Positions 1-64,000 of a stretch of DNA of 64,000 bases are shown piece after piece. Numbering within the stretch: the stretch's first letter is position 1; every line of letters starts with the position of its first letter. The DNA is from Betaproteobacteria bacterium (lineage in GTDB: Bacteria > Pseudomonadota > Gammaproteobacteria > Burkholderiales > UBA6910): the NCBI GenBank assembly GCA_016183615.1, contig JACPEG010000024.1, positions 1 through 64,000 on the forward strand, written 5' to 3'. The notes beneath the pieces were generated by a model that ran no database searches, had not been told where the DNA came from, and saw nothing but the letters and a program-made list of their open reading frames with translations. The translations under genes were made by a program, and so were the position numbers.

Positions 1-280
1 CGCGTGTTTGTAGGGTGCGCCCTGCGCACCGGTCGCAGGCTCTTGAATCGGTGCGTGGGACGCACCCTACCCAAGGGCCGCCGCGTGTTCGTAGGGTGCG
101 CCCTGCGCACCGGTCGCAGGCTCTTGAATCGGTGCGTGGGACGCGCCCTACCCAAGGGCCGCCGCGTGTTCGTAGGGTGCGCCCTGCGCACCGGTCGTCG
201 GTGGTTGATTCGGTGCGTGGGACGCGCCCTACCCATGGGCCGCCGCGTGTTCGTAGGGTGCGCCCTGCGCACCGGTTGAA
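1..280. repeat. 81-bp tandem repeat, about 3.4 copies, made of REP-like hairpins
   Basis: The head GTAGGGTGCGCCC recurs at 10, 91, 172 and 253, an exact 81-bp period. Each unit carries GTAGGGTGCGCCCTGCGCACC, then a spacer, then an inverted half GGTGCGTGGGACGC followed by CCCTAC, so every unit can fold. The array runs off the left edge, so the copy number is a minimum. The first 306 bases hold no convincing gene. The period is a multiple of three, so the array is open in two frames (a 27-residue Arg-rich repeat), which I take as a side effect. It ends just before the RBS of the first ATPase gene. Confidence 0.9.
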
Positions 281-306
281 GGTTTTTGATTTCAAGGGGG
301 CAAGCC

Positions 307-627
307 ATGGAAGATCTGCTGAAGAGTCTGCTGCAAGCGGAAGCCCTGGCCGAAGCCGAGGTGGCCAAGGCCAACGCGGAGCGGGAGCGCATCATCCAGG
401 AAGCGCTGGAGCAGGCCCGTCGGGCGGAAGACCAGTTCGCCGCCGGCGTCGCGGAGCTGCGGGCCCCCTACCTCGGCCAGGCGGAGGAACGGGCCACCCA
501 GGCCGTCGCCGAGCTCAAGCGAAAATATGGCGAGCGCCACCAGCACCTGCGCACCCTCGCCGAGGAGCGGGAGCAGGCGGCAGCGGACGCCGCGTTCGCC
601 ATCCTGCTCGATCCCGGGAAAAATTAA
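307..627 (+). CDS. V/A-type ATPase peripheral-stalk subunit G/H
   Basis: A 106-residue protein that is almost entirely charged helix (long runs of Ala, Glu, Arg and Gln). This is typical of the small peripheral-stalk subunit that pairs with subunit E as a coiled coil in V/A-type rotary ATPases. The family assignment rests on this composition, the length and its place as first gene of an otherwise complete ATPase operon, because such sequences carry few conserved residues. I chose the ATG at 307 because AAGGGGG ends 6 bases before it. An in-frame TTG at 286 would put the RBS inside the gene. A 256-base repeat-filled gap separates it from subunit C, unusual inside an operon. Confidence 0.75.
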   Translation: MEDLLKSLLQAEALAEAEVAKANAERERIIQEALEQARRAEDQFAAGVAELRAPYLGQAEERATQAVAELKRKYGERHQHLRTLAEEREQAAADAAFAILLDPGKN

Positions 628-680
628 TGGAACGGTCCCGGGCCGAACCCGACGCGACCCGGTGCGGCCGGTGTTCCCCG

Positions 681-847
681 CGGGAGCGAATTTATTCGCG
701 GCCAGAATTCATCCGGGTAGGAGCGAATTTATTCGCGACCGTTTTCTTGTAGGAGCGAATTTATTCGCGACCAGGACCCAGCCGGGTAGGAGCGAATTTA
801 TTCGCGACCAGGACCCAGCCGGGTAGGAGCGAATTCATTCGCGACCA
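681..847. repeat. Cluster of five GTAGGAGCGAATTTATTCGC palindromic repeats
   Basis: Copies start near 681 (degenerate head), 717, 749, 786 and 823. Each holds the palindrome GCGAATTTATTCGC (GCGAATTCATTCGC in the last). The last two copies also share the spacer ACCAGGACCCAGCCGG, giving a 37-base period there. The cluster fills most of the 628-883 gap between the first two ATPase genes. No coding potential is visible. Same class as the elements near 9371 and 18175. Confidence 0.9.
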
Positions 848-883
848 GGGACCCGAAAATATGGCAATGCAAGACCTGACCCC

Positions 884-1927
884 ATGGCCCATGCCTACTT
901 GCATACCCGGGTTTCGCTGATGGCGCGGCGCCTGCTCAAGGGACCGACCCTGATGCAGGTGATCGACAAGACGCTGGCGGAGAGCCGCGGCCTGTTCGAA
1001 GCGACCGGCGCGCAAACCCTGGTGAGCGACGATCCGGTGCAGTCCCGGCGCTCCATGGAGCAGCGGCGCGTGAGCCTGCTGCTCAACGACGTGCTGATTT
1101 TTTCCCGGGCCCTGCACGGCAACGCCCGGGACTTCCTGCTCTACTGGACCCACAACCTGGAGCTCGCCAACCTCAAGTCCATCATCCGCGGGCGCGTGGC
1201 GGGGCAGACCCCGGCGGCGATCCGCGAGCAGCTTCTCGACATGGGTCCGTTCGCCACCCTGCCGGTGGAAGCCCTGCTGCGGGCCGAGAACGAGCTGGAA
1301 GTGCTGCGGCTTCTCGACAACACGCCGTTTGCCGAGATCGCGAGCCAGGCGCGCCGGGTGCTGGAGCAGAAGCGCGACCTGTTCTTCCTCGACACCAGTT
1401 TCGACCGGCGCTTCTACAGCGGCCTGGTGAAGCGGGCGGACCAGGTCCGGGTTCACGACCCCGAGGCGTTCCGCAGCCTGATCGCGGCCGTGATCGACGG
1501 CACCAACCTGGTGTGGCTGCTGCGCTACCGCTTCGTCTACCAGCTCACGCCGGCGGAAACCTACTATCTGCTGATTCCCGCCGATTACCGCCTGTCGGGG
1601 CGGCGGCTGAAGCGGCTCACCGGCCTCGACACCCTGGAGCAGCTGCTCGCCGCCCTGCCCGCGCCGCTCAGGGATCAGGTCGCCGGCTGCGGCAATCCCG
1701 ACGACGTCCAGGGCCGGGTGGAAGCGGCGACGCGCCGGCTCGCCGAGTCGGTGATCGCGCGCTCCTCCTCGGGGTTCGCGCGGGCCTTCGCCTACCTCCT
1801 GCTGCGGGACCAGGACCTGCGGATGCTGCGGGGGCTGGTGCGCGGCCACCTGCTCGGGGTCGATCCCGCGACCCGCCGCCAGGGACTGCGGCTGTCCCAG
1901 GAAACCGGAGAGGCGCCCCGTGTTTAG
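884..1927 (+). CDS. V/A-type ATPase subunit C (central-stalk socket)
   Basis: A 347-residue protein with the start MAHAYLHTRVSLMARRLL, matching the YAYxxARVRxMxxxLL opening of V-type subunit C (archaeal AtpC, eukaryotic subunit d). It forms the cup that joins the rotating D-F stalk to the K ring. Length agrees with the family (about 330-350). The ATG at 884 is the start nearest the conserved helix; there is no strong RBS. Its end overlaps the GTG start of subunit I by 8 bases, so the two are translationally coupled. The preceding gap is full of REP-like hairpins. Confidence 0.9.
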   Translation: MAHAYLHTRVSLMARRLLKGPTLMQVIDKTLAESRGLFEATGAQTLVSDDPVQSRRSMEQRRVSLLLNDVLIFSRALHGNARDFLLYWTHNLELANLKSIIRGRVAGQTPAAIREQLLDMGPFATLPVEALLRAENELEVLRLLDNTPFAEIASQARRVLEQKRDLFFLDTSFDRRFYSGLVKRADQVRVHDPEAFRSLIAAVIDGTNLVWLLRYRFVYQLTPAETYYLLIPADYRLSGRRLKRLTGLDTLEQLLAALPAPLRDQVAGCGNPDDVQGRVEAATRRLAESVIARSSSGFARAFAYLLLRDQDLRMLRGLVRGHLLGVDPATRRQGLRLSQETGEAPRV

Positions 1928-3812
1928 GCCGCTCGCCATGCAGCACGCCGCCCTGTGGCTGGTGCGGGAAAGCGCGCCGGCGGCGGCCCTCGCCCTCGCC
2001 GAATGCGGGGTGTTCAACCCGGACACCTCCGAGCAGTTCAAATACGATCTTCCGGACCTGCCGGAGCAGCATTACCGGGAGGCGTTTCTCGCCGCGCGCA
2101 ACCGCATGGACAAGATCCTCGCCCAGTGCGGCCGCCGGCCGGAGTTCGCGCCCGGGGCGGAAACCCGCCCGGTCCGCCTCGAGGAGCTGGAGCAGCTCAA
2201 CGCGCGGCTCGCGGAGATATGGAACATGCTGTTCCAAGCCCAGGAAAAGCTGCACCGGCTGGAGGAGGAGCATGGCCGCATCACCCAGCTCCTGCAGACC
2301 CTGGACCTGTTCTCCTCCCTCGATCTCGACCTCGGCGCGCTGCTCAGCGAGCACCGCTTCCTCGACGTGCGGGTGGGAACCGCGCCCTCGGCCAACCTGC
2401 CGCGACTGAGGGAGGCGCTGGAGCTGGCGGGATTCCTGCTTACCGTGTTCGCCAGCAGCCATGGCATGGAGCACTGCGTGACCGTGGGTCCTTCGGGGGC
2501 GGGACCGCGAATCAATGCGCTGCTGCAGACCGCCGGCTGGCATACCGTGGAGGTGCCGCCGGAACTGCGCACCCATCCCGAAACCGCGCGCGCGGAGCTG
2601 GTTCTGCGGCTCGCGGCGCTGGAGAAGGAGAGCCTCGCCCAGCGCGGCGCCCTCGAGGGGCTGCAAAGCGCCCATTGGCCGGAGCTGGAGGCGGCCGAGG
2701 CCACTCTCGCGCGCGCCGCCCCCTATGCCTCGGTGATCGACAGCGCCCTGCGTGGCCACGGTGGCCTGGTGCTCATGACCGGCTGGGTGCCAAAGCGCGA
2801 CGCCGAGCGGCTGCGCGAACTGCTGCACGGGCGCATCGGCCGGCCGTTCCTGCTCAAGCTCCGGGAGCCGGAGCCGGGGGAGCGGCCGCGGGTGCCCTCG
2901 GTGGTGCGCCACCCGGCGCTGCTCAGGAGCTTCGCGCAGCTGGTGCGCACCTACGGCGTGCCGCGCTACGGCGAAATCGATCCCACCTGGCTGTTCGCGG
3001 TCTCCTTCGTGCTCATGTTCGGCATGATGTTCGGCGACGTGGGCCAGGGCGCGGTGCTGGCGGCGATCGGGTTCTTCCTGCGCGGCAAGCTGGCCGCGGC
3101 GCGGGTGCTAATGGTGTCGGCGGGCTTCTGCTCGGCGGTGTTCGGCTTTCTCTACGGCAGCGTGTTCGGCTACGAGCACGTGTTCGACGCCCTGTGGATC
3201 TCCCCGCTTTCGGATCCGCTGCGGGTGCTGGCGGTGGCGCTCTACTGGGGAATCGGCTTCATCCTGGTGGTCTCTCTCATCAAGACCCACAATCTCTATG
3301 TCGAAAAGGGCCTGGCGGCGGCGCTGTTCGACGCCGGGGGCGCCGCCGGCATCGCGCTTTATCTCGGCGCGGTGCTGGGCATCGCCGGATGGCTCCGGGA
3401 CGGCGGCTTCGGCGCCGGGCCCGCCGCCCTCGCCTTCCTGGGGGTAGCCGGGGTCCTCATCTATAATTGGCACGAGCAGAAAGGGCCCCAGATGGAGCGC
3501 ATCCTGGTGTCCGCCGTCGAGACCCTGGAGGCCGTCATCGGCTTCTTCGCCAACACACTTTCGTTCATGCGGGTGGGCGCCTTCAGCCTGAACCACGTGG
3601 CGCTGGCGCTCGCGGTGTTCACCGTGGCCGACATGCTGGGCGGGGCGGGCCACTGGGCGGCGGTGGTGGTGGGCAACCTGCTCATCATGGTGCTGGAAGG
3701 CGCCATCGTCGCCATCCAGGCCCTGCGGCTCGAGTACTACGAGGGCTTCTCCCGCTTTTTCAGCGCCGACGGCAGGGAGTTTCGTCCTCTGCAACTGCGG
3801 GAGGGAAAATGA
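1920..3812 (+). CDS. V/A-type ATPase subunit I (membrane stator)
   Basis: A 630-residue two-part protein. Residues 1 to about 345 are a cytoplasmic, helix-rich arm with a coiled coil near 80-125. From about 357 come seven or so membrane segments (WLFAVSFVLMFGMMFGDVGQG onward). The segment SFMRVGAFSLNH carries Arg551, the expected half-channel arginine facing the K-ring carboxylate. Length fits subunit I/a. The GTG at 1920 overlaps subunit C; an ATG at 1938 is a possible alternative. It carries ions across the membrane together with subunit K. Confidence 0.93.
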   Translation: MFRPLAMQHAALWLVRESAPAAALALAECGVFNPDTSEQFKYDLPDLPEQHYREAFLAARNRMDKILAQCGRRPEFAPGAETRPVRLEELEQLNARLAEIWNMLFQAQEKLHRLEEEHGRITQLLQTLDLFSSLDLDLGALLSEHRFLDVRVGTAPSANLPRLREALELAGFLLTVFASSHGMEHCVTVGPSGAGPRINALLQTAGWHTVEVPPELRTHPETARAELVLRLAALEKESLAQRGALEGLQSAHWPELEAAEATLARAAPYASVIDSALRGHGGLVLMTGWVPKRDAERLRELLHGRIGRPFLLKLREPEPGERPRVPSVVRHPALLRSFAQLVRTYGVPRYGEIDPTWLFAVSFVLMFGMMFGDVGQGAVLAAIGFFLRGKLAAARVLMVSAGFCSAVFGFLYGSVFGYEHVFDALWISPLSDPLRVLAVALYWGIGFILVVSLIKTHNLYVEKGLAAALFDAGGAAGIALYLGAVLGIAGWLRDGGFGAGPAALAFLGVAGVLIYNWHEQKGPQMERILVSAVETLEAVIGFFANTLSFMRVGAFSLNHVALALAVFTVADMLGGAGHWAAVVVGNLLIMVLEGAIVAIQALRLEYYEGFSRFFSADGREFRPLQLREGK

Positions 3813-3828
3813 AGAACCTCCGGAGACG

Positions 3829-3858
3829 CGTAGGTTGGGCATTTATGCCCAACCTACG
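3829..3858. repeat. GTAGGTTGGGCATTTATGCCC-type palindrome between subunits I and K
   Basis: A perfect hairpin with arms CGTAGGTTGGGCAT and ATGCCCAACCTACG. The same element is seen near 15280, 15369, 20041 and 43877. It lies 17 bases after the subunit I stop and 44 bases before the subunit K start, inside the operon. There is no U-run, so it is not a typical terminator. It could stabilise or trim mRNA ends and so adjust the amount of K, which must be made in many copies per complex (inference). Confidence 0.9.
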
Positions 3859-3901
3859 TGGTTAAGGAACTTAAGAGTCAAGACCTGTAAAGGAGCGGCA
3901 T

Positions 3902-4345
3902 ATGTTCTGGCTGATCGCAATGATGGGAGTGGCAGTGGCGGGAATCATCGGTCTCGGCGTCCTGCTCGAGCTCAACCGCGGCAAGCTTCCCGTGGTGCCG
4001 CGCCTGGTCAGGGGGGCGGTGGGCGCCAATCTGCTGCTGTTCGCCGGGGCGCTCGCCGGGCTGGCGATTCTGGGCGCCCAGGACGTGATGGCCCAGGCCG
4101 CCGCCCAGGCGCCCCGCGGCGAAATCTCCGTCGGCATGGGCCTTGCCCTCATCGGCGTGGGCATCCCCACCGCCCTGGCCTCCATCGGCGCGGCGCTGGC
4201 GCTGGGGCCGGTCGGCGCCGCCGCGCTGGCGGTGCTGGCCGAGAAGCCGGAGGCCTTCGGCCGCACCCTGGTGTACCTGGGACTCGCCGAGGGGATCGCG
4301 ATCTACGGCCTGGTGGTGAGCATCCTGATGCTGGGCAAGATCTGA
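3902..4345 (+). CDS. V/A-type ATPase proteolipid subunit K
   Basis: A 147-residue, very hydrophobic protein with four membrane helices, that is, two fused c-type hairpins (residues about 1-22, 41-58, 75-105, 121-145). Only the fourth helix has a membrane carboxylate, Glu130 in YLGLAEGIAIYGLV, as in V-type K subunits where one of the two hairpins has lost its site. K subunits form the rotor ring that carries H+ or Na+. The polar residues around Glu130 do not clearly decide which ion is used. A good RBS, AAAGGAG, lies 6-7 bases before the ATG. Subunit F follows after 1 base. Confidence 0.93.
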   Translation: MFWLIAMMGVAVAGIIGLGVLLELNRGKLPVVPRLVRGAVGANLLLFAGALAGLAILGAQDVMAQAAAQAPRGEISVGMGLALIGVGIPTALASIGAALALGPVGAAALAVLAEKPEAFGRTLVYLGLAEGIAIYGLVVSILMLGKI

Positions 4346-4346
4346 C

Positions 4347-4697
4347 ATGGAACCGCGCGTTCCGCCGCCCGCGCCCACGCGCCTGATCGCCATGGGCAGC
4401 GCGCCCCTGATGCAGGGCTTCGGGCTGATCGGGGTCGAAACCTGGCCCGACGCCACCGAGGAGCAGGTCGAGCAGGTGCTCGCGGCGCTGGTGCGCAAGG
4501 GCGAGAAGGCGCTGCTGTTCCTGGAGCAGAATCTCGCCCGCTCCCGGGGCCACTGGCTCAACTGGGTGCGCAACGAGGAAGCGCGCATCGTGATCACCGA
4601 AATCCCGTCGCTCCACGCGCCCCACGCCTATGCGCCGGCGGTGGACAGGCTGGTGCGCTCGATCCTCGGGCCGTCGGCCCTGGAGGACATCCGGTGA
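4347..4697 (+). CDS. V/A-type ATPase subunit F
   Basis: A 116-residue protein with the small Rossmann-like subunit F pattern: an early LIAMGSAPLMQGFGLIGVE strand-turn, then EEQVEQVLAALVRKGEKALLFLEQNLA, and late ARIVITEIPS. Subunit F binds subunit D in the central rotating stalk. The N-terminus has about ten extra Pro-rich residues before the first strand. It starts 1 base after subunit K, and its last 4 bases overlap the GTG of subunit E. Confidence 0.88.
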   Translation: MEPRVPPPAPTRLIAMGSAPLMQGFGLIGVETWPDATEEQVEQVLAALVRKGEKALLFLEQNLARSRGHWLNWVRNEEARIVITEIPSLHAPHAYAPAVDRLVRSILGPSALEDIR

Positions 4698-5344
4698 GTT
4701 CCGAATCCCAGGTGCGGGAGCTGGAAGCGGCGCTGCTGGCCCGCGCCCGGGCCCTGGTGCACGAGCACCTGAAGAAGGCCGCCGAGGAGCGCGAGCGCAT
4801 CCTCGCCGAGTGCGGCAGCCGGCTGCACCTGCGGGAGGAGAAGGAGATTCTCGCCGCCAAGGCCGACGCCGACCGCCTCTACCGGCAGCGGGTGCAGGCC
4901 GCGGAAATCCGCCTGCAGGGCGAGCTCGACCGACTGCGCTGGACCCTGGTGCAGGCGGCGATGGACCAGGTGAAGACCCGCCTCGCGGCGCTGGCGGGCG
5001 ACGAGAAGGCCTACCTGCCGGTGCTGGCGGGCTATCTCGCCCAGGCCTGCCGCAGCATCGGCGAGCCCGAGCTGGTGGCGGAGCTCAACGCGCTCGACCA
5101 CCAGCGGCTCGCCCCACGCTGGGAAGCCTTCGCCCGGGAAGCGGCGCCCGGCCAGCGCGTCACCCTGCATCCCGTGCCCTGCAACGCCTCGGGCGGCGTG
5201 ATCGTGCGCGACGCGGCGAGCCGGGTGCGCATCGACAACAGTTTCGAGGGCCGGCTCGAGCGCCTGCAGGAGCAGCTCCACCACGCGGTGCTGGCGCAGC
5301 TCTTCGCGACAGTGCCCGACATGGAGACCCTGTTCCATGGGTGA
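4694..5344 (+). CDS. V/A-type ATPase subunit E (peripheral stalk)
   Basis: A 216-residue protein with a long charged N-terminal helix (about residues 5-95), expected to coil with subunit G/H, and a globular C-terminal part with the family-like stretch NASGGVIVRDAASRVRIDNSFEGRL, which caps the A3B3 head. GTG start overlapping subunit F. The C-terminus overlaps the start of subunit A by 8 bases. These overlaps imply coupled translation of F, E and A. Confidence 0.9.
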   Translation: MSSESQVRELEAALLARARALVHEHLKKAAEERERILAECGSRLHLREEKEILAAKADADRLYRQRVQAAEIRLQGELDRLRWTLVQAAMDQVKTRLAALAGDEKAYLPVLAGYLAQACRSIGEPELVAELNALDHQRLAPRWEAFAREAAPGQRVTLHPVPCNASGGVIVRDAASRVRIDNSFEGRLERLQEQLHHAVLAQLFATVPDMETLFHG

Positions 5345-7118
5345 GATCCTGGAGATCAACGGCCCCATCCTCACCGTGCGCCTGCCCCAGGTGGTGATCG
5401 GCGAGCAGGTGCGCGTCGGCAGCCTGGCGCTGGTGGGCGAAGTGATCGGCCGCGAGGACGACCGGGCGACGGTCCAGGTCTACGAGGCGACCGAGGGGCT
5501 GCGCCCCGGGGAGCAGGCGGAAGCCCTCGGCCATCCGCTTTCGGTGGAACTGGGGCCGGGACTGCTGGGCGGCATCTTCGACGGCGTGCAGCGCCCCCTC
5601 GACGCAATCCAGAAGGCCTCGGGCGATCGCATGGCCCGCGGGCTCGCCCTGCCGGCCCTGGATCGCGCGCGCAAATGGCGCTTCGAGCCCGCGCCCGATC
5701 TCCACATCGGCGCCCGCGTCCACGGAGGAATGGCGCTGGGAAGCGTGCAGGAGACCGCGAGCATCACCCACAAGATCCTGGTGCCGCCGAACCTGCGCGG
5801 GAAGCTGGTGGATTTGGCGCCTGCCGGCGAATACACCGTGGAACAGGCGATCGCGCGCATCCAGGATCGCCACGGGCCGGTCGCCAAGCTCGCCCTGTTT
5901 CACCGCTGGCCGGTGCGCACGCCGCGGCCGTTCCGCCGGCGCGATCCCGCCGATGAGCCGCTGATCACCGGCCAACGGGTGCTCGACACTTTTTTCCCCC
6001 TGGTGAAGGGCGGCAAGGCCGCGGTGCCGGGGCCCTTCGGCGCCGGCAAGACCGTGATCCAGCACCAGATCGCCCGCTGGTGCGACGCCCGCATCGTGAT
6101 CTACGTGGGCTGCGGCGAGCGCGGCAATGAATTGGTGGACGTGCTGGAGAGCATGCCCAAGCTCACCGATCCCCACACCGGCCGGCCCCTCATGGAGCGC
6201 ACCCTGATCGTGGCGAACACCTCCAACATGCCGGTGGTGGCGCGGGAGGCCTCGGTGTACGTGGGCATCACCATCGCGGAATATTTCCGCGACCAGGGTC
6301 TCGACGTGGTGATCGTGGCCGACTCCACCAGCCGCTGGGCGGAAGCGCTGCGGGAAGTGGCGGGGCGGCTCAGGCAGATGCCGGTGGAGGAAGGCTATCC
6401 CGCCTATCTCGCCTCCCACCTGGCGTCCTTCTACGAGCGCGCGGGCCGGGTCGAGACCCTGTCCGGCGATACCGGATCGGTGACGCTCATCGGCTCGGTG
6501 TCGCCGCCGGGAGGCGATTTCTCCGAGCCGGTCACCAGCCACACCAAGGAAATCATCCAGACGTTCTGGGCCCTCTCCAAGCAGCTCGCCGACGCGCGCC
6601 ATTATCCTGCCGTGGACTGGACCGAGAGCTTTTCCGGCTATGTCGCCGCCAGCGCCCGCTGGTGGGAGACGAACGTGGACAAGTCCTGGGCAGCGAGGCG
6701 CGCGGAGGCGCTCGCCCTGCTGTCCCAGGCAGAGGAGCTGGCCCGCATCGTGAACCTGGTGGGCATGGAGGCGCTGTCCGCCGCCCAGCGCTGGACCCTG
6801 GAGGGCGCCAGCCTCATCAGGGAAGGCGTGCTGCAGCAGTCGGCCCTCGATGAGGTGGACAGCTACTGCTCGCCCGGGAAGCAGTTCCTGCTGCTCGATC
6901 TGGCCCTGTTCATCTACCACGAGGGCATGACCCTGCTCGACAGCGGGGTGCCGGTGCAGCAGCTGCTGGGGCTCCCGCTGCTGTCGAAGGCGCGGCGCTA
7001 CAAGTCCCGGTACCGCAGCGAGGAGATGGAAGCCCTCAAGGCATGTCGCGACGAGATCCGCGGCACTTTCGACCGCATCCGTACCGAGTACACGAAACCG
7101 GTGGAGCGCGCGCGATGA
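5337..7118 (+). CDS. V/A-type ATPase catalytic subunit A
   Basis: A 593-residue catalytic subunit that hydrolyses or makes ATP in the A3B3 head. The Walker A motif GPFGAGKT is at residues 232-239, the V/A-type form rather than the GGAGVGKT of F-type beta. The A-type bulge domain lies before it (residues about 110-190). Also visible are the glycine-rich CGERGNE motif, the Walker B-like VVIVADSTSRW and the SGDTGSVT region. Length is normal. It ends in a 200-base repeat-filled gap before subunit B, although A and B are needed in equal amounts. Confidence 0.96.
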   Translation: MGEILEINGPILTVRLPQVVIGEQVRVGSLALVGEVIGREDDRATVQVYEATEGLRPGEQAEALGHPLSVELGPGLLGGIFDGVQRPLDAIQKASGDRMARGLALPALDRARKWRFEPAPDLHIGARVHGGMALGSVQETASITHKILVPPNLRGKLVDLAPAGEYTVEQAIARIQDRHGPVAKLALFHRWPVRTPRPFRRRDPADEPLITGQRVLDTFFPLVKGGKAAVPGPFGAGKTVIQHQIARWCDARIVIYVGCGERGNELVDVLESMPKLTDPHTGRPLMERTLIVANTSNMPVVAREASVYVGITIAEYFRDQGLDVVIVADSTSRWAEALREVAGRLRQMPVEEGYPAYLASHLASFYERAGRVETLSGDTGSVTLIGSVSPPGGDFSEPVTSHTKEIIQTFWALSKQLADARHYPAVDWTESFSGYVAASARWWETNVDKSWAARRAEALALLSQAEELARIVNLVGMEALSAAQRWTLEGASLIREGVLQQSALDEVDSYCSPGKQFLLLDLALFIYHEGMTLLDSGVPVQQLLGLPLLSKARRYKSRYRSEEMEALKACRDEIRGTFDRIRTEYTKPVERAR

Positions 7119-7127
7119 ATTTCGAAA

Positions 7128-7302
7128 AAGCATCAACGCAAAGGGGAACTGAAAGAACCGCAAAGGACGCAAAGAACGGCAGACTGTCCGACATGCATTC
7201 TTTGCGACCTTTGCGTCTTTGCGTTGAATGGTGCGTGGGACGCACCCTACGCGTCGCCACCGGTTCCTTCGTAGGGTGCGCCCTGCGCACCGAATCCGGC
7301 GG
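7128..7302. repeat. Repeat-filled gap between subunits A and B: GCAAAGGAC arms plus a GTAGGGTGCGCCC hairpin
   Basis: The left arm near 7132-7173 is built from CGCAAAGG-like words (ACCGCAAAGGACGCAAAG). The inverted arm at 7200-7227 reads TTTGCGACCTTTGCGTC and so on, so a long imperfect stem can form around a 27-base loop. From 7229 a GGTGCGTGGGACGCACC half and from 7271 a GTAGGGTGCGCCCTGCGCACC half follow, the same words as the 81-bp array at the start of the window. No gene is visible. Confidence 0.88.
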
Positions 7303-7318
7303 TTGAAAGGCATTCCGA

Positions 7319-8722
7319 ATGAAGGAGATGGAATTCCGCACCGCCTCCGCCGCCCGCGGCGGGCTGCTGTTCATGAAGGGCGTTCCGGGCGTGGCGCTGG
7401 GCGACCGGGCGGCGGTGCGCGATCACCGGGGCCGGCTGCGCAACGGGCTGGTGATCCGCAGCTCCAATGATCTGGTGCTGGTGGAAGTGTTCGAGGGCAC
7501 CGACGGCCTGGACCTGGAGCGCACCTGGGTGCGCTTCCTGGAGGAGCCCTTCGAGCTGCCGCTGTCGCGGGAGCTGCTGGGGCGCGTGTTCAACGGCGTG
7601 GGCCGGCCCCTCGACGGACGCCCGCCCCTGCTCTCGCCGCTCAAGCGTCCGGTGAACGGCGCCCCGGTGAATCCCGCGGCGCGGGCCTATCCGCGGGAAT
7701 TCATCCAGACCGGCATTTCCGCCATCGACGGCATGAACTCGCTGGTGCGGGGCCAGAAGCTGCCGGTGTTCTCCGGGTCGGGGCTGCCCCACAACCGGCT
7801 CGCCGCCCAGATCGTGCGCCAGGCCAGGCTGCCCGGCGAGGAAGGCCGCTTCGCGGTGGTGTTCGCCGCCATGGGCGTGTCCCACTCGGACGCGCGCTTT
7901 TTCCAGGAGGATTTCGAGTCGAGCGGCGTGCTGGGGCAGGTGGTGATGTTCGTGAACCTCGCCGACGATCCGCCCATCGAGCGCCTGATCCTGCCGCGCA
8001 CGGCATTGACCGCCGCCGAATATCTCGCCTACGACCTCGACCTGCACGTGCTGGTGGTGATGACGGACATGACCAACTACGCGGAAGCGCTGCGGGAGGT
8101 GGCCACCGCCAAGGGCGACGTGCCCTCCCGCAAGGGCTATCCCGGCTATCTCTACTCGGACCTGGCGGAGGTCTACGAGCGCGCCGGGCGCATCCGGGAG
8201 CGGCGCGGCTCGGTGACCATGATTCCCGTGGTGTCCATGCCCTCCGACGACATCACCCACCCGATTCCCGATCTCACGGGCTACATCACCGAGGGCCAGG
8301 TGGTGCTGGCCCGGGACTTGAACGCGCGCCACGTCTATCCGCCGGTGGCGGTGCTGCCCTCGCTGTCGCGGCTCATGAAGGACGGCATCGGCAGGAATTA
8401 CACGCGGGACGATCATCCGCGGGTGGCGAGCCAGCTGTTCGCCTCCTACGCCCGGGCGCTGGAAGTGCGCAATCTCGCCGCCATCATCGGCGCCGAGGAG
8501 CTCACCGAAGGCGACCGCCGTTATCTGGCCTTCGCCGACGCATTCGAGAACCGCTTCGTGAGCCAGGGCGAAACCGAGGACCGCACCATTTTCGAGACGC
8601 TTTCCATCGCCTGGGAGGTGCTGTCGCTGCTGCCCGCGGAAGAGCTGATCCGCGTGTCCGAGGAAGAGATCGCCGGCCATCACCGCTTCCAGCCGCTTTC
8701 GGGAGAGGTCCATGCGGCTTAG
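7319..8722 (+). CDS. V/A-type ATPase regulatory subunit B
   Basis: A 467-residue non-catalytic nucleotide-binding subunit of the A3B3 head. The P-loop position reads FSGSGLPHNRLAAQI, the degenerate form characteristic of V/A-type B. Also present are GISAIDGMNSLVRGQKLP, the VVMTDMTNYAEALREV stretch and the GYPGYLYSDLA region. The ATG at 7319 is used because GAAAGG lies about 8 bases before it; a second ATG at 7328 would have no spacing from its purine-rich tract. It overlaps subunit D by 11 bases. Confidence 0.95.
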   Translation: MKEMEFRTASAARGGLLFMKGVPGVALGDRAAVRDHRGRLRNGLVIRSSNDLVLVEVFEGTDGLDLERTWVRFLEEPFELPLSRELLGRVFNGVGRPLDGRPPLLSPLKRPVNGAPVNPAARAYPREFIQTGISAIDGMNSLVRGQKLPVFSGSGLPHNRLAAQIVRQARLPGEEGRFAVVFAAMGVSHSDARFFQEDFESSGVLGQVVMFVNLADDPPIERLILPRTALTAAEYLAYDLDLHVLVVMTDMTNYAEALREVATAKGDVPSRKGYPGYLYSDLAEVYERAGRIRERRGSVTMIPVVSMPSDDITHPIPDLTGYITEGQVVLARDLNARHVYPPVAVLPSLSRLMKDGIGRNYTRDDHPRVASQLFASYARALEVRNLAAIIGAEELTEGDRRYLAFADAFENRFVSQGETEDRTIFETLSIAWEVLSLLPAEELIRVSEEEIAGHHRFQPLSGEVHAA

Positions 8723-9350
8723 TGTGCCCCCCACCAAGAGCGCGCTGCTCGCGCTGCGGCGGCAACTGCGTTTCCTGGTGCAGGGCCACGAAATGCTGGA
8801 ACGCAAACGGGAACTCCTGACCCGCGTGGTCCACGAGCGCCTGAAGCAATACCGGGCCCAGCGCCGGAACGCGGCGGAAAAGCTGATCGAAGCCTACCGC
8901 TGGCTCGCGATCGCGCAGATCCGCATGGGCGCCCACATGCTGCGCCAGTCCTCGGTGGGCCTGGAGCCGGCGCTCGCGGCGCAGATCCTGCCCCGCTCCA
9001 GCGTGGGCGTCGAGTACCCTTCCGTGACGGTGGAGCCGTTGCCGCTGAAACCGGTGGCGCTGATGGGCACCGACCCGAGCTTCGACGAGGCGCGCCGCCA
9101 TTTCGCCGAGCTGGCCGCGCTGCTGGGCCGGCTGGGGGAGGCGGAAACAGCGCTGTGGCGCCTGCTCACCGAGCAGCGCAAGACCCAGAAGCGCGTGAAC
9201 GCCCTCAAGTACAACATCATCCCGGCCTACCGGGAGAGGATCCGCTTCATCCAGTCCGCCCTCGAGGAGGAGGAGCGTAATACGCTGTTCCAGATGAAGG
9301 TGCTGCGGGAACAGGCGGATCGGTCGGACACGCCCGGATCTCGGGGATGA
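8712..9350 (+). CDS. V/A-type ATPase subunit D (central rotor shaft)
   Basis: A 212-residue helical protein opening with VPPTKSALLALRRQLRFLVQGHEMLERKRELL, the conserved start of V-type subunit D (PTKSxLLxLKxxLxxAxxGxxLLKxKRDxL). It is the coiled-coil shaft that turns inside A3B3. The middle hairpin is short and the C-terminal helix (VNALKYNIIPAYRERIRFI) is conserved. The last residues and the TGA lie in a repeat: a 24-bp segment that is duplicated after the gene, followed by the head of a REP. The C-terminal tail may have been altered by that insertion. Confidence 0.93.
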   Translation: MRLSVPPTKSALLALRRQLRFLVQGHEMLERKRELLTRVVHERLKQYRAQRRNAAEKLIEAYRWLAIAQIRMGAHMLRQSSVGLEPALAAQILPRSSVGVEYPSVTVEPLPLKPVALMGTDPSFDEARRHFAELAALLGRLGEAETALWRLLTEQRKTQKRVNALKYNIIPAYRERIRFIQSALEEEERNTLFQMKVLREQADRSDTPGSRG

Positions 9351-9419
9351 ATCCCCTCCTACAAACCCCGGTAGGAGCGAATTCATTCGCGACCCTCGGT
9401 CGGACACGCCCGGATCTCG
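9320..9419. repeat. 24-bp direct repeat flanking an inward pair of REP elements
   Basis: The 24 bases at 9320-9343 (TCGGTCGGAC...CGGATCTCG) recur identically at 9396-9419. Between them (9344-9395) lie two REP-like elements facing each other: an inverted GTAGGAGGGGATTCATCCCC copy and a GTAGGAGCGAATTCATTCGC copy. The layout resembles a short mobile unit with a target duplication, or a slipped duplication around a REP pair. The first direct repeat is the 3' end of the subunit D gene. Confidence 0.88.
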
Positions 9420-9482
9420 TAGTTTCGCAGCGCCCCTCCGGCACGGTATCCTTACGGAACCCACATCAGGGAGAAAACCCGC

Positions 9483-10403
9483 TTGGCCCAGCCCCCCGCC
9501 TTCGAAGGCGTCTATCCCATTCTCGCCACCCCTTTCGATGACCGCGAGGGGCTCGACGTCGAATCGTTCCAGCGCCTTGTCCGCTTCATGGCGGAAATCG
9601 GCGTGGACGGCATCACCATCCTCGGCGTGCTCGGGGAGTCCAATCGGCTGCTGGATTCGGAGCGGGAGATTCTGATTAGGGCAGCCGTCGCTGCCGCCGG
9701 CTCCCTGCCGGTGGTAGTCGGCGCGAGCCACAGCGGCACCGCTGCCTGCCGCGAGCTTTGCCAGATGGCCGCCTCCCTCGGCGCCTCGGCGGTCATGGTG
9801 GCGCCCTCCGCGGAACCGGTGCCGTCGGAGGAGCGGGTGTACCAGTTCTACCGGCGGGTGGCCGGGGGCCTGCCGATCCCGGTGGTGGTCCAGGATCACC
9901 CCGCCTCCACCCAGGTTCACATGTCCGTGGCCTTGCTCACGCGGCTGGTGAAGGAAATTGCCGAGGTGGCCTGCATCAAGGAGGAGGCGCTGCCCACGCC
10001 GCCCCGGATTCGCGCACTGATTTCGGCAATGACCGGACGGCGGGTGCCGATACTCACCGGCCTGGGGGCCCTCTACGGATTATTCGACCTGGAAGCCGGC
10101 TCCAGCGGCTTCAATACCGGGTTCGCCTTCCCCGAAGCCCTGATGGCCATGGTGGTGGCGGCCCGCGAGGGGAACTGGGTACGGGTGCGGGAGGTGTACC
10201 AGCGCTTCCTGCCCCTCATCGTGTTCGAGCAGCAGCCGGGAGTCGCGATCCGCAAGGAGATCCTGCGTTTGCGCGGGCTCATCGCCGGAAGCAAAGTGCG
10301 TCATCCGGGCGCAGACCTGGACCCGGCCGCCGCGCGCCAGCTCGCCGGGGCGATCGAGGCGGCGCTACCGGGCGCCGACCTGCGGCGGCGGTTTACGGTG
10401 TAG
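9483..10403 (+). CDS. DapA-superfamily aldolase/lyase, not a true DHDPS
   Basis: A 306-residue class I aldolase-type TIM barrel. The Schiff-base lysine is Lys166 in ACIKEEA. The pyruvate-binding turn reads GVLGES instead of GTTGES, and the conserved YNVP segment is QDHP (Gln137), so both the Thr pair and the Tyr of the proton relay of dihydrodipicolinate synthase are missing. It should form a lysine imine but probably with another substrate. Starts with TTG at 9483 (GGGAG about 10 bases before); no ATG is better placed. It follows the ATPase operon by 130 repeat-containing bases and is probably separate from it. Confidence 0.85.
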   Translation: MAQPPAFEGVYPILATPFDDREGLDVESFQRLVRFMAEIGVDGITILGVLGESNRLLDSEREILIRAAVAAAGSLPVVVGASHSGTAACRELCQMAASLGASAVMVAPSAEPVPSEERVYQFYRRVAGGLPIPVVVQDHPASTQVHMSVALLTRLVKEIAEVACIKEEALPTPPRIRALISAMTGRRVPILTGLGALYGLFDLEAGSSGFNTGFAFPEALMAMVVAAREGNWVRVREVYQRFLPLIVFEQQPGVAIRKEILRLRGLIAGSKVRHPGADLDPAAARQLAGAIEAALPGADLRRRFTV

Positions 10404-10415
10404 GGAAAAAGCAGA

Positions 10416-10582
10416 TAGACAGGATTTACAGGATCAAAACGAATTCTGGATATCAATGGCCAATGTTCGGGATCTGCAATTTTCAGGATAAATCCAGCAC
10501 CCGCAGGCCAACACCAGGAAGACGTGCCGAGGTTGTTCGCCTGAATCCTGTGAATCCTGTAAATCCTGTTAATCCTGTCCAT
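10416..10582. repeat. Inverted arms of ACAGGATTTACAGG words around a 100-base unique loop
   Basis: The left arm GACAGGATTTACAGGATC is at 10418-10435. The right arm at 10541-10580 is a run of near-identical CTGTAAATCCTGTTAATCCTG-like words in the opposite sense. The same paired layout occurs at 24701-24858, and a single arm sits at 16096-16110. The loop between the arms differs from the loop at 24.7 kb. The 10404-10613 gap holds no visible gene. Confidence 0.87.
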
Positions 10583-10613
10583 TCGAATTTCCAGCCCACC
10601 CGAGCACGGTATC

Positions 10614-13600
10614 GTGGCCCCTGACGATTCCTCTGAGGTCGCTGCAAGATCGGCGCTGCCCCGCTCCCTGCACTCGGCGGCCTGGGGCCTGGTCGCGCTG
10701 TTCTTGCTGATCCTCGCCGCGGCGGTCGCGGTCGCCTACGTCTCCTACGAGCAATATCGCATCAGCCTGGTGGAATCCCGGCACAAGGAAGTTGCACTCC
10801 TCGCCGAACAGAAAGCGCAGCACCTCTACACCTGGACCGCGAATCTTGCCGCCGAGCTGGAGCCCCTGTCCCGGGACCCGCTGCTGGCCCAGGAGGTGGA
10901 ACGCTGGCTGGCCCGCGGCGCCCGACGCGACGGCAGCGAGCGGGAGATCGTCGACGAACTGATGGTCTATGTCACCGCCCGCAAATATCTCGCTCTCTTT
11001 CTCTACGACACTTCGGGTGAAATGCGGCTTGCGGTGACGGAGAACGCCCGGCTGCCCATGACCGCGGTGCGCGATCGCGTATTGCACGCCGTCAGCCTCA
11101 GCCGCGGAGTGGTTTCGGATTTCCACCGCGGCGATACCGCCCGCGACCGCAAGATCGTGTTCGACTACGTGATTCCCCTGCTGCGCCAGCAGGGCGATAA
11201 GGCGAGGCCGGTGGCGGCACTCTATCTGCGCATCGACCCGGAGATCACCGTCTATTACCTGCTCAAGCCTGAGCCCGTTTCCGGCGTGCTGGACGAGGTC
11301 CTGCTCATCGGCAGGCGCGGCGGCCGGTTCGTTCATCTCGACGACCCGAAGCTGCGGAGTGAGCCCTGGCCGGCGTTCGAAGCCCCGGTGACGGATGCGC
11401 CGACGGTGGCCGCCCTCGCCTTCGAGGGTCCGCCGCGGAGCTTCGAAGGCCAGGATTTGGCGGGAAGCCCTGTCATCGGGGCAGTCCGCGCGGTACCGGG
11501 AACGCCATGGCTGGTGCTGGCGAGGTCGAGCCGCGCGCCGCTGGATGAGGCTCTCGCCCAGCGCGGCAGGACAACCGGTGCGCTGACCGCCGCTCTGGCG
11601 GCCGTGGTGGCGATCGCGCTGTTCCTGGTCTGGCGCAAACTTCGGGCCGAAACCCTGCTGCGCCATTATCAAATGATCCATGAGCGCGAGGCGCTGGTCC
11701 GGCACTTCGACTACCTCACCCGCTACGCCAACGACATCCTGCTGCTGGCGGACGAGGCGGGCCGCATCGTGGAGGCCAACGAGCGGGCCGCGGCGGCCTA
11801 TGGCTGCCCGCGGGCCGAGCTCCTCGGTCTTCCCGTCGCCCAGCTCTTCGCCCCGCTGGAAGCGGCGGCTTACAGCGAGGGCTGGCTCTCGCCCGAATCC
11901 GATGGCCGCATCTTCGAGACGGTGCACCAGCGCCGCGGCGGCGCCACCTTCCCCGCCGAGGTGAGCGTACGCAGCATCGAGATCGAGGGGCGGCGCTATC
12001 GCCAGGGGATCATCCGCGACATCACCGAGCGCCACCGCATGGAACAGGCCATGCGCGACCAGCTCGCCTTCATCCACCGCCTGCTCGACACCATCCCGAG
12101 CGGCGTGTTCTACAAGGACGAGCAGGGGCGCTATCTCGGCTGCAACAAGGCCTTCGAGCGTTACATCGGGATTCCCCGCGACAAGCTGATGGGAATGACC
12201 GTCTACGACGTGGCCCCCAGGGAGCTGGCCGACAAGTACTACGCGGCGGACCAGGCCCTGTTCGACAATCCCGGGGTCCAGGTCTATGAGGCGCAGGTGA
12301 AGTACGCCGACGGCTCGCTGCACGACATCCTGTTCTCCAAGGCCACCTTCAACAAGGCCAACGGCGAGCTGGGCGGCCTGGTGGGCGTGATGCTCGACAT
12401 CAGCGAGCGCAAGCGGGCCGAGGCCGAGCTCAAGGAGCGGGAGAAGCGGCTGGCGGTGCTGTTCGAGCGGGCGGGCGACATCATCCTGGTCCATGACAAG
12501 GCCGGCAGGATCGTCGACGTCAACCGCCAGGCCTGCCAGAGCCTGGGCTACGAGCGCGGCGAGCTCATCGGCATGACGGTGCCGGACATCGATCTGCATT
12601 GTGTTCCCGGCCGCCCGGAGGGACCCTGGTCCACCCTCGCCGAAGGCCGGACCGTGACCGTGGAGGGACTGCACCGGCGCAAGGACGGCTCCAGCTTTGC
12701 GGTGGAAGTCCGCGTGGCGCTGATCGCCCCGGAGCCGGATGCCCTGTTCATGGCGGTGGCGCGGGACATCACTCGACGCAAGCAGGCGGAAGAGGCGGTG
12801 CGCGATGCCCGCGACCGGCTGCGGGCGCTGATCCGGGCCTCCCCGGTCGCCATCATGGGGCTGGACCTGGAAGGCCGCGTCACCATGTGGAACCCGGCGG
12901 CCGAGCGCATGTTCGGCTGGAGCGAGAAGGAAGTCCTGGGGCAGATGAATCCCATCGTGCCCCCGGACCGGGAGGCGGAGTTCCGGGCCCTGCTCGGCAA
13001 GGCCTGCCGCGGCGAGAGCTTCACCGGCGTGGAGCTGAAGCGCCGGCGCAAGGACAGCAGCACCATCGCCGTCAGCCTCTCGGTGGCGCCGCTCTCCGAC
13101 GAGCGCGGAAGCATCTCCGGCGTGATCGCCGTCCTCGCCGACATCAGCGGGCGCAGGGAAATGGAGGACGCCCTGCGCGCCAGCGAGCAGAAGTTCCGCT
13201 CCTACATCGACAACGCGCTCGACGCGGTGCTGGTGGCGGACGAGACCGGGCGCTTCCTGGAGAGCAATCCGGCGGCGCGCGCCCTCTTCGGCTACAGCGA
13301 GGAGGAGTTCCGGCGGCGGTCGATCCCGGAGGTGCTGGATCCGGACCCGGAAAACCTGGAACAGGGACGGCAGCACTTCGCCAGGGTCCTGGATACGGGG
13401 AAAAGCGTGGGGACCGTCTGGAACCGCAGGAAGGACGGCACGCCGATGCTGCTCGATATCAACGCCGTGGCCCTGGGCAACAACCGCTTCCTCGGCTTTC
13501 TGCGGGACGTCACCGCCCAGCAGCTCGCCGCGCAGCAGATCCGGCTCTACGCCCGGGTATTCGAGAGCAGCCAGGACGCCATCATCATCACCAATCCCCG

Positions 13601-15212
13601 CAACGAGATCATCGCGGTAAACCGGGCCTTCACCGACATCACCGGCTACGGGCAGGACGAAGTGCTCGGCAGGAACCCGAAGCTGCTGAGCTCGGGGCGC
13701 CAGGACCAGGGCTTCTACATCAACCTGTGGACCGCCATCCGCGAGACCGGCCACTGGCAGGGCGAGCTCTGGAACCGGCGCAAGAGCGGGGAGGTGTATC
13801 CCGAGTGGGTCACCATCAGCGCGGTGAAGGACGGGCGCGGCAGCATCACCAACTATATCGCCATTTTTTCCGATATCAGCGAGCGCAAGGCCGCCGAGGA
13901 GCACATCAGCTACCTGGCCCAGCACGACGGCCTGACGGGGCTGCCCAACCGGACCCTGATGCAGGACCGCCTGAAGCTGGCGCTCGCCACCGCCAACCGC
14001 GCCGGCGACATGGTGGCGGTGATGTTTCTGGACCTGGACCGCTTCAAGACCATCAACGATTCCCTCGGCCACCAGCTGGGCGATCAGCTGCTCATCGGCG
14101 TGGCGGAACGGCTCGGCGACAGCGTGCGGGTCTCCGACACCGTGAGCCGCGTCGGCGGCGACGAGTTCGTGGTGATCCTGCCCACCATCACCGAGGTGGA
14201 GGACGTGGCGCTGGTGGCGGAAAAGATCATCCGCAACGTGTCCCGTCCCTACCAGATCGAAACCCACGAGATCAACACCACCCCATCCATCGGCATCGCC
14301 ATCTTCCCCAACGACGGCGAGGACATGGGAACGCTCATCAAGAACGCGGACACCGCCATGTACCACGCCAAGGAGAGCGGCCGCAACAACTATCAGTTCT
14401 TCACCCAGGACATGAACGCCCGGGCCTTCGAGCGCCTGATGATGGAGACCCGCATGCGGCGGGCCTACGAGCGCAGCGAATTCCTGCTCTACTTCCAGCC
14501 CCAGGTGGGGATCGCCGGCGGCCGGCTGGTGGGCCTGGAGGCCCTCATCCGCTGGAACCATCCCGACATGGGGCTGGTGGCGCCGGTGAAGTTCATTCAC
14601 GTGGCCGAGGACTCGGGGCTCATCGTCGCCATCGGGGAATGGGTGATTCGCGAGGCCTGCCGCCAGAACCGGGCCTGGCAGGCGGCGGGGCTGCCGGCGG
14701 TCCCGGTCGCCGTCAATCTTTCGGCGATCCAGTTCCGCAACAAGGGGCTGCTCGACGCGGTGGAGCGGGCGCTCAGGGACTCGGGGCTGGAAGCGTGCTA
14801 CCTGGAGCTGGAGCTCACCGAGAGCAGCGTGATGCAGGATCCCGAGGTCACTTCCGACGTCCTCGGGAAGTTGAAGGCCATGGGCGTGAAGCTGGCCGTG
14901 GATGACTTCGGCACCGGCTATTCCTCGCTCAACTACCTGAAGCGCTTCCCCCTGGACAAGCTCAAGGTAGACCAGTCGTTCGTGAGAGACATCCTGGCCG
15001 ACCCCAGCGACCGGGCCATCGTCTCCGCCATCGTGGCCATGGGCCACAGCCTGGGCTTGACGGTCGTCGCCGAAGGGGTGGAGGACCGCGAGCAGCTTGC
15101 GCTCCTCCGGGCCGAGGGCTGCGACGAGTACCAGGGCTACCTGGTCAGCGAGCCGCTTCCCGCGAATGAGGTGCAGAAGCTGCTGGAGAAGGAAAAGCGC
15201 TTCACGCGGTGA
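10614..15212 (+). CDS. Membrane sensor with Cache-like domain, six PAS domains, GGDEF and EAL (c-di-GMP)
   Basis: A 1532-residue protein. It has a membrane helix at about 22-46, a periplasmic sensing region (double-Cache size) to about 320 and a second helix at about 322-342. Six PAS domains follow in tandem (roughly 360-475, 480-600, 605-725, 730-850, 855-970, 975-1095), each ending in a DITERxxxE-like junction, then GGDEF and EAL. GGDEF is intact (residues 1181-1185) with an I-site RVSD five residues before it. EAL is intact (1309-1311), with ELTES, DDFGTGYSSL and EGVE motifs. Both synthesis and breakdown of c-di-GMP are possible. GTG start at 10614; no clear RBS. Confidence 0.93.
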   Translation: MAPDDSSEVAARSALPRSLHSAAWGLVALFLLILAAAVAVAYVSYEQYRISLVESRHKEVALLAEQKAQHLYTWTANLAAELEPLSRDPLLAQEVERWLARGARRDGSEREIVDELMVYVTARKYLALFLYDTSGEMRLAVTENARLPMTAVRDRVLHAVSLSRGVVSDFHRGDTARDRKIVFDYVIPLLRQQGDKARPVAALYLRIDPEITVYYLLKPEPVSGVLDEVLLIGRRGGRFVHLDDPKLRSEPWPAFEAPVTDAPTVAALAFEGPPRSFEGQDLAGSPVIGAVRAVPGTPWLVLARSSRAPLDEALAQRGRTTGALTAALAAVVAIALFLVWRKLRAETLLRHYQMIHEREALVRHFDYLTRYANDILLLADEAGRIVEANERAAAAYGCPRAELLGLPVAQLFAPLEAAAYSEGWLSPESDGRIFETVHQRRGGATFPAEVSVRSIEIEGRRYRQGIIRDITERHRMEQAMRDQLAFIHRLLDTIPSGVFYKDEQGRYLGCNKAFERYIGIPRDKLMGMTVYDVAPRELADKYYAADQALFDNPGVQVYEAQVKYADGSLHDILFSKATFNKANGELGGLVGVMLDISERKRAEAELKEREKRLAVLFERAGDIILVHDKAGRIVDVNRQACQSLGYERGELIGMTVPDIDLHCVPGRPEGPWSTLAEGRTVTVEGLHRRKDGSSFAVEVRVALIAPEPDALFMAVARDITRRKQAEEAVRDARDRLRALIRASPVAIMGLDLEGRVTMWNPAAERMFGWSEKEVLGQMNPIVPPDREAEFRALLGKACRGESFTGVELKRRRKDSSTIAVSLSVAPLSDERGSISGVIAVLADISGRREMEDALRASEQKFRSYIDNALDAVLVADETGRFLESNPAARALFGYSEEEFRRRSIPEVLDPDPENLEQGRQHFARVLDTGKSVGTVWNRRKDGTPMLLDINAVALGNNRFLGFLRDVTAQQLAAQQIRLYARVFESSQDAIIITNPRNEIIAVNRAFTDITGYGQDEVLGRNPKLLSSGRQDQGFYINLWTAIRETGHWQGELWNRRKSGEVYPEWVTISAVKDGRGSITNYIAIFSDISERKAAEEHISYLAQHDGLTGLPNRTLMQDRLKLALATANRAGDMVAVMFLDLDRFKTINDSLGHQLGDQLLIGVAERLGDSVRVSDTVSRVGGDEFVVILPTITEVEDVALVAEKIIRNVSRPYQIETHEINTTPSIGIAIFPNDGEDMGTLIKNADTAMYHAKESGRNNYQFFTQDMNARAFERLMMETRMRRAYERSEFLLYFQPQVGIAGGRLVGLEALIRWNHPDMGLVAPVKFIHVAEDSGLIVAIGEWVIREACRQNRAWQAAGLPAVPVAVNLSAIQFRNKGLLDAVERALRDSGLEACYLELELTESSVMQDPEVTSDVLGKLKAMGVKLAVDDFGTGYSSLNYLKRFPLDKLKVDQSFVRDILADPSDRAIVSAIVAMGHSLGLTVVAEGVEDREQLALLRAEGCDEYQGYLVSEPLPANEVQKLLEKEKRFTR

Positions 15213-15228
15213 TTGGAAATGCGTGAAC

Positions 15229-15392
15229 GGTGCGTGGGACGCACCCTACCCGCTACGCCGCGGTCGGCGGTCAGCCCTCGTAGGTTGGGCACTTTGTGCC
15301 CAACAAATGCCGCAGCCCCGTAGATTGGGCTTCGCGAGCGAAGCCCAACAATCATGCGTTCCCGCAATGTTGGGCATGAATGCCCAACCTAC
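15229..15392. repeat. Four REP-like hairpins of three types between the GGDEF-EAL gene and dnaQ
   Basis: In order: GGTGCGTGGGACGCACC (15229), GTAGGTTGGGCACTTTGTGC (15280), GTAGATTGGGCTTCGCGAGC (15320) and an inverted GTTGGGCATGAATGCCCAAC element (15369). All four carry a GTAGG or CCTAC end or a one-base variant. The last reaches the 3' end of dnaQ on the minus strand. The gap lies between convergent genes, where such hairpins could stop transcription from both sides. Confidence 0.9.
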
Positions 15393-16090
15393 GTTCCGAG
15401 CGCCTTCCACAGGCACGCGCCCTTCGCCGCCTTGTCGATGTCCTCCAGCAGGCCGGCGTGGGCCGCGAGCTCGTCGGCGCTGGCGGCGATGACCGGCAAC
15501 TCAAGGCCTTCGACACGGATGCCGGGTCCCTGGGCCGATGCCGGGCCGCGGCCCATGTCGATTGCCAGGCTGTCCTGCCCGCGGGTCATGGCAAGATAAA
15601 CTTCGGCCAGCAGCTCGGCATCGAGCAGCGCCCCATGCAGGGTCCGCTTTGAATTGTCCACCTGGTAACGCTCGCACAGGGCGTCGAGGGAATTCTTCTT
15701 CCCGGGATGCAGTTCCTTGGCGAGTTTCAGGGTGTCCACCACGCCCGCGCAGTAACCCGCGACGGCCGGAAGTCCGATCATCCCCAGCTCGCTGTCGAGA
15801 AACGCCACGTCGAACGGGGCATTGTGGATTACCAGCTCGGCGCCGGAGATAAAGTCCAGGAAAGCCTGGCAGACATCGCGGAACCGCGGCTTGTCCTGCA
15901 GGAACTCCCGGGACAGGCCGTGGACCTGCAGCGCGCCTTCGTCGATTTCCCGTTCCGGGTTGACGTACCAGTGGCCGCGGTTCCCCGTGAGCCGCCGGTT
16001 GACCATTTCCACCGCCGCCAGTTCGATGACGCGGTGCCCCTGGCCGGGATCAAGGCCGGTGGTTTCGGTGTCGAGAAAGATCTGCCTCAT
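15389..16090 (-). CDS. dnaQ: DNA polymerase III epsilon subunit (3'-5' proofreading exonuclease)
   Basis: A 233-residue DEDD exonuclease. Exo I is FLDTETTGLD (Asp7, Glu9), Exo II HNAPFDVAFLD and Exo III HGALLDAELLAEVY, with the His of the DEDDh type. It proofreads for the replicative polymerase. The length matches bacterial DnaQ, and the C-terminal tail that binds the alpha subunit is present. Neighbouring rnhA and the methyltransferase on the same strand form the conserved dnaQ-rnhA block of many beta- and gammaproteobacteria. A 70-base gap with two repeat words separates it from rnhA. Confidence 0.95.
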   Translation of the reverse strand: MRQIFLDTETTGLDPGQGHRVIELAAVEMVNRRLTGNRGHWYVNPEREIDEGALQVHGLSREFLQDKPRFRDVCQAFLDFISGAELVIHNAPFDVAFLDSELGMIGLPAVAGYCAGVVDTLKLAKELHPGKKNSLDALCERYQVDNSKRTLHGALLDAELLAEVYLAMTRGQDSLAIDMGRGPASAQGPGIRVEGLELPVIAASADELAAHAGLLEDIDKAAKGACLWKALGT

Positions 16091-16095
16091 GGGGA

Positions 16096-16151
16096 AATTG
16101 ACAGGATTAACAGGATTATTTCCGTTGACCGGTGCGTGGGACGCACCCTGC
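16096..16151. repeat. ACAGGATTAACAGGATT arm and GGTGCGTGGGACGCACC hairpin between rnhA and dnaQ
   Basis: GACAGGATTAACAGGATTATT begins at 16097, and GGTGCGTGGGACGCACCCTG at 16131. These are single copies of two families repeated elsewhere in the window. They lie in the short gap between rnhA and dnaQ, which read in the same direction. Confidence 0.8.
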
Positions 16152-16160
16152 GCAATGCAC

Positions 16161-16619
16161 TCACCGGTTGCCGCTCACGGTTTCGACGCCCTTGTTCGCC
16201 AGCGCATCGGCCTGCTCGTTGCCGTCGTGGCCCGAGTGGCCCCGCACCCAGATCCATTCGATGTGATGACCGGCGGCGAGCCGGTCGAGCTCGCGCCACA
16301 GGTCCTCGTTCTTCACCGGTTTTTTATCCGCGGTCTTCCAGCCGCGGCGCTTCCAGTCGTGGATCCAGGCAGTGATGCCCTGCTTCACGTACTGGGAATC
16401 CGTGTGGAGCCGCACCTTGCAGGACCGCCTCAGGGCCTTCAGGGCCTCGATCACGGCGGTGAGCTCCATGCGATTGTTGGTCGTCATGGGCTCGCCGCCG
16501 AAGATTTCCTTCCTGCGTTCCCCCCACGCCAGCAGCGCGCCCCATCCTCCCACTCCCGGATTTCCCTTGCAGGCGCCGTCGGTAAAAATGTCCACCGTGG
16601 CTTCCGACTTCGGCTTCAC
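16161..16619 (-). CDS. rnhA: Ribonuclease HI
   Basis: A 152-residue RNase HI that removes RNA from RNA-DNA hybrids. Catalytic residues are visible: Asp14 in [12 protein letters not shown], Glu in NNRMELTAV, Asp in LHTDSQYV and Asp in [13 protein letters not shown]. The basic handle [12 protein letters not shown] is present. The GTG at 16619 is chosen because it overlaps the stop of the upstream methyltransferase as GTGA. The frame stays open further upstream, but that stretch is antisense-type shadow. Confidence 0.94.
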
Positions 16620-17380
16620 TGCGGCTTGGCTTCCTGCGCCCGGGCGCGGGCCGCGAGCCGCGAGTCCTTGCCATTGAGCTTCTGGGTGAGGGGCGCGAGG
16701 CTCTTCCGCGCCGCGCGCACGTCGTTCCAGTTGGGCTTGATGACCCGCATGCCGTGGACCCTTTTCACCGCCTGAACGAAATACACGCCGCCGGCAATGG
16801 GCCACCAGCGGTCGCCGGCCTTCTCCAGGAACGTGAAGCGGCCGCGCCAATCGTCCTGCCGGAAGGGGGGCACGTAGCAGTCGAGGCGCCCGCCGGTCAC
16901 TTCGAAATCCAGCAGCGCCAGCCAGTCCTTGAGCCGGGGCAGCGAGATGAAGCGGCCGCACCAGGGATAGCTCCGGCGCTCGGAATCCAGGATCCGGCGC
17001 AGTCCCCACAGGCTGCGCGGATTGAACCCGCAGATCATGATCTGGCCCTCCGGCATCAGTGCCCGCCCCACTTCCCGCAGGATCTCGTGGGGGTTGGGGC
17101 TGAACTCCAGCACGTGGGGCAGCACCGCGAGATCGATGCTGTTGCTCTCGATCGGAAGATGGCCGGGATCGGCCCTGAGCCGAACGCCGGCCTCCAGCCC
17201 GGCGCTGAAACGCAGCGCGATGCGGTTCTGGCCCAGGAAGTCGTGCTGCGGAAGCCCGATCTGCAGGGCGTTGAAGCCGAACACGTCGGCCACGGCGTGG
17301 TCGAAATGCTCCTGCTCCCGGGCAAGCAAATACCCGCCGAGCGGCGTCTCGAACCATTCATTGAGGCTTTGAATCAGCAT
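16616..17380 (-). CDS. Class I SAM-dependent methyltransferase next to rnhA
   Basis: A 254-residue Methyltransf_11-type protein. A SAM-binding region around [20 protein letters not shown] and the late motif [33 protein letters not shown]-type stretch are present (residues about 75-135), followed by [18 protein letters not shown]. The classic GxGxG loop is not obvious, so the SAM pocket may be unusual. The substrate is unknown. It is the standard upstream neighbour of rnhA in this block, and gloB diverges from it only 26 bases away. Confidence 0.82.
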
Positions 17381-17406
17381 CCCGGGTGTATTACGCTAAC
17401 GGACCT

Positions 17407-18174
17407 ATGGTTGAGATCGTCCCTGTCCCCGCCTTCGAGGACAACTACATCTGGGTCATCCGGCGCGGCGCCCGTGCCGCCGTGGTGGACCCCGGCGACG
17501 GCGCGCCGGTGCTGGAATATTTCCGCCGCGAAGGCATTCGTCCCGTGGCCATCCTCAACACCCATCACCACGGCGACCACGTCGGAGGCAACGACGAAAT
17601 CCTTGCCGAATACCCGGTTCCCGTCTACGGTCCGGCCGCCGAGCGCATCGCCACGGTGACCCATCCCCTCAGGGAAAACGACGTGGTCTCGCTGCCGGAC
17701 CTGGAGCTCGATTTCCGCGTGCTCGAAGTCCCGGGCCACACCGCCGGGCACATCGCCTATTATGGCGCAAACCTGCTGTTCTGTGGCGACACGCTGTTCG
17801 CCGGCGGCTGCGGCCGGCTGTTCGAAGGCACTGCAGAGCAGATGCATCGTTCGCTGGCGAAACTGGCGGCGCTTCCCGGGGACACCGGGGTTTACTGCGC
17901 CCACGAATACACGCTGGCCAATCTCCGGTTCGCCAAAGCGGTCGAGCCGGCCAACGGCGATTTGCTGGCGCGCGACGCCGCGGAGCAGGAAAAGCGGCGC
18001 CACGGCGTTCCCACGGTGCCCTCCACCATCGAGGTCGAGCGCGCCACCAATCCATTTCTGCGCTGCCATGTTCCGGCGGTCGTTCAGGCCGCGGAAACCC
18101 ACGCCGGCAAGGCGCTCGCAGGCCCGGTCGCGGTGTTTGCCACACTGCGGACCTGGAAAAACAACTTCCGGTAG
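17407..18174 (+). CDS. gloB: Hydroxyacylglutathione hydrolase (glyoxalase II)
   Basis: A 255-residue metallo-beta-lactamase-fold enzyme that hydrolyses S-lactoylglutathione, the second step of methylglyoxal detoxification. The metal motif THHHGDH is at residues 52-58, with further ligands in VPGHTAGHI, FCGDTLFAGGCGR and YCAHEYT. The C-terminal KNNFR tail is typical of GloB. The ATG at 17407 gives the canonical MVEIVPVPAFEDNYIW start. The TAG stop sits in a GTAGG head directly before a REP element. Confidence 0.95.
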   Translation: MVEIVPVPAFEDNYIWVIRRGARAAVVDPGDGAPVLEYFRREGIRPVAILNTHHHGDHVGGNDEILAEYPVPVYGPAAERIATVTHPLRENDVVSLPDLELDFRVLEVPGHTAGHIAYYGANLLFCGDTLFAGGCGRLFEGTAEQMHRSLAKLAALPGDTGVYCAHEYTLANLRFAKAVEPANGDLLARDAAEQEKRRHGVPTVPSTIEVERATNPFLRCHVPAVVQAAETHAGKALAGPVAVFATLRTWKNNFR

Positions 18175-18229
18175 GGTCGCGAATAAATTCGCTCCTACGC
18201 GGGGTGGTAGGAGGGGATTTATCCCCGAT
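18171..18229. repeat. Two REP elements after gloB
   Basis: An inverted GTAGGAGCGAATTTATTCGC element spans 18175-18198, followed at 18206 by GTGGTAGGAGGGGATTTATC (palindrome GGGGATTTATCCCC). The rest of the gap to mltD (18230-18344) shows nothing I recognise except a weak purine run before the start. Confidence 0.88.
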
Positions 18230-18344
18230 CCAGGCCACGACTCCGGGATGCGCCCGGTTCGCCATTTCTTCCCCGGCTTGACGCCAGGCCGTAGGCGCAG
18301 TTACCATCTCCACGATTTCCACAACAAGAACAAGATGTTCGGAG

Positions 18345-20009
18345 ATGGCGACGAGGAGAGCAGGAGCCGCGATCACATTGCTGTGCGCCATCGGCCTGGG
18401 GAATTCCGCCCTGGCTGAGGAGTCCGCTTCCCTCCCCGCACCGCTTCAAGCCTCTGCCCCCGAGACCTCCGCACTCCCGCCCCAAGGCCTTTCGCCCCCC
18501 GAGGCAATGCCTCCGTCCGAGACGCCGTCTCCTTCCGGGGTCGCGGCCGAACCGCAGCGGGCCCTGGATCTCGTCTACTCCCTCACCTACGACCTCGATC
18601 GGCAGCGCGACGACCTTTGGGCCCGCATCCGGTCCGGCTTTGCGCTTCGGGATTTCGACCACCGCCTGGTCGAGGAGAACGAAGCCTGGTATGCGGCCCG
18701 GCCCGATTATTTCCGGCGCATGATCGACCGCTCCAAGCGCTATCTCTACTACATCGTGGAGGAGGTGGAGCGCCGCGGCATGCCCACGGAAATCGCCCTG
18801 CTGCCCATGATCGAGAGCGCCTACAACCCGGTCGCCTATTCGCGCTCCCACGCATCGGGGATCTGGCAGTTCATCCCCTCCACGGGCAAGGTCTACGGCC
18901 TCAAGCAGAACTGGTGGTACGACGGGCGCCGCGACGTGATCGCCGCCACCGATGCCGCACTGGATTATCTGCAGAACCTCTACGCCATGTTCGGCGACTG
19001 GGAGCTGGCGCTCGCCGCCTACAACTGGGGCGAAGGAGCGGTGTCCCGGGCCCTGCTCAAGAACCAGGCCAGGGGCCTGCCGCTGGATTTCCAGAGCCTC
19101 ACGGTGCCGCCGGAGACGCGGAATTACGTGCCAAAGCTCATCGCGGTCAAGAACATCATCGGCAATCCCGCCCGGTACGGACTGGAACTGGAATCGGTGC
19201 CGGACCGGCCCTATTTCCGCACCGTCACCCTCACGCGCCACATCGACGTGAAGCTGGCAGCGCAGCTCGCCGAGATTCCGCTGGACGAATTCGTGGCCCT
19301 CAACCCCGGCCACAGCCGGCCGGTGATTCCGGCCAAGGCCGCGGAAACCCTGCTGCTCCCGGAGGATAAGGCCGACGTCTTCCTCGCCAACCTGGAGAGC
19401 CACGATGCGCCGCTCACCTCCTGGCAGACCTACACGCTGAAGCCGGGCGACAAGCTGGATCGGGTGGCGCCTCGCTTCGGCATCAGCCTGGCACATCTCA
19501 AGCAGGTAAACGGCATCACGCCCCGCACCCGGGTGGCATCGGGCCACACCCTGCTGGTGCCGGCGCGTAAGCCCGTGGAGCAGGAGAACCTGACTGAAGG
19601 CAGATTCCTGGACGTCGTCCCGCCGCTGTTCGGCCGGCGTGTCGTGCACACGGTGCGCAAGGGCGAGACCGCAGCCACGGTGGCCCGCCGCTACGGCGTG
19701 ACGCTCGCGCAACTCAAGGCCTGGAACGGAGCGAAGGTTCAGCGGCTTGCCACGGGCGAACGACTGGTCATCGAACGCAAGGCCGGGCCCGCGAAACCCA
19801 CGCGCGTGGCGGCCGCGCCCACCAAAGCCTCGAAGTCCGCGGCCGAGCCGAAACGAACCCACTACACCGTGCGCAAGGGCGATACATTCTCCAGCATCGC
19901 GCGGCGCTTCAAAGTGGCGATCGCCGATCTCCAGCGCTGGAACAGTCTCCTCGGCAATATCCTCAAGCCCGGCGCCCGGGTCACCGTCTACCTCGCCAGG
20001 AACGGCTAG
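18345..20009 (+). CDS. mltD: Membrane-bound lytic murein transglycosylase D
   Basis: A 554-residue peptidoglycan-cleaving enzyme. A signal sequence (residues 1-25) is followed by a Pro-rich linker and a family 1 SLT domain with catalytic Glu157 in PMIESAYNP, then GIWQFIPSTGKVYGL and ALAAYNWGEG. Three LysM domains follow (about 361-406, 433-477, 505-549), each starting YTLKPGD or a variant. No lipobox Cys is visible in the signal sequence, so anchoring may differ from E. coli MltD. Placement beside gloB is common. Confidence 0.94.
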   Translation: MATRRAGAAITLLCAIGLGNSALAEESASLPAPLQASAPETSALPPQGLSPPEAMPPSETPSPSGVAAEPQRALDLVYSLTYDLDRQRDDLWARIRSGFALRDFDHRLVEENEAWYAARPDYFRRMIDRSKRYLYYIVEEVERRGMPTEIALLPMIESAYNPVAYSRSHASGIWQFIPSTGKVYGLKQNWWYDGRRDVIAATDAALDYLQNLYAMFGDWELALAAYNWGEGAVSRALLKNQARGLPLDFQSLTVPPETRNYVPKLIAVKNIIGNPARYGLELESVPDRPYFRTVTLTRHIDVKLAAQLAEIPLDEFVALNPGHSRPVIPAKAAETLLLPEDKADVFLANLESHDAPLTSWQTYTLKPGDKLDRVAPRFGISLAHLKQVNGITPRTRVASGHTLLVPARKPVEQENLTEGRFLDVVPPLFGRRVVHTVRKGETAATVARRYGVTLAQLKAWNGAKVQRLATGERLVIERKAGPAKPTRVAAAPTKASKSAAEPKRTHYTVRKGDTFSSIARRFKVAIADLQRWNSLLGNILKPGARVTVYLARNG

Positions 20010-20039
20010 GGAACCCTCGTCTCGCCGCTCCGGTACAGT

Positions 20040-20117
20040 GCGTAGGTTGGGCATTCATGCCCAACATCGTGCCAACGCGTGATCGTTGGGCTTCGCTCGC
20101 GAAGCCCAACCTACGAG
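20040..20117. repeat. Two REP elements between convergent mltD and the ABC ATPase gene
   Basis: A CGTAGGTTGGGCATTCATGC hairpin begins at 20040, and an inverted TTGGGCTTCGCTCGCGAAGC element ends at 20116. The CTAC at 20111-20114 of the second element supplies the TAG stop of the ABC ATPase gene on the minus strand. Confidence 0.9.
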
Positions 20118-22210
20118 GCTGTGGTCTCGCCGCTCCCATACAGGAAGCAGCGCACCTCCTGCCCCGGCGCCAGCTGCGTCACCCCGGGATAATGTTCGCG
20201 GCATTCGGTCATGGCTTGGGGGCAACGGGGATGGAAGTGGCAACCCGCCGGCGGATTGGCGGGCGACGGCAGATCACCCTGAAGGCGGATTACCTCCCGT
20301 TTCGTCTCCCGGTCGATCACCGGCACTGCGGACAGCAGGGCCCGCGTGTAGGGATGTTTCGGCCGGTTCAACACTTCCTCGACCGGCCCGTGCTCGACGA
20401 TGCGTCCCAGGTACATCACCGCCACTTCGTGGGCCAGGTATTCCACCACCGAAATGTTGTGGGTGATGAAAAGGAACGCGAGCCCCAGCCGCTCCTGGAG
20501 TTCCTTCAGCAGGTTTAGGATCTGGGCCTGGACCGACACGTCGAGGGCGCTGGTGGGCTCGTCGCAGATGAGGAGCTTCGGGTTTACCGCCAGGGCGCGG
20601 GCGATGGCGATGCGCTGGCGCTGCCCGCCGGAGAACTCGTGGGGGTAGCGGAACTTGGCCTCCGGCGGCAGGCCCACCTGGCCGAGCAACCGGTCCACCT
20701 CCTGCCAGCGCCCCGTGCCCGATCCCCCGACGCCGAGGGCGGTCATCCCCTCCTCGATGATTTCCACCACCCGCATGCGCGGATTCAGTGAGGCGTAGGG
20801 GTCCTGAAAAATGATCTGGAACTCGGCGCGGCGGACTCGCAGCTCGGCGGGCGCCAGCCCGGCCAGATCGACGCCGGCGAAGCGCACGCTTCCGGCCGTG
20901 GGCGGAATCAGCCGCAGAATGCCCTTCGCCACGGTGGTCTTGCCGCAGCCGGACTCCCCCACCAGCGCCAGGGTCCGTCCCGGCGCCAGGCCGAGCGATA
21001 CGCCATCCACCGCCATCACCTGGCCCACCACCCGCTTGAACAGGCCCCTGTGGATCGGAAAGTGCACTTTCAGCTCTGCAACCTTCAGTAACTGCGCCTC
21101 GCTTCCCGCAAGAGACGGGGCTGACGCCTGACCGCTGACGGCTGACCGCTGGCCGGAAGCCGGTCCTTCCGCCCGCCGCGCTTCACCCTCATCCCTGCTC
21201 TGGTCTCTGCGCCCTCCGCTCTCCGCTCTCGGTTCCGAATACAGATGGCATCGCACCGTCTGGCCGTCCTCCAGCGCGACCGCCGGCGGCACGGTTCCGC
21301 GGCACAGATCCCACGCGAAATCGCAGCGATCCGCGAAACGGCAGCCCCCGAATTCCCGGGTCAGCGGCGGCACGGCGCCCCGGATCACCGCCAGGTTGGC
21401 GCCCCGCTTCCCCTGCCGGGGCAGCGAATCGAACAGCTTGCGGGAATAGGGATGGGCGGGACTCGAAAAGAACCGCTCCCGGGACGCCGTTTCCACGATC
21501 TCTCCGGCATACATCACCGCCACCCGGTGCGCCATCTCGGATACCACGCCCAGGTCGTGGGTAATGAGGAGAATCGCCATGCCGGTGCGGGCCTGGAGGC
21601 TCCGGATCAGTTCCAGCACCTGAGCCTGGATCGTGACGTCGAGGGCCGTGGTCGGCTCGTCGGCGATCAGCAGGTCCGGCTCGCCGGCCAGCGCCGTGGC
21701 GATCATCACCCGCTGCTTCATGCCTCCCGAGAGATGGAACGGATATTCACCGACGCGCCGCACCGGATCGGGGATGCCCACCTGCTCCAGCAGCTCGATG
21801 ACCCGGCGCCGGGCCGCGTCCCCGCGCAGCGGCGTGTGCCGATCGAGCACTTCCATGATCTGCTCGCCCACGGTGAGCACCGGGTTCAGGCTGGTGCCCG
21901 GCTCCTGGAAGATCATCGCGACGCGCCGGCCGCGCACCCCGCGCATGGCCACTTCGGGCAGCGCCAGCAGATCGGTTCCGTCGAGCCGCACTGTGCCGCC
22001 CGCCACCTGTCCCGCCTCCGGCAGCAGCCGCATGACCGAAAGCGCGGTCATGGATTTCCCGCAGCCCGATTCCCCCAGAAGCGCGAAGGTTTCGCCGCGG
22101 CCGATGCTGAAGGTCAACCCGTCCACGGCCCGCACCACCGCGTCGCCGGTGTGCAAGCGGGTGCGGAGATCCGCGACCTGGAGCAGCTCGCGCCTCGATG
22201 CTGCGCTCAC
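20111..22210 (-). CDS. Peptide ABC transporter, fused double ATPase (YejF-like)
   Basis: A 699-residue protein with two complete ABC ATPase domains. Domain 1 (about 10-270) has Walker A GESGCGKS (46-53) and an LSGGM signature. Domain 2 (about 375-680) has a second GESGCGKT near 418 and the SGGQRQR signature. Both end in oligopeptide-type domains (CRFADRCDFAWDLC and CHFHPRCPQAM). The linker at about 324-372 is long and odd: its DNA (21119-21236) consists of short tandem words. The GTG at 22210 overlaps the permease stop as GTGA. It powers the transporter formed by the next three genes. Confidence 0.92.
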   Translation of the reverse strand: MSAASRRELLQVADLRTRLHTGDAVVRAVDGLTFSIGRGETFALLGESGCGKSMTALSVMRLLPEAGQVAGGTVRLDGTDLLALPEVAMRGVRGRRVAMIFQEPGTSLNPVLTVGEQIMEVLDRHTPLRGDAARRRVIELLEQVGIPDPVRRVGEYPFHLSGGMKQRVMIATALAGEPDLLIADEPTTALDVTIQAQVLELIRSLQARTGMAILLITHDLGVVSEMAHRVAVMYAGEIVETASRERFFSSPAHPYSRKLFDSLPRQGKRGANLAVIRGAVPPLTREFGGCRFADRCDFAWDLCRGTVPPAVALEDGQTVRCHLYSEPRAESGGRRDQSRDEGEARRAEGPASGQRSAVSGQASAPSLAGSEAQLLKVAELKVHFPIHRGLFKRVVGQVMAVDGVSLGLAPGRTLALVGESGCGKTTVAKGILRLIPPTAGSVRFAGVDLAGLAPAELRVRRAEFQIIFQDPYASLNPRMRVVEIIEEGMTALGVGGSGTGRWQEVDRLLGQVGLPPEAKFRYPHEFSGGQRQRIAIARALAVNPKLLICDEPTSALDVSVQAQILNLLKELQERLGLAFLFITHNISVVEYLAHEVAVMYLGRIVEHGPVEEVLNRPKHPYTRALLSAVPVIDRETKREVIRLQGDLPSPANPPAGCHFHPRCPQAMTECREHYPGVTQLAPGQEVRCFLYGSGETTAS
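21119..21236. repeat. Short tandem words inside the coding linker of the double ATPase
   Basis: Two arrays. 21119-21154 repeats CTGACGCCTGACCGCTGACG-type words (CTGACSGCTGACC), and 21203-21232 repeats CTCCGCTCTCCGCTCTC. They resemble the short-word repeats that otherwise fill gaps between genes here, yet the reading frame stays open through them. They encode the Arg/Ser/Glu/Gly-rich linker between the ATPase domains. Confidence 0.72.
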
Positions 22211-23673
22211 GCCTTTGCCTCCCCGCCCGCGGCCGCGGGCTCCAGCCGCAGCGTGCGCACCCGCGGGTCGAAGGCGTCCCGCACCGCGTCCGCGAACAGA
22301 TTGGCGCAAAGCACCAGCGCCAGCATGAATACGAAGGCCGCCGCGAGCGACCACCACACCATCGGCTCCCGGGCCATTTCCAGGCGCGCGGCGTTGATCA
22401 TGGTGCCGAAGCTGATCATCGACGGATCCACGCCGACCCCGACGTAGGACAGCACCGCTTCCGAAAGCACCAGCCCGCTGAAATCCATCACCACGGCGAT
22501 CAGCACGATGTGCATGACGTTGGGCAGGATGTGGCGCGTGATCACGCGCCAGTGGGAGACGCCGAAGGCATGCGCCGCCTGGATGTATTCCATTTCCCTG
22601 AGTTTCAGGGCCTCCCCCCGGAGCAGCCGGCACAGCCCGGTCCAGCTGGTCACCCCGAGAATGATGCACAGAAACAGAAGGCGGATGTCGGCGCGCGCCG
22701 CGGTGGTGTCGAACAGGTCCGGGCGGGTTTCCACGTACACCTGCATCATGAGAATGAATGCGGCGATAAGCAGCACCCCGGGGATGGAGCTGAGCGTCGT
22801 GTACACGTACTGGATGACGTCATCCACCCAGCCGCGGAAATAGCCCGCCATGATGCCGAGCAGCAGCGCAAAGGGCAGCATGACCAGCGTGGTGAGCGTG
22901 CCGATCACGAGCCCCGTGCGTATGCTCTTGAGCGCGAGGTAAAGCACGTCCTGGCCCACCTTGTCGGTGCCGAAGACGTGGTACTTTGCTGCCAGCGCGA
23001 CGGTGGCGCCGGCGAGTACCAGCATCACCGCAAGCGCGACATATACCGCGCGCCAGGGCACCTCGGTGCCTCCCCGCCAGATCGCAGACCAGGTCGCGGA
23101 AACGGAACGCCGGCTCCCCGCCGCGAGCCCCGCGGTAAATCCCACCACCACCGCCAGCCAGAGCGCGATTCCGGCCAGGACGCCTCTGCCTCCGTTTGCC
23201 AGAACGTCCGCCGCCAGTTCCCGCTCCGGGTCCTTTAAATGAGCGGCACCGAACCTGAGACGCGGGAATTCCCGCACCTGGGTTCCGTCGGGATGCTCGA
23301 CGGTCTCCTTGGCAAAGAGATGGGCAGCGAACGGCGCGGAATAGGTTTTCTCGGTGCGTTGGCGCAGGTCCGTGGTGACCACGTCGAGCAGGCTCAGCAC
23401 GTCCACCGAGTAGACCGGCTCGCCGGCGTTCTTCGCCTCCAGCGCCGGACGGAAATGCACCGAATCGAGCAGCCCCGCCGCAACGAAGAACACCAGCACC
23501 ACCAGGGATGCCATCCCGCTCGGACTGTGCGCCACTCGCTTCCAGGGCGCCAGCAAATGCTCGCGCCGCCGCACGTGCCAGGCGAACACCGCCGCCACCG
23601 CGATCAGCACATAGATCAGGGCGTCGGTCCAGAGGATGACGGGTTTGAAGGCCAGCATTCCTGCGATCAGCAC
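22207..23673 (-). CDS. Peptide ABC transporter permease (YejE/OppC-like) with large insertion
   Basis: A 488-residue inner-membrane permease. The C-terminal half is a standard OppC-type domain with the EAA loop EYIQAAHAFGVSHWRVITRHILPN. The N-terminal part has helices at about 10-32 and 50-70, then a long hydrophilic region (about 71-170) and further helices, making it some 150 residues longer than E. coli YejE (about 340, from memory). GTG at 23673 is the furthest start; an ATG at 23658 is possible. It overlaps the ATPase gene and follows the other permease by 38 bases of repeat. Confidence 0.9.
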   Translation of the reverse strand: MLIAGMLAFKPVILWTDALIYVLIAVAAVFAWHVRRREHLLAPWKRVAHSPSGMASLVVLVFFVAAGLLDSVHFRPALEAKNAGEPVYSVDVLSLLDVVTTDLRQRTEKTYSAPFAAHLFAKETVEHPDGTQVREFPRLRFGAAHLKDPERELAADVLANGGRGVLAGIALWLAVVVGFTAGLAAGSRRSVSATWSAIWRGGTEVPWRAVYVALAVMLVLAGATVALAAKYHVFGTDKVGQDVLYLALKSIRTGLVIGTLTTLVMLPFALLLGIMAGYFRGWVDDVIQYVYTTLSSIPGVLLIAAFILMMQVYVETRPDLFDTTAARADIRLLFLCIILGVTSWTGLCRLLRGEALKLREMEYIQAAHAFGVSHWRVITRHILPNVMHIVLIAVVMDFSGLVLSEAVLSYVGVGVDPSMISFGTMINAARLEMAREPMVWWSLAAAFVFMLALVLCANLFADAVRDAFDPRVRTLRLEPAAAGGEAKA

Positions 23674-23712
23674 AAGAAGTTCACGTTCACCGTTTACCGT
23701 TCACCGTTCCCC
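23670..23712. repeat. GTTCACCGTTTACCGTTCACC words between the two permease genes
   Basis: The gap is a run of GTTCAC/CGTTTAC/CGTTCAC words. The same words occur at 27918-27973 and 37729-37768. The gap is inside an operon, so the repeat is tolerated in a transcribed spacer. Confidence 0.8.
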
Positions 23713-24689
23713 TACTCCAGCCTCACCCTGGGGTCCACCAGGGTGTAGGAAATGTCGGTGAGTATCAATCCCACGATGTAGAGCACCGAGCCCAGGAACA
23801 CCATGGAGCGCACCACGGCGAAATCCTGGGAGTTGATGGCGTCGATGGTGTAGCTGCCGAGGCCCGGGATGCCGAAAAAGGACTCGGTGATGAGGCCGCC
23901 CAGGAACAGCAGTGGAATCACCACCACCACCCCGGTGAGGATCGGGATCATGGCGTTCTGGAGTACGTGGCGGAACAGCACCCGCGCTTCCGAGAGCCCC
24001 TTGGCGCGGGCGGTGCGAACGTAGTCCTTGCCGATTTCCTCCAGGAAAATGGTGCGGTACCAGCGGGCGTTGGCCCCGGCCGCGCTCACTACGCCCACCA
24101 CCACCGGCAGCGCCAGGAACTTGAAGGTATCGATCCCGCCGCCGTAGCCGGAGATGGGAACCAGGTGCCAGAGCTTGCTCACCAGGAACTGGCCGCCGAT
24201 GATGTAGAACAGGCTGGAGATGGACATCAGCACCACGCAGGTCACTACCCCCCAGAAATCCACGTAGGTGGCGCGGAAGAAGGCCATCAGCAGCGCCAGA
24301 TTGAGGTAGACGAACAGCCCCAGGATGAACACCGGCACCGCGATGGCAAGGCTCGGCCCCATGCGGGTGGTGATCTCGTGGGCGATGTCCCGGCCATCGT
24401 CGGCGCGCCCGAACCGGAACGCGAACAGCGCTACCGATTTCTGGAAGAAAATGGTATCGGTGACCTTCGCAGCGCCGCTCGCCTGCGCGCTGTAGAGCAG
24501 CGGCCTGTCGTAGCCCCGCTCCGCCTTCCACTTGGCGATGGCCTCGGGGGTGACGCGCTTGATGCCGAGCTGCATGCGCGCCATGTCGTCCGGGGTATTC
24601 ACCACGAAGAACAGCACGAAAGTGAGCAGGTTCACCCCGATCAGGATCGGGATCGCGTAGAGAACGCGCCGAATGATGTAGTTAAGCAT
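23712..24689 (-). CDS. Peptide ABC transporter permease (YejB/OppB-like)
   Basis: A 325-residue OppB-type permease opening MLNYIIRRVLYAIPILIGVNLLTF, the standard first helix of this family. The EAA loop DYVRTARAKGLSEARVLFRHVLQNA is present, and the C-terminus ends VDPRVRLE. It pairs with the larger permease downstream. The periplasmic loop after helix 1 (about 30-105) is longer than in simple OppB. A 187-base gap with ACAGGATTT arms separates it from the binding-protein gene. Confidence 0.92.
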   Translation of the reverse strand: MLNYIIRRVLYAIPILIGVNLLTFVLFFVVNTPDDMARMQLGIKRVTPEAIAKWKAERGYDRPLLYSAQASGAAKVTDTIFFQKSVALFAFRFGRADDGRDIAHEITTRMGPSLAIAVPVFILGLFVYLNLALLMAFFRATYVDFWGVVTCVVLMSISSLFYIIGGQFLVSKLWHLVPISGYGGGIDTFKFLALPVVVGVVSAAGANARWYRTIFLEEIGKDYVRTARAKGLSEARVLFRHVLQNAMIPILTGVVVVIPLLFLGGLITESFFGIPGLGSYTIDAINSQDFAVVRSMVFLGSVLYIVGLILTDISYTLVDPRVRLE

Positions 24690-24700
24690 GAAAGATCATT

Positions 24701-24860
24701 GGACAGGATTTACAGGATTTACAGGATTAAGTCGAAGTGCGGGATCAGGCGGACAGGATTTGCCGCAAGGTTTGCAGGGAACGACGCAAATTTCCGCACC
24801 ACGAACCCCAGAATTTGAAGACTTAGGTTTGATCCTGTAAATCCTGTTAATCCTGTCCAT
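24701..24860. repeat. Inverted arms of ACAGGATTTACAGG words around a 100-base loop
   Basis: The left arm GGACAGGATTTACAGGATTT is at 24701-24730, and the right arm TCCTGTAAATCCTGTTAATC at 24832-24858. The arms are almost perfectly complementary and could form a stem of about 28 bp. The gap (24690-24876) is within the transporter operon and otherwise holds nothing I recognise. Confidence 0.88.
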
Positions 24861-24876
24861 TTTTTTTGTTCCCTCC

Positions 24877-27027
24877 TCATTTCGCGGCGCTGCGTTCCCT
24901 GCGGCGGTACACGATGACCGCCGGTACGATGCTGGCGACGAACGCCGCGAGGCCCAGCAGCGCCGGCCACAGCAGCGGCTGGTTCCAGTCCCGGCGCCTT
25001 TCCTCGCGCAGGGCCGCGTCGATGCGCTGGTACTTCAGGTTGTTGTAGGAGAGCTTGTTGGGCTTCACGTTGCCGATCCAGGCATGGTAGAGGGCGTAGT
25101 CCTTGGGATGGAAGCCCCACAGCCAGGGCGCGTCCTCCCGCAGGATCGCCACCATGCGGTCGATGATGGCCTCGCGCTCGGGCCCGTTGTCCATGTTCTT
25201 CATGCGTTCGAACAGCCGGTTGAATTCCGGGTTGTCGTAATTGGCGGCGTTCTCCCCGTCGTTGCCCACCTTGCGCTGGGGGCCGTGCAGCAGGAACAGG
25301 AAGTTCTCGGGATCCGGATAGTCGGCATGCCACCCCCACTCGAAGATCTGGGCGTTGCCCTTGCGGATCTTGTCCTGGAAGCGATTGTAGTCGGTGGCCC
25401 GCACCACCAGCTGGATGTTGAGCTTCTGGTACTGCTTGCGCATCCAGTCGAGGGCCGGCTTGTCCTCGGCGCTGCGGGCGGTGGCATCGAAATACAGCAC
25501 CAGCGGCGCCCCGGTTTTCGCGTCGATGCCGTCCGGGTACCCGGCCTCGGCCAGCAGCTTTTTCGCCGCCTCGATGGGCTTGCGGCGGGGCTTTCCGTCC
25601 ACCCAGTCGTAGGCCACCGGGTTCACGCCCTCCTTGCCGTCCCGGTAGCCGAAGATCCCCGGGGCGATGGGACCCTGGGCGGGAATGCCGCGCCCGTTGG
25701 CGAAAATGGATACATATTCCTCGTAGTCCACCGCAATGGAAATGGCCTGCCGCAACTTGCGCGCCCGCTCGGAAAGGCCCCCCACCACCGGGTCCAGCAT
25801 GTTGAAGCCCATGTAATAGGTGGACAGCGCCACCGCGGTCTCCAGGCGGATGCCCCTGCCCTTCATCGCCTCGCTCACGGCCGCCTCCCCCTGGCCCGAG
25901 AACTGCACGGCCTGGTCGAAGGTATCGGAGCCGATCCCCGAAGCGTCGTAGTAGCCCTGCAGGAACTTGTTCCAGCGCGGGATGCTTTCCTTGTCGCGGG
26001 AAAACACCACCTGTTCGATGAACGGCAGGGGCTTTCCCGCGTCCTTCAGAAGGCCGGCCCGGGCGTCCGCAGGCTCCCCGTCCGCGGGATAGGTCTCGCC
26101 GTGGTAGTTGGGATTGCGGGTGAGCACCATCACCCGGTTGGGATCGTTCTCCGACAGCAGGTACGGGCCCGTGCCCACCGGGTACCAGTCGAGATTGATG
26201 TTCTTCTCCGCCAGCCCCGGCTGGGCGTAGAAGCGCTCCGCCTCCCACGGGATGGGCGCAAAAAACGGCATCGCCAGCCAGTACATGAACTGCGGATACT
26301 TGCCCTTGATCCGGATGCGATAGGTGTAGCGGTCCACCGCCTGCACGCCTTCCAGCGGGTATCGGTTGAGGTCCAGGTAGCCGCCCTTGGGCAGCGCCGA
26401 TGCCGCTTTCTTCAGAGTATCGGCGTACTCCTTCAGGCCTGCGATGTAATCCGCCATCAGGCCGAAGATCGGCGAATGCAGCCGCGGATGGGCCAGGCGC
26501 TTGACCTGGAACACATAGTCGTCCGCGACCAGCTCGCGGCTCCCGGTCTCGGGGAAATCGCCGAGCTTGAAGACCCGTGCGAGTTCCCGGGGACCGAGCT
26601 GGTGGTAGAGGAACTTGCCGTTGCGGTCCCGGGCCAACGCCGGATGAGGCTGGTAGCGCACGCCCGGCCTGATGGCGATTTCGTACACGGTGAACGCAAT
26701 CGCCCCGGGGTCGGCGTCGGCGGGCAGACGCCGACCCTTCCGGTCATAGTACTGCGCCTCGGGCATTTTGGCCGCCGCCAGGGGGATCAGGGCATAGGGC
26801 CGCCTCAGGTAGTGGTACTGCAGCGGGGGCTCGTAGATTTGGGCGGTGAAGATGATCTCGTTGGAGCTGTAGGACTGCACCGGGTCCAGGTGCTTCGGGC
26901 GCTCCGTGAACGCCGAGTAGAGAACGTTGGCGCCGGCCTCCCGGGCCGGATAAGGATTGTTCCAGGCGGAGCTGCCGCAGCCCGAAATTGCCAGCGCCAG
27001 CGCGAGGATCGTCAGGGATCGCACCAC
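24877..27027 (-). CDS. Peptide-binding lipoprotein of an ABC transporter, with C-terminal membrane helix
   Basis: A 716-residue family 5 solute-binding protein (SBP_bac_5). A short signal peptide ends in lipobox AISGC (Cys17). The body has family features: [37 protein letters not shown], and late [20 protein letters not shown]. Unusually, the last 32 residues form a hydrophobic helix (about 686-708) followed by [10 protein letters not shown], so the protein may be anchored at both ends. First gene of the transporter operon, divergent from fabI (about 100 bases). Confidence 0.9.
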
Positions 27028-27096
27028 GGGGAAAAGTGTAGCCCAAAGCCCGTTCCGCCGTCACCCGGCGGCCACGACCGTCCGGGGCTTTTACGC

Positions 27097-27102
27097 TATA
27101 AT
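27097..27102 (+). promoter_or_regulatory. Probable -10 box of fabI
   Basis: A perfect TATAAT lies 28 bases before the fabI ATG. The -35 position 17 bases upstream (27074-27079, ACGACC) matches TTGACA poorly. Placement and the exact -10 make it a likely promoter core. Confidence 0.55.
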
Positions 27103-27129
27103 GCGCCGGTCGCTTCGCAAGGAATGATC

Positions 27130-27915
27130 ATGGGATTTCTGTCCGGCAAAAAAGTTCTGATCACCGGGATGATCAGCTCCAGGTCGATCGCCTATGGCAT
27201 CGCCAAGGCGGTGAAGCGGGAAGGAGCGACGCTCGCCTTCACCTACCAGAATGAGAACGTCAGGGACCGGGTGGTGAAGCTTTCGAAGGAATTCGGCACC
27301 GATCTGATTCTACCCTGCGACGTGGCGTCCGACCCGGAAGTGGAGCAGCTGTTCGCGAGCCTGAAGGCCAATTGGGACGGGCTGGACGGCATCGTGCACT
27401 CCATTGCCTACGCACCCAAGGAGCAGCTCGACGCCGACTACCTGGGATCGGTCACGCGGGAGGGCTTCCGAATCGCCCACGAGATCAGCTCCTACAGCTT
27501 CTCGGCGCTGGCCAAGGCCGGCTACCCCATGATGCAGGGGCGCAATGGTGCCCTGCTCACCCTGACCTACCTGGGGGCCGTGCGCTCGGTGCCCCACTAC
27601 AACGTGATGGGGCTGGCCAAGGCGAGCCTGGAGGCGAACGTGCGCTACATGGCCCAGAGCCTGGGCCCCAGGGGAATCCGGGTAAACGGGATTTCTGCGG
27701 GCCCCATCAAGACGCTCGCCGCCGCCGGCATTGGCGATTTCGGCAAGCTGCTGGGTTACCACGAGAAGAACGCGCCGCTCCGGCGCAACACCACCATCGA
27801 GGAGGTCGGAAACGCCGCGGCCTTCATGCTATCCGACCTGGCGAGCGGGATTACCGGGGAAATCCTGTACGTGGACGGCGGCTTCAACACCACCGCGCTG
27901 GGCAGCCCGGACTAA
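27130..27915 (+). CDS. fabI: Enoyl-[acyl-carrier-protein] reductase (NADH)
   Basis: A 261-residue SDR-fold enzyme that performs the last reduction in each fatty-acid elongation cycle. It starts [13 protein letters not shown] and has the FabI triad Tyr147, Tyr157 and Lys164 (Y-x6-K spacing in [11 protein letters not shown]). The residue matching E. coli Gly93 is Ala93 (HSIAYAPKE), a position that affects triclosan binding in E. coli. AAGGA lies 6 bases before the ATG at 27130; the ATG at 27124 would overlap it. The frame is open far upstream only as a shadow of the binding-protein gene. Confidence 0.96.
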
Positions 27916-27917
27916 AT

Positions 27918-27973
27918 GCGTGAACAGTGAACCGTAGAACCGTCAGATTTCACGTTTCCTGTTCACTGTTTAC
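27918..27973. repeat. GTGAACAGTGAAC / GTTCACTGTTTAC inverted repeat between convergent fabI and ppiD
   Basis: The left arm GTGAACAGTGAAC begins at 27920, and the right arm GTTCACTGTTTAC ends at 27972. They pair almost perfectly around about 27 bases. The element sits exactly between two converging genes and may end transcription from either side. It belongs to the same word family as 23670 and 37729. Confidence 0.78.
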
Positions 27974-29859
27974 TTCTTTTCCAGCAATTCCTGCCGGATC
28001 TTGACCTCGGTCTTCTTCCGCAGGCTGGCCACGTAAGCCCCCAGTTCCTCCTGCCCCAGCATCTGGCGTACCTGCTGGGCATAGGCCCGGCGCTTGACAT
28101 CGTCGATGGACGCCACTTCGGCGACCCTGCTGACGCGCGCCAGAATATAGCCTCCCTGGGGATTCTCGGCACCCACGTAGGCCGGCAGCTTCGCCGGGCT
28201 GGCCCCGAACACTTTCCCGTAAATCGCCTCCGGCATCCCCGGCGCCTGCTGCCGGGAAACCGTCACCGGCTTGCTCCAGCCGACCCCCGGGTCCTTGCCC
28301 TCCGCGAGCGCCGCCAGCTTTTCCCCGCCCTCCTTCAGCGCCAGCTCTCCGGCCTTCTGTCGCGCGAGTCTCCGGGTGACATCGGCCTTCACTTCATCGA
28401 AGGGCCGGGTGGACGCGGGCCTGTGCTCGATCACCCGGGCCGACACCAGGGTGTTGGGCGCCACCTCGATCGCCTCGGTATTGCGCTTGTTTTTGAGCAC
28501 ATCCTCTGAAAACACCGCCGCCAGCATTTTCTCGTTGCCGGGGAACGCCACTTCGCCGCCGGCGCGCGACAGCCACGAGCTCTGCTGGATGGGGAGCTTG
28601 AAGGCCTCTGCGGCGGGTTTCAGGCTTTCGCCCTGTTCGAATACCATGTTGCTGAAACCCTCCGCCGCCTCGGCGAACTTCTTGCCCGCTTTCTGCTTGC
28701 GGACCTCCTGCTCGATCCGGTCTTTCACCTCGTCAAAGCCCGCGACCTTGCCCGGGCGGATCCCGGTGAGCTTGATAACGTGGTAGCCGAAGTCGCTCTG
28801 CACCGGCCCAAGGATCTCGTTGGGTTTCATCTGGAACACGGCGTCCTCGAAAGGTTTCACCATGGCGCCCCGCGCAAAATAGCCGAGATCGCCGCCATTA
28901 GCCGCCGAGCCCGGGTCCTGGGAATGCTGCTTTGCGAGCTCCGCGAACTTATTCGGCGCCTGCCGAACCTGCCTGAGAAGATCTTCGGCCTTTTTCAGGG
29001 CGGCGGCCCGGTCGGCCTCGCTCGCGCCTTGCCCGGCCGTGATCAGAATGTGGCTCGCCTGCCGCTCCTCCGCCTTGCCGAACTCCTTTTCACGTTCCTC
29101 GTAGTACTTCGTCAGTTCCTCGGGCGTCACCTGAACCTGGCCCAGAAGGGAGTCGGCGGACAGGGTGAGGTACTCGATCCGCACCTGCTCCGGAACGCCG
29201 AATTCGGGGAGGTGTCCGTCGTAATAGGCCTTCGCTTCGGTGGGCTCCACCTTGACCCGTGCCAGGTAGGAGTCGGGGGCGATATGCGCCACGCTCACTT
29301 CCCGCTGTTGCTCGTTGAGGCGGATGATGCGGTCGATCACCGCGGCAGGCAGGAAGGTATTCTGGGCGTAGGCGTCGGTGAGCTGCTGTACCGCGAGTTC
29401 CTGCTTGAGGCGCGCCTCGAAGTTGAGCGGCGTCATGCCCTGGTTGCGAAGCACGTTTTCGTAGCGCTGCTTGGAAAAACGGCCATCCTGCTGGAAGGCG
29501 GCGATCTGCTGGATGATGGAAGCAAGCTGGACATCGGAGACCGCCAGACCCGCCCCCACGGCCTCGCGGGACAGCAGCCGCTGCCGCACCAGGTTCTCCA
29601 CCAGGGAAAGACGGAATTCCGGGCGTTCGAACAGGGCTGGATCGAAGTTGCGCCCCATCAGGGTGCGCAGGCGGTCCTGCTGGTCCTTGAGCGCGGCTTC
29701 GAATTCCTGGACCGAAATTTCGTCGTCCCCCACGCTGGCGACGAAGTTGGAGTCGCCCACCCTTCGGTAGGATTCGACGCCCCAGAACGCGAACGGAAGG
29801 ATAATCAGGGCCAGAACAATCTGGACCGCCCGCTTGTGGCCGTGAACAATATCAAACAT
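27970..29859 (-). CDS. ppiD: Periplasmic folding chaperone with PpiC domain, membrane-anchored (PpiD)
   Basis: A 629-residue SurA/PpiD-type protein. It has one membrane helix at residues about 13-31 (VQIVLALIILPFAFWGV), a SurA-like N-terminal helical domain, then a parvulin domain at about 267-360 (RQASHILITAGQ ... GGDLGYFARGAMVKPFEDAVF ... GYHVIKL), and a long C-terminal periplasmic part. It helps exported proteins fold as they leave the Sec channel. Its place after hupB and the two tRNAs is the classic order. Start MFDIVHGHKRAVQI fits the family. Confidence 0.95.
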   Translation of the reverse strand: MFDIVHGHKRAVQIVLALIILPFAFWGVESYRRVGDSNFVASVGDDEISVQEFEAALKDQQDRLRTLMGRNFDPALFERPEFRLSLVENLVRQRLLSREAVGAGLAVSDVQLASIIQQIAAFQQDGRFSKQRYENVLRNQGMTPLNFEARLKQELAVQQLTDAYAQNTFLPAAVIDRIIRLNEQQREVSVAHIAPDSYLARVKVEPTEAKAYYDGHLPEFGVPEQVRIEYLTLSADSLLGQVQVTPEELTKYYEEREKEFGKAEERQASHILITAGQGASEADRAAALKKAEDLLRQVRQAPNKFAELAKQHSQDPGSAANGGDLGYFARGAMVKPFEDAVFQMKPNEILGPVQSDFGYHVIKLTGIRPGKVAGFDEVKDRIEQEVRKQKAGKKFAEAAEGFSNMVFEQGESLKPAAEAFKLPIQQSSWLSRAGGEVAFPGNEKMLAAVFSEDVLKNKRNTEAIEVAPNTLVSARVIEHRPASTRPFDEVKADVTRRLARQKAGELALKEGGEKLAALAEGKDPGVGWSKPVTVSRQQAPGMPEAIYGKVFGASPAKLPAYVGAENPQGGYILARVSRVAEVASIDDVKRRAYAQQVRQMLGQEELGAYVASLRKKTEVKIRQELLEKK

Positions 29860-29885
29860 GGTGCGCCAGACCTGGTGATTACAAT

Positions 29886-29910
29886 AAAAAGGGCGAACTC
29901 GCGTTCGCCC
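29886..29910 (-). terminator. Rho-independent terminator after tRNA-Asp
   Basis: On the minus strand an 8-bp stem GGGCGAAC/GTTCGCCC with a GCGA loop is followed by TTTTT. It lies 9 bases after the tRNA-Asp 3' end and before ppiD, so it should end the tRNA transcript. Confidence 0.85.
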
Positions 29911-29918
29911 CTCGGATT

Positions 29919-29995
29919 TGGCGGAGTGGACGGGACTCGAACCCGCGACCCCCGGCGTGACAGGCCGGTATTCTAACCAACTGAACTACCACTCC
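29919..29995 (-). tRNA. tRNA-Asp (anticodon GTC)
   Basis: 77 bases on the minus strand with a complete cloverleaf. The acceptor stem is GGAGTGG/CCACTCC with G73 and an encoded CCA. The anticodon stem is CCGGC/GCCGG-like around CTGTCAC, giving GTC. The T-arm is GCGGGTTCGAGTCCCGT. It lies 18 bases after tRNA-Val and they are probably one transcript. Confidence 0.96.
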
Positions 29996-30013
29996 CAAAC
30001 TGGCTTTACCTGC

Positions 30014-30089
30014 TGGTGGGTGCTGAGAGGATCGAACTCCCGACATTCGCCTTGTAAGGGCGACGCTCTACCAGCTGAGCTAAGCACCC
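30014..30089 (-). tRNA. tRNA-Val (anticodon TAC)
   Basis: 76 bases on the minus strand. The acceptor stem is GGGTGCT/AGCACCC with A73 and an encoded CCA. The D-arm is AGCTCAGCTGGTAGAGC. The anticodon loop CTTACAA gives TAC, and the T-arm GGGAGTTCGATCCTC is clear. Located 11 bases after the hupB stop. Confidence 0.96.
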
Positions 30090-30100
30090 GAAAAAGCGCG

Positions 30101-30373
30101 TTAGTTTACCGCATCTTTCAGCGCTTTTCCAGCGCGGAACTTGGGTACCCGGGCCGCCTTGATCTTGATGGTGGCGCCGGTGCGGGGGTTGCGTCCGCTG
30201 CGCGCCGCGCGTTTGCCCACGTAAAACGTCCCGAAGCCCACCAGGGTCACTTCGCCGCCCTTCTTGAGGGCCGTCTTTACGGCCTTCACGGCGCCATCCA
30301 GAGCGCGCGTCGCCGCGGCCTTGGAAATATCCGCTTCCTTCGCAATAGAGTCGATCAATTCAGATTTGTTCAC
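30101..30373 (-). CDS. hupB: DNA-binding protein HU-beta
   Basis: A 90-residue nucleoid protein starting (GTG) [24 protein letters not shown]. It carries [26 protein letters not shown], the DNA-wrapping arm with the NPRTG signature. It bends and compacts DNA as a dimer. The GTG at 30373 is preferred because AAAGGGGA lies 8 bases before it and the family begins at this residue; a longer frame to 30451 lies in the leader. It has its own promoter about 140 bases upstream, after the lon terminator. Confidence 0.96.
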
Positions 30374-30512
30374 GTGTCTATCCCCTTTCGATGTTAGTCG
30401 GTAAACAGGAAGTGGTTCAGTCCGGTGGGCCGCGGCGCCTACCGAAGTCACAAGCGGGAGACTAACGTTTTGGTTAGTTCAGGCTGGGCATGTACTGAAT
30501 CCCTGCATCCGC

Positions 30513-30541
30513 TTTATAGCAAGGGCCTTGGGGGAGGTCAA
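30513..30541 (-). promoter_or_regulatory. Sigma-70 promoter of hupB
   Basis: Read on the minus strand: TTGACC at 30541-30536, a spacer of exactly 17 bases, then TATAAA at 30518-30513. One mismatch in each box. It leaves a hupB leader of about 130 nt. Confidence 0.82.
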
Positions 30542-30754
30542 GCTTGACACGGACATTTTTTGCTCACGCGCAAAACCAAGCGGGGCTTGGGTTTGCGGCC
30601 GATCGCATGCGGCACAACGACAGTGATTTTTGTCACATGTTTTCGCACCGGAATGGCTCAGGAAAGACCCTCGCCACTGTCCGTTGCCCGAGATTCCGGC
30701 GCAAGCACAACGCATCTTGACACGTCGCTTGCCGGATCCAGTAACCCCGCCGGC

Positions 30755-30785
30755 AAAAAAGAAAACGCCGGCTCGCGCCGGCGTT
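30755..30785 (-). terminator. Rho-independent terminator of lon
   Basis: On the minus strand a perfect 9-bp stem AACGCCGGC/GCCGGCGTT with a GCGA loop is followed by TTCTTTTTT. It lies 24 bases after the lon stop. Confidence 0.9.
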
Positions 30786-30809
30786 CTCCGTTTTCTCCGC
30801 GTCCGGATA

Positions 30810-33230
<2,421 letters not shown>

Positions 33231-33265
33231 GCGTTGTGCCTGAAGTTTTAGAAAATCATGAGCCT

Positions 33266-33295
33266 ATAATGGGGGGTCGCACCCTGAAATTCAAG
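33266..33295 (-). promoter_or_regulatory. Sigma-32 (heat-shock) promoter of lon
   Basis: On the minus strand: CTTGAAT at 33295-33289, a 14-base spacer, then CCCCATTAT at 33274-33266. The sigma-32 consensus is CTTGAAA-N13/14-CCCCATNT. It lies 36 bases before the lon ATG. Heat-shock control of lon is established in E. coli. Confidence 0.82.
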
Positions 33296-33380
33296 TGCGC
33301 AGGGGGAAGCCAACCAATTCAAGAGCTTGCCCCAAAACCCCCGGGCCAGGGACGGGAATGCGCAGAACCCGCAGAAATTG

Positions 33381-34655
33381 CTACGCGCCGGACTTCGCCA
33401 CTTTGGGCTGATCGGCGTAGATCAGGATCGGCTGGATGTCGCCGCTCGCCGCGTTCTCCTCGATCACCGCCTTTGCCACGTTTTCCATGGACGGCAGGTC
33501 GAACATGGTGTCGAGCAGCGCATGCTCGAGAATGGAGCGTAAACCCCGGGCGCCCGTCTTGCGGGCCAACGCCTTCTTGGCAATGGCCTTGAGCGCTTGG
33601 TCCCGGAACTCCAGTTCCACACCCTCCATCGCGAACATCTTCTGGTATTGCTTGACCAGCGCGTTCTTGGGCTCGGTGAGAATCTCTATGAGAGCGGACT
33701 CGTCGAGCTCCTCGACCACCGCGACCACCGGTAGCCGCCCGACGAACTCGGGAATCAGGCCGTACTTGATGAGGTCCTCCGGCTCCACCTCCCGCAGCAC
33801 CACGCCGATGTCCTTGCGGTTGTCCTTGCTCTTGACTTCGGCGCCAAAGCCGATGCCGCCCTTTTCCGAGCGGCTACGGATGATCTTCTCCAGGCCGTCG
33901 AAGGCGCCGCCGCAGATGAACAGGATGTTGGTGGTATCCACCTGCACGAATTCCTGGTTCGGGTGCTTGCGCCCTCCCTGGGGCGGTACCGAGGCGATGG
34001 TCCCTTCCACCAGCTTGAGCAGCGCCTGCTGAACGCCCTCGCCCGATACATCGCGGGTGATGGAGGGGTTCTCAGACTTGCGGGAGATCTTGTCGATTTC
34101 GTCGATGTAGACGATGCCGCGCTGGGCCTTCTCCACGTCGTAGTCGCACTTCTGCAGCAGCTTCTGGATGATGTTCTCCACGTCCTCGCCCACGTAGCCC
34201 GCCTCGGTGAGGGGGGTGGCGTCCGCGAACACGAACGGAACGTTGAGCAGCCGCGCCAGCGTCTGGGCCAGCAGCGTCTTGCCGGAACCCGTAGGCCCGA
34301 CCAGCAGGATATTGCTCTTGGCAAGCTCGATGTCGTCGGTGGACTTCTTGCCGAGGTTCTTGAGCCGCTTGTAGTGGTTGTACACTGCGACCGAGAGGAT
34401 CTTCTTGGCCTGTTCCTGGCCGATCACGTACTGGTCCAGGATATCGCAGATCTCCTTCGGCACCGGCAGGTCGGATTTGGCGGTACGCCCGGCCTGGTCC
34501 CCCTGGGTTTCTTCCCGGATGATGTCGTTGCAAAGCTCGATGCACTCATCGCAGATGAACACCGAGGGGCCGGCGATCAGCTTCCGCACCTCGTGCTGGC
34601 TCTTGCCGCAAAAGGAGCAGTAAAGCAGTTTTTCGCCGCCGATCTTGTCTGACAT
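33381..34655 (-). CDS. clpX: ClpX, unfoldase subunit of ClpXP
   Basis: A 424-residue AAA+ ATPase. The N-terminal zinc domain has Cys13, Cys16, Cys35 and Cys38 (CSFC...CDEC). Walker A GPTGSGKT is at 120-127. Walker [10 protein letters not shown] and a pore-loop-like GYVGEDVE follow, plus the [11 protein letters not shown] stretch and the C-terminal domain ending VAKSGA. It unfolds tagged substrates and feeds them to ClpP. It lies 36 bases after clpP in the tig-clpP-clpX operon. Confidence 0.98.
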
Positions 34656-34691
34656 GTTCAGTTCCTCGTCAACCCGCCTGCCTTTAGGACC

Positions 34692-35318
34692 TCAGGCCGC
34701 GGTTTCGGTTCTGGCCGAGAGCACCCGGTCCGCCAAGCCATACTCGACCGACTCGTCCGCCGACAGGAAGTTGTCCCGGTCGGTGTCCTTTTCGATGGTC
34801 TTCACCGGCTGGCCCGTGTGCTTGGCCAGGATCTCGTTCAGCCTGCTCTTCAAGTATAGGATTTCCCGGGCATGGATTTCCACATCCGAGGCCTGGCCCT
34901 GGAAGCCCCCCATGGGCTGGTGGATCATGACCCGGGAGTTGGGCAGGCAGTAGCGCTTGCCCTTGGCGCCGGCGGCCAGCAACAGGGCCCCCATGCTGGC
35001 AGCCTGGCCGATGCACAGCGTGCTCACATCGGGCTTGACGAACTGCATGGTGTCGTAGATGGCGAGGCCCGCCGACACCGACCCCCCGGGGGAATTGATA
35101 TAGAAATGGATGTCCTTGTCCGGATTCTCCGATTCCAGGAACAGGAGCTGGGCCACGATCAGGTTGGCGGTCACCTCGTTCACCGGTCCCACCAGAAACA
35201 CCACCCGCTCCTTGAGCAGCCGCGAGTAGATGTCGTAGGCGCGCTCGCCCCTTCCGCTCTGCTCGATCACCATCGGGATCAGGCCGAGGCCCTGGGGCTC
35301 CATATAGCTGCTTCGCAT
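34692..35318 (-). CDS. clpP: ATP-dependent Clp protease proteolytic subunit
   Basis: A 208-residue serine protease of the ClpP type. The triad Ser108 ([10 protein letters not shown]), His133 (MIHQPMGG) and Asp182 keeps the spacing of E. coli ClpP. The segment [12 protein letters not shown] is conserved. I start at the ATG at 35318, with GAGGAAG 5 bases before it; the frame is open upstream only inside tig. It lies 2 bases after the tig stop. Confidence 0.97.
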
Positions 35319-35320
35319 CG

Positions 35321-36622
35321 TCACTTCCTCATCAAATCGTCGAACGGCACGGCCTTGTCCACCACCTTGGCCTTTTCCAGCACCCAGGCAACCACATTCT
35401 GCTCCAGCACCAGGGCTTCCGCCTCGTTGAGCCGCTCCGGCTGGGAGTAATACCATCTCACCACGTCGGTGGGCTGCTCGTAGCTCTGGGCGAAATCCTC
35501 CACCACCGCCCGCACCTGCTCGGGCTTGGCCTGCAGGCTGTGGGCCTTCACCAGCTCTGCAATGACCAGCCCCAGCCCCACCCGCCGCTTCGCCTGCTCC
35601 TCGAACAGCTGCGGCGGAAGCTCCAGGCCCTCGGCCTTGAGGCCCCGCGCCTCCAGGTCATGGCGCGCGCCCTGGGCGAGGCGCCCGATCTCCATTTCCA
35701 CCAGTGCCTTCGGCAGTTCCACCGTGGCCGACTTGAGCAGGGCATCCATCACCTGCTCCTTCACCTTGGACTCGATGCGGCGCTTCAGTTCCCGTTCCAG
35801 GTTGGCCCGGACTTCGCCGCGCATCTTGCCCAGGTCCCCGTCCCCGATGCCGAGGCTTTTGGCGAATTCGGCATCCAGTTCCGGCAGTTTTGGCGCTGCA
35901 ACACGGGTCACGGTGACCTCGAATTTCGCCGTTTTTCCCGCCACGTCCTTGCCATGATAATCGGCCGGAAACGTTAATTCAAACGACTTGGAGTCGCCCG
36001 ATTTCATTCCGGTGAGCTGGGACTCGAAATCCGCCAGCAGCCGCCCTTCCCCCAGCACCACGGGTACTTCGGTGCCCTTGCCGCCTTCGAACTCCTTGCC
36101 CTCCAGGGTACCCACGTAGCTGATCACCGCCTGGTCGCCGCCGGCGGCTGTGCGCTCCACCGGTTCGAATACCACCCGCTGCTTGCGCAGGATCTCCAGC
36201 GTGTTCTCCACGTCCTGGCCGGTGACCTGGGTCGCGGGCCGCTCGACAATGGCGGCGGAGAGGTCTGCCAGCACGACTTCCGGATAAACTTCGAATGTCG
36301 CCGTGTATTGGAAGTGCCCCGAGGCGGATTCGGCGCTCCCGGCCTCGAAGCGCGGCATCCCGGCCACCTTCAGGTTCTGCTCCCGCACCGCCTCGCTGAA
36401 GCTTCGCTGGACCGTGTCTCCAAGCACTTCCTGCCGGACCTGGGGACCGTAGGTCTGGGCGACGATCTTGAAGGGCACCTTGCCCGGACGGAAGCCATGC
36501 AGCTTCACGGTGCGTGCCAGACGCTTGAGGCGGGTTTCCACCTCCGCCTCGATTTCGTTCTGCGGCACGGAAATGCTCAGCCGCCGCTCCAGAGAACTCA
36601 AGTTTTCCATGCTGGTCTGCAT
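35321..36622 (-). CDS. tig: Trigger factor (ribosome-bound chaperone, peptidyl-prolyl isomerase)
   Basis: A 433-residue three-domain chaperone. The ribosome-docking signature is [12 protein letters not shown] (about residue 43), followed by an FKBP-like domain (about 150-240) and a long C-terminal cradle. It shields nascent chains leaving the ribosome. The ATG at 36622 is used, with AAGGA 7 bases before it; an in-frame TTG directly before it is less likely. It heads the tig-clpP-clpX operon, and tRNA-Leu lies 101 bases upstream on the same strand. Confidence 0.97.
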
Positions 36623-36723
36623 CAACTATCCTTCAAAATATTAATTCCGGCATAACGTTAGCTTCGCGAACGTCAGCCTTCATAGAAACAGGCTTCACAT
36701 ATTTTGCTTTATATTCCTGCGAG

Positions 36724-36808
36724 TGGTGCGAAAGGAGAGACTCGAACTCTCACGCCTTTCGGCGCTGGAACCTAAATCCAGTGCGTCTACCAATTCCGCC
36801 ACTTTCGC
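36724..36808 (-). tRNA. tRNA-Leu (anticodon TAG)
   Basis: 85 bases on the minus strand, a class II tRNA with a long variable arm (CGCCGAAAGGCG). The acceptor stem is GCGAAAG/CTTTCGC with A73 and an encoded CCA. The anticodon loop TTTAGGT gives TAG. An AT-rich stretch just upstream (36825-36855) probably holds its promoter, but I cannot fix the boxes. It precedes tig. Confidence 0.95.
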
Positions 36809-36907
36809 AGTTAGCAGCTGCTGGTTAAGTATAATATAATCAAGCGTTTTTTTATAGCGCGGCGGGCTTTGCGAAGCCTCAAAAAAGCCCCTCCAGCCCC
36901 CGTTTCC

Positions 36908-37720
36908 ATGCCGGTCGACCACTACGAGAATTTCCCAGTCGCATCGTTCCTGCTGCCGGCGCGGCTGCGCCATCCGGTCACCCTGATTTACCACTTCGCC
37001 CGCCGCGCCGACGACTTCGCGGACGAAGGCGAGCTGCCGGACGCCCGCCGCCTCGAGCTGCTGGATGGATTCCGGGAGCAATTGAGGCAGATCGAGCGCG
37101 GCGAGGCGCCGCGGGAAGACCTGTTCCGGGAACTCGCGCCGATCATCGATGAACACGGCCTGCCGATCCAGCTGTTCCATGATCTCCTGGATGCCTTCAC
37201 CCAGGACGTGACCAAGAAGCGCTACGCGGACTTTGGCGAAGTGATCCACTATTGCCGGCGCTCGGCGAATCCCGTCGGCCGGCTGCTGCTGCACCTCTAT
37301 GGCGCCACCGAGCCCCGCAACCTCGCCTACTCGGACGGCGTCTGCTCGAGCCTGCAGATCATCAATTTCCTGCAGGATATCGAGATCGATTACCGCAAGG
37401 GCCGCATCTACCTGCCCCAGGACGAGATGGCCCGGTACCGGATCGGGGAGGCCCAGATCGCCAGGGGAGACGCCGGAGGAACCTGGCGCCCGTTCATCCT
37501 GTTCCAGATCGAGCGGGCCAGGAAAATGCTTCAATCCGGCGCGCCGCTCGGGAAAATCCTGAAGGGCCGCGTCGGGCTGGAAACGCGCATGATCATCCTG
37601 GGAGGCGAGACCATCCTGCGGAAGCTTCATGAGACAGGCGGCGACGTGTTCCGGCATCGGCCCGTGCTCAAGCCCCTGGACTGGCCCTTTATGCTGTACC
37701 GGGCGGTGCGCGCCAGGTAA
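36908..37720 (+). CDS. hpnC: Squalene synthase-family HpnC (hydroxysqualene synthase)
   Basis: A 270-residue trans-isoprenyl diphosphate synthase-fold enzyme starting VDHYENFPVASFLLPARLR, typical of HpnC. It has an FARRADDFADE first acidic motif and NFLQDIEIDYRKGRIYLP second motif. In the HpnCDE route HpnC turns presqualene diphosphate into hydroxysqualene. I chose the ATG at 36908 over a TTG at 36869 because the family begins here; no clear RBS. First gene of hpnCDE. Confidence 0.93.
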   Translation: MPVDHYENFPVASFLLPARLRHPVTLIYHFARRADDFADEGELPDARRLELLDGFREQLRQIERGEAPREDLFRELAPIIDEHGLPIQLFHDLLDAFTQDVTKKRYADFGEVIHYCRRSANPVGRLLLHLYGATEPRNLAYSDGVCSSLQIINFLQDIEIDYRKGRIYLPQDEMARYRIGEAQIARGDAGGTWRPFILFQIERARKMLQSGAPLGKILKGRVGLETRMIILGGETILRKLHETGGDVFRHRPVLKPLDWPFMLYRAVRAR

Positions 37721-37728
37721 GGGTTTAA

Positions 37729-37768
37729 TCCATCACCGTTCACTGTTCCCTGTTCACTGTTCAGTCTT
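37729..37768. repeat. GTTCACTGTTCCCTGTTCAC words between hpnC and hpnD
   Basis: The gap of 56 bases is mostly a run of CGTTCACTGTTCCCTGTTCA-type words, the same family as at 23670 and 27918. It also takes the place where the hpnD RBS should be, so hpnD may be poorly or indirectly translated. Confidence 0.78.
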
Positions 37769-37776
37769 TGCCCTTG

Positions 37777-38613
37777 ATGACACCGGACCAATACTGCCAG
37801 GACAAGGCCGCCAAGAGCGGCTCCAGCTTCTATTACAGCTTCCTGTTCCTGCCGCCGGAGCGGCGCCGGGCCATCACCGCGCTCTATGCCTTCTGCCGGG
37901 AAGTAGACGACGTGGTGGACGAATGCCACGACCCGGCGCTCGCCCGCACCAAGCTCGCCTGGTGGCGCACTGAAATCGCATCCGTGTACCAGGGTGACCC
38001 CCAGCATCCCGTCGCCCGTGCGCTAAAGGCTGTAGTAACCCAGTTCAACCTGCCCCAGGAGCAGCTCCAGGAAATCATCGACGGCATGGAGATGGACCTC
38101 ACCCGCAACCGCTACGCCGATTTCAAGGAGCTGCAGCTCTATTGCTACCGTGTGGCGGCGGTGGTGGGGCTGCTCTCGGCGGAGATCTTCGGCTACCGGG
38201 ACCGCAAGACCCTGAAATACGCCCACGATCTGGGGCTCGCCTTTCAGCTCACCAACATCGTGCGCGACGTGGGCGAGGACGCGCGCCGGGACCGCATCTA
38301 TATCCCGCAGGACGAGCTTGCCCGCTTCGGCGTGTCCAACGCCGACATCCTCCACGGCCGGGAAACCGACAACTTCCGCAAACTGATGGAATTCCAGATC
38401 GAGCGCGCCCGGGGCCTCTACGATCAGGCGCTCGCCGAACTGCCCCCGGAAGACCGGCTGGCCCAGCGCCCCGGGCTCATCATGGCGGCCATCTACCGCA
38501 CGCTGCTCGGTGAAATCCGGCGCGACGGGTGCCGGGTCCTGAAACAGCGCGTTTCCCTCACGCCGATCCGCAAGCTGTGGATCGCCTACCGGACGTGGGC
38601 ATTCGGCGGGTGA
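37777..38613 (+). CDS. hpnD: Presqualene diphosphate synthase HpnD
   Basis: A 278-residue enzyme that joins two farnesyl diphosphates into presqualene diphosphate. It starts MTPDQYCQDKAAKSGSSFYY, with acidic motifs CREVDDVVDE and NIVRDVGEDARRDRIYIP and the YCYRVAAVVG segment. I chose the ATG at 37777; a TTG three codons earlier is possible. hpnE follows after 4 bases. The presence of both HpnC and HpnD, with HpnE, fits the three-enzyme bacterial squalene route. Confidence 0.95.
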   Translation: MTPDQYCQDKAAKSGSSFYYSFLFLPPERRRAITALYAFCREVDDVVDECHDPALARTKLAWWRTEIASVYQGDPQHPVARALKAVVTQFNLPQEQLQEIIDGMEMDLTRNRYADFKELQLYCYRVAAVVGLLSAEIFGYRDRKTLKYAHDLGLAFQLTNIVRDVGEDARRDRIYIPQDELARFGVSNADILHGRETDNFRKLMEFQIERARGLYDQALAELPPEDRLAQRPGLIMAAIYRTLLGEIRRDGCRVLKQRVSLTPIRKLWIAYRTWAFGG

Positions 38614-38617
38614 AGCG

Positions 38618-39928
38618 ATGCCCGTGAGCGATCCCCGGATCGCGGTCATCGGCGGCGGCTACGCCGGCTTTGCGGCGGCCGTGACCCTCGCCGAGCGGGG
38701 CGTTCCCGTGTCCGTGTTCGAGGGCGCCACGACCCTAGGCGGCCGGGCGCGGCGGGTGGAGCACGGGGGGCTAGCCCTCGACAACGGCCTGCACCTGCTC
38801 ATGGGCTGCTACTCGGAAACCCTGCGGCTCATCCGCCTGGTGGGCGGGAAACAGCATGAAGAACGCGCCCTGGTGCGCCTGCCGCTGGAACTACGGATCG
38901 GCGGTGCATTTCGATTTCGCACCTGGAAACTGCCCTCGCCCCTGCACCTGATGCTGGGATTGTTGACGGCCCGGGGGCTGGGCCGCGGTGACATCCTCGC
39001 CGCGATGCGATTCATGCTGGAGGCGCGGGGCAGCGGCTTTCGCCTGCGCCAGGACATGACGGTGACGGATCTTCTCGACCGCCGCCGGCAGCCGGAGAAT
39101 GCCCGGCGCTACCTGTGGGAAGCCATCTGCACCGCCGCCCTCAACACGCCGCCCGGGGAGGCCTCGGCCCAGGTTTTCCTGAACGTGCTGCGGGACAGCC
39201 TGAACGGCACCGCCACGGATTGCGATCTGCTGTTCGCCCGCGTGGACCTGAGCGCGCTGCTTCCCGAGCCGGCCACCGATTTCATAGATAAAAATGGCGG
39301 CGAGGTGATCACCGGAGCCCGGGTCACCCGCATCGAGCGTATCGCCACCGGATTCCGGATTCACTCGACCCGGAGCACGGATGAATTCACCCACGTGATT
39401 TGCGCCTGCGATCCCGCCCGGGCCGGGCATCTGCTCGAAGAGCACAGCGAACTGCGGCGCATCGCCGACGCCCTGTCCCATTACCGCTTCGAGCCGATTC
39501 ACTCCATTTACCTGCAATACCCGGAACAGGTTCGGCTGCCTGCCCCCATGTTCGGGCTGGGTGACCCGCTCAAACAGTGGGCCTTCGACCGGGAGGCGCT
39601 TTGCAACCAGAAGGGACTGATCGGGGTCGTCATCAGCGCCAGCGGCCCCCACGAGACCATGGACAGGAACGAGCTGGCGCGCACGGCGCATCGGGAACTC
39701 GTTCGCTGCCTGGGCCCGCTTCCCGATCCGCGCTGGCACCTGGTGATCGCCGAGAAGCGCGCCACCTTCGCCTGTTCCCCCAACCTGCCGCGCCCCGACC
39801 AGGCGACCGCGGTCCCGGGTCTTTTCCTGGCCGGCGATTACACCGCGGGCGACTACCCGGCCACCCTCGAAGGCGCGGTGCGAAGCGGGATACAATGCGC
39901 CCGCCACATTCTCGAATCGAAACGCTGA
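38618..39928 (+). CDS. hpnE: Hydroxysqualene dehydroxylase HpnE
   Basis: A 436-residue FAD-dependent amine-oxidase-type flavoprotein that reduces hydroxysqualene to squalene. The dinucleotide motif AVIGGGYAGFAAAVTLAERG is at residues 8-27, followed by GGRARRVEHGGLALDNGLHLLMG. The C-terminal FLAGDYTAGDYPATLEGAVRSG is the FAD-binding end. Last of hpnCDE. No cyclase (shc) is within the window, so I cannot say whether squalene goes to hopanoids here. Confidence 0.94.
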   Translation: MPVSDPRIAVIGGGYAGFAAAVTLAERGVPVSVFEGATTLGGRARRVEHGGLALDNGLHLLMGCYSETLRLIRLVGGKQHEERALVRLPLELRIGGAFRFRTWKLPSPLHLMLGLLTARGLGRGDILAAMRFMLEARGSGFRLRQDMTVTDLLDRRRQPENARRYLWEAICTAALNTPPGEASAQVFLNVLRDSLNGTATDCDLLFARVDLSALLPEPATDFIDKNGGEVITGARVTRIERIATGFRIHSTRSTDEFTHVICACDPARAGHLLEEHSELRRIADALSHYRFEPIHSIYLQYPEQVRLPAPMFGLGDPLKQWAFDREALCNQKGLIGVVISASGPHETMDRNELARTAHRELVRCLGPLPDPRWHLVIAEKRATFACSPNLPRPDQATAVPGLFLAGDYTAGDYPATLEGAVRSGIQCARHILESKR

Positions 39929-40013
39929 ACCGCAAAGGACGCGAAGAACGCAAAGTCCATGAACGGCTTCCCCTGGTTTTCCTTGGCGCTCTTGGCGTCC
40001 TTGGCGGTTAAGG
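39928..40013. repeat. ACCGCAAAGGACGCGAAG / CTTGGCGTCCTTGGCGGTT inverted arms
   Basis: The left arm starts at 39928 right at the hpnE stop, and the right arm ends at 40012. The words are CGCAAAGGAC and, inverted, GTCCTTGGCG. Same type as 7132-7227. It fills the hpnE-SDR gap. Confidence 0.82.
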
Positions 40014-40023
40014 AAACTTCCCA

Positions 40024-40773
40024 ATGAAAAACTACAAGGCAGCGCCCGACCTGCTGAAGGGCCGTGTGGTGCTGGTCACCGGCGCAGGACAAGGCATCGG
40101 GCGCATTGCCGCCCTCACCTACGCCGCCCACGGCGCCACCGTCGTGCTCCACGGCCGCAAGGTGAAAAAGCTGGAGAAGGTCTACGACGAAATCGAGGTG
40201 GCGAAGGGACCGCAGCCTGCCATCATTCCGCTCGACCTGGAAAAGGCCGAAGAGAAGGATTTCGAGGGGCTGGCGGGAGCCGTCGAGACCCAGCTCGGGC
40301 GCCTCGACGGCATCCTGCACAACGCCGCCTTCGGCTACACGCCCTCGCCCCTGGAGTCCCAGACCCTGGAACAGTGGCTGGCGTGGACGCGGGTGGATCT
40401 CCTCGCCCCCTTCGCGCTGACCCGCGCCTGCCTGCCGCTGCTCAAGAAGTCCCCCGATGCCTCGGTGCTCATGACTTCGGAGACCCACGGCCACTCTCCC
40501 GCGGCCTACTGGGGCGGGCTGGCGGTGGTGAAAAGCGGAATCGAAACCCTGGTGAAGGTCGCGAGCCAGGAATGGGAAATGTACGGCAACCTGCGGATGA
40601 ACGCGGTCATTCCCGGCCCGGTGCAATCCCCCCAGCGCACCCGCACTCATCCGGGCGAGGCAAAATCGAATCTGCCCCGGCCCGAGGACCTGATGCCGGT
40701 GTATCTCTACCTCATGGGGCCGGACAGCAAGGGCGTGAGCGGCCAGATCATCGACTGCCAATCGGCCGCGTAG
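40024..40773 (+). CDS. SDR-family protein (YciK-like) lacking the catalytic Tyr and Ser
   Basis: A 249-residue short-chain dehydrogenase fold. The cofactor motif TGAGQGIGR (19-27) and HNAAFGY are normal. The active site is not: the YxxxK motif reads LAVVK (Leu166, Lys170), and the catalytic Ser position is Glu153 in MTSETHGH. Aligned by eye to E. coli YciK (TSSSVG...WGAYAVSK, from memory), the stretch has the same length, so this is substitution and not a shift. It probably binds NAD(P) but cannot act as a normal dehydrogenase. It follows hpnE by 95 repeat-filled bases. Confidence 0.87.
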   Translation: MKNYKAAPDLLKGRVVLVTGAGQGIGRIAALTYAAHGATVVLHGRKVKKLEKVYDEIEVAKGPQPAIIPLDLEKAEEKDFEGLAGAVETQLGRLDGILHNAAFGYTPSPLESQTLEQWLAWTRVDLLAPFALTRACLPLLKKSPDASVLMTSETHGHSPAAYWGGLAVVKSGIETLVKVASQEWEMYGNLRMNAVIPGPVQSPQRTRTHPGEAKSNLPRPEDLMPVYLYLMGPDSKGVSGQIIDCQSAA

Positions 40774-40775
40774 CC

Positions 40776-40892
40776 GCGTAGGGCGGAACCACGGAGTGGG
40801 TTCCGCCGGTGGTCCGTTGGTGCAACCCGCTTCGCGGTTGCACCCTACAGGAGATGGCGAGACCTTCCGTAGGGCGGAAGGTTTCACCCCAG
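40776..40892. repeat. GTAGGGCGGAACC and GGTTGCACCCTAC hairpins
   Basis: CGTAGGGCGGAACCACGGAG, with the inverted GGTTCCGCC shortly after, begins at 40777. A second hairpin GGTGCAACCCGCTTCGCGGT ends in GCACCCTAC, and a third GTAGGGCGGAAGG lies at 40870. All carry GTAGG or CCTAC ends. They occupy the gap between the convergent SDR and thioesterase genes. Confidence 0.82.
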
Positions 40893-41288
40893 GTGCTTCC
40901 GCACCCAGTCGGGAATCGGGCAGGACTTGCCCAGGCTGTGATCCACCCACACCACCTTGGCCGCGCCTTCGGCGTAGAGCGTGTCGTCGCCTTCCACGCG
41001 AATCTCGTAGTAGGACATGACGCTGCTCTTCCCCGGCGCGCCGCCGTGCATCTTCACTTCCAGCACGCCGGGATAGACCAGCTGCTTGAGGAAGGTGCAG
41101 CTCGCGTTGATGATGACCGGCCCTTCGGTGGGGGCGTTCATGTCGATGCCGATGGCCTCCAGCCAGCCGATCCGCGCCTGCTCCATGTAGCGGAAATACA
41201 CCGTGTTGTTGACGTGGCCGAAGGCATCCATGTCGCCCCAGCGCAGGGGGATTCTCTCGACGTGCAGCAGTTTCCGGGTGTCGTGCAT
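40884..41288 (-). CDS. Hot-dog acyl-CoA thioesterase (4-hydroxybenzoyl-CoA thioesterase type)
   Basis: A 134-residue single hot-dog domain. The motif RWGDMDAFGHVNNTVYFRYMEQARIGWL has the catalytic Asp and the HVNN turn of the YbgC/4HBT group. It hydrolyses an unknown acyl-CoA. The ATG at 41288 is used because the homologous start is just before it; the frame stays open to 41375. Divergent from the ETF-QO gene. Confidence 0.9.
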   Translation of the reverse strand: MHDTRKLLHVERIPLRWGDMDAFGHVNNTVYFRYMEQARIGWLEAIGIDMNAPTEGPVIINASCTFLKQLVYPGVLEVKMHGGAPGKSSVMSYYEIRVEGDDTLYAEGAAKVVWVDHSLGKSCPIPDWVRKHLG

Positions 41289-41333
41289 CTGTTTATTCGC
41301 AAGGTCTGATTCAGTTGAGGGGGCGGGACGCAT

Positions 41334-41339
41334 TATAAT
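41334..41339 (+). promoter_or_regulatory. Probable -10 box of the ETF-QO gene
   Basis: A perfect TATAAT lies 61 bases before the ATG. The -35 is weak (TTCAGT at 41310 with an 18-base spacer). It falls within the short divergent gap to the thioesterase gene. Confidence 0.5.
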
Positions 41340-41399
41340 CCGGCTTTCCGCCCCGCGCCCGGGCCACGGGCGCACCGCGCGTCTTCAAAGGGAGAGAGC

Positions 41400-43049
41400 A
41401 TGACGCAACGGGAATCCATGCAGTACGACGTGGTGATCGTCGGGGCCGGCCCCGCGGGGCTCGCCGCCGCCATCCGCCTGAAGCAGCTCGGCCAGGAGCA
41501 CAACTCCGAAGTCTCCGTCTGCGTCCTGGAAAAGGGCTCCGAAGTGGGCGCCCATATTCTCTCGGGCGCGGTGATGGACCCGCGGGCGCTCAACGAGCTC
41601 ATCCCCGACTGGAAGGAAAGGAACGCGCCCCTCAACGCCCCGGTCACGGGAGACAAATTCCTGTTCCTGAGCGAGGGCGGCGCGTTCCAGGTTCCTCATT
41701 TCCTGCTGCCCTCCTGTTTCAGGAACGAGGGCAACTACGTGGTGAGCCTGGGCAACGTCTGCCGCTGGCTCGCGCAGCAGGCCGAGGCCCTGGGCGTGGA
41801 AATCTTTCCCGGCTTCGCGGCCGCCGAAGTGCTCTACAGCGAGTCCGGAAATGTCATGGGAGTCGCCACCGGCGACATGGGCATCGGCAAGGATGGCCAG
41901 CCCACCGCGAACCACCAGCCCGGCATGGAGCTGCACGGCAAGTACACCTTCTTCGCCGAGGGCTGCCGCGGCCATCTGGGCAAGCAGCTCCAGGAGAAAT
42001 TCAGGCTGCGGGAAGGCCGCGATCCCCAGGTCTACGGCATCGGGCTCAAGGAGCTGTGGGAAGTGAAGCCCGAGAAGCACAGCAAGGGCCTCGTCATCCA
42101 CACCGCGGGCTGGCCGCTGGACGCCCACACCTACGGCGGCTCGTTTGTCTACCACATGGAGGACAACCTGGTCTCCATCGGCCTGGTGGTGGGCCTGTCC
42201 TATTCAAATCCCTACCTCTCGCCCTTCGAGGAATTCCAGCGCTTCAAGACCCATCCCGCGATCCGCGCTTTCCTGGAGGGCGGCAAACGCGTCGCCTACG
42301 GCGCGCGGGCGATCACCGCGGGCGGACTCCAGTCCCTGCCCAAGCTCACCTTCCCCGGCGGCGCGCTGACTGGCGACGACGCGGGGTTCCTGAATGCCGC
42401 CCGCATCAAGGGCAGCCACGCCGCCATCAAGACCGGGATGCTGGCCGCGGAGGCGGCGTTCGCGGCGCTGAAGGCCGGGCGTGCGGCGGACGAGCTGAAG
42501 GAGTTCCCGGAGGCGTTCGGCAACAGCTGGCTGTTCGACGAGCTGTACCGGGCGCGCAACTTCAAGCCCTGGATGGCGAAGGGCCTGTACCTGGGCGCCA
42601 TGATGTTCGGCATGGACCAGATCCTGTTCCGCGGCCGCGCCCCCTGGACCCTGCACCATCCCTACGCCGACCACGAGACGCTGAGGAAAAAGGCGGAAGC
42701 GACGCCGATTGCCTACCCGAAACCCGATGGCGTCTTCTCTTTCGACCGGCTGTCCTCGGTGTTTCCCTCCAACACCAACCACGAGGAAAACCAGCCCTGC
42801 CACCTGACGCTCAAGGACGCGGCGGTCCCCATCAGGGTGAACCTGGAGATCTTCGACGCCCCCGAGCAGCGCTATTGCCCGGCGGGCGTGTACGAGATCG
42901 TGCGGGAGGCGGACGGCTCAAACCCGCGGCTCCAGATCAATGCCCAGAACTGCGTCCACTGCAAGACCTGCGACATCAAGGACCCGACTCAGAACATCGT
43001 TTGGGTCGTGCCCGAGGGCGGCGGCGGGCCGAATTATCCGAATATGTAG
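41400..43049 (+). CDS. Electron transfer flavoprotein-ubiquinone oxidoreductase
   Basis: A 549-residue FAD and 4Fe-4S membrane-associated enzyme that passes electrons from ETF (reduced by acyl-CoA dehydrogenases) to the quinone pool. The FAD motif is VVIVGAGPAGLAAAIRLKQLG near residue 10. The cluster ligands Cys518, Cys521 and Cys524 are in NCVHCKTCDIKDPTQNI, with an earlier Cys in RYCPAG. The full length matches the family. GGAGAGAG lies before the ATG. It supports the beta-oxidation genes at 55-64 kb, although ETF itself is not in the window. Confidence 0.97.
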   Translation: MTQRESMQYDVVIVGAGPAGLAAAIRLKQLGQEHNSEVSVCVLEKGSEVGAHILSGAVMDPRALNELIPDWKERNAPLNAPVTGDKFLFLSEGGAFQVPHFLLPSCFRNEGNYVVSLGNVCRWLAQQAEALGVEIFPGFAAAEVLYSESGNVMGVATGDMGIGKDGQPTANHQPGMELHGKYTFFAEGCRGHLGKQLQEKFRLREGRDPQVYGIGLKELWEVKPEKHSKGLVIHTAGWPLDAHTYGGSFVYHMEDNLVSIGLVVGLSYSNPYLSPFEEFQRFKTHPAIRAFLEGGKRVAYGARAITAGGLQSLPKLTFPGGALTGDDAGFLNAARIKGSHAAIKTGMLAAEAAFAALKAGRAADELKEFPEAFGNSWLFDELYRARNFKPWMAKGLYLGAMMFGMDQILFRGRAPWTLHHPYADHETLRKKAEATPIAYPKPDGVFSFDRLSSVFPSNTNHEENQPCHLTLKDAAVPIRVNLEIFDAPEQRYCPAGVYEIVREADGSNPRLQINAQNCVHCKTCDIKDPTQNIVWVVPEGGGGPNYPNM

Positions 43050-43227
43050 GACCGCGGTATTAGGCACCCTTATCGGCGTATCAATTAGCACCGCAACATC
43101 AACCTCCCTTATTCCAACATCAAAACTTCGATTTTGACCTCCTGACGATTTTTATTCACATTGGATGGCGGGCGAAGGGAGGGCGCCATCGCCCGAACCG
43201 GAACAACAATCCATCGCAGGAGGATCC

Positions 43228-43821
43228 ATGGCTCGAGATTACGCAGCGCTGCCGTCGCGGCCGATTCGGCCGAGGACCACGTTTCACCGTCCCACCCAGG
43301 AGCTTCCCCCTTACGTCGCGCCGGACGACCCGGCGCTCTCCGTCATGACCGATTTCACCCAGGTCACCGCGCTCACCATCGATCCCGACGTGTCGATCGA
43401 CGCGGCGTGCCGCGTGATGAAGCGCCGCAACGTGCATCTGCTGGTGGTGGTGGACGTGGAGAACAGCGTCATCGGCCTCATCACCTCGACCGACACCCAG
43501 GGCGAGAAGCCGATGCAGTGCATCCAGGCCCGGGGCGGAACCCGCAGCGACGTGCTGGTGAAGGACATCATGACGCCCCACGAGCGGCTGGAAGTGATCG
43601 CCATAGAGGACGTGCGGCAGGCCAGGGTAGGTCACGTGGTGGCGACGCTGAAGAAGACCGGGCGCCAGCACGCCGCCGTGGTGGACGTGGACGAGAAGGG
43701 AAACCAGGTCCTGCGCGGATTGTTCTCGGCCTCCCAGCTATCGCGCCAGCTTAGGGAGCCGGTGCATCCGACGCCGGTGGCTAATACGTTTGCCGAGATC
43801 GAGGCGGCGCTGATTCAGTAG
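43228..43821 (+). CDS. CBS-domain protein
   Basis: A 197-residue protein with a CBS pair (about residues 40-175: SVMTDFTQVTALTIDPDVSIDAACRVMKRRNVHLLVV ... DIMTPHERLEVIAIEDVRQARVGHVV). CBS pairs usually bind adenine nucleotides and regulate a partner; no partner is fused here, so the role is unknown. The ATG at 43228 has AGGAGG 4 bases before it; a frame to 43165 is open but lacks an RBS. The stop TAG lies within the GTAGG head of a REP. The 178-base gap before it is AT-richer and probably holds its promoter (TTGACC at 43134, -10 unclear). Confidence 0.88.
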   Translation: MARDYAALPSRPIRPRTTFHRPTQELPPYVAPDDPALSVMTDFTQVTALTIDPDVSIDAACRVMKRRNVHLLVVVDVENSVIGLITSTDTQGEKPMQCIQARGGTRSDVLVKDIMTPHERLEVIAIEDVRQARVGHVVATLKKTGRQHAAVVDVDEKGNQVLRGLFSASQLSRQLREPVHPTPVANTFAEIEAALIQ

Positions 43822-43906
43822 GTTGGGCTTCGCTCGCGAAGCCCAACAGGAGCATTCCCGTTGTTCGCGGTTTTTTGTTGGGCATCAATGCCCAACCTAC
43901 GGGGCT
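43818..43906. repeat. Two REP elements after the CBS gene
   Basis: GTAGGTTGGGCTTCGCTCGC starts at 43818, its TAG being the stop of the CBS gene. An inverted TGGGCATCAATGCCCAACC element ends at 43905. They lie between two convergent genes. Confidence 0.9.
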
Positions 43907-43927
43907 ACGCGACGATGCCGCCCGGGC

Positions 43928-45088
43928 TCAGAACCGGCTCCACAGCCAATATCGCTCGTAGGCCACCTTGCCCCAGTGCAGCAGCCGGCTCGGCGGTTTG
44001 AGATTGATCTGCGGTCCCGCGTCGGCGTAGAAATTTCCGGCGCCGAATCCGGCGCGCCCGTCGCCGGACTCGAGGAAGCATTCGCCGTCGCCCGTGAAAA
44101 CCTGCGGCGCTCCGCGGCCGGTGACGGCGCGGGCGATATTTGCCGCCACCACCTCCGCCTCGCCGTGGGCCAGCACGCCCGCCTTGGGCAGCGGTTTGCC
44201 GATGGCGGTGAGCATGATCCCGGCGACATCGCCGATGGCATACACACCGGGATACTTGGTTTCCAGCGTGCCGCGGTCCACCGGCACCCAACCGCTCTCC
44301 CCGCACAGCCCGGAGTCCCGCACCGCCTGGGGCGCCACGTGGGGCGGGATGTAGGCGAGCAGATCGAAATCCGCGCTGGCGCCGTTGGCGAAGCTGATGC
44401 GGCGCGCGGCCGGATCCACCGACGTGACCGCGTGGTTCGGGTGATAGCCGATGCCCTTGGCCTCGATCATCTGGCGCAGGGCGGCGGAGACGGCGGGGCC
44501 GGCAACCGGCATCGGACCCGGCTCGGCGGTGTAGAGATCCACCTTCACCGCAGCGCCGAGGCCGCGCCGGCGGCAGTCGTAATCCAGCAGCATCGCCGCC
44601 TCGTTGGGCGCGCCGGGGCACTTGAAGGGCATGGCGCTCACCAGCACGACGATGCGCCCCTTGTTCAGTTTGAGCCGGGCCTCACGTAGGCTCTCGGCCC
44701 CCGCCAGAGTGTAGAAGTTGTGTCCGGCTTCCGCCAGTCCCGGCACCTTTTCGGGCGCCAAGTCGGCGCCCAGGGCGATCACCAGGAAATCTCCCTTCAG
44801 CTCCCGGCCGTTCACCCGCGCCGAGCGCGCGGCCGGGTCGATGGCCTCCACGGTCCCCCGCACCACCTCGATGCCGCGATTCGCCAGGGCCGAGATGGGA
44901 CGGGAAATCGCCTGTGCCTCGCGGTCTCCCGTCATCAGCCAGAGCAGGGACGGTGCGAAAATATGGGTGGAATCCTTCTCGACCACCACCACCCGGTGCT
45001 CCGAAGGAAGGGTCTTGCGCAGGCGCTCGGCCAGCACGACGCCGCCGATGCCGGCGCCCAGTATGACTACCGTTTTGCCTTGTGCCAC
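43928..45088 (-). CDS. FAD-dependent oxidoreductase, sulfide:quinone oxidoreductase-like
   Basis: A 386-residue two-dinucleotide-domain flavoprotein. FAD motif VVILGAGIGGVVLAERLRK at the start; later GVYAIGDVAGIMLTAIGKPLPKAG, the second FAD contact of the SQR/NDH-2 group; the C-terminus GKVAYERYWLWSRF is membrane-binding-like. Cys are present at FKCPGAPNE, DYDCRRR, SGLCGES and GECFLE, but the full three-Cys set of classical SQR cannot be confirmed by eye. Last gene of a seven-gene operon with sulfur-handling proteins, so oxidation of a sulfur species with quinone as acceptor is my inference. Confidence 0.82.
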   Translation of the reverse strand: MAQGKTVVILGAGIGGVVLAERLRKTLPSEHRVVVVEKDSTHIFAPSLLWLMTGDREAQAISRPISALANRGIEVVRGTVEAIDPAARSARVNGRELKGDFLVIALGADLAPEKVPGLAEAGHNFYTLAGAESLREARLKLNKGRIVVLVSAMPFKCPGAPNEAAMLLDYDCRRRGLGAAVKVDLYTAEPGPMPVAGPAVSAALRQMIEAKGIGYHPNHAVTSVDPAARRISFANGASADFDLLAYIPPHVAPQAVRDSGLCGESGWVPVDRGTLETKYPGVYAIGDVAGIMLTAIGKPLPKAGVLAHGEAEVVAANIARAVTGRGAPQVFTGDGECFLESGDGRAGFGAGNFYADAGPQINLKPPSRLLHWGKVAYERYWLWSRF

Positions 45089-45114
45089 GGAATGTTCTCC
45101 CTGTCTGATTGATC

Positions 45115-45342
45115 CTATAACCCGATCTTGGTGGCCAAGACGCCGCGCTCGCCCACATGTTCGAGGATTTTCGCCGAGCTGATCGCCTCAGGGTCATGGG
45201 CGATGACCAGCAGATGAGGATGCTCCGCATTGAAATGCGCCGAGAGAACGCCCTTCAAGCCGCCCACGTCCGCCTCGAGCTTTCTTCGTTCACCGACGGA
45301 CAGGTCCGGATGTACGTGAATCAGGAAATCGACGATGTTCAT
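45115..45342 (-). CDS. 75-residue protein, ferredoxin-like (HMA-type) fold without metal Cys
   Basis: MNIVDFLIHVHPDLSVGERRKLEADVGGLKGVLSA... suggests beta-alpha-beta-beta-alpha-beta, as in heavy-metal-associated domains. However, there is no CxxC and not one Cys; instead there are four His (HVHP, HFNAEHPH). GGAGG lies 5 bases before the ATG. It sits between the MFS and SQR-like genes with 26-31 base gaps, so it is co-transcribed. Function unknown; it may be a small partner of the flavoprotein. Confidence 0.75.
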   Translation of the reverse strand: MNIVDFLIHVHPDLSVGERRKLEADVGGLKGVLSAHFNAEHPHLLVIAHDPEAISSAKILEHVGERGVLATKIGL

Positions 45343-45373
45343 ATTGGCCTCCTGCCTCGCAATATCGGCGGCC

Positions 45374-46156
45374 CTACGAATCCGCCGTGGCCGGATTCAA
45401 CCCGGGATGCGTCTCTTCCCCCAGCCACCACAGGATCGCACCCGATAGCAGCATTGCCACAAACACGAGCCAGAACCCCGCTTCGATCGCACCGCTTGCT
45501 TTGGCTACCAGCCCCACCGCCAGCGCGCCGATGCCATAGCCCAGATCGCGCCAGAAGCGATAGATGCCGATGGCAAGCGCAATCGCCACCACCCCGAAAA
45601 CAAAGAGCCCCATGCGCGCCCCGTAGGCCTTGGCCATATGGCCGGTGACCACTCCCGCAACCGCTACCCCCAGGTAACCGAAGAATTCATTCAACCCGAT
45701 GGTGAGGCCCCGTTGATCGGACCGAGTGATATCAAGCTTGGCGGTCTGGGTCATGGACCATGTGAACCCCTGGTTGACTCCCAGCATCACCGTGGCGGCG
45801 ATAATCCAGTTCCAACTCGGTGCATAGAGAATCATGAAGGGGATCGGAACCGCAGATAACCATCCGATCAGCAAGACCTGTTTGCGGCCGATGCGCTCCG
45901 AGAGCCGGCCAGCCAGGAAGTTAAGCACCCCTTTTACGAAGCCGAAGGCCACGACAAAAGCCATGAGCAGGAGGAACGATCCCCTGGGTACGCCGAATTC
46001 GGATTCCGCGAGGGCCGGGATCACGTTGCGCATCATGCCAATGGTCAGTCCCACCAGCAGCACCTGGATGAGCTGGTGCACGAACTGGGACAGGTTATGG
46101 CGGATACCGTGGTTGTAGCCGCCGCAAGGTTCATTCAGGAAATTCGGAGTGCTCAT
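45374..46156 (-). CDS. MFS transporter with a large in-frame internal deletion
   Basis: 260 residues, compared with about 400 for the family. Helices 1-6 are recognisable (residues 31-200), with the MFS loop GRLSERIGRKQ after helix 2. After residue about 198 the sequence passes directly to RFWRDLGYGIGALAVGL, which in full-length relatives stands before helix 11 (from memory), then one last helix. That leaves about eight helices; roughly helices 7-10 are missing, with the frame kept. The junction lies near 45553-45571. It may be inactive, or work as a shortened dimer. Middle of the seven-gene operon. Confidence 0.78.
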   Translation of the reverse strand: MSTPNFLNEPCGGYNHGIRHNLSQFVHQLIQVLLVGLTIGMMRNVIPALAESEFGVPRGSFLLLMAFVVAFGFVKGVLNFLAGRLSERIGRKQVLLIGWLSAVPIPFMILYAPSWNWIIAATVMLGVNQGFTWSMTQTAKLDITRSDQRGLTIGLNEFFGYLGVAVAGVVTGHMAKAYGARMGLFVFGVVAIALAIGIYRFWRDLGYGIGALAVGLVAKASGAIEAGFWLVFVAMLLSGAILWWLGEETHPGLNPATADS

Positions 46157-46159
46157 TTC

Positions 46160-46843
46160 TCAACCACGCGCATCTTTTTTCAGAGTGACAAAATGAAGCC
46201 GCACGTCATGGTCCCGGGTGCAGGATTCCAGCTCTGTCATTTCCTCGAATTCGATAATGCTGAACCGCCCCAGAACGTCCCTGAACTCTGAATCCGGGAG
46301 GTAAAGGACTTTATGGCCCGGTCTGAAGGAAAGCTCGTGGGCCATCCCGCTGCCTTGGGCGGAATGGGCCCTGCTCGGATCGAGCGGATTTCGCACACTC
46401 AGGCACGCGAGTCCCCCTGGCTTCAATACACGGTGAATTGCGGTGATACCCTGTTCCAATTTCTCCCGCGAAAGAAGCAGATGCAGCGTGCGGTGTGAAT
46501 ACACCGCGTCGAAGCTGGAATCGCCAAAACCGAGTTCAGCGATATTGTCCAGCACGTACGTCACTCTGCGACTGCGGCCGTTTGCGTGCCATTGGCGAGC
46601 AAGCTCGAGCGCTCCCTCTGCAAAGTCCACCGCGGTAACGTTAAAACCCTCATCGGCCATGTACTTGGCGTCCCGCCCGTAGCCGCACCCCAGGACCAAC
46701 ACCTCCCGCGCGCCCTGGGACCTGAAGCGGGACACGGCCGCCCGGGCACATGGGCTCGGCTCCGCTCCCCAGATGAACCCTTCCAACCGGTATCTTCTGG
46801 ACCAGAAGTCAGCGACTTCCTGAAGGTCATGGTCGATCCGCAT
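46160..46843 (-). CDS. Class I SAM-dependent methyltransferase (TehB/thiopurine-type layout)
   Basis: A 227-residue methyltransferase. Motif I is EVLVLGCGYGRDAKYMADEGFNVTAVDF, then ELGFGDSSFDAVYSHRTLHLL and HRVLKPGGLACLSVRNP. A small-molecule substrate is likely; in this sulfur context a thiol, sulfide or metalloid is possible (inference). The ATG at 46843 is chosen because the upstream frame is a shadow of the DsrE gene. It precedes the MFS gene by 3 bases. Confidence 0.86.
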   Translation of the reverse strand: MRIDHDLQEVADFWSRRYRLEGFIWGAEPSPCARAAVSRFRSQGAREVLVLGCGYGRDAKYMADEGFNVTAVDFAEGALELARQWHANGRSRRVTYVLDNIAELGFGDSSFDAVYSHRTLHLLLSREKLEQGITAIHRVLKPGGLACLSVRNPLDPSRAHSAQGSGMAHELSFRPGHKVLYLPDSEFRDVLGRFSIIEFEEMTELESCTRDHDVRLHFVTLKKDARG

Positions 46844-46878
46844 TGCCGCGCCGCTTCCTTTCGTATTTACGCTGCCCC

Positions 46879-47229
46879 TCAAAATACGATCACTTTGTCG
46901 GCCCAGCTGGTCCAGGCCGTCAGCTCGGCCATGGTGCTGCGGCGCGTTCCTTCGACGAGTTCCGAGTCGGCCACGCCGCGCGCGTCCATGCAGGTGCCGC
47001 ACACGCCCACCGCGCCGCCGGCCCGGATCACCTTGTTGAGCATGAGCTGGATGTTGTAGAACCCCTCGGGCACCGTCTGCCCGGACTTGGCGCAGCTTGC
47101 CGCATCTCCGATGAGGAACACGCGGACTTCTTCGTGCTCCGCCTTGGAAAGCGATCCCGCCAGGCGCAGCCCGTTGTAGCTGCGCTCCGTGCCATAGGGC
47201 GGGTCGTTGAGTATGAGCAAAAATTTCAC
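46879..47229 (-). CDS. DsrE-family sulfur-relay protein
   Basis: A 116-residue DsrE/F-like protein starting MKFLLILNDPPYGTERSYNGLRLAGSL, with Cys46, Cys77 and Cys80; the last two lie in GVCGTCMDARG, the position of the reactive Cys in this family. Such proteins carry persulfide sulfur between enzymes. It lies between the VTT-rhodanese and the methyltransferase genes in the operon. Confidence 0.9.
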   Translation of the reverse strand: MKFLLILNDPPYGTERSYNGLRLAGSLSKAEHEEVRVFLIGDAASCAKSGQTVPEGFYNIQLMLNKVIRAGGAVGVCGTCMDARGVADSELVEGTRRSTMAELTAWTSWADKVIVF

Positions 47230-47267
47230 TGGTATTTCCTCCCTTGTTGGGTACCGCTGCTACGTTC

Positions 47268-48242
47268 CTACGCGCCCCGCTCGACCGGAAGCGCGTTTTT
47301 CTGCCACGCGATCATCCCGCCCCGGACGATCCTGAGGCGGGCAAAGCCGTGGGCATGCAGAAGGCGCGCCGCTTGCGCCGAGCGCTTGTCGGTGCGGCAG
47401 ACGATGCACACGGGCTGCTCGCGCTGCGCCTGAAGTTCCCCGAAGCGTTCCGGCAGTGAGGCCAGGGGGATGTTGGATGCCCCGGGAATGTGGCCGGTCT
47501 CGCCTGCGAATTCCTCCGGACTGCGGACGTCCAGCACCAGCACCTTGTCGCCCGCGTCGAGTTGCCGCTTGAGTTCCCCGACATCCATCCCGGGCGTGCC
47601 CCTCAGACGCCGGACCAGACGGGGAACAAAGGCAACCGCGGCGAGGAGCGCCAGGGCAATGAGGCCATTGCGGACGGCGCCTTCGCCTCCGGCAACGGCC
47701 TCGCGCCCGGCGAAGCCCAGGTAGGTGTAGGCGAAGGCTCCCGGCAGCATGCACAGGTACGAGGTCACCACGTATTGGGCAATCGGGATGCGGGTGAGGC
47801 CGAAGGCATAGTTCACCAAATTGAAGGGAAACAGCGGAACCAGCCGCACAAATGCGACGAAGCGCCAACCCTCGCCGTCGATCCCCTCGATGAGTTGGCC
47901 GAGCCGGCCACCGGTTCTGGCGCGCACCCATTCGGAAGCGGCGTAACGGGCGACCAGGAAAGCCAGCGCCGCGCCCAGGGTCGCGCCCGTCAGGCTGTAG
48001 AAGGTGCCGGGCACCGGCCCGAACAGGGCGCCGCCCAGCAGCGTGAGCACCGAGCCCGGAATGAACAGCACGGTGGCCACGGCGTAAGCGCCCATGAAAT
48101 ACAGGGGAGCGAGGATTCCGGCGTCCGCCAGGTACTGTTCGAGGTGACGGGCGTCGAGGCCCTCGCGATGGTAACCGGCGACGCCGATGGCAATCGCCAG
48201 GGCCGCGATCAGCAGTGCGCGCAGGAGCTTATCGGATTTCAT
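47268..48242 (-). CDS. VTT (TVP38/DedA-like) membrane protein fused to a rhodanese domain
   Basis: A 324-residue fusion. Residues 1 to about 210 are a VTT/TVP38 membrane domain (GSVLTLLGGALFGPVPGTFYS ... FVRLVPLFPFNLVNYAFGLT ... PGAFAYTYLG). Residues about 218-324 are a rhodanese domain (VLVLDVRSPEEFAGETGHIPGASNIPL) with catalytic Cys282 in the loop CRTDKRS and a second Cys at 279. It links sulfur transfer to the membrane. The ATG at 48242 overlaps the end of the desaturase gene by 14 bases. Confidence 0.9.
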   Translation of the reverse strand: MKSDKLLRALLIAALAIAIGVAGYHREGLDARHLEQYLADAGILAPLYFMGAYAVATVLFIPGSVLTLLGGALFGPVPGTFYSLTGATLGAALAFLVARYAASEWVRARTGGRLGQLIEGIDGEGWRFVAFVRLVPLFPFNLVNYAFGLTRIPIAQYVVTSYLCMLPGAFAYTYLGFAGREAVAGGEGAVRNGLIALALLAAVAFVPRLVRRLRGTPGMDVGELKRQLDAGDKVLVLDVRSPEEFAGETGHIPGASNIPLASLPERFGELQAQREQPVCIVCRTDKRSAQAARLLHAHGFARLRIVRGGMIAWQKNALPVERGA

Positions 48243-49092
48243 GGCCCGGCTCGAAGCGGCGGCTGATGGAATAGGCCTCGCGCGTCCCCTGGAACGGGAT
48301 CGCCAACATCCCGGGGAGCGTCGCGCACTGCCGCTCGTCGCGGAAACCGCGCACGCCGATCGCCATGCCCTCATGACCCAGGCGGGGGGCGGCCGTGTAG
48401 GTTCCGAACAGCCGGTCCCACAGGGACAGGTTGAAACCGAAGTTGGTGTTCGATTCCGCCTCCTCGATGGAGTGATGAACCCGGTGCATGTCGGGGGTGA
48501 CCAGCACCCAGCGCAGCCGGCGATCCAGCGCCCCCGCCAGGCGCACATTGCCGTGGTTGAACATGGCAGTGCCATTGAGCACCACCTCGAACAGCACCAC
48601 CGCCAGCACCGGCGCGCCGAGCACAACGATGACCGCGAACTTGATGAGCATCGAGAGCACGATCTCGATGGGGTGGAAGCGGGCCCCGGTGGTCACATCG
48701 AAATCCAGGTCCGCGTGGTGCATGCGGTGCAGCCGCCACAGCACCGGCACCGCGTGGAACATCACGTGCTGCAGGTAAATGGCGAAGTCCATGGCCACAA
48801 AGGAGAGCGCCACCGCGGCCCAGAACGGCGCCTGCAGGTAGTTGAAGATGCCCCAGCCGTGGCTCGCGGCGAACGCCGCCACGCCGACGGCGGCGGCGGG
48901 GAACAGCAGCCGGACCACGACGCTGTTCAGCACCACCACGCCGAGATTGTTGAGCCAGCGCTTGGGTTTCGAAACGCTGAGGCGCCGCCGCGGGGCGAGA
49001 ATTTCCCACAGGGCCATGAGGGCGAAGATGCCGAAGAATGCGCCCAGGCGGATGGCAACCTCGTGGGCCTGCACGAATGCATTGATGTCCAT
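48229..49092 (-). CDS. Sterol desaturase/fatty-acid hydroxylase-type di-iron membrane enzyme
   Basis: A 287-residue membrane protein with the eight-His di-iron pattern: HVMFH, HRMHH and HRVHH plus further His (FHPIE). Several helices precede and separate the boxes. The family hydroxylates or desaturates lipids with O2. The ATG at 49092 is used because the family's N-terminal helix starts there; a longer frame reaches 49152 but would run into the operator. First gene of the operon controlled by the divergent ArsR-rhodanese protein. Confidence 0.88.
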   Translation of the reverse strand: MDINAFVQAHEVAIRLGAFFGIFALMALWEILAPRRRLSVSKPKRWLNNLGVVVLNSVVVRLLFPAAAVGVAAFAASHGWGIFNYLQAPFWAAVALSFVAMDFAIYLQHVMFHAVPVLWRLHRMHHADLDFDVTTGARFHPIEIVLSMLIKFAVIVVLGAPVLAVVLFEVVLNGTAMFNHGNVRLAGALDRRLRWVLVTPDMHRVHHSIEEAESNTNFGFNLSLWDRLFGTYTAAPRLGHEGMAIGVRGFRDERQCATLPGMLAIPFQGTREAYSISRRFEPGHEIR

Positions 49093-49152
49093 GACCGGTG
49101 CTCCTAAACTGGCGTGAGCTTGCCGGGATGTCCCCGGTGGGCTATTATTCAA

Positions 49153-49176
49153 CTATTCAATAGTTCTATTGAATAG
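49153..49176. promoter_or_regulatory. Perfect 24-bp palindromic operator between the operon and its ArsR-type regulator
   Basis: CTATTCAATAG, TT, CTATTGAATAG: two 11-base arms that are exact reverse complements. Additional half-sites flank it (CTATTATTCAA at 49142, GAGAATAG at 49179). It lies 18 bases before the regulator ATG and 60 bases before the desaturase ATG, the expected place for an ArsR/SmtB repressor that controls itself and the divergent operon. Confidence 0.88.
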
Positions 49177-49194
49177 TAGAGAATAGGCGGTCCC

Positions 49195-49854
49195 ATGTCA
49201 AGAGGCGGTTTCAAGCGCGAGGTATTTGGCCAGTTGGCCCGGGTCGGCAAGGCCCTGGCAAGCGGCAACCGGCTGGAATTGCTGGAGTTTGTGGCCCAGG
49301 GTCCCAGGAGCGTGGATGAACTGGCGAAGATGGCAGGGCTCTCGGTCGCCAATACCTCCCAGCACCTCCAGGAACTGCGCCAGGCCGGGCTGGTCACCGC
49401 CCGCAAGGAGGGATTGCGGGTGTATTACCAGCTGGCGGGCGATGACGTGACCCGGCTGCTGGATGCCTTGCGGCGGGTCGGCGAGACCCGCATCGCCGAG
49501 GTGGAGCGGCTGGTGAATTCCTATCTCGCGACCCGGGACGGGTTGGAGCCGATTCCCGCCAAGGAGTTGCTGGAACGGGCCCGCAAGGGCCTGGTTACGG
49601 TGCTGGACGTGCGGCCCCGGGAAGAGTTCGATGCGGGCCATCTCCCCGGCGCCATCAACATCCCGTTGACCGACCTCGAAGGGCGCTTGGGGAAACTGCC
49701 CAGGAGCAAGGAGGTGGTCGCCTACTGCCGGGGACCCTATTGCCTGCTCTCCTACGAGGCCGTCGAGCGCCTGCGCAAGAAGGGCCTCAAGGCCCGGCGC
49801 CTGGAGGACGGATTCCCCGAGTGGAAGGCGGCCGGGTTGCCGGTCGAGAATTAG
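49195..49854 (+). CDS. ArsR-family regulator fused to a rhodanese domain
   Basis: A 219-residue fusion. Residues about 10-100 are a winged helix (LELLEFVAQGPRSVDELAKMAGLSVANTSQHLQELRQAGLV). Residues about 122-219 are a rhodanese domain (VTVLDVRPREEFDAGHLPGAINIPL) with active loop CRGPYC. The only two cysteines of the protein are Cys178 and Cys183 of that loop, so sulfur sensing, if any, must use the rhodanese site and not the Cys pair used by BigR/SqrR. It diverges from the sulfur operon across the palindrome. Confidence 0.93.
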   Translation: MSRGGFKREVFGQLARVGKALASGNRLELLEFVAQGPRSVDELAKMAGLSVANTSQHLQELRQAGLVTARKEGLRVYYQLAGDDVTRLLDALRRVGETRIAEVERLVNSYLATRDGLEPIPAKELLERARKGLVTVLDVRPREEFDAGHLPGAINIPLTDLEGRLGKLPRSKEVVAYCRGPYCLLSYEAVERLRKKGLKARRLEDGFPEWKAAGLPVEN

Positions 49855-50003
49855 CGGACCTGACCGGTCCGAGCGCCGGGGAAATTCGCCCGCCCCCTGG
49901 CGACCGTCTGGACCCCGGGGTCCAGACCCCGGAACCTCAAATCGTCAAGCGGATCAAAGGAATTCCGTGATAGAATCGCGGTCTTTTTACCCGGCCATTT
50001 TCG

Positions 50004-51833
50004 ATGTTACAGCCCCGCCCCATCCGCAACATCGCGATCATCGCCCACGTGGACCATGGCAAGACCACGCTGGTGGACAAGCTGCTCCACCAAGCGGGGA
50101 CCTTTGCCGCCCATCAGCACGTGGCCGAGCGGGTTATGGATTCCAACGACCTCGAGCGGGAGCGCGGCATCACTATTCTCGCCAAGAACACCGCCGTGGA
50201 CTACGAGGGCGTGCATATCAACATCGTGGACACCCCCGGCCACCGGGACTTCGGCGGCGAGGTGGAGCGGGTGCTATCGATGGTGGACGGAGTGCTCTTG
50301 CTGGTGGATGCGGTGGAGGGCCCCATGCCCCAGACCCGCTTCGTCACCAAGAAGGCGCTGGCCCTGGGCTTGAAGCCCATCGTGGTGGTGAACAAGATCG
50401 ACCGGGATGGCGCCCGCCCCGACTGGGTGGTGAACCAGACCTTCGATCTCTTCGACAAGCTGGGCGCCAGCGAGGAGCAGCTCGATTTTCCCGTGGTGTA
50501 TGCCTCGGCGCTGCTCGGCTACGCCACCATGGACTACAACGTGACCGGCGGCGACATGCGGCCCCTGTTCCACGCCGTTCTCCAATACGTGCCGCCTCCG
50601 TCGGGCGACGTGCAAGGGCCGCTACAGCTGCGCATCAGTGCGCTCGACTATTCCAGCTACGTGGGCCGCATCGGGGTCGGCAAGATCGCCCGCGGGCGGC
50701 TCAAGCCGGGCCAGGAAGTGCTGCTGCTGGCCGGCGACGATCATCCCGAGAAGGCCAAGGTGGGGCAGGTGTTCGGGTTCCGCGGCCTGGAGCGGGTTCC
50801 GCTCGATGAAGCCTCCGCCGGCGACATCGTGCAGATCACCGGGGTCGACGGCGTCGAGATCGGCGTGACCATCGCCGACCCCGAGCATCCGGAGGCGCTG
50901 CCCTACCTTCCGGTGGATGAGCCCACCCTCACCATGACCTTCCAGGTGAACACCTCGCCACTGGCGGGCCAGGAAGGCAAGTACGTCACCAGCCGCCAGA
51001 TCCGCGACCGCCTGCTCAAGGAGCTGCACGTCAACGTGGCCCTGCGCGTGGAGGAAACGGCGGATGCCGACATATTCAAGGTGTCCGGCCGGGGCGAGCT
51101 GCACCTCACCATCCTGATCGAGAACATGCGGCGCGAGGGCTATGAACTCGCGGTGGGCCGGCCCGAGGTCATCACCCATACGGTGAACGGCGAAGTGCAC
51201 GAGCCCTTCGAGGCCCTCACCGTGGACGTGGAGGAAACCCACCAGGGCGCCGTGATGGAGGCCCTGGGAAGCCGGCGCGGGGACCTTACCGACATGGTGC
51301 CGGACGGCCAGGGCCGCGTCCGGCTCGATTACCGCATCCCGGCGCGCGGCCTGATCGGCTTCCAGAACGAATTCCTGAACCTCACCCGCGGCACCGGTGT
51401 CATCAGCCACGTGTTCGACGAATACGCCCCCACCAAGCCCGACATTCCCCGGCGCAGGAACGGCGTCCTGATCTCCGGCGAGGACGGCGGGGCGGTAGCC
51501 TACGCCCTGTGGAAGCTACAGGAGCGGGGCCGCATGTTCGTCAAGCCCAACGACAAGGTGTACGAGGGCATGGTGATCGGCATCCACAGCCGGGACAATG
51601 ACCTGGTCGTCAACCCGGTGCGCACCAAGCAGCTCACGAACATCCGCGCCGCCGGCAAGGACGAGGCGATCCTGCTCACGCCCCCGATTCAGCTCACGCT
51701 GGAATACGCGGTGGAATTCATCGCCGACGATGAGCTGGTGGAAATCACCCCGAAGTCCATCCGCATCCGCAAGCGCCACCTCAAGGAACACGAGAGGAAG
51801 CGCGCCTCCCGCGCCGGCGATCGCGCGGCCTAG
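50004..51833 (+). CDS. typA: Ribosome-binding translational GTPase TypA/BipA
   Basis: A 609-residue translation GTPase. The P-loop AHVDHGKT is at 14-21; RGITI, DTPGH and NKID motifs follow; then EF-G-like domains III and V and the BipA-specific C-terminal domain (about 480-600). It helps 50S assembly and growth in the cold or under stress. The ATG at 50004 fits; an extended -10 (TGATAGAAT) lies 28 bases upstream. The stop shares the CTAG at 51830-51833 with the stop of the convergent GNAT gene. Confidence 0.97.
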
Positions 51834-52336
51834 CCCACCAGCTCCGCCACCGGCGTGTTGCTGAGCACGACGGAGGTTTCCACCTGGCGTTCGGGAATGC
51901 TCCAGTATTTCCTGAGCAGCACGTCCTTCGCCGGCCCAGGAACCCGCCGGAACCCGTGCTTTTCATAGAAGCGGATGGCCCAGTCCGCCGCCGCCCAGGT
52001 GCCCACCAGGATCGGCGGATCGGCCTGCCCGCAGAGGTGATTCAGGAGCCGGGCGCCGATGCCCCTGCCCTGATGCTCAATACGCGTATAGGCATGGCGG
52101 ATCAATGTCACATCGTGGACGGCCTGGATGCCCATGACCCCGAGCAATGCACCCTCCTCCTCCCAGCCCCAGAACAGCACGCCGGCAGTGATCTCCCGCC
52201 TCAGCTCCGAGCGGGGCATATAGGGCTCCCTCCAGCAGTCCGCGGGAATCACCCCACGGTAACGACGCGCCGCGTCGTTGACGATGGAATGTATGTCCTC
52301 GAAGTCTTTTTCTTCACAGCGTCGAATCATGGACAT
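51830..52336 (-). CDS. GNAT-family N-acetyltransferase
   Basis: A 168-residue acetyltransferase. It opens MSMIRRCEEKDFEDIHSIVNDAARRY and has the acetyl-CoA loop HQGRGIGARLLNHL, a variant of QxxGxG/A, followed by AADWAIRFYEKHGFRRV. The substrate is unknown. It ends in the same CTAG as typA, tail to tail. Confidence 0.9.
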   Translation of the reverse strand: MSMIRRCEEKDFEDIHSIVNDAARRYRGVIPADCWREPYMPRSELRREITAGVLFWGWEEEGALLGVMGIQAVHDVTLIRHAYTRIEHQGRGIGARLLNHLCGQADPPILVGTWAAADWAIRFYEKHGFRRVPGPAKDVLLRKYWSIPERQVETSVVLSNTPVAELVG

Positions 52337-52453
52337 CTCTCCGGCAAAACGCCCCGGTCGACAACGTCATTCTGGGGCCGGCCCGTTCCCCGCGCAAGGG
52401 CGTCGCCCTGAGGCCCCGGTATACTAGGCGGCGCGTATCATGGACCCGGAACG

Positions 52454-53968
52454 ATGAAATTTTTGCTATCGAGTCTTGCGCTGGCCGCGGCGTTCGGGTC
52501 CGCCCAGGCGGACGCTACGCTCGCCGTTGGGTCAAAGCGCTTCACCGAGTCCTACATCCTGGGGGAAATCGTCGCCGGGACCGCCCAGGCCGCGGGGGAA
52601 GCGCGGGTCAGCCACAAGCCCGGCATGGGAAACACTGCCATCGTGTTCTCGGCGCTGAGGACCGGCGCCATCGACGTCTATCCGGAATACACGGGCACCG
52701 TCGAAAAGGAGATTTTGAAATCCGTTGAGCCGGTAGACGGAGAAACACTCCGCCGCAGCCTCTCCGGCATGGGCATCGGCATCGGCGTGCCGCTGGGCTT
52801 CAACAACTCCTATGCTCTCGCCATCCGCGAGGAGCGGGCCCAGGCGCTTGGCATCCACGCTCTCTCCGACCTGGCAAAACACCCGACGCTGCGTCTCGGC
52901 CTGTCCCAGGAATTCATCGGCCGCGCCGACGGCTGGGAGGGATTGAAACGGGCCTATGGGCTTCCGTTCCCTACGCCCCGGGGCCTGGACCATGGACTTG
53001 CCTACGAGGCGCTCGCGGCGGGCGAAGTGGACGTGATCGACGCCTACTCCACCGATGCCAAGATCGAAAAATACCGGCTGCGCGTCCTGGAAGACGACCG
53101 CCGGTACTTTCCCCGCTACGACGCGGTGCTGCTCTATCGCCTGGACCTGCCGCAGCGGCTGCCGAAGACCTGGGCCGCACTGCAGGGGCTGGAAGCGAAG
53201 ATCAACGATTCAAGAATGGTGGCGCTCAATGCCGACGCCGAGCTCCGGGGGAGGACTTTCGACGCAGTTGCCGGGGATTTCCTGCGCGGTAACACGGCCG
53301 GTGCGCCGGTCCCGGCGGGCTTCTGGTCCCGGCTGTTCGGCCCGGATTTTTTGCGGCTCACCGGTGAGCATCTGGTCCTGGTCTTCGTTTCCCTGCTGTT
53401 TGCGATCGTCGCCGGGGTGCCCCTGGGAATCGCCGCCGACCGGGTGCGCGTACTGAGGCAGCCGATCCTCGCCGCGGCGGGGCTGATCCAGACCATTCCG
53501 TCCCTGGCGCTCCTCGCGTTTCTGATTCCCCTGTTCGGGACCATTGGGGTGGTTCCCGCGATGGTGGCGCTGTTTCTTTATTCGCTGCTGCCCATCGTGC
53601 GCAACACCTACACCGGGCTGAGCGAAGTCCCGCGCGGCATGAGGCAGGCCGCGGCCGCCCTGGGGCTCACGCCGAAGGCAATCCTCAGGCTCATCGAGAT
53701 CCCGCTTGCCACCCGCACCATTCTCGCGGGCATCAAAACCTCGGCGGTGATCAACGTGGGAACCGCCACCATCGCGGCCTTCATCGGCGCCGGCGGCTAT
53801 GGGGAACGGATTGCCCAGGGTCTTGCCCTCAACGACAACGCGACGCTACTCGCCGGCGCGGTGCCGGCCGCGGGGCTGGCGCTCCTGGTCCACGGGGGAT
53901 TCGAACTGCTGGACCGCTGGCTGGTGCCGGAGGGACTGCGGACGCCGGGCACCGGCGAGCGGTCCTAG
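52454..53968 (+). CDS. Osmoprotectant ABC transporter: binding protein fused N-terminal to permease (OpuB/ProXW-like)
   Basis: A 504-residue fusion. A signal peptide (1-19) is followed by a glycine-betaine-type binding domain (20 to about 285: VGSKRFTESYILGEI ... DVYPEYTGT ... GEVDVIDAYSTDAKI). A permease domain follows (about 300-490: ALRQ-like AAAALGLTPKAILRLIEIPLATRTILAGIKTS as EAA loop). No ATPase gene is next to it. The binding domain comes first, whereas known Opu fusions I recall put it last. A TATACT lies 29 bases upstream. Confidence 0.9.
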   Translation: MKFLLSSLALAAAFGSAQADATLAVGSKRFTESYILGEIVAGTAQAAGEARVSHKPGMGNTAIVFSALRTGAIDVYPEYTGTVEKEILKSVEPVDGETLRRSLSGMGIGIGVPLGFNNSYALAIREERAQALGIHALSDLAKHPTLRLGLSQEFIGRADGWEGLKRAYGLPFPTPRGLDHGLAYEALAAGEVDVIDAYSTDAKIEKYRLRVLEDDRRYFPRYDAVLLYRLDLPQRLPKTWAALQGLEAKINDSRMVALNADAELRGRTFDAVAGDFLRGNTAGAPVPAGFWSRLFGPDFLRLTGEHLVLVFVSLLFAIVAGVPLGIAADRVRVLRQPILAAAGLIQTIPSLALLAFLIPLFGTIGVVPAMVALFLYSLLPIVRNTYTGLSEVPRGMRQAAAALGLTPKAILRLIEIPLATRTILAGIKTSAVINVGTATIAAFIGAGGYGERIAQGLALNDNATLLAGAVPAAGLALLVHGGFELLDRWLVPEGLRTPGTGERS

Positions 53969-54032
53969 GGCGTCGGCGCGCGATCCGCTCCCCGCCTGTT
54001 GACAGGGCCGTCCCGGCGCAGTAGGAAGCCGG

Positions 54033-54053
54033 AGGGCGCCCAATAGGCGCCCT
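54033..54053. terminator. Hairpin between the convergent osmoprotectant and CHI-like genes
   Basis: A perfect 8-bp stem AGGGCGCC/GGCGCCCT with loop CAATA. There is no U-run on either strand, so intrinsic termination is uncertain. It overlaps the stop of the minus-strand gene. Confidence 0.45.
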
Positions 54054-54633
54054 ATCCGCCCAGCATGCCCTTCTTGAGGCTCGCGTCGGCGGGCTTCTCG
54101 CCCAGCCACACCTTGAGCAGCGCCCGGTTGAAGTCCTCGCCCGGTATCGTGCCTTTGGCCTGACCGTTGGCGGTGACGCGGGTGCCGATTCCCGGCAGGT
54201 AGTCCAGGAAAATCACATTGCCGGTCTTGATTTCCTTGTCCGCGGTGAGAATCGCGAGCAGGTCCTTGATGCGCGCCTGCAGCGGCGCCAGCTCCGCCTC
54301 GCTGTGGTTCGCCGTCAGTCCGTCACTCAGGGCGGAGGCCAGGGATTCCGAGGAGATGTCCCGCACCATGTGAATGGCGACCCGCTTGGGTCCCGGGTCG
54401 GAGAGCACTGCCGCCGCGTCGGTCTTCTTTTCCGTCAGGTAAAGGGCCCCCACGTACACCTTGAAGAAGGCCCGGGTGCGGATACCCGCGCCATTCAGCA
54501 CCAGCTCCGGGCCTGCATCCGCAAGCCGCGCGCTGTCCTCCAGCTTGACTCCCGCCAGCTCCGCCGCGCTGACCGAATTGCCCGTCAGGCTGAACAAGAG
54601 AACAGCCAATCCCAATCCCAGTCCCATTCTCAT
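54052..54633 (-). CDS. Secreted chalcone isomerase-like protein
   Basis: A 193-residue protein. A signal peptide (about 1-26, ending VSA-AELAG) is followed by a chalcone-isomerase-like domain (GAGIRTRAFFKVYVGALYLTEKK ... AIHMVRDISSESLASALSDGL ... FLDYLPGIGTRVTANGQ ... LLKVWLGEKPADASLKKGMLG). Bacterial members are periplasmic and of unknown function; a fatty-acid-related role has been suggested for the fold. The ATG at 54633 gives a clean signal peptide; the frame continues upstream without a signal. Confidence 0.87.
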   Translation of the reverse strand: MRMGLGLGLAVLLFSLTGNSVSAAELAGVKLEDSARLADAGPELVLNGAGIRTRAFFKVYVGALYLTEKKTDAAAVLSDPGPKRVAIHMVRDISSESLASALSDGLTANHSEAELAPLQARIKDLLAILTADKEIKTGNVIFLDYLPGIGTRVTANGQAKGTIPGEDFNRALLKVWLGEKPADASLKKGMLGG

Positions 54634-54681
54634 CGTAAATTCTCCAATGCGTAATCCGGATGTCCGAAACATCGATGCCGC

Positions 54682-55203
54682 CTAATCCGCTGCCGCCGCT
54701 TCACGCAATTTGAGCTTGTAGGCGTCCTTGCGGGCAATGTACAGCGTCTTTTCCACCACGGTGTGAATCGTTCCCCCGGAATCGGCGAGGGCGACTTCAT
54801 ACACCCGGTCGACGGATGGCGCCCGTTCCAGCTCCGCCTTGATCGCCGCAATCTCCGCATCCGCGAGATGGCATTCCGCAAACAGGGTGCCGCGTCCGGG
54901 CTTCCTGTAACGGATGCTCGCCGCCTTGTCCCAGATGATGTAATTCCGGCCCAGGGCAAAGTAAAGCAGCGTGGCATAGAGCGCATCGGTCGCAGCGTAG
55001 AGGCTGCCTCCGAACAGGGTGCCCGCCGGATTGCAGGTGCGCCAGTTCAGGGGAAGCCGGATGCGGATCGTGCGCAGGTCCGCGGACAGGAACGTCACCC
55101 GCGCACCGGTACCGCGGAACGAGGGATAGAAATTGAATCCCAGGCGAATGAGCCGGCTTTTGAGCGACTCCCGCCGGCCCGCTGCAACCGAACGCCCGCT
55201 CAT
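54682..55203 (-). CDS. DUF4442/hot-dog thioesterase-like protein
   Basis: A 173-residue protein with a hot-dog pattern: [33 protein letters not shown] and [25 protein letters not shown]. It resembles DUF4442 proteins, some of which act on acyl-CoAs. It ends the cluster of fatty-acid genes (6 bases from the thiolase gene), which supports a role with acyl-CoAs. Confidence 0.8.
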
Positions 55204-55209
55204 GGAATC

Positions 55210-56409
55210 TCAGAGTGCCTCGAACACGCCCGCCGCGCCCATTCCGGTGCCGATGCACATGGTCACCATGCCGTACTTCTTGTTGCGGCGCTTCAGGCCG
55301 TGCATCAGGGTTGCGGTGCGGACCGCGCCGGTGGCGCCGAGCGGATGGCCCAGGGCGATGGCGCCGCCCAGGGGATTCACCTTCGCCGGATCGAGCTTGA
55401 GGTCGTTGATCACCGCCAGGCTCTGGGCGGCGAAGGCTTCGTTCAATTCGATCCAGTCCAGGTCATCCGGCCTGAGACCCACCTGCTGCAGGACCTTCGG
55501 TATCGCCTTGATGGGGCCGATGCCCATGATCTCCGGCGGCACGCCGGCCACCGCGTAGCCCAGGAAGCGGCCCATGGGCGTGAGGTTGAAGCGCTTGAGC
55601 GCCGCCTCCGATACCACCAGCACCGCGCCCGCGCCGTCCGACATCTGGGAGCTGTTGCCGGCGGTCACCGAGCCCTTGGCGGCGAACGCCGGTTTCAGCT
55701 TCGCCAGCCCTTCCATGGTGGTGCCGGGGCGCGGTCCTTCGTCCACCGCCACCTGCTTGTCCCGCGTCTTGACTTCATGAGTAGCCAGGTCCGGGTAATG
55801 CTCGCTCACCGTATAGGGCGTGATCTCATTCCCGAACTCGCCCGCCTGAGTGGCGGCCAGCGCCCGGCGGTGGCTCTCTACGGCGAACTGGTCCTGGGCC
55901 TCCCGGCTCACCTTCCACTGGGCCGCCACCTTCTCGGCGGTGATCCCCATGCCGTAGGCGATGGCCACGTTTTCGTTCCGGGCAAACACTTCCGGATTGA
56001 GCGCCATCTTGTTCCCGCCCATGGGGATGAGGCTCATGCTCTCGGCGCCCGCGGCGATCATCACCTCCGCTTCGCCGAGGCGGATGCGGTCGGCGGCGAG
56101 CGCGACGGCCTGCACCCCGGAGGAGCAGAAGCGGTTGATGGTCATGCCCGGCACCGAGTCGGGCAGTCCCGCCAGCAGCAGCCCGATGCGGGCCACATTC
56201 ATGCCCTGCTCCGCCTCGGGCATGGCGCAGCCGACGATCACGTCTTCCACCGCCGCGGGGTCGAGGCCCGGCGCCTGCCTGAGCACTGCCTTCAGCACGT
56301 GGGCCAGCAGATCATCCGGGCGGACGGTCTTGAACACGCCGCGGGGAGCCTTCCCCACCGGGCTGCGGGTCGCCGCAACGATATAGGCGTCTTGAACTTG
56401 TCTGGTCAT
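55210..56409 (-). CDS. Acetyl-CoA acyltransferase (3-ketoacyl-CoA thiolase)
   Basis: A 399-residue thiolase that removes acetyl-CoA in the last step of beta-oxidation. The nucleophile is in [15 protein letters not shown] (about residue 92). His is in [15 protein letters not shown] (about 350) and Cys385 in [12 protein letters not shown]. Length is normal. It follows the bifunctional gene after a repeat-filled gap of 120 bases, and the two presumably form a complex. Confidence 0.95.
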
Positions 56410-56423
56410 GATTAACCTCTCAA

Positions 56424-56528
56424 AGTCGTACCACAGAGAGACATAGAGGCACAGAGAAAAAAAAGCGAAACTGCTGAAACCAGGTCCAGTCCGTTAAAGC
56501 TCCGTGTCTCTGTGCCTGTGGTTCATTG
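56424..56528. repeat. CACAGAGAGACATAGAGG / TGTCTCTGTGCCTGTGG inverted arms
   Basis: The left arm ACCACAGAGAGACATAGAGG begins at 56428, and the right arm CCGTGTCTCTGTGCCTGTGG ends near 56522. The loop between is about 50 bases. Same paired-arm layout as the GCAAAGGAC elements, with a different word. It lies between the bifunctional and thiolase genes, inside a likely operon. Confidence 0.82.
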
Positions 56529-56529
56529 T

Positions 56530-59019
56530 TTAGTTTCTCAGCGGCTTGCCGGTCTTGAGCATGTGCTCGATCCGGGCCTGGGTCTTTTCCGTGGCGATCA
56601 GCTCCATGAACGTCTGCCGCTCCAGCTCCAGCAGCCAGTCCTCGTCCACCAGGCTCCCCGGCTCCACGTCGCCGCCGCACAGCACCCGGGCCACGCGGCT
56701 GGCGATGAAGTGGTCGTGATCGGAGATAAAGCTGCCTTCCTTCATGTTGGCGAGGATCATCTGCAGGTGGCCGATGCCGGTGCGGCCCACCACCGGAATG
56801 TCGGCGGCCTTGAGCGGCGGGCGGTATCCGGCCTCGGCCAGCGCGATCGCTTCCGCTTTCGCCACGTGCAGCAGCTCGAAGCGGTTCATCACGATCCGGT
56901 CACAGGGGCGCAGGTAGCCCAGCTCCTTCGCCTGCTCCGCGCTCTTCCCCACCTGGGCCATGGCGATGGTCTGGAACGCGCTCTGGATCAGGGCGAGATG
57001 ATTGCCGCCCCGCGTCTCCCGCGCCGCCCGCAGCGCGAACTCCTTGCAACCGCCGGCCGCGGGAAGCAGCCCTACGCCCACTTCCACCAGGCCGATGTAG
57101 CTCTCCAGGGTGGCCACGGCCCGGGCCGAATGCATGATGAACTCGCAGCCGCCGCCGAACGCCATCCCGTCCACCGCCGCCACGGTGGGAACCATGGCGT
57201 ACTTGAGCGCCTGGGTGGTCTGCTGGAACGCCACCACCACTTCCTCCACCTGGGCCAGCTTCCCTGCCATAAGGGCATCCGCCACATTGAGCTGGCGCGC
57301 GGCCTTGAGCACCACGGACTGGGCTTCCTTCTTGAATTTCTTCAGCATGGAGCCGAGGGCCGAAGGTTTTTCGTTGCTCTTCATACGGTCCTGGGCCCGC
57401 TGCAGATTGGCGCCCACGGAGAACGGCGGCTCGGTCTGCCAGATGACCAGGCCGCGGAAGCCCCGCTCCGCCTCCTCGATGGCGCGCTGGGTCCCCTCCA
57501 GCACATCGTCGCCGATGGTGTGCATCTTGCTCTTGAAGGACAGCACCGCAACCTCGTCCCCCATGTGCCACAGGCGCACCGCGTCGGTCTCGAACACGGT
57601 CTGGCCGTAGCTGCGCGATTCGCCCAGCAAACCATCCGGGAATGGCTGACGCTTGTACACGGGCAGGTTCGAGCGTGCCGCGTAGTTCTTGGTCGCTGGA
57701 GCAAATGAGCCCTGCGGTGCATGTACTCCGGCGCGTCCCGATTCGGTCACCCAACCCGGAAGCGCCGCCTTTACCATGGTCTTGCCGGCGGCGATGTCCT
57801 CGGCGATCCAGCCGGCCACAGTCTGCCAGCCGGCGGCCTGCCAGATCTCGAACGGGCCCTGGTTCCAGCCGAAGCCCCAGCGAATCGCCAGGTCCACGTC
57901 CCGAGCGTTGTCGGCGATCTCTGCCAAGTGCACCGCACAGTAATGGAACACGTCGCGATAGCAGGCCCACAGGAATTGGGCCTGGGGGTCGGCGTTGCTG
58001 CGCAGGGCCGCGAAACGCTCGGCCACGTTCCTGTTCTTCAGTATCTCCTTCACTTTGTCGTCGGCCTCGCCGGCGGAAGGCCGGTAATTTTTCTGCTGCA
58101 GATCGAGGACCTGGATTTCCTTTCCCACCTTCTGGTAGATGCCGCGCTTGGTCTTCTGTCCCAGTGCGCCGGTTTCGATGAGGCCCTTGAGCCAGTCGGG
58201 CGAGGCATAGAACCGGTACCACGGATCGTTGGGCAAAGTGTCCGCCATGGTCTTGACCACATGGTCAAGCGTATCCAGGCCCACCACGTCGGCAGTGCGG
58301 AAGGTGGCGCTCTTGGGGCGCCCGATGAGCGGCCCGGTCAGCGCGTCCACTAAGTCAAAGCCCAGGCCGAATTCCTTGCAGTGATGCATGGTGGCGAGCA
58401 TGGAGAACACGCCCACCCGGTTGGCAATGAAGTTGGGCGTGTCCTTCGCCCGGATCACTCCCTTTCCCAGGTTGGTGACCAGAAAGGTTTCCAGCCGGTC
58501 CAGGATCGCGGGTTCGGTGGCCTGGCAGGGTATCAGCTCCACCAGGTGCATGTAGCGCGGCGGATTGAAAAAGTGCACCCCGCAGAAGCGGTGGCGCAGC
58601 GATTCGGGCATCGCCCTCGACAGCTCGTTGATGGACAGCCCGGACGTGTTGCTGGCGAAAATCGCATGCTCGGCGAGATGCGGCGCCACCTTTTCGTACA
58701 GTGCCTTCTTCCAGTCCATGCGCTCGGAAATGGCCTCGATCACCACGTCGCACTCCCGGAGCAGCTCCAGGTGCTGGTCGTAGTTGGCGGCGCGGATGAA
58801 GTCGGCACGGGCGCCGGAGGAAATCGGGCTGGGATCGAGCTTCTTCAGGCCCTCGATGGCCTTGCGCACGTTGGCGCTGGGGTCGCCCTCCCTGGCCGGA
58901 AGCTCGAACAGGATGGGCTGCACGTCGGCGTTGGCGAGCTGGGCGGCGATCTGGGCCCCCATCACGCCCGCGCCCAGCACTGCGACATTGCGAACAACAA
59001 AAGGAGTTGCGGATGGCAT
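56530..59019 (-). CDS. Bifunctional 3-hydroxyacyl-CoA dehydrogenase/enoyl-CoA hydratase, dehydrogenase first (FadN-like)
   Basis: An 829-residue beta-oxidation enzyme. The NAD motif VAVLGAGVMGAQIAAQLANADV is at the N-terminus, and the dehydrogenase domains span to about 400. The crotonase domain follows in the second half (GLVIWQTEPPFSVGANL ... VDGMAFGGGCEFIMHSARAVA ... VEVGVGLLPAAGGCKE). This order is that of Bacillus FadN and the reverse of E. coli FadB. Part of the fad cluster on this strand. Confidence 0.94.
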   Translation of the reverse strand: MPSATPFVVRNVAVLGAGVMGAQIAAQLANADVQPILFELPAREGDPSANVRKAIEGLKKLDPSPISSGARADFIRAANYDQHLELLRECDVVIEAISERMDWKKALYEKVAPHLAEHAIFASNTSGLSINELSRAMPESLRHRFCGVHFFNPPRYMHLVELIPCQATEPAILDRLETFLVTNLGKGVIRAKDTPNFIANRVGVFSMLATMHHCKEFGLGFDLVDALTGPLIGRPKSATFRTADVVGLDTLDHVVKTMADTLPNDPWYRFYASPDWLKGLIETGALGQKTKRGIYQKVGKEIQVLDLQQKNYRPSAGEADDKVKEILKNRNVAERFAALRSNADPQAQFLWACYRDVFHYCAVHLAEIADNARDVDLAIRWGFGWNQGPFEIWQAAGWQTVAGWIAEDIAAGKTMVKAALPGWVTESGRAGVHAPQGSFAPATKNYAARSNLPVYKRQPFPDGLLGESRSYGQTVFETDAVRLWHMGDEVAVLSFKSKMHTIGDDVLEGTQRAIEEAERGFRGLVIWQTEPPFSVGANLQRAQDRMKSNEKPSALGSMLKKFKKEAQSVVLKAARQLNVADALMAGKLAQVEEVVVAFQQTTQALKYAMVPTVAAVDGMAFGGGCEFIMHSARAVATLESYIGLVEVGVGLLPAAGGCKEFALRAARETRGGNHLALIQSAFQTIAMAQVGKSAEQAKELGYLRPCDRIVMNRFELLHVAKAEAIALAEAGYRPPLKAADIPVVGRTGIGHLQMILANMKEGSFISDHDHFIASRVARVLCGGDVEPGSLVDEDWLLELERQTFMELIATEKTQARIEHMLKTGKPLRN

Positions 59020-59124
59020 GAATTCCTCGGGAACGGATTTTGCACAAATCGGGAAAGCGGACCGGCGAGAACTGCCTCGCCGGAAGAACGGGCGGCAGTC
59101 CTCATGGGCTGCCGCCCCGTGTTT

Positions 59125-60408
59125 CTAGAAGCTGTGGGTGTACTGGATGCTCAGGATGTTGACGTCGCTGTCGTAGTTGCCGGTGAGCACGACGGCACCC
59201 CCAAAGGCGTCCACCGTTGCCGCTCTGTTGATATCCGGGTCGCGGATGAACAAATGGGCGTATCCAAAGTCAAGCGTTCCCGCCCTGGATACCCGATACT
59301 TGCCGCCGATGGCGAGCCAAGTGCGGTCTTCGTCCGGCAGGCGGGCGGTGCGCGTCGTCGCGTTCCGGACCGGCGTCTCGTCGTAGGCGATTCCGAACCG
59401 GAGCTTGAGATTGTCGCTGTACTGGTAGTTGGCGCCGACCGATATCCGGTTTGAATCGTCAAACAGAAGATCAAGGGCACTCACGAGGGCGCCTGTATTT
59501 GCGTTGAGTATCCTGATGCTCTGGATTTCGCTCCATCGCGTGTAAGTCCAGTCCGCCAAAATCTCCCATCTCGGATTGAGTTGGTGCGCGATGCTGACTG
59601 AGAGCGTGTCAGGCATGGTGACGTCGGCCCGGATCGGCGTCGTGGTCCCCGCAAGCGGCGCCGGCAGCGACGTAACAACGGTGCCCTCAAGCGTGTAGTC
59701 AATCGTTGACCGGTAGCTGATCCCGACACGTGTATTGGGGCCCGCATTGAACAGCACCCCAAGATTGAAACCCCAGGAATCGTCGTCCCCTTCGAGCTTG
59801 GCCGTGCCATCACCAAAGGGAGTTGGAACCGCATTGGTCAGCTCCGCATCGATCCGCTGGTAGCTCAGTCCCACGCCAACGGACACATCGTCGCTAACCT
59901 TGTACGCGACAGTCGGATTGATATTAAGCGTCTCCAGCTCGGACTTGAGGGCGTGGTGCCGTCCGGTCCATCCAGAGTCGTATTCCGTCTTCAGTCCGAA
60001 CGGCGCATTCAAGCCGATGCCGAATTTCCACCTCGGGTTGATGTCCATCGCATAATAAAGATTCGGGACAAATGCCCAGTCCCCCGCATCGCCGCCGTTA
60101 TGGGTGACCAGCGCCCCGGCGGGAATGAACGGGGATGTCTCGGTGGACCCCCCGTCCCTGAACTTGGCGGTCGGGCGGATGGCGTGTCCCGCAATCACGA
60201 ACTGCCTGCCGGGTACCCGAGTGAGTCCGGCGGGATTGAAATAGATCGTGCTGGCATCCTCGGCCACGGCAGCCGCACCCGCATAGGCGTTGCCCATCCC
60301 GCTGGCGTTCTGCTCGATCAGCGCAAACCCCGCCGCCAACGCCCCTCCCGAGATGGTCGCAAGCGCGCCGGTCACTGCGACGGCCATCAGCTTCCTACCT
60401 GTTTTCAT
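59125..60408 (-). CDS. Outer-membrane long-chain fatty-acid transporter, FadL/OmpP1 family
   Basis: A 427-residue outer-membrane barrel. A signal peptide (1-24) is followed by the FadL start AGFALIEQNASGMGNAYAGAAAVAEDASTIYFNPAGLTR. Alternating beta-strand pattern to a C-terminal strand ending SIQYTHSF (final Phe, as needed for Bam assembly). AAGGAGAG lies 6 bases before the ATG at 60408; the longer frame to 60453 lacks a signal. Its base composition is visibly less GC-biased than its neighbours. Confidence 0.94.
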   Translation of the reverse strand: MKTGRKLMAVAVTGALATISGGALAAGFALIEQNASGMGNAYAGAAAVAEDASTIYFNPAGLTRVPGRQFVIAGHAIRPTAKFRDGGSTETSPFIPAGALVTHNGGDAGDWAFVPNLYYAMDINPRWKFGIGLNAPFGLKTEYDSGWTGRHHALKSELETLNINPTVAYKVSDDVSVGVGLSYQRIDAELTNAVPTPFGDGTAKLEGDDDSWGFNLGVLFNAGPNTRVGISYRSTIDYTLEGTVVTSLPAPLAGTTTPIRADVTMPDTLSVSIAHQLNPRWEILADWTYTRWSEIQSIRILNANTGALVSALDLLFDDSNRISVGANYQYSDNLKLRFGIAYDETPVRNATTRTARLPDEDRTWLAIGGKYRVSRAGTLDFGYAHLFIRDPDINRAATVDAFGGAVVLTGNYDSDVNILSIQYTHSF

Positions 60409-60498
60409 TACGGCTCTCCTTTTACGGTTATGGTTACGGCAACGTCGAATCATACGCTGATCCTGTATTCATTCATGCTGCTGCGCAGCACGCGTGGT

Positions 60499-60912
60499 TC
60501 ATGCCGAGGGCGCAATGGCACGCGGCTTGCGGTCCTCTCCCACCGCCACGTAGGTGAGCGTAGCCTCCGTCACCCTGACGCAAATCTCGTTGCGCTCGTT
60601 GCGCTGGGCGTAGACCTGCACGTCCACCGTGATGGAGGAGCGGCCCACCCGCACCACCTCGGCGTAGAAGCTCACCACGTCACCGATGAATACCGGCTGC
60701 TTGAACACGAACTGGTTGACCGCCACCGTGGCCACGCGCCCGCGGGCCCGCCGGATCGCGGGAATCGCCCCCGCGATGTCCACCTGCGCCATGATCCAGC
60801 CACCGAAGATGTCGCCGACGTAGTTGGCATCGGAGGGCATGGGCACCACCCGCAGTGTCGGGTCCTTGCCCTCCGGCAGGCAGGTGACGTCGTGCTCTTC
60901 ATAGCCGGGCAC
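60499..60912 (-). CDS. Acyl-CoA thioesterase, YciA/ACOT type
   Basis: A 137-residue hot-dog thioesterase. The motif DANYVGDIFGGWIMAQVDIAGAIPA has the catalytic Asp and the GGW turn of the YciA group; VNQFVFKQPVFIGDVVSFYAEV follows. It hydrolyses acyl-CoAs. It lies 1 base downstream of the acyl-CoA ligase gene. Confidence 0.92.
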   Translation of the reverse strand: MPGYEEHDVTCLPEGKDPTLRVVPMPSDANYVGDIFGGWIMAQVDIAGAIPAIRRARGRVATVAVNQFVFKQPVFIGDVVSFYAEVVRVGRSSITVDVQVYAQRNERNEICVRVTEATLTYVAVGEDRKPRAIAPSA

Positions 60913-60913
60913 T

Positions 60914-62728
60914 TCAGTGTCCCTCGTACAGGCTGTTCACCTGGCTGCGGTAATGCTCGATCACGCGGCTGCGCTTGAGCTTCATGGTGGGCGTGAGGAA
61001 TCCGTTCTCCACGGTCCAGGGATCGAGGAACAGCGCCGCGCGGCGCACCTGGGCATAACCCGGGAATTCCCGAAGGTGATGCGTGATCCGCTCCAGAACC
61101 ATCTGTTCCGCCTGCTGGCTTCCCAGCACCTGATGGGCGTCGGCATCCAGGCCATAGTCCTTGGCGATCGCCTTCCAGCGCTCGGCGTTAAGCACCGCCA
61201 GCACGCTGAGGTAGGGCTTGCCTTCGCCCAGCAGCATTACCTGCTCGAACAGGGAATCCCGCAGGATTGCCGCTTCCAGGTCCACCGGCGGAACTTTCTC
61301 GCCGTTGCTCATGACGATGATTTCCTTGAGGCGCCCGGTGATGAAGATGTGTCCCTTCTCATCGATTCGTACCGTGTCCCCGGTGTTGAGCCAGCCGTCC
61401 TCCGTGAACATGGCCCGGGTGGCCTCAGGATTATTCCAGTATCCGAGCATGATATTGGGGCCCTTCACCAGTAGCGCGTTGCGCTCGCCGATCTTCACCT
61501 CCACCCCCGGCAGTGTTGTTCCCACGCTGGCCGGCAGATTGTCGTTCACCCGGTTGGTGGTTGCCACCGGGCTGGTCTCGGTGAGGCCATAGCCCTGCAG
61601 CACGTTCAGCCCCAGCCCGATGAAAACCCGCGAGACGTCGGGTGCCAGCGCGGCGCCGCCGCAGATGGTGGCCCTGAGCCTTCCGCCGAGGCGCGCCAGC
61701 ACCTTGGAGGCGACCAGCCTGTTCAGCACCGGCCAGAGCAGGAACGCGGGCTTCCAGGGTCCGCGGCCCTGGAGATATTCGAAACGGGCGTAGCCCACTT
61801 CCACCGCCAGATCGAACAGCTTGCGCCGGGCGGGTGGCGCCTCGGCAAGCTTGGCGCGAATGCCGGCGTAGACCCGCTCGAAAATGCGGGGCACGGTGAT
61901 GAGAATGGTCGGTCGCACGATCTGCAGATCGTCGGCGAGAACCGGAATGCCGCGGCAGTAGCTCACCGTGGACCCGGACATGATCGTGAGGTAATAGCCC
62001 ACCGTGCGTTCGAAGGTGTGGGACAGCGGCAGGAACGAGAGCAGCATGTCGTCGGTGCGCACCGCCATGGTCTTCAGACATGCCGCGGCGTTGCTGATGA
62101 TGTTGTTGTGGGAGAGCATCACCCCCTTGGGCCGCCCGGTCGTGCCGGAGGTGTAGACGATGGTGGCAAGAAGCTTCGGGTCGCTGGTGACGTGTTCCAC
62201 CTCGGCGGCCTCGTCGGGAAGCCATTCCCCCACCGTACGCAGGCGCGGCTCGTTGATGCTGTCCTCGACCATCTGGAGCGTAAGGATGCGGGTGAGCCCC
62301 GTGAGCTCCTGCCGCACCGCCGACAGTGCCAGCCACTGATCCTCCCCCTCGATGAGCAGCAGCTTGGCGCCCGAATCGTTGATCACGTAGGCCACGTTGT
62401 CGGGGCGGTCCGAGGTGTAGAGGGGCACCACCACCATCCCCATTCCCAGCGCGGCCTGGTCCAGCATGACCCAGGCCGGGCAGTTCTTGAGCATCACGGC
62501 CACCCGCTCGCCGGGCTTGAGGCCATCGCGCCGCATCGCCGCCTGCCAGCGGGCGACATGCCGGTCCATCTCGCGCCAGGTATAGTCCACCCATTTGCCC
62601 TGGTGCTCGTCGAACTCCCGGTAGGCGACGTTATCCGGGGTGCGGGCAACCCGCTCCCGGAACAGGCCATCCAGGGTGACCGCCACCTCCTGGGGAATGT
62701 TGTCGACCCGCCCCTGCGTGGAATTCAT
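60914..62728 (-). CDS. Long-chain acyl-CoA synthetase (AMP-dependent)
   Basis: A 604-residue adenylate-forming enzyme that activates fatty acids to acyl-CoA. The motif IVYTSGTTGRPKGVMLSHNNI is the P-loop-like signature (about 190-210), then GYGLTETSPVATTN, and the C-terminal GWLNTGDTVRIDEKGHIFITGRLKEIIV. It belongs to the long form close to eukaryotic ACSL/Faa (also called FadD15-like). It is followed by the thioesterase gene after 1 base and preceded by the FadE gene (16 bases), so all three are probably one unit. Confidence 0.95.
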   Translation of the reverse strand: MNSTQGRVDNIPQEVAVTLDGLFRERVARTPDNVAYREFDEHQGKWVDYTWREMDRHVARWQAAMRRDGLKPGERVAVMLKNCPAWVMLDQAALGMGMVVVPLYTSDRPDNVAYVINDSGAKLLLIEGEDQWLALSAVRQELTGLTRILTLQMVEDSINEPRLRTVGEWLPDEAAEVEHVTSDPKLLATIVYTSGTTGRPKGVMLSHNNIISNAAACLKTMAVRTDDMLLSFLPLSHTFERTVGYYLTIMSGSTVSYCRGIPVLADDLQIVRPTILITVPRIFERVYAGIRAKLAEAPPARRKLFDLAVEVGYARFEYLQGRGPWKPAFLLWPVLNRLVASKVLARLGGRLRATICGGAALAPDVSRVFIGLGLNVLQGYGLTETSPVATTNRVNDNLPASVGTTLPGVEVKIGERNALLVKGPNIMLGYWNNPEATRAMFTEDGWLNTGDTVRIDEKGHIFITGRLKEIIVMSNGEKVPPVDLEAAILRDSLFEQVMLLGEGKPYLSVLAVLNAERWKAIAKDYGLDADAHQVLGSQQAEQMVLERITHHLREFPGYAQVRRAALFLDPWTVENGFLTPTMKLKRSRVIEHYRSQVNSLYEGH

Positions 62729-62744
62729 GCTCCCGTTCTCCGTC

Positions 62745-64000
62745 CTAGGCAGCGTTGCGGGTCGGTGCCGCCGCGATGGCCGCCGGCTGCTGGCTGCGGC
62801 CGAAATCCGCAGGGAAATCGTCCACCATGATCACGGCCCGGCGCAGCTGCTTCTGGCGCTCGAGGATTTCGCGGTCGCGGGAGGAAATCACACCCTTGGC
62901 GAGGGCCTCCTTCACCTGCTCCTCCCAGCCCGCGGCGCCGATCTCCCCGCGCTTCACGGCTGCGCGCACCCTGGCTTCCACCGCCTCGCATTCCACGGCG
63001 CCGATGAAGGCCCGCTCCAGGTCGGCCAGAATCTCGCCTTCCGCCTTCGGAAGGTAAATGCCGTGCGTCAGCCGGTTGCGCGCGTCGCCCGGAGTGAGCA
63101 GCAGGTCCGACACCTGGTGGCCCAGCCGGTCGCCGGGCGCAACAAAGGGTTTTCCTGTTGGGAACACCACCAGGCGCAGAAGCAGACCGAGAACCCGGAT
63201 CGGGAAATTCTGCAGCAGGCCGTCCATCGCCGCCTGGATACGGACCAGGGCATCCTGCATGGACCAATGGAGCAGCGGCAGATCCGCGTCCGGACGCCCG
63301 TCGTCCTCGAAGCGCTTGAGCGTCGCCGAACACAGATAGATCTGGCTCAGGATGTCGCCGAGCCTTGCTGAGAGCTTCTCCTTGCGCTTGAGGGCCCCGC
63401 CCACCACCAGCATGGATACGTCGGCGACCAGGGCAAAGGCCGCCGACAGCCGGCTCAACTGCTGGTAATAGCGGCGGGTGTGGGGACCGCCGGGAACGGC
63501 AGCGAGCCGCGCGCCGGTCACGCCCAGCAGAAGGGCGCGCGCCGCGTTGGACACCACGAAATTGATGTGGCCGAAAAAAGCATCGTCGAAATCCGCGACC
63601 GCCCGGGTGCCGTCGACCTCCCGCGTGGCGGCGATTTCCTTCAGGACGTAGGGATGGCAGCGGATCGCCCCCTGGCCGAAGATGATCATGCTGCGGGTAA
63701 GGATGTTGGCACCTTCCACGGTGATGGCAATCGGGGTCTGCTGGTAAGCGCGCGCCAGGTAGTTGCGCGGACCCATGCAGATTCCCTTGCCCCCGTGCAC
63801 GTCCATGGCGTCGTTGATCACCTGCCGCGCCCGTTCGGTGAGATGGTACTTGACGATCGCCGACGCTACCGCTGGCTTCTCCCCCAGGTCCACAGCCCCT
63901 GCGGTCATGACCCGCGCCGCATCCATCATGTAGGTGTTGCCGCCGATGCGGGCCAGCGCCTCCTCGATACCTTCGAATCGGCCGATGGGGGTCCGGAACT
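62745..64000 (-). CDS. fadE: Acyl-CoA dehydrogenase, FadE type (5' part outside the window)
   Basis: The visible 417 residues are the C-terminal half of the large FadE-type acyl-CoA dehydrogenase. The frame runs off the right edge, continuing through PIGRFEGIEEALARIGGNTYMMDAAR. Features are MDVHGGKGICMGPRNYLARAYQQTPIAITVEGANILTRSM and the DUF1974-like C-terminal extension typical of FadE. It catalyses the first step of beta-oxidation and passes electrons to ETF, linking to the ETF-QO at 41.4 kb. First visible gene of the fad cluster. Confidence 0.93.
   Translation of the reverse strand, partial: FRTPIGRFEGIEEALARIGGNTYMMDAARVMTAGAVDLGEKPAVASAIVKYHLTERARQVINDAMDVHGGKGICMGPRNYLARAYQQTPIAITVEGANILTRSMIIFGQGAIRCHPYVLKEIAATREVDGTRAVADFDDAFFGHINFVVSNAARALLLGVTGARLAAVPGGPHTRRYYQQLSRLSAAFALVADVSMLVVGGALKRKEKLSARLGDILSQIYLCSATLKRFEDDGRPDADLPLLHWSMQDALVRIQAAMDGLLQNFPIRVLGLLLRLVVFPTGKPFVAPGDRLGHQVSDLLLTPGDARNRLTHGIYLPKAEGEILADLERAFIGAVECEAVEARVRAAVKRGEIGAAGWEEQVKEALAKGVISSRDREILERQKQLRRAVIMVDDFPADFGRSQQPAAIAAAPTRNAA

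Follow-up and report, generated by a model that had tools for sequence, protein, structure and literature searches.

What does an ArsR-type regulator fused to a rhodanese domain control in this betaproteobacterial genome, and which signal does it answer to? The locus lies in a 64,000-nucleotide stretch of DNA (the window); for the analysis, genes were called with a codon-based gene caller. The initial annotation had described seven tightly packed minus-strand genes diverging from an ArsR-rhodanese gene, read them as one persulfide-induced unit and placed a palindrome at its control point.

Layout of the locus

All eight genes were recovered at the coordinates of that description, with domains confirmed by Pfam (PF04116, VTT + Rhodanese, DsrE, Methyltransf_25/11, MFS_1, Pyr_redox_2 and HTH_5 + Rhodanese). 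The seven minus-strand genes run from 49092 down to 43928, with gaps of at most 38 bases and an overlap between the VTT-rhodanese and FAH genes, and diverge from the plus-strand regulator gene across the palindrome. The features are as follows.

49195..49854, plus strand: ArsR-rhodanese fusion regulator, 219 aa (Pfam/NCBIfam), with a YCRGPYC-type motif containing C178 and C183
49173..49201, minus strand: promoter-like site of the seven-gene operon, TTGACA-17-TACTAT, with its -10 reaching into the operator; consensus match only
49152-49177, no strand: candidate palindromic operator, ACTATTCAATAG-TT-CTATTGAATAGT, 26 bp, with the conserved core TATTCAA-N8-TTGAATA at 49154-49175
49120..49148, plus strand: promoter-like site of the regulator gene, TTGCCG-17-TATTAT, with its -10 just ahead of the operator; consensus match only
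48229..49092, minus strand: FAH, a fatty-acid-hydroxylase-superfamily membrane protein (PF04116) with complete His boxes, of an arsenosugar-associated family
47268..48242, minus strand: VTT (TVP38/DedA-like) membrane domain fused to a rhodanese domain (Pfam), with C278 and C281
46879..47229, minus strand: DsrE/TusD-like sulfurtransferase (Pfam/NCBIfam), with C77 and C80
46160..46843, minus strand: SAM-dependent methyltransferase, distantly like MduS, with lower GC3 (0.68)
45374..46156, minus strand: MFS transporter (MFS_1) with an in-frame internal deletion
45115..45342, minus strand: 75-aa protein with an HMA-like ferredoxin fold (AlphaFold2, pLDDT 85.6)
43928..45088, minus strand: SQR-like flavoprotein (Pyr_redox_2), closest to the NCBIfam type III SQR

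The seven genes do not form a conserved unit as such, because none of the related loci examined has the methyltransferase, and the full-length MFS gene occurs mainly at regulator loci without a divergent FAH gene. The methyltransferase is a local addition in this genome. The MFS gene is present as had been listed, but it is internally deleted: its product has 260 aa compared with about 405-460 in orthologues, and when aligned with four full-length orthologues of 72-75% identity it lacks about 183 residues. The product is not the full-length 12-helix protein expected of a working transporter; the gene is probably non-functional, and no intact copy was found elsewhere in the genome. GC3 is lowered across the whole segment from the methyltransferase through the MFS gene to the 75-aa protein. 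The model of the 75-aa protein has Foldseek matches to ATP7B and other HMA domains; the protein has no CxxC motif, carries a conserved HP motif in its first loop, and has homologues adjoining VTT-rhodanese genes at other loci.

The SQR-like protein combines an FAD fold with two cysteines, C157 and C337, which align with the redox pair known in the A. ferrooxidans SQR as C160 and C356, and we regard it as a putative SQR. Class-wide, all six members of its family lie beside an ArsR-rhodanese gene. Of the 13 class-wide DsrE matches, 10 adjoin ArsR-rhodanese and 2 more adjoin FAH.

A conserved regulator, operator and hydroxylase

Among 274 evenly drawn genomes of the host's class, 45 (roughly 1 in 6) contain divergent ArsR-rhodanese/FAH pairs, 47 in all, with gaps of 65-228 bp (median 122 bp). 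Among the named loci with the pair are those of tubeworm and clam symbionts and of free-living sulfur oxidisers. A VTT-rhodanese gene comes after FAH in most regulator-paired loci. From these gene arrangements, the conserved unit is ArsR-rhodanese, operator and FAH, usually followed by VTT-rhodanese and sometimes by DsrE and SQR. A comparison of synteny, as the initial annotation had proposed, recovers this core and not the full set of seven.

The palindrome had been described as perfect and 24 bp long, starting at 49153. Its arms are indeed perfect, but it spans 26 bp (49152-49177) and its symmetry is broken at the two bases in the centre. Its score was reached by none of 40 shuffles of the 190 bases around the regulator start. 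The core occurs upstream of 67 of 95 orthologous regulators with at most 3 mismatches, against 1.2 expected, and lies mostly 40-46 bases ahead of the regulator start codon. It precedes FAH in 44 of 48 regulator-paired loci and in 14 of 15 paired loci with ArsS, and also stands ahead of FAH at L139 and L142, two loci with the regulator gene at another place in the genome. Arsenosugar FAH operons lacking an adjacent regulator have no operator, apart from one case with 3 mismatches, and none was found at the ArsS loci of the present genome. At 0-1 mismatches the core occurs once in this genome, so that no wider regulon appears at that stringency; at up to 3 mismatches there are 22 operator-like sites versus 7 control sites. 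Only two promoter-like sites were found in the 6.3-kb region, one on each strand, flanking the operator. The proposal that the palindrome serves in regulation is supported, the site being a phylogenetic footprint of the ArsR-rhodanese regulator family.

The regulator has an ArsR/SmtB winged helix (HTH_5, 2.4e-12; NF033788 above its own cut-off). C178 and C183, both in the rhodanese domain, are invariant and are the sole conserved cysteines in an alignment of 124 members; the ArsR domain has no conserved cysteine in these homologues, and none at all in the present protein (P0008). BigR/SqrR-type sulfane-sulfur repressors are defined by a conserved pair of cysteines inside their ArsR domain (PMC12423496). 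The regulator had been compared with these proteins; since it is without that pair, it is not a member of their group. As in sulfane-sulfur ArsR systems, an inverted repeat, seen here as the operator footprint with predicted binding, lies beside sulfur-handling genes (sqr, DsrE, TauE and rhodanese neighbours).

FAH has the diiron boxes HX3H, HX2HH and HX2HH (H109/H113, H122/H125/H126 and H203/H206/H207), plus H140 and H180; these ten histidines are invariant among 95 homologues. Neither sequence searches nor Foldseek of the FAH model at E<0.001 found relatives of solved structure.

Arsenosugar synthesis and sulfur oxidation

The two halves of the unit have different associations across genomes. 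FAH co-occurs with ArsS (OR 28.8), and does so in genomes negative for the regulator as well (OR 23.5, p 1.7e-19), where its association with SoxB is not significant (OR 1.4, p 0.31). The regulator tracks SoxB (OR 10.7) and, in FAH-negative genomes, is not significantly associated with ArsS (OR 1.4). This is a double dissociation, in which neither gene tracks the partner of the other when the other is held fixed; the tree was accounted for only by reducing the sample to roughly one genome from each family, and the dissociation holds there. FAH and ArsS lie at most 12.2 kb apart in 30 genomes, on the same strand in all 30. FAH genes also stand within ArsS operons, to which ArsM and the TIGR04283/TIGR04282 glycosyltransferases variously belong. 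The present genome has SoxB and two ArsS genes, the latter on other contigs (C30 and C22), and the window contains neither ArsS nor arsenosugar glycosyltransferases. Some FAH genes without regulator or ArsS neighbours stand in unrelated contexts. Lipid hydroxylation had been suggested for this gene; the ArsS co-occurrence and operon links lead us to re-read it as one of a hydroxylase family that is linked with arsenosugar synthesis and not with sulfur. These genomic associations support the assignment of FAH to arsenosugar/arsenolipid metabolism. A sulfur-type signal, as first proposed for the regulator, is supported by its association with SoxB and by its SQR, DsrE, TauE, MBL-fold and rhodanese neighbours.

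Control of both the regulator gene and the FAH operon from TATTCAA-N8-TTGAATA, which overlaps both divergent start regions, is well supported by the comparative data. Release of the repressor would follow when C178 and C183 take up sulfane sulfur, either as persulfides or as a polysulfide bridge, which would put the receiving site of such a sensor in its fused rhodanese domain and not in the ArsR part. FAH may then act as an O2-dependent diiron enzyme on an arsenosugar product, at its lipid or alkyl moiety, the VTT protein could move or arrange the membrane lipid, and VTT-rhodanese, DsrE and SQR might process sulfide or sulfane sulfur present alongside, for example in thio-arsenicals formed where sulfide meets arsenic. 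We give an even chance to the reading of the locus as a divergent unit under a local rhodanese-based sulfane-sulfur repressor controlling an O2-dependent diiron arsenosugar/arsenolipid enzyme together with sulfur-handling proteins, in which the signal and the FAH substrate are the inferred parts. A more specific version is possible but doubtful: that a sensor of this new layout switches arsenosugar-phospholipid synthesis in sulfur oxidisers, FAH being the missing O2-dependent arsenolipid step, with perhaps thio-arsenosugar lipids receiving sulfur from VTT-rhodanese and DsrE.

It is rather unlikely that FAH instead modifies ordinary membrane lipids under sulfide or persulfide stress, the ArsS link being incidental. 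The SoxB association of the regulator and the DsrE, SQR, TauE, NifS-like and rhodanese genes at many loci would suit this explanation, as would the lack of ArsS within 12 kb at most FAH-regulator loci, including the present one. However, FAH follows ArsS and not SoxB where the regulator is missing, it lies within arsenosugar operons in genomes without the regulator, and proximity to ArsS recurs on the FAH tree (15 changes). Alternatively, the regulator could use C178/C183 to bind As(III), a methylated arsenical or thioarsenate and could control arsenical processing, with the sulfur genes serving thioarsenic chemistry. Arsenic could bind the same close cysteine pair (CRGPYC), FAH is linked to arsenosugars, and sulfide or arsenite reportedly induces an SQR operon in a cyanobacterium (Nagy et al. 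2014, as cited in PMC6620896). We consider arsenic sensing improbable nonetheless, as the regulator goes with SoxB and not ArsS in FAH-negative genomes and, at its loci without FAH, is accompanied by MBL-fold (Blh-like), TauE, SQR and rhodanese genes.

The SQR and DsrE clades are always or nearly always near ArsR-rhodanese, as expected of an ordinary sulfide/persulfide detoxification operon with FAH and the other non-sulfur genes as chance neighbours; but FAH is the directly divergent partner in the 47 cases of the even sample and retains the operator also at loci away from the regulator gene, which makes this explanation very unlikely. That the locus is decaying and has no current function in this genome would fit the internally deleted MFS gene and the lower GC3 of its segment. 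It is hardly credible, however, since every other gene is intact, catalytic residues are conserved and the operator is exact.

With a switch linked to sulfur oxidation at a conserved control site before an arsenosugar-linked hydroxylase gene, the locus seems to connect sulfur and arsenic metabolism in a way not yet described. Among the open-access papers searched in full text we found none on ArsR-rhodanese regulators, this operator or a link of FAH to arsenosugars. To our knowledge, the steps of bacterial arsenosugar-lipid synthesis other than those of ArsM and ArsS are for the most part unsettled, and we know of no regulator connecting that pathway with sulfur. The conserved divergon supplies candidates for an enzyme (FAH), a membrane partner (VTT-rhodanese) and a sensor with an unusual sensing domain, together with an exact DNA site. 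In the habitats of the symbionts and sulfur oxidisers named above, sulfide and arsenic may be met together.

Comparison with known systems

FAH shares the PF04116 superfamily with the ornithine-lipid hydroxylase OlsE (NF052566) and is alignable with it over 246 residues; its 108.7 bits against a curated equivalog cut-off of 475 exclude its being OlsE, and the gene context differs. The SQR-like protein resembles both type III SQR (NF049943) and the A. ferrooxidans enzyme in its FAD fold and two aligned redox cysteines, but it scores 236 bits against the 525 cut-off of the former, set for the selenoprotein subtype, and lacks the third cysteine of the latter. Arsenosugar clusters (ArsM, the radical SAM protein ArsS of TIGR04167, and TIGR04283/TIGR04282 glycosyltransferases) contain FAH and VTT genes inside their operons in many genomes; here, in contrast, other contigs carry ArsS and its partners, the VTT domain is joined to a rhodanese domain and control lies with a sulfur-type regulator. 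With BigR, SqrR, sHdrR, SoxR and YgaV (PMC12423496) the regulator shares the ArsR winged helix, local control of sqr/pdo/rhodanese/TauE-type genes and a presumed persulfide chemistry; it differs from them in that its conserved cysteines lie only in the fused rhodanese domain and in that its predicted targets include a conserved FAH gene.

Layout of the window locus

The initial annotation had described seven closely spaced minus-strand genes diverging from an ArsR-rhodanese regulator across a palindrome. The eight genes and the palindrome were all recovered at the same positions, and the gaps between the seven genes are 38 bases or less. The elements discussed individually below are:

49195-49854, plus strand: ArsR-rhodanese fusion (the regulator)
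49152-49177: 26-bp palindrome (the putative operator)
48229-49092, minus strand: fatty-acid-hydroxylase-superfamily membrane protein gene (FAH)
45374-46156, minus strand: MFS gene

Consensus matches place only two promoter-like sites in the 6.3-kb region, on opposite strands and flanking the palindrome. Of their -10 elements, the minus-strand one overlaps the palindrome and the plus-strand one abuts it, so that a repressor bound there would sit over both start regions.

The MFS gene encodes 260 aa, compared with about 405-460 aa in orthologues to which it is 72-75% identical; about 183 residues are missing, internally and in frame, and no intact copy was found in the same genome. At other loci where members of this regulator family have an MFS orthologue next to them, that orthologue is full length, and an MBL-fold gene is often adjacent to it. 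The 75-aa protein, which lacks the CxxC metal motif, has a predicted ferredoxin fold of the HMA type. GC3 is 0.68-0.76 in the methyltransferase, MFS and 75-aa genes (45115-46843) versus 0.82-0.89 in the rest of the operon, and this lower GC3 suggests a separate history for the segment. Two close inverted repeats (GTAGGTTGGGC...GCCCAAC type; 43822-43895) follow the last gene of the operon and look like a dispersed intergenic repeat rather than a terminator. The squalene synthesis genes of the hopanoid pathway, hpnC-hpnD-hpnE (36908-39928), lie about 4 kb from the operon.

All 124 regulators compared keep C178 and C183 in the rhodanese domain, and cysteines at other positions each occur in 8% or fewer. 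Ten histidines, including HX3H, HX2HH and HX2HH, are invariant in 95 FAH sequences. C157 and C337 of the SQR-like protein align with the two cysteines numbered C160 and C356 in A. ferrooxidans SQR. DsrE has cysteines at C77 and C80, and VTT-rhodanese at C278 and C281 in its rhodanese half.

A conserved divergon and its operator

A scan of public genomes yielded 80 named regulator loci from Beta-, Gamma-, Alpha- and Deltaproteobacteria and a few other phyla. In about 40 of 97 loci the regulator's immediate divergent neighbor is FAH, often with VTT-rhodanese next; other loci carry either DsrE and SQR genes or an MFS gene of full length together with an MBL-fold protein and TauE. Since the 80 loci had been picked by regulator similarity, a second count used an even sample of 274 genomes of the class. 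FAH is present in 128 of these and the regulator in 78, and 45 genomes hold 47 divergent pairs (gap below 300 bp, median 122 bp), the window included. Comparison shows the FAH-regulator divergon to be conserved. The SQR family occurs in only 6 of the 274 genomes, each time adjoining the regulator; of 13 DsrE matches, 10 are near the regulator and two more near FAH.

Other neighbors of VTT-rhodanese recur. One is a 790-aa fusion in which a NapH-like ferredoxin membrane part is joined to a GltD-like flavoprotein (at L045, 4722-7094, and at similar loci); a multihaem cytochrome often accompanies it. At L163 and L166-L171 a ~410-aa cytochrome-like protein with several CxxCH motifs and a MerA-like flavoprotein lie 3' of VTT-rhodanese, followed at several of these loci by ArsS, the radical SAM arsenosugar enzyme.

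The window's own site was used to search 190 bases around each regulator start, allowing up to 3 mismatches. TATTCAA-N8-TTGAATA was found at 67 of the 95 regulator genes (1.2 in shuffled sequences), mostly 40-46 bases 5' of the start codon; no other spacing tried gave more than 17 regulators. Exact matches occur at 19 loci, including the window, in sequences that span phyla. Of 48 regulator-paired loci, 44 have the operator ahead of FAH; for paired loci that carry ArsS as well, the count is 14 of 15. It is retained before FAH at two loci (L139 and L142) whose regulator sits elsewhere in the genome, and was not found at the examined FAH loci of regulator-free genomes; arsenosugar FAH operons that have no regulator beside them likewise lack it, save for one case with 3 mismatches. 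Because the operator stands before both paired and detached FAH genes and is missing without the regulator, FAH is very probably a true target, and the comparison shows a conserved operator that follows its target. At 0-1 mismatches the window's site is the only one in its own genome.

Arsenosugar genes and sulfur oxidation

At many loci ArsS (TIGR04167), ArsM and the arsenosugar glycosyltransferases TIGR04283 and TIGR04282 lie 3' of FAH-VTT. Arsenosugar operons that contain FAH occur with the regulator (L179, L180, L182, L184, L186, L187) as well as in its absence (L185 and L188-L194, for example); in 30 sampled genomes FAH and ArsS are at most 12.2 kb apart, in the same orientation in all 30. 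ArsS is present in 111 of 128 FAH genomes versus 27 of 146 FAH-less ones (odds ratio 28.8, p 9e-32), and the odds ratio is 23.5 in regulator-negative genomes and 17.7 in genomes negative for SoxB, the sulfur-oxidation marker. No FAH-SoxB link was found in regulator-negative genomes (odds ratio 1.4, p 0.31). The regulator is associated with SoxB (odds ratio 10.7; 7.6 among FAH-negative genomes), and no link with ArsS was found in FAH-negative genomes (odds ratio 1.4, p 0.52). This pattern was unchanged after the sample was thinned until each family had roughly one genome, the depth to which relatedness was handled in these counts. Proximity to ArsS requires 15 changes on the FAH tree, some branches of which are long, and is therefore recurrent rather than a single inherited arrangement. 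On these comparisons, the regulator is tied to sulfur oxidation and FAH to arsenosugar genes.

Besides SoxB, the window's own genome has ArsS and partner genes at two loci. The ArsS loci are on other contigs and lack the operator, so any joint function here would have to be in trans. These two loci (C30:30785-31696 and C22:10039-10950) have different arsenosugar partner sets.

Proposed mechanism and known systems

The regulator would bind DNA at the operator and leave it when sulfane sulfur reacts at C178/C183. FAH may act on an arsenosugar-linked lipid, with the VTT protein as a putative membrane lipid partner, and the sulfur proteins might deal with sulfide or thio-arsenicals.

No description of the FAH-regulator pair, the operator or the FAH-arsenosugar link was found in the open-access literature (the search covered neither subscription papers nor supplements). 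FAH belongs to the PF04116 superfamily, yet is not an OlsE equivalog. Known sulfane-sulfur ArsR repressors carry two cysteines within the ArsR domain (PMC12423496). The likeness to BigR and SqrR drawn in the initial annotation holds for the mode of action, which is probably similar; it does not extend to membership, because the conserved cysteines of the window's regulator lie in the rhodanese domain instead of forming an ArsR-domain pair.
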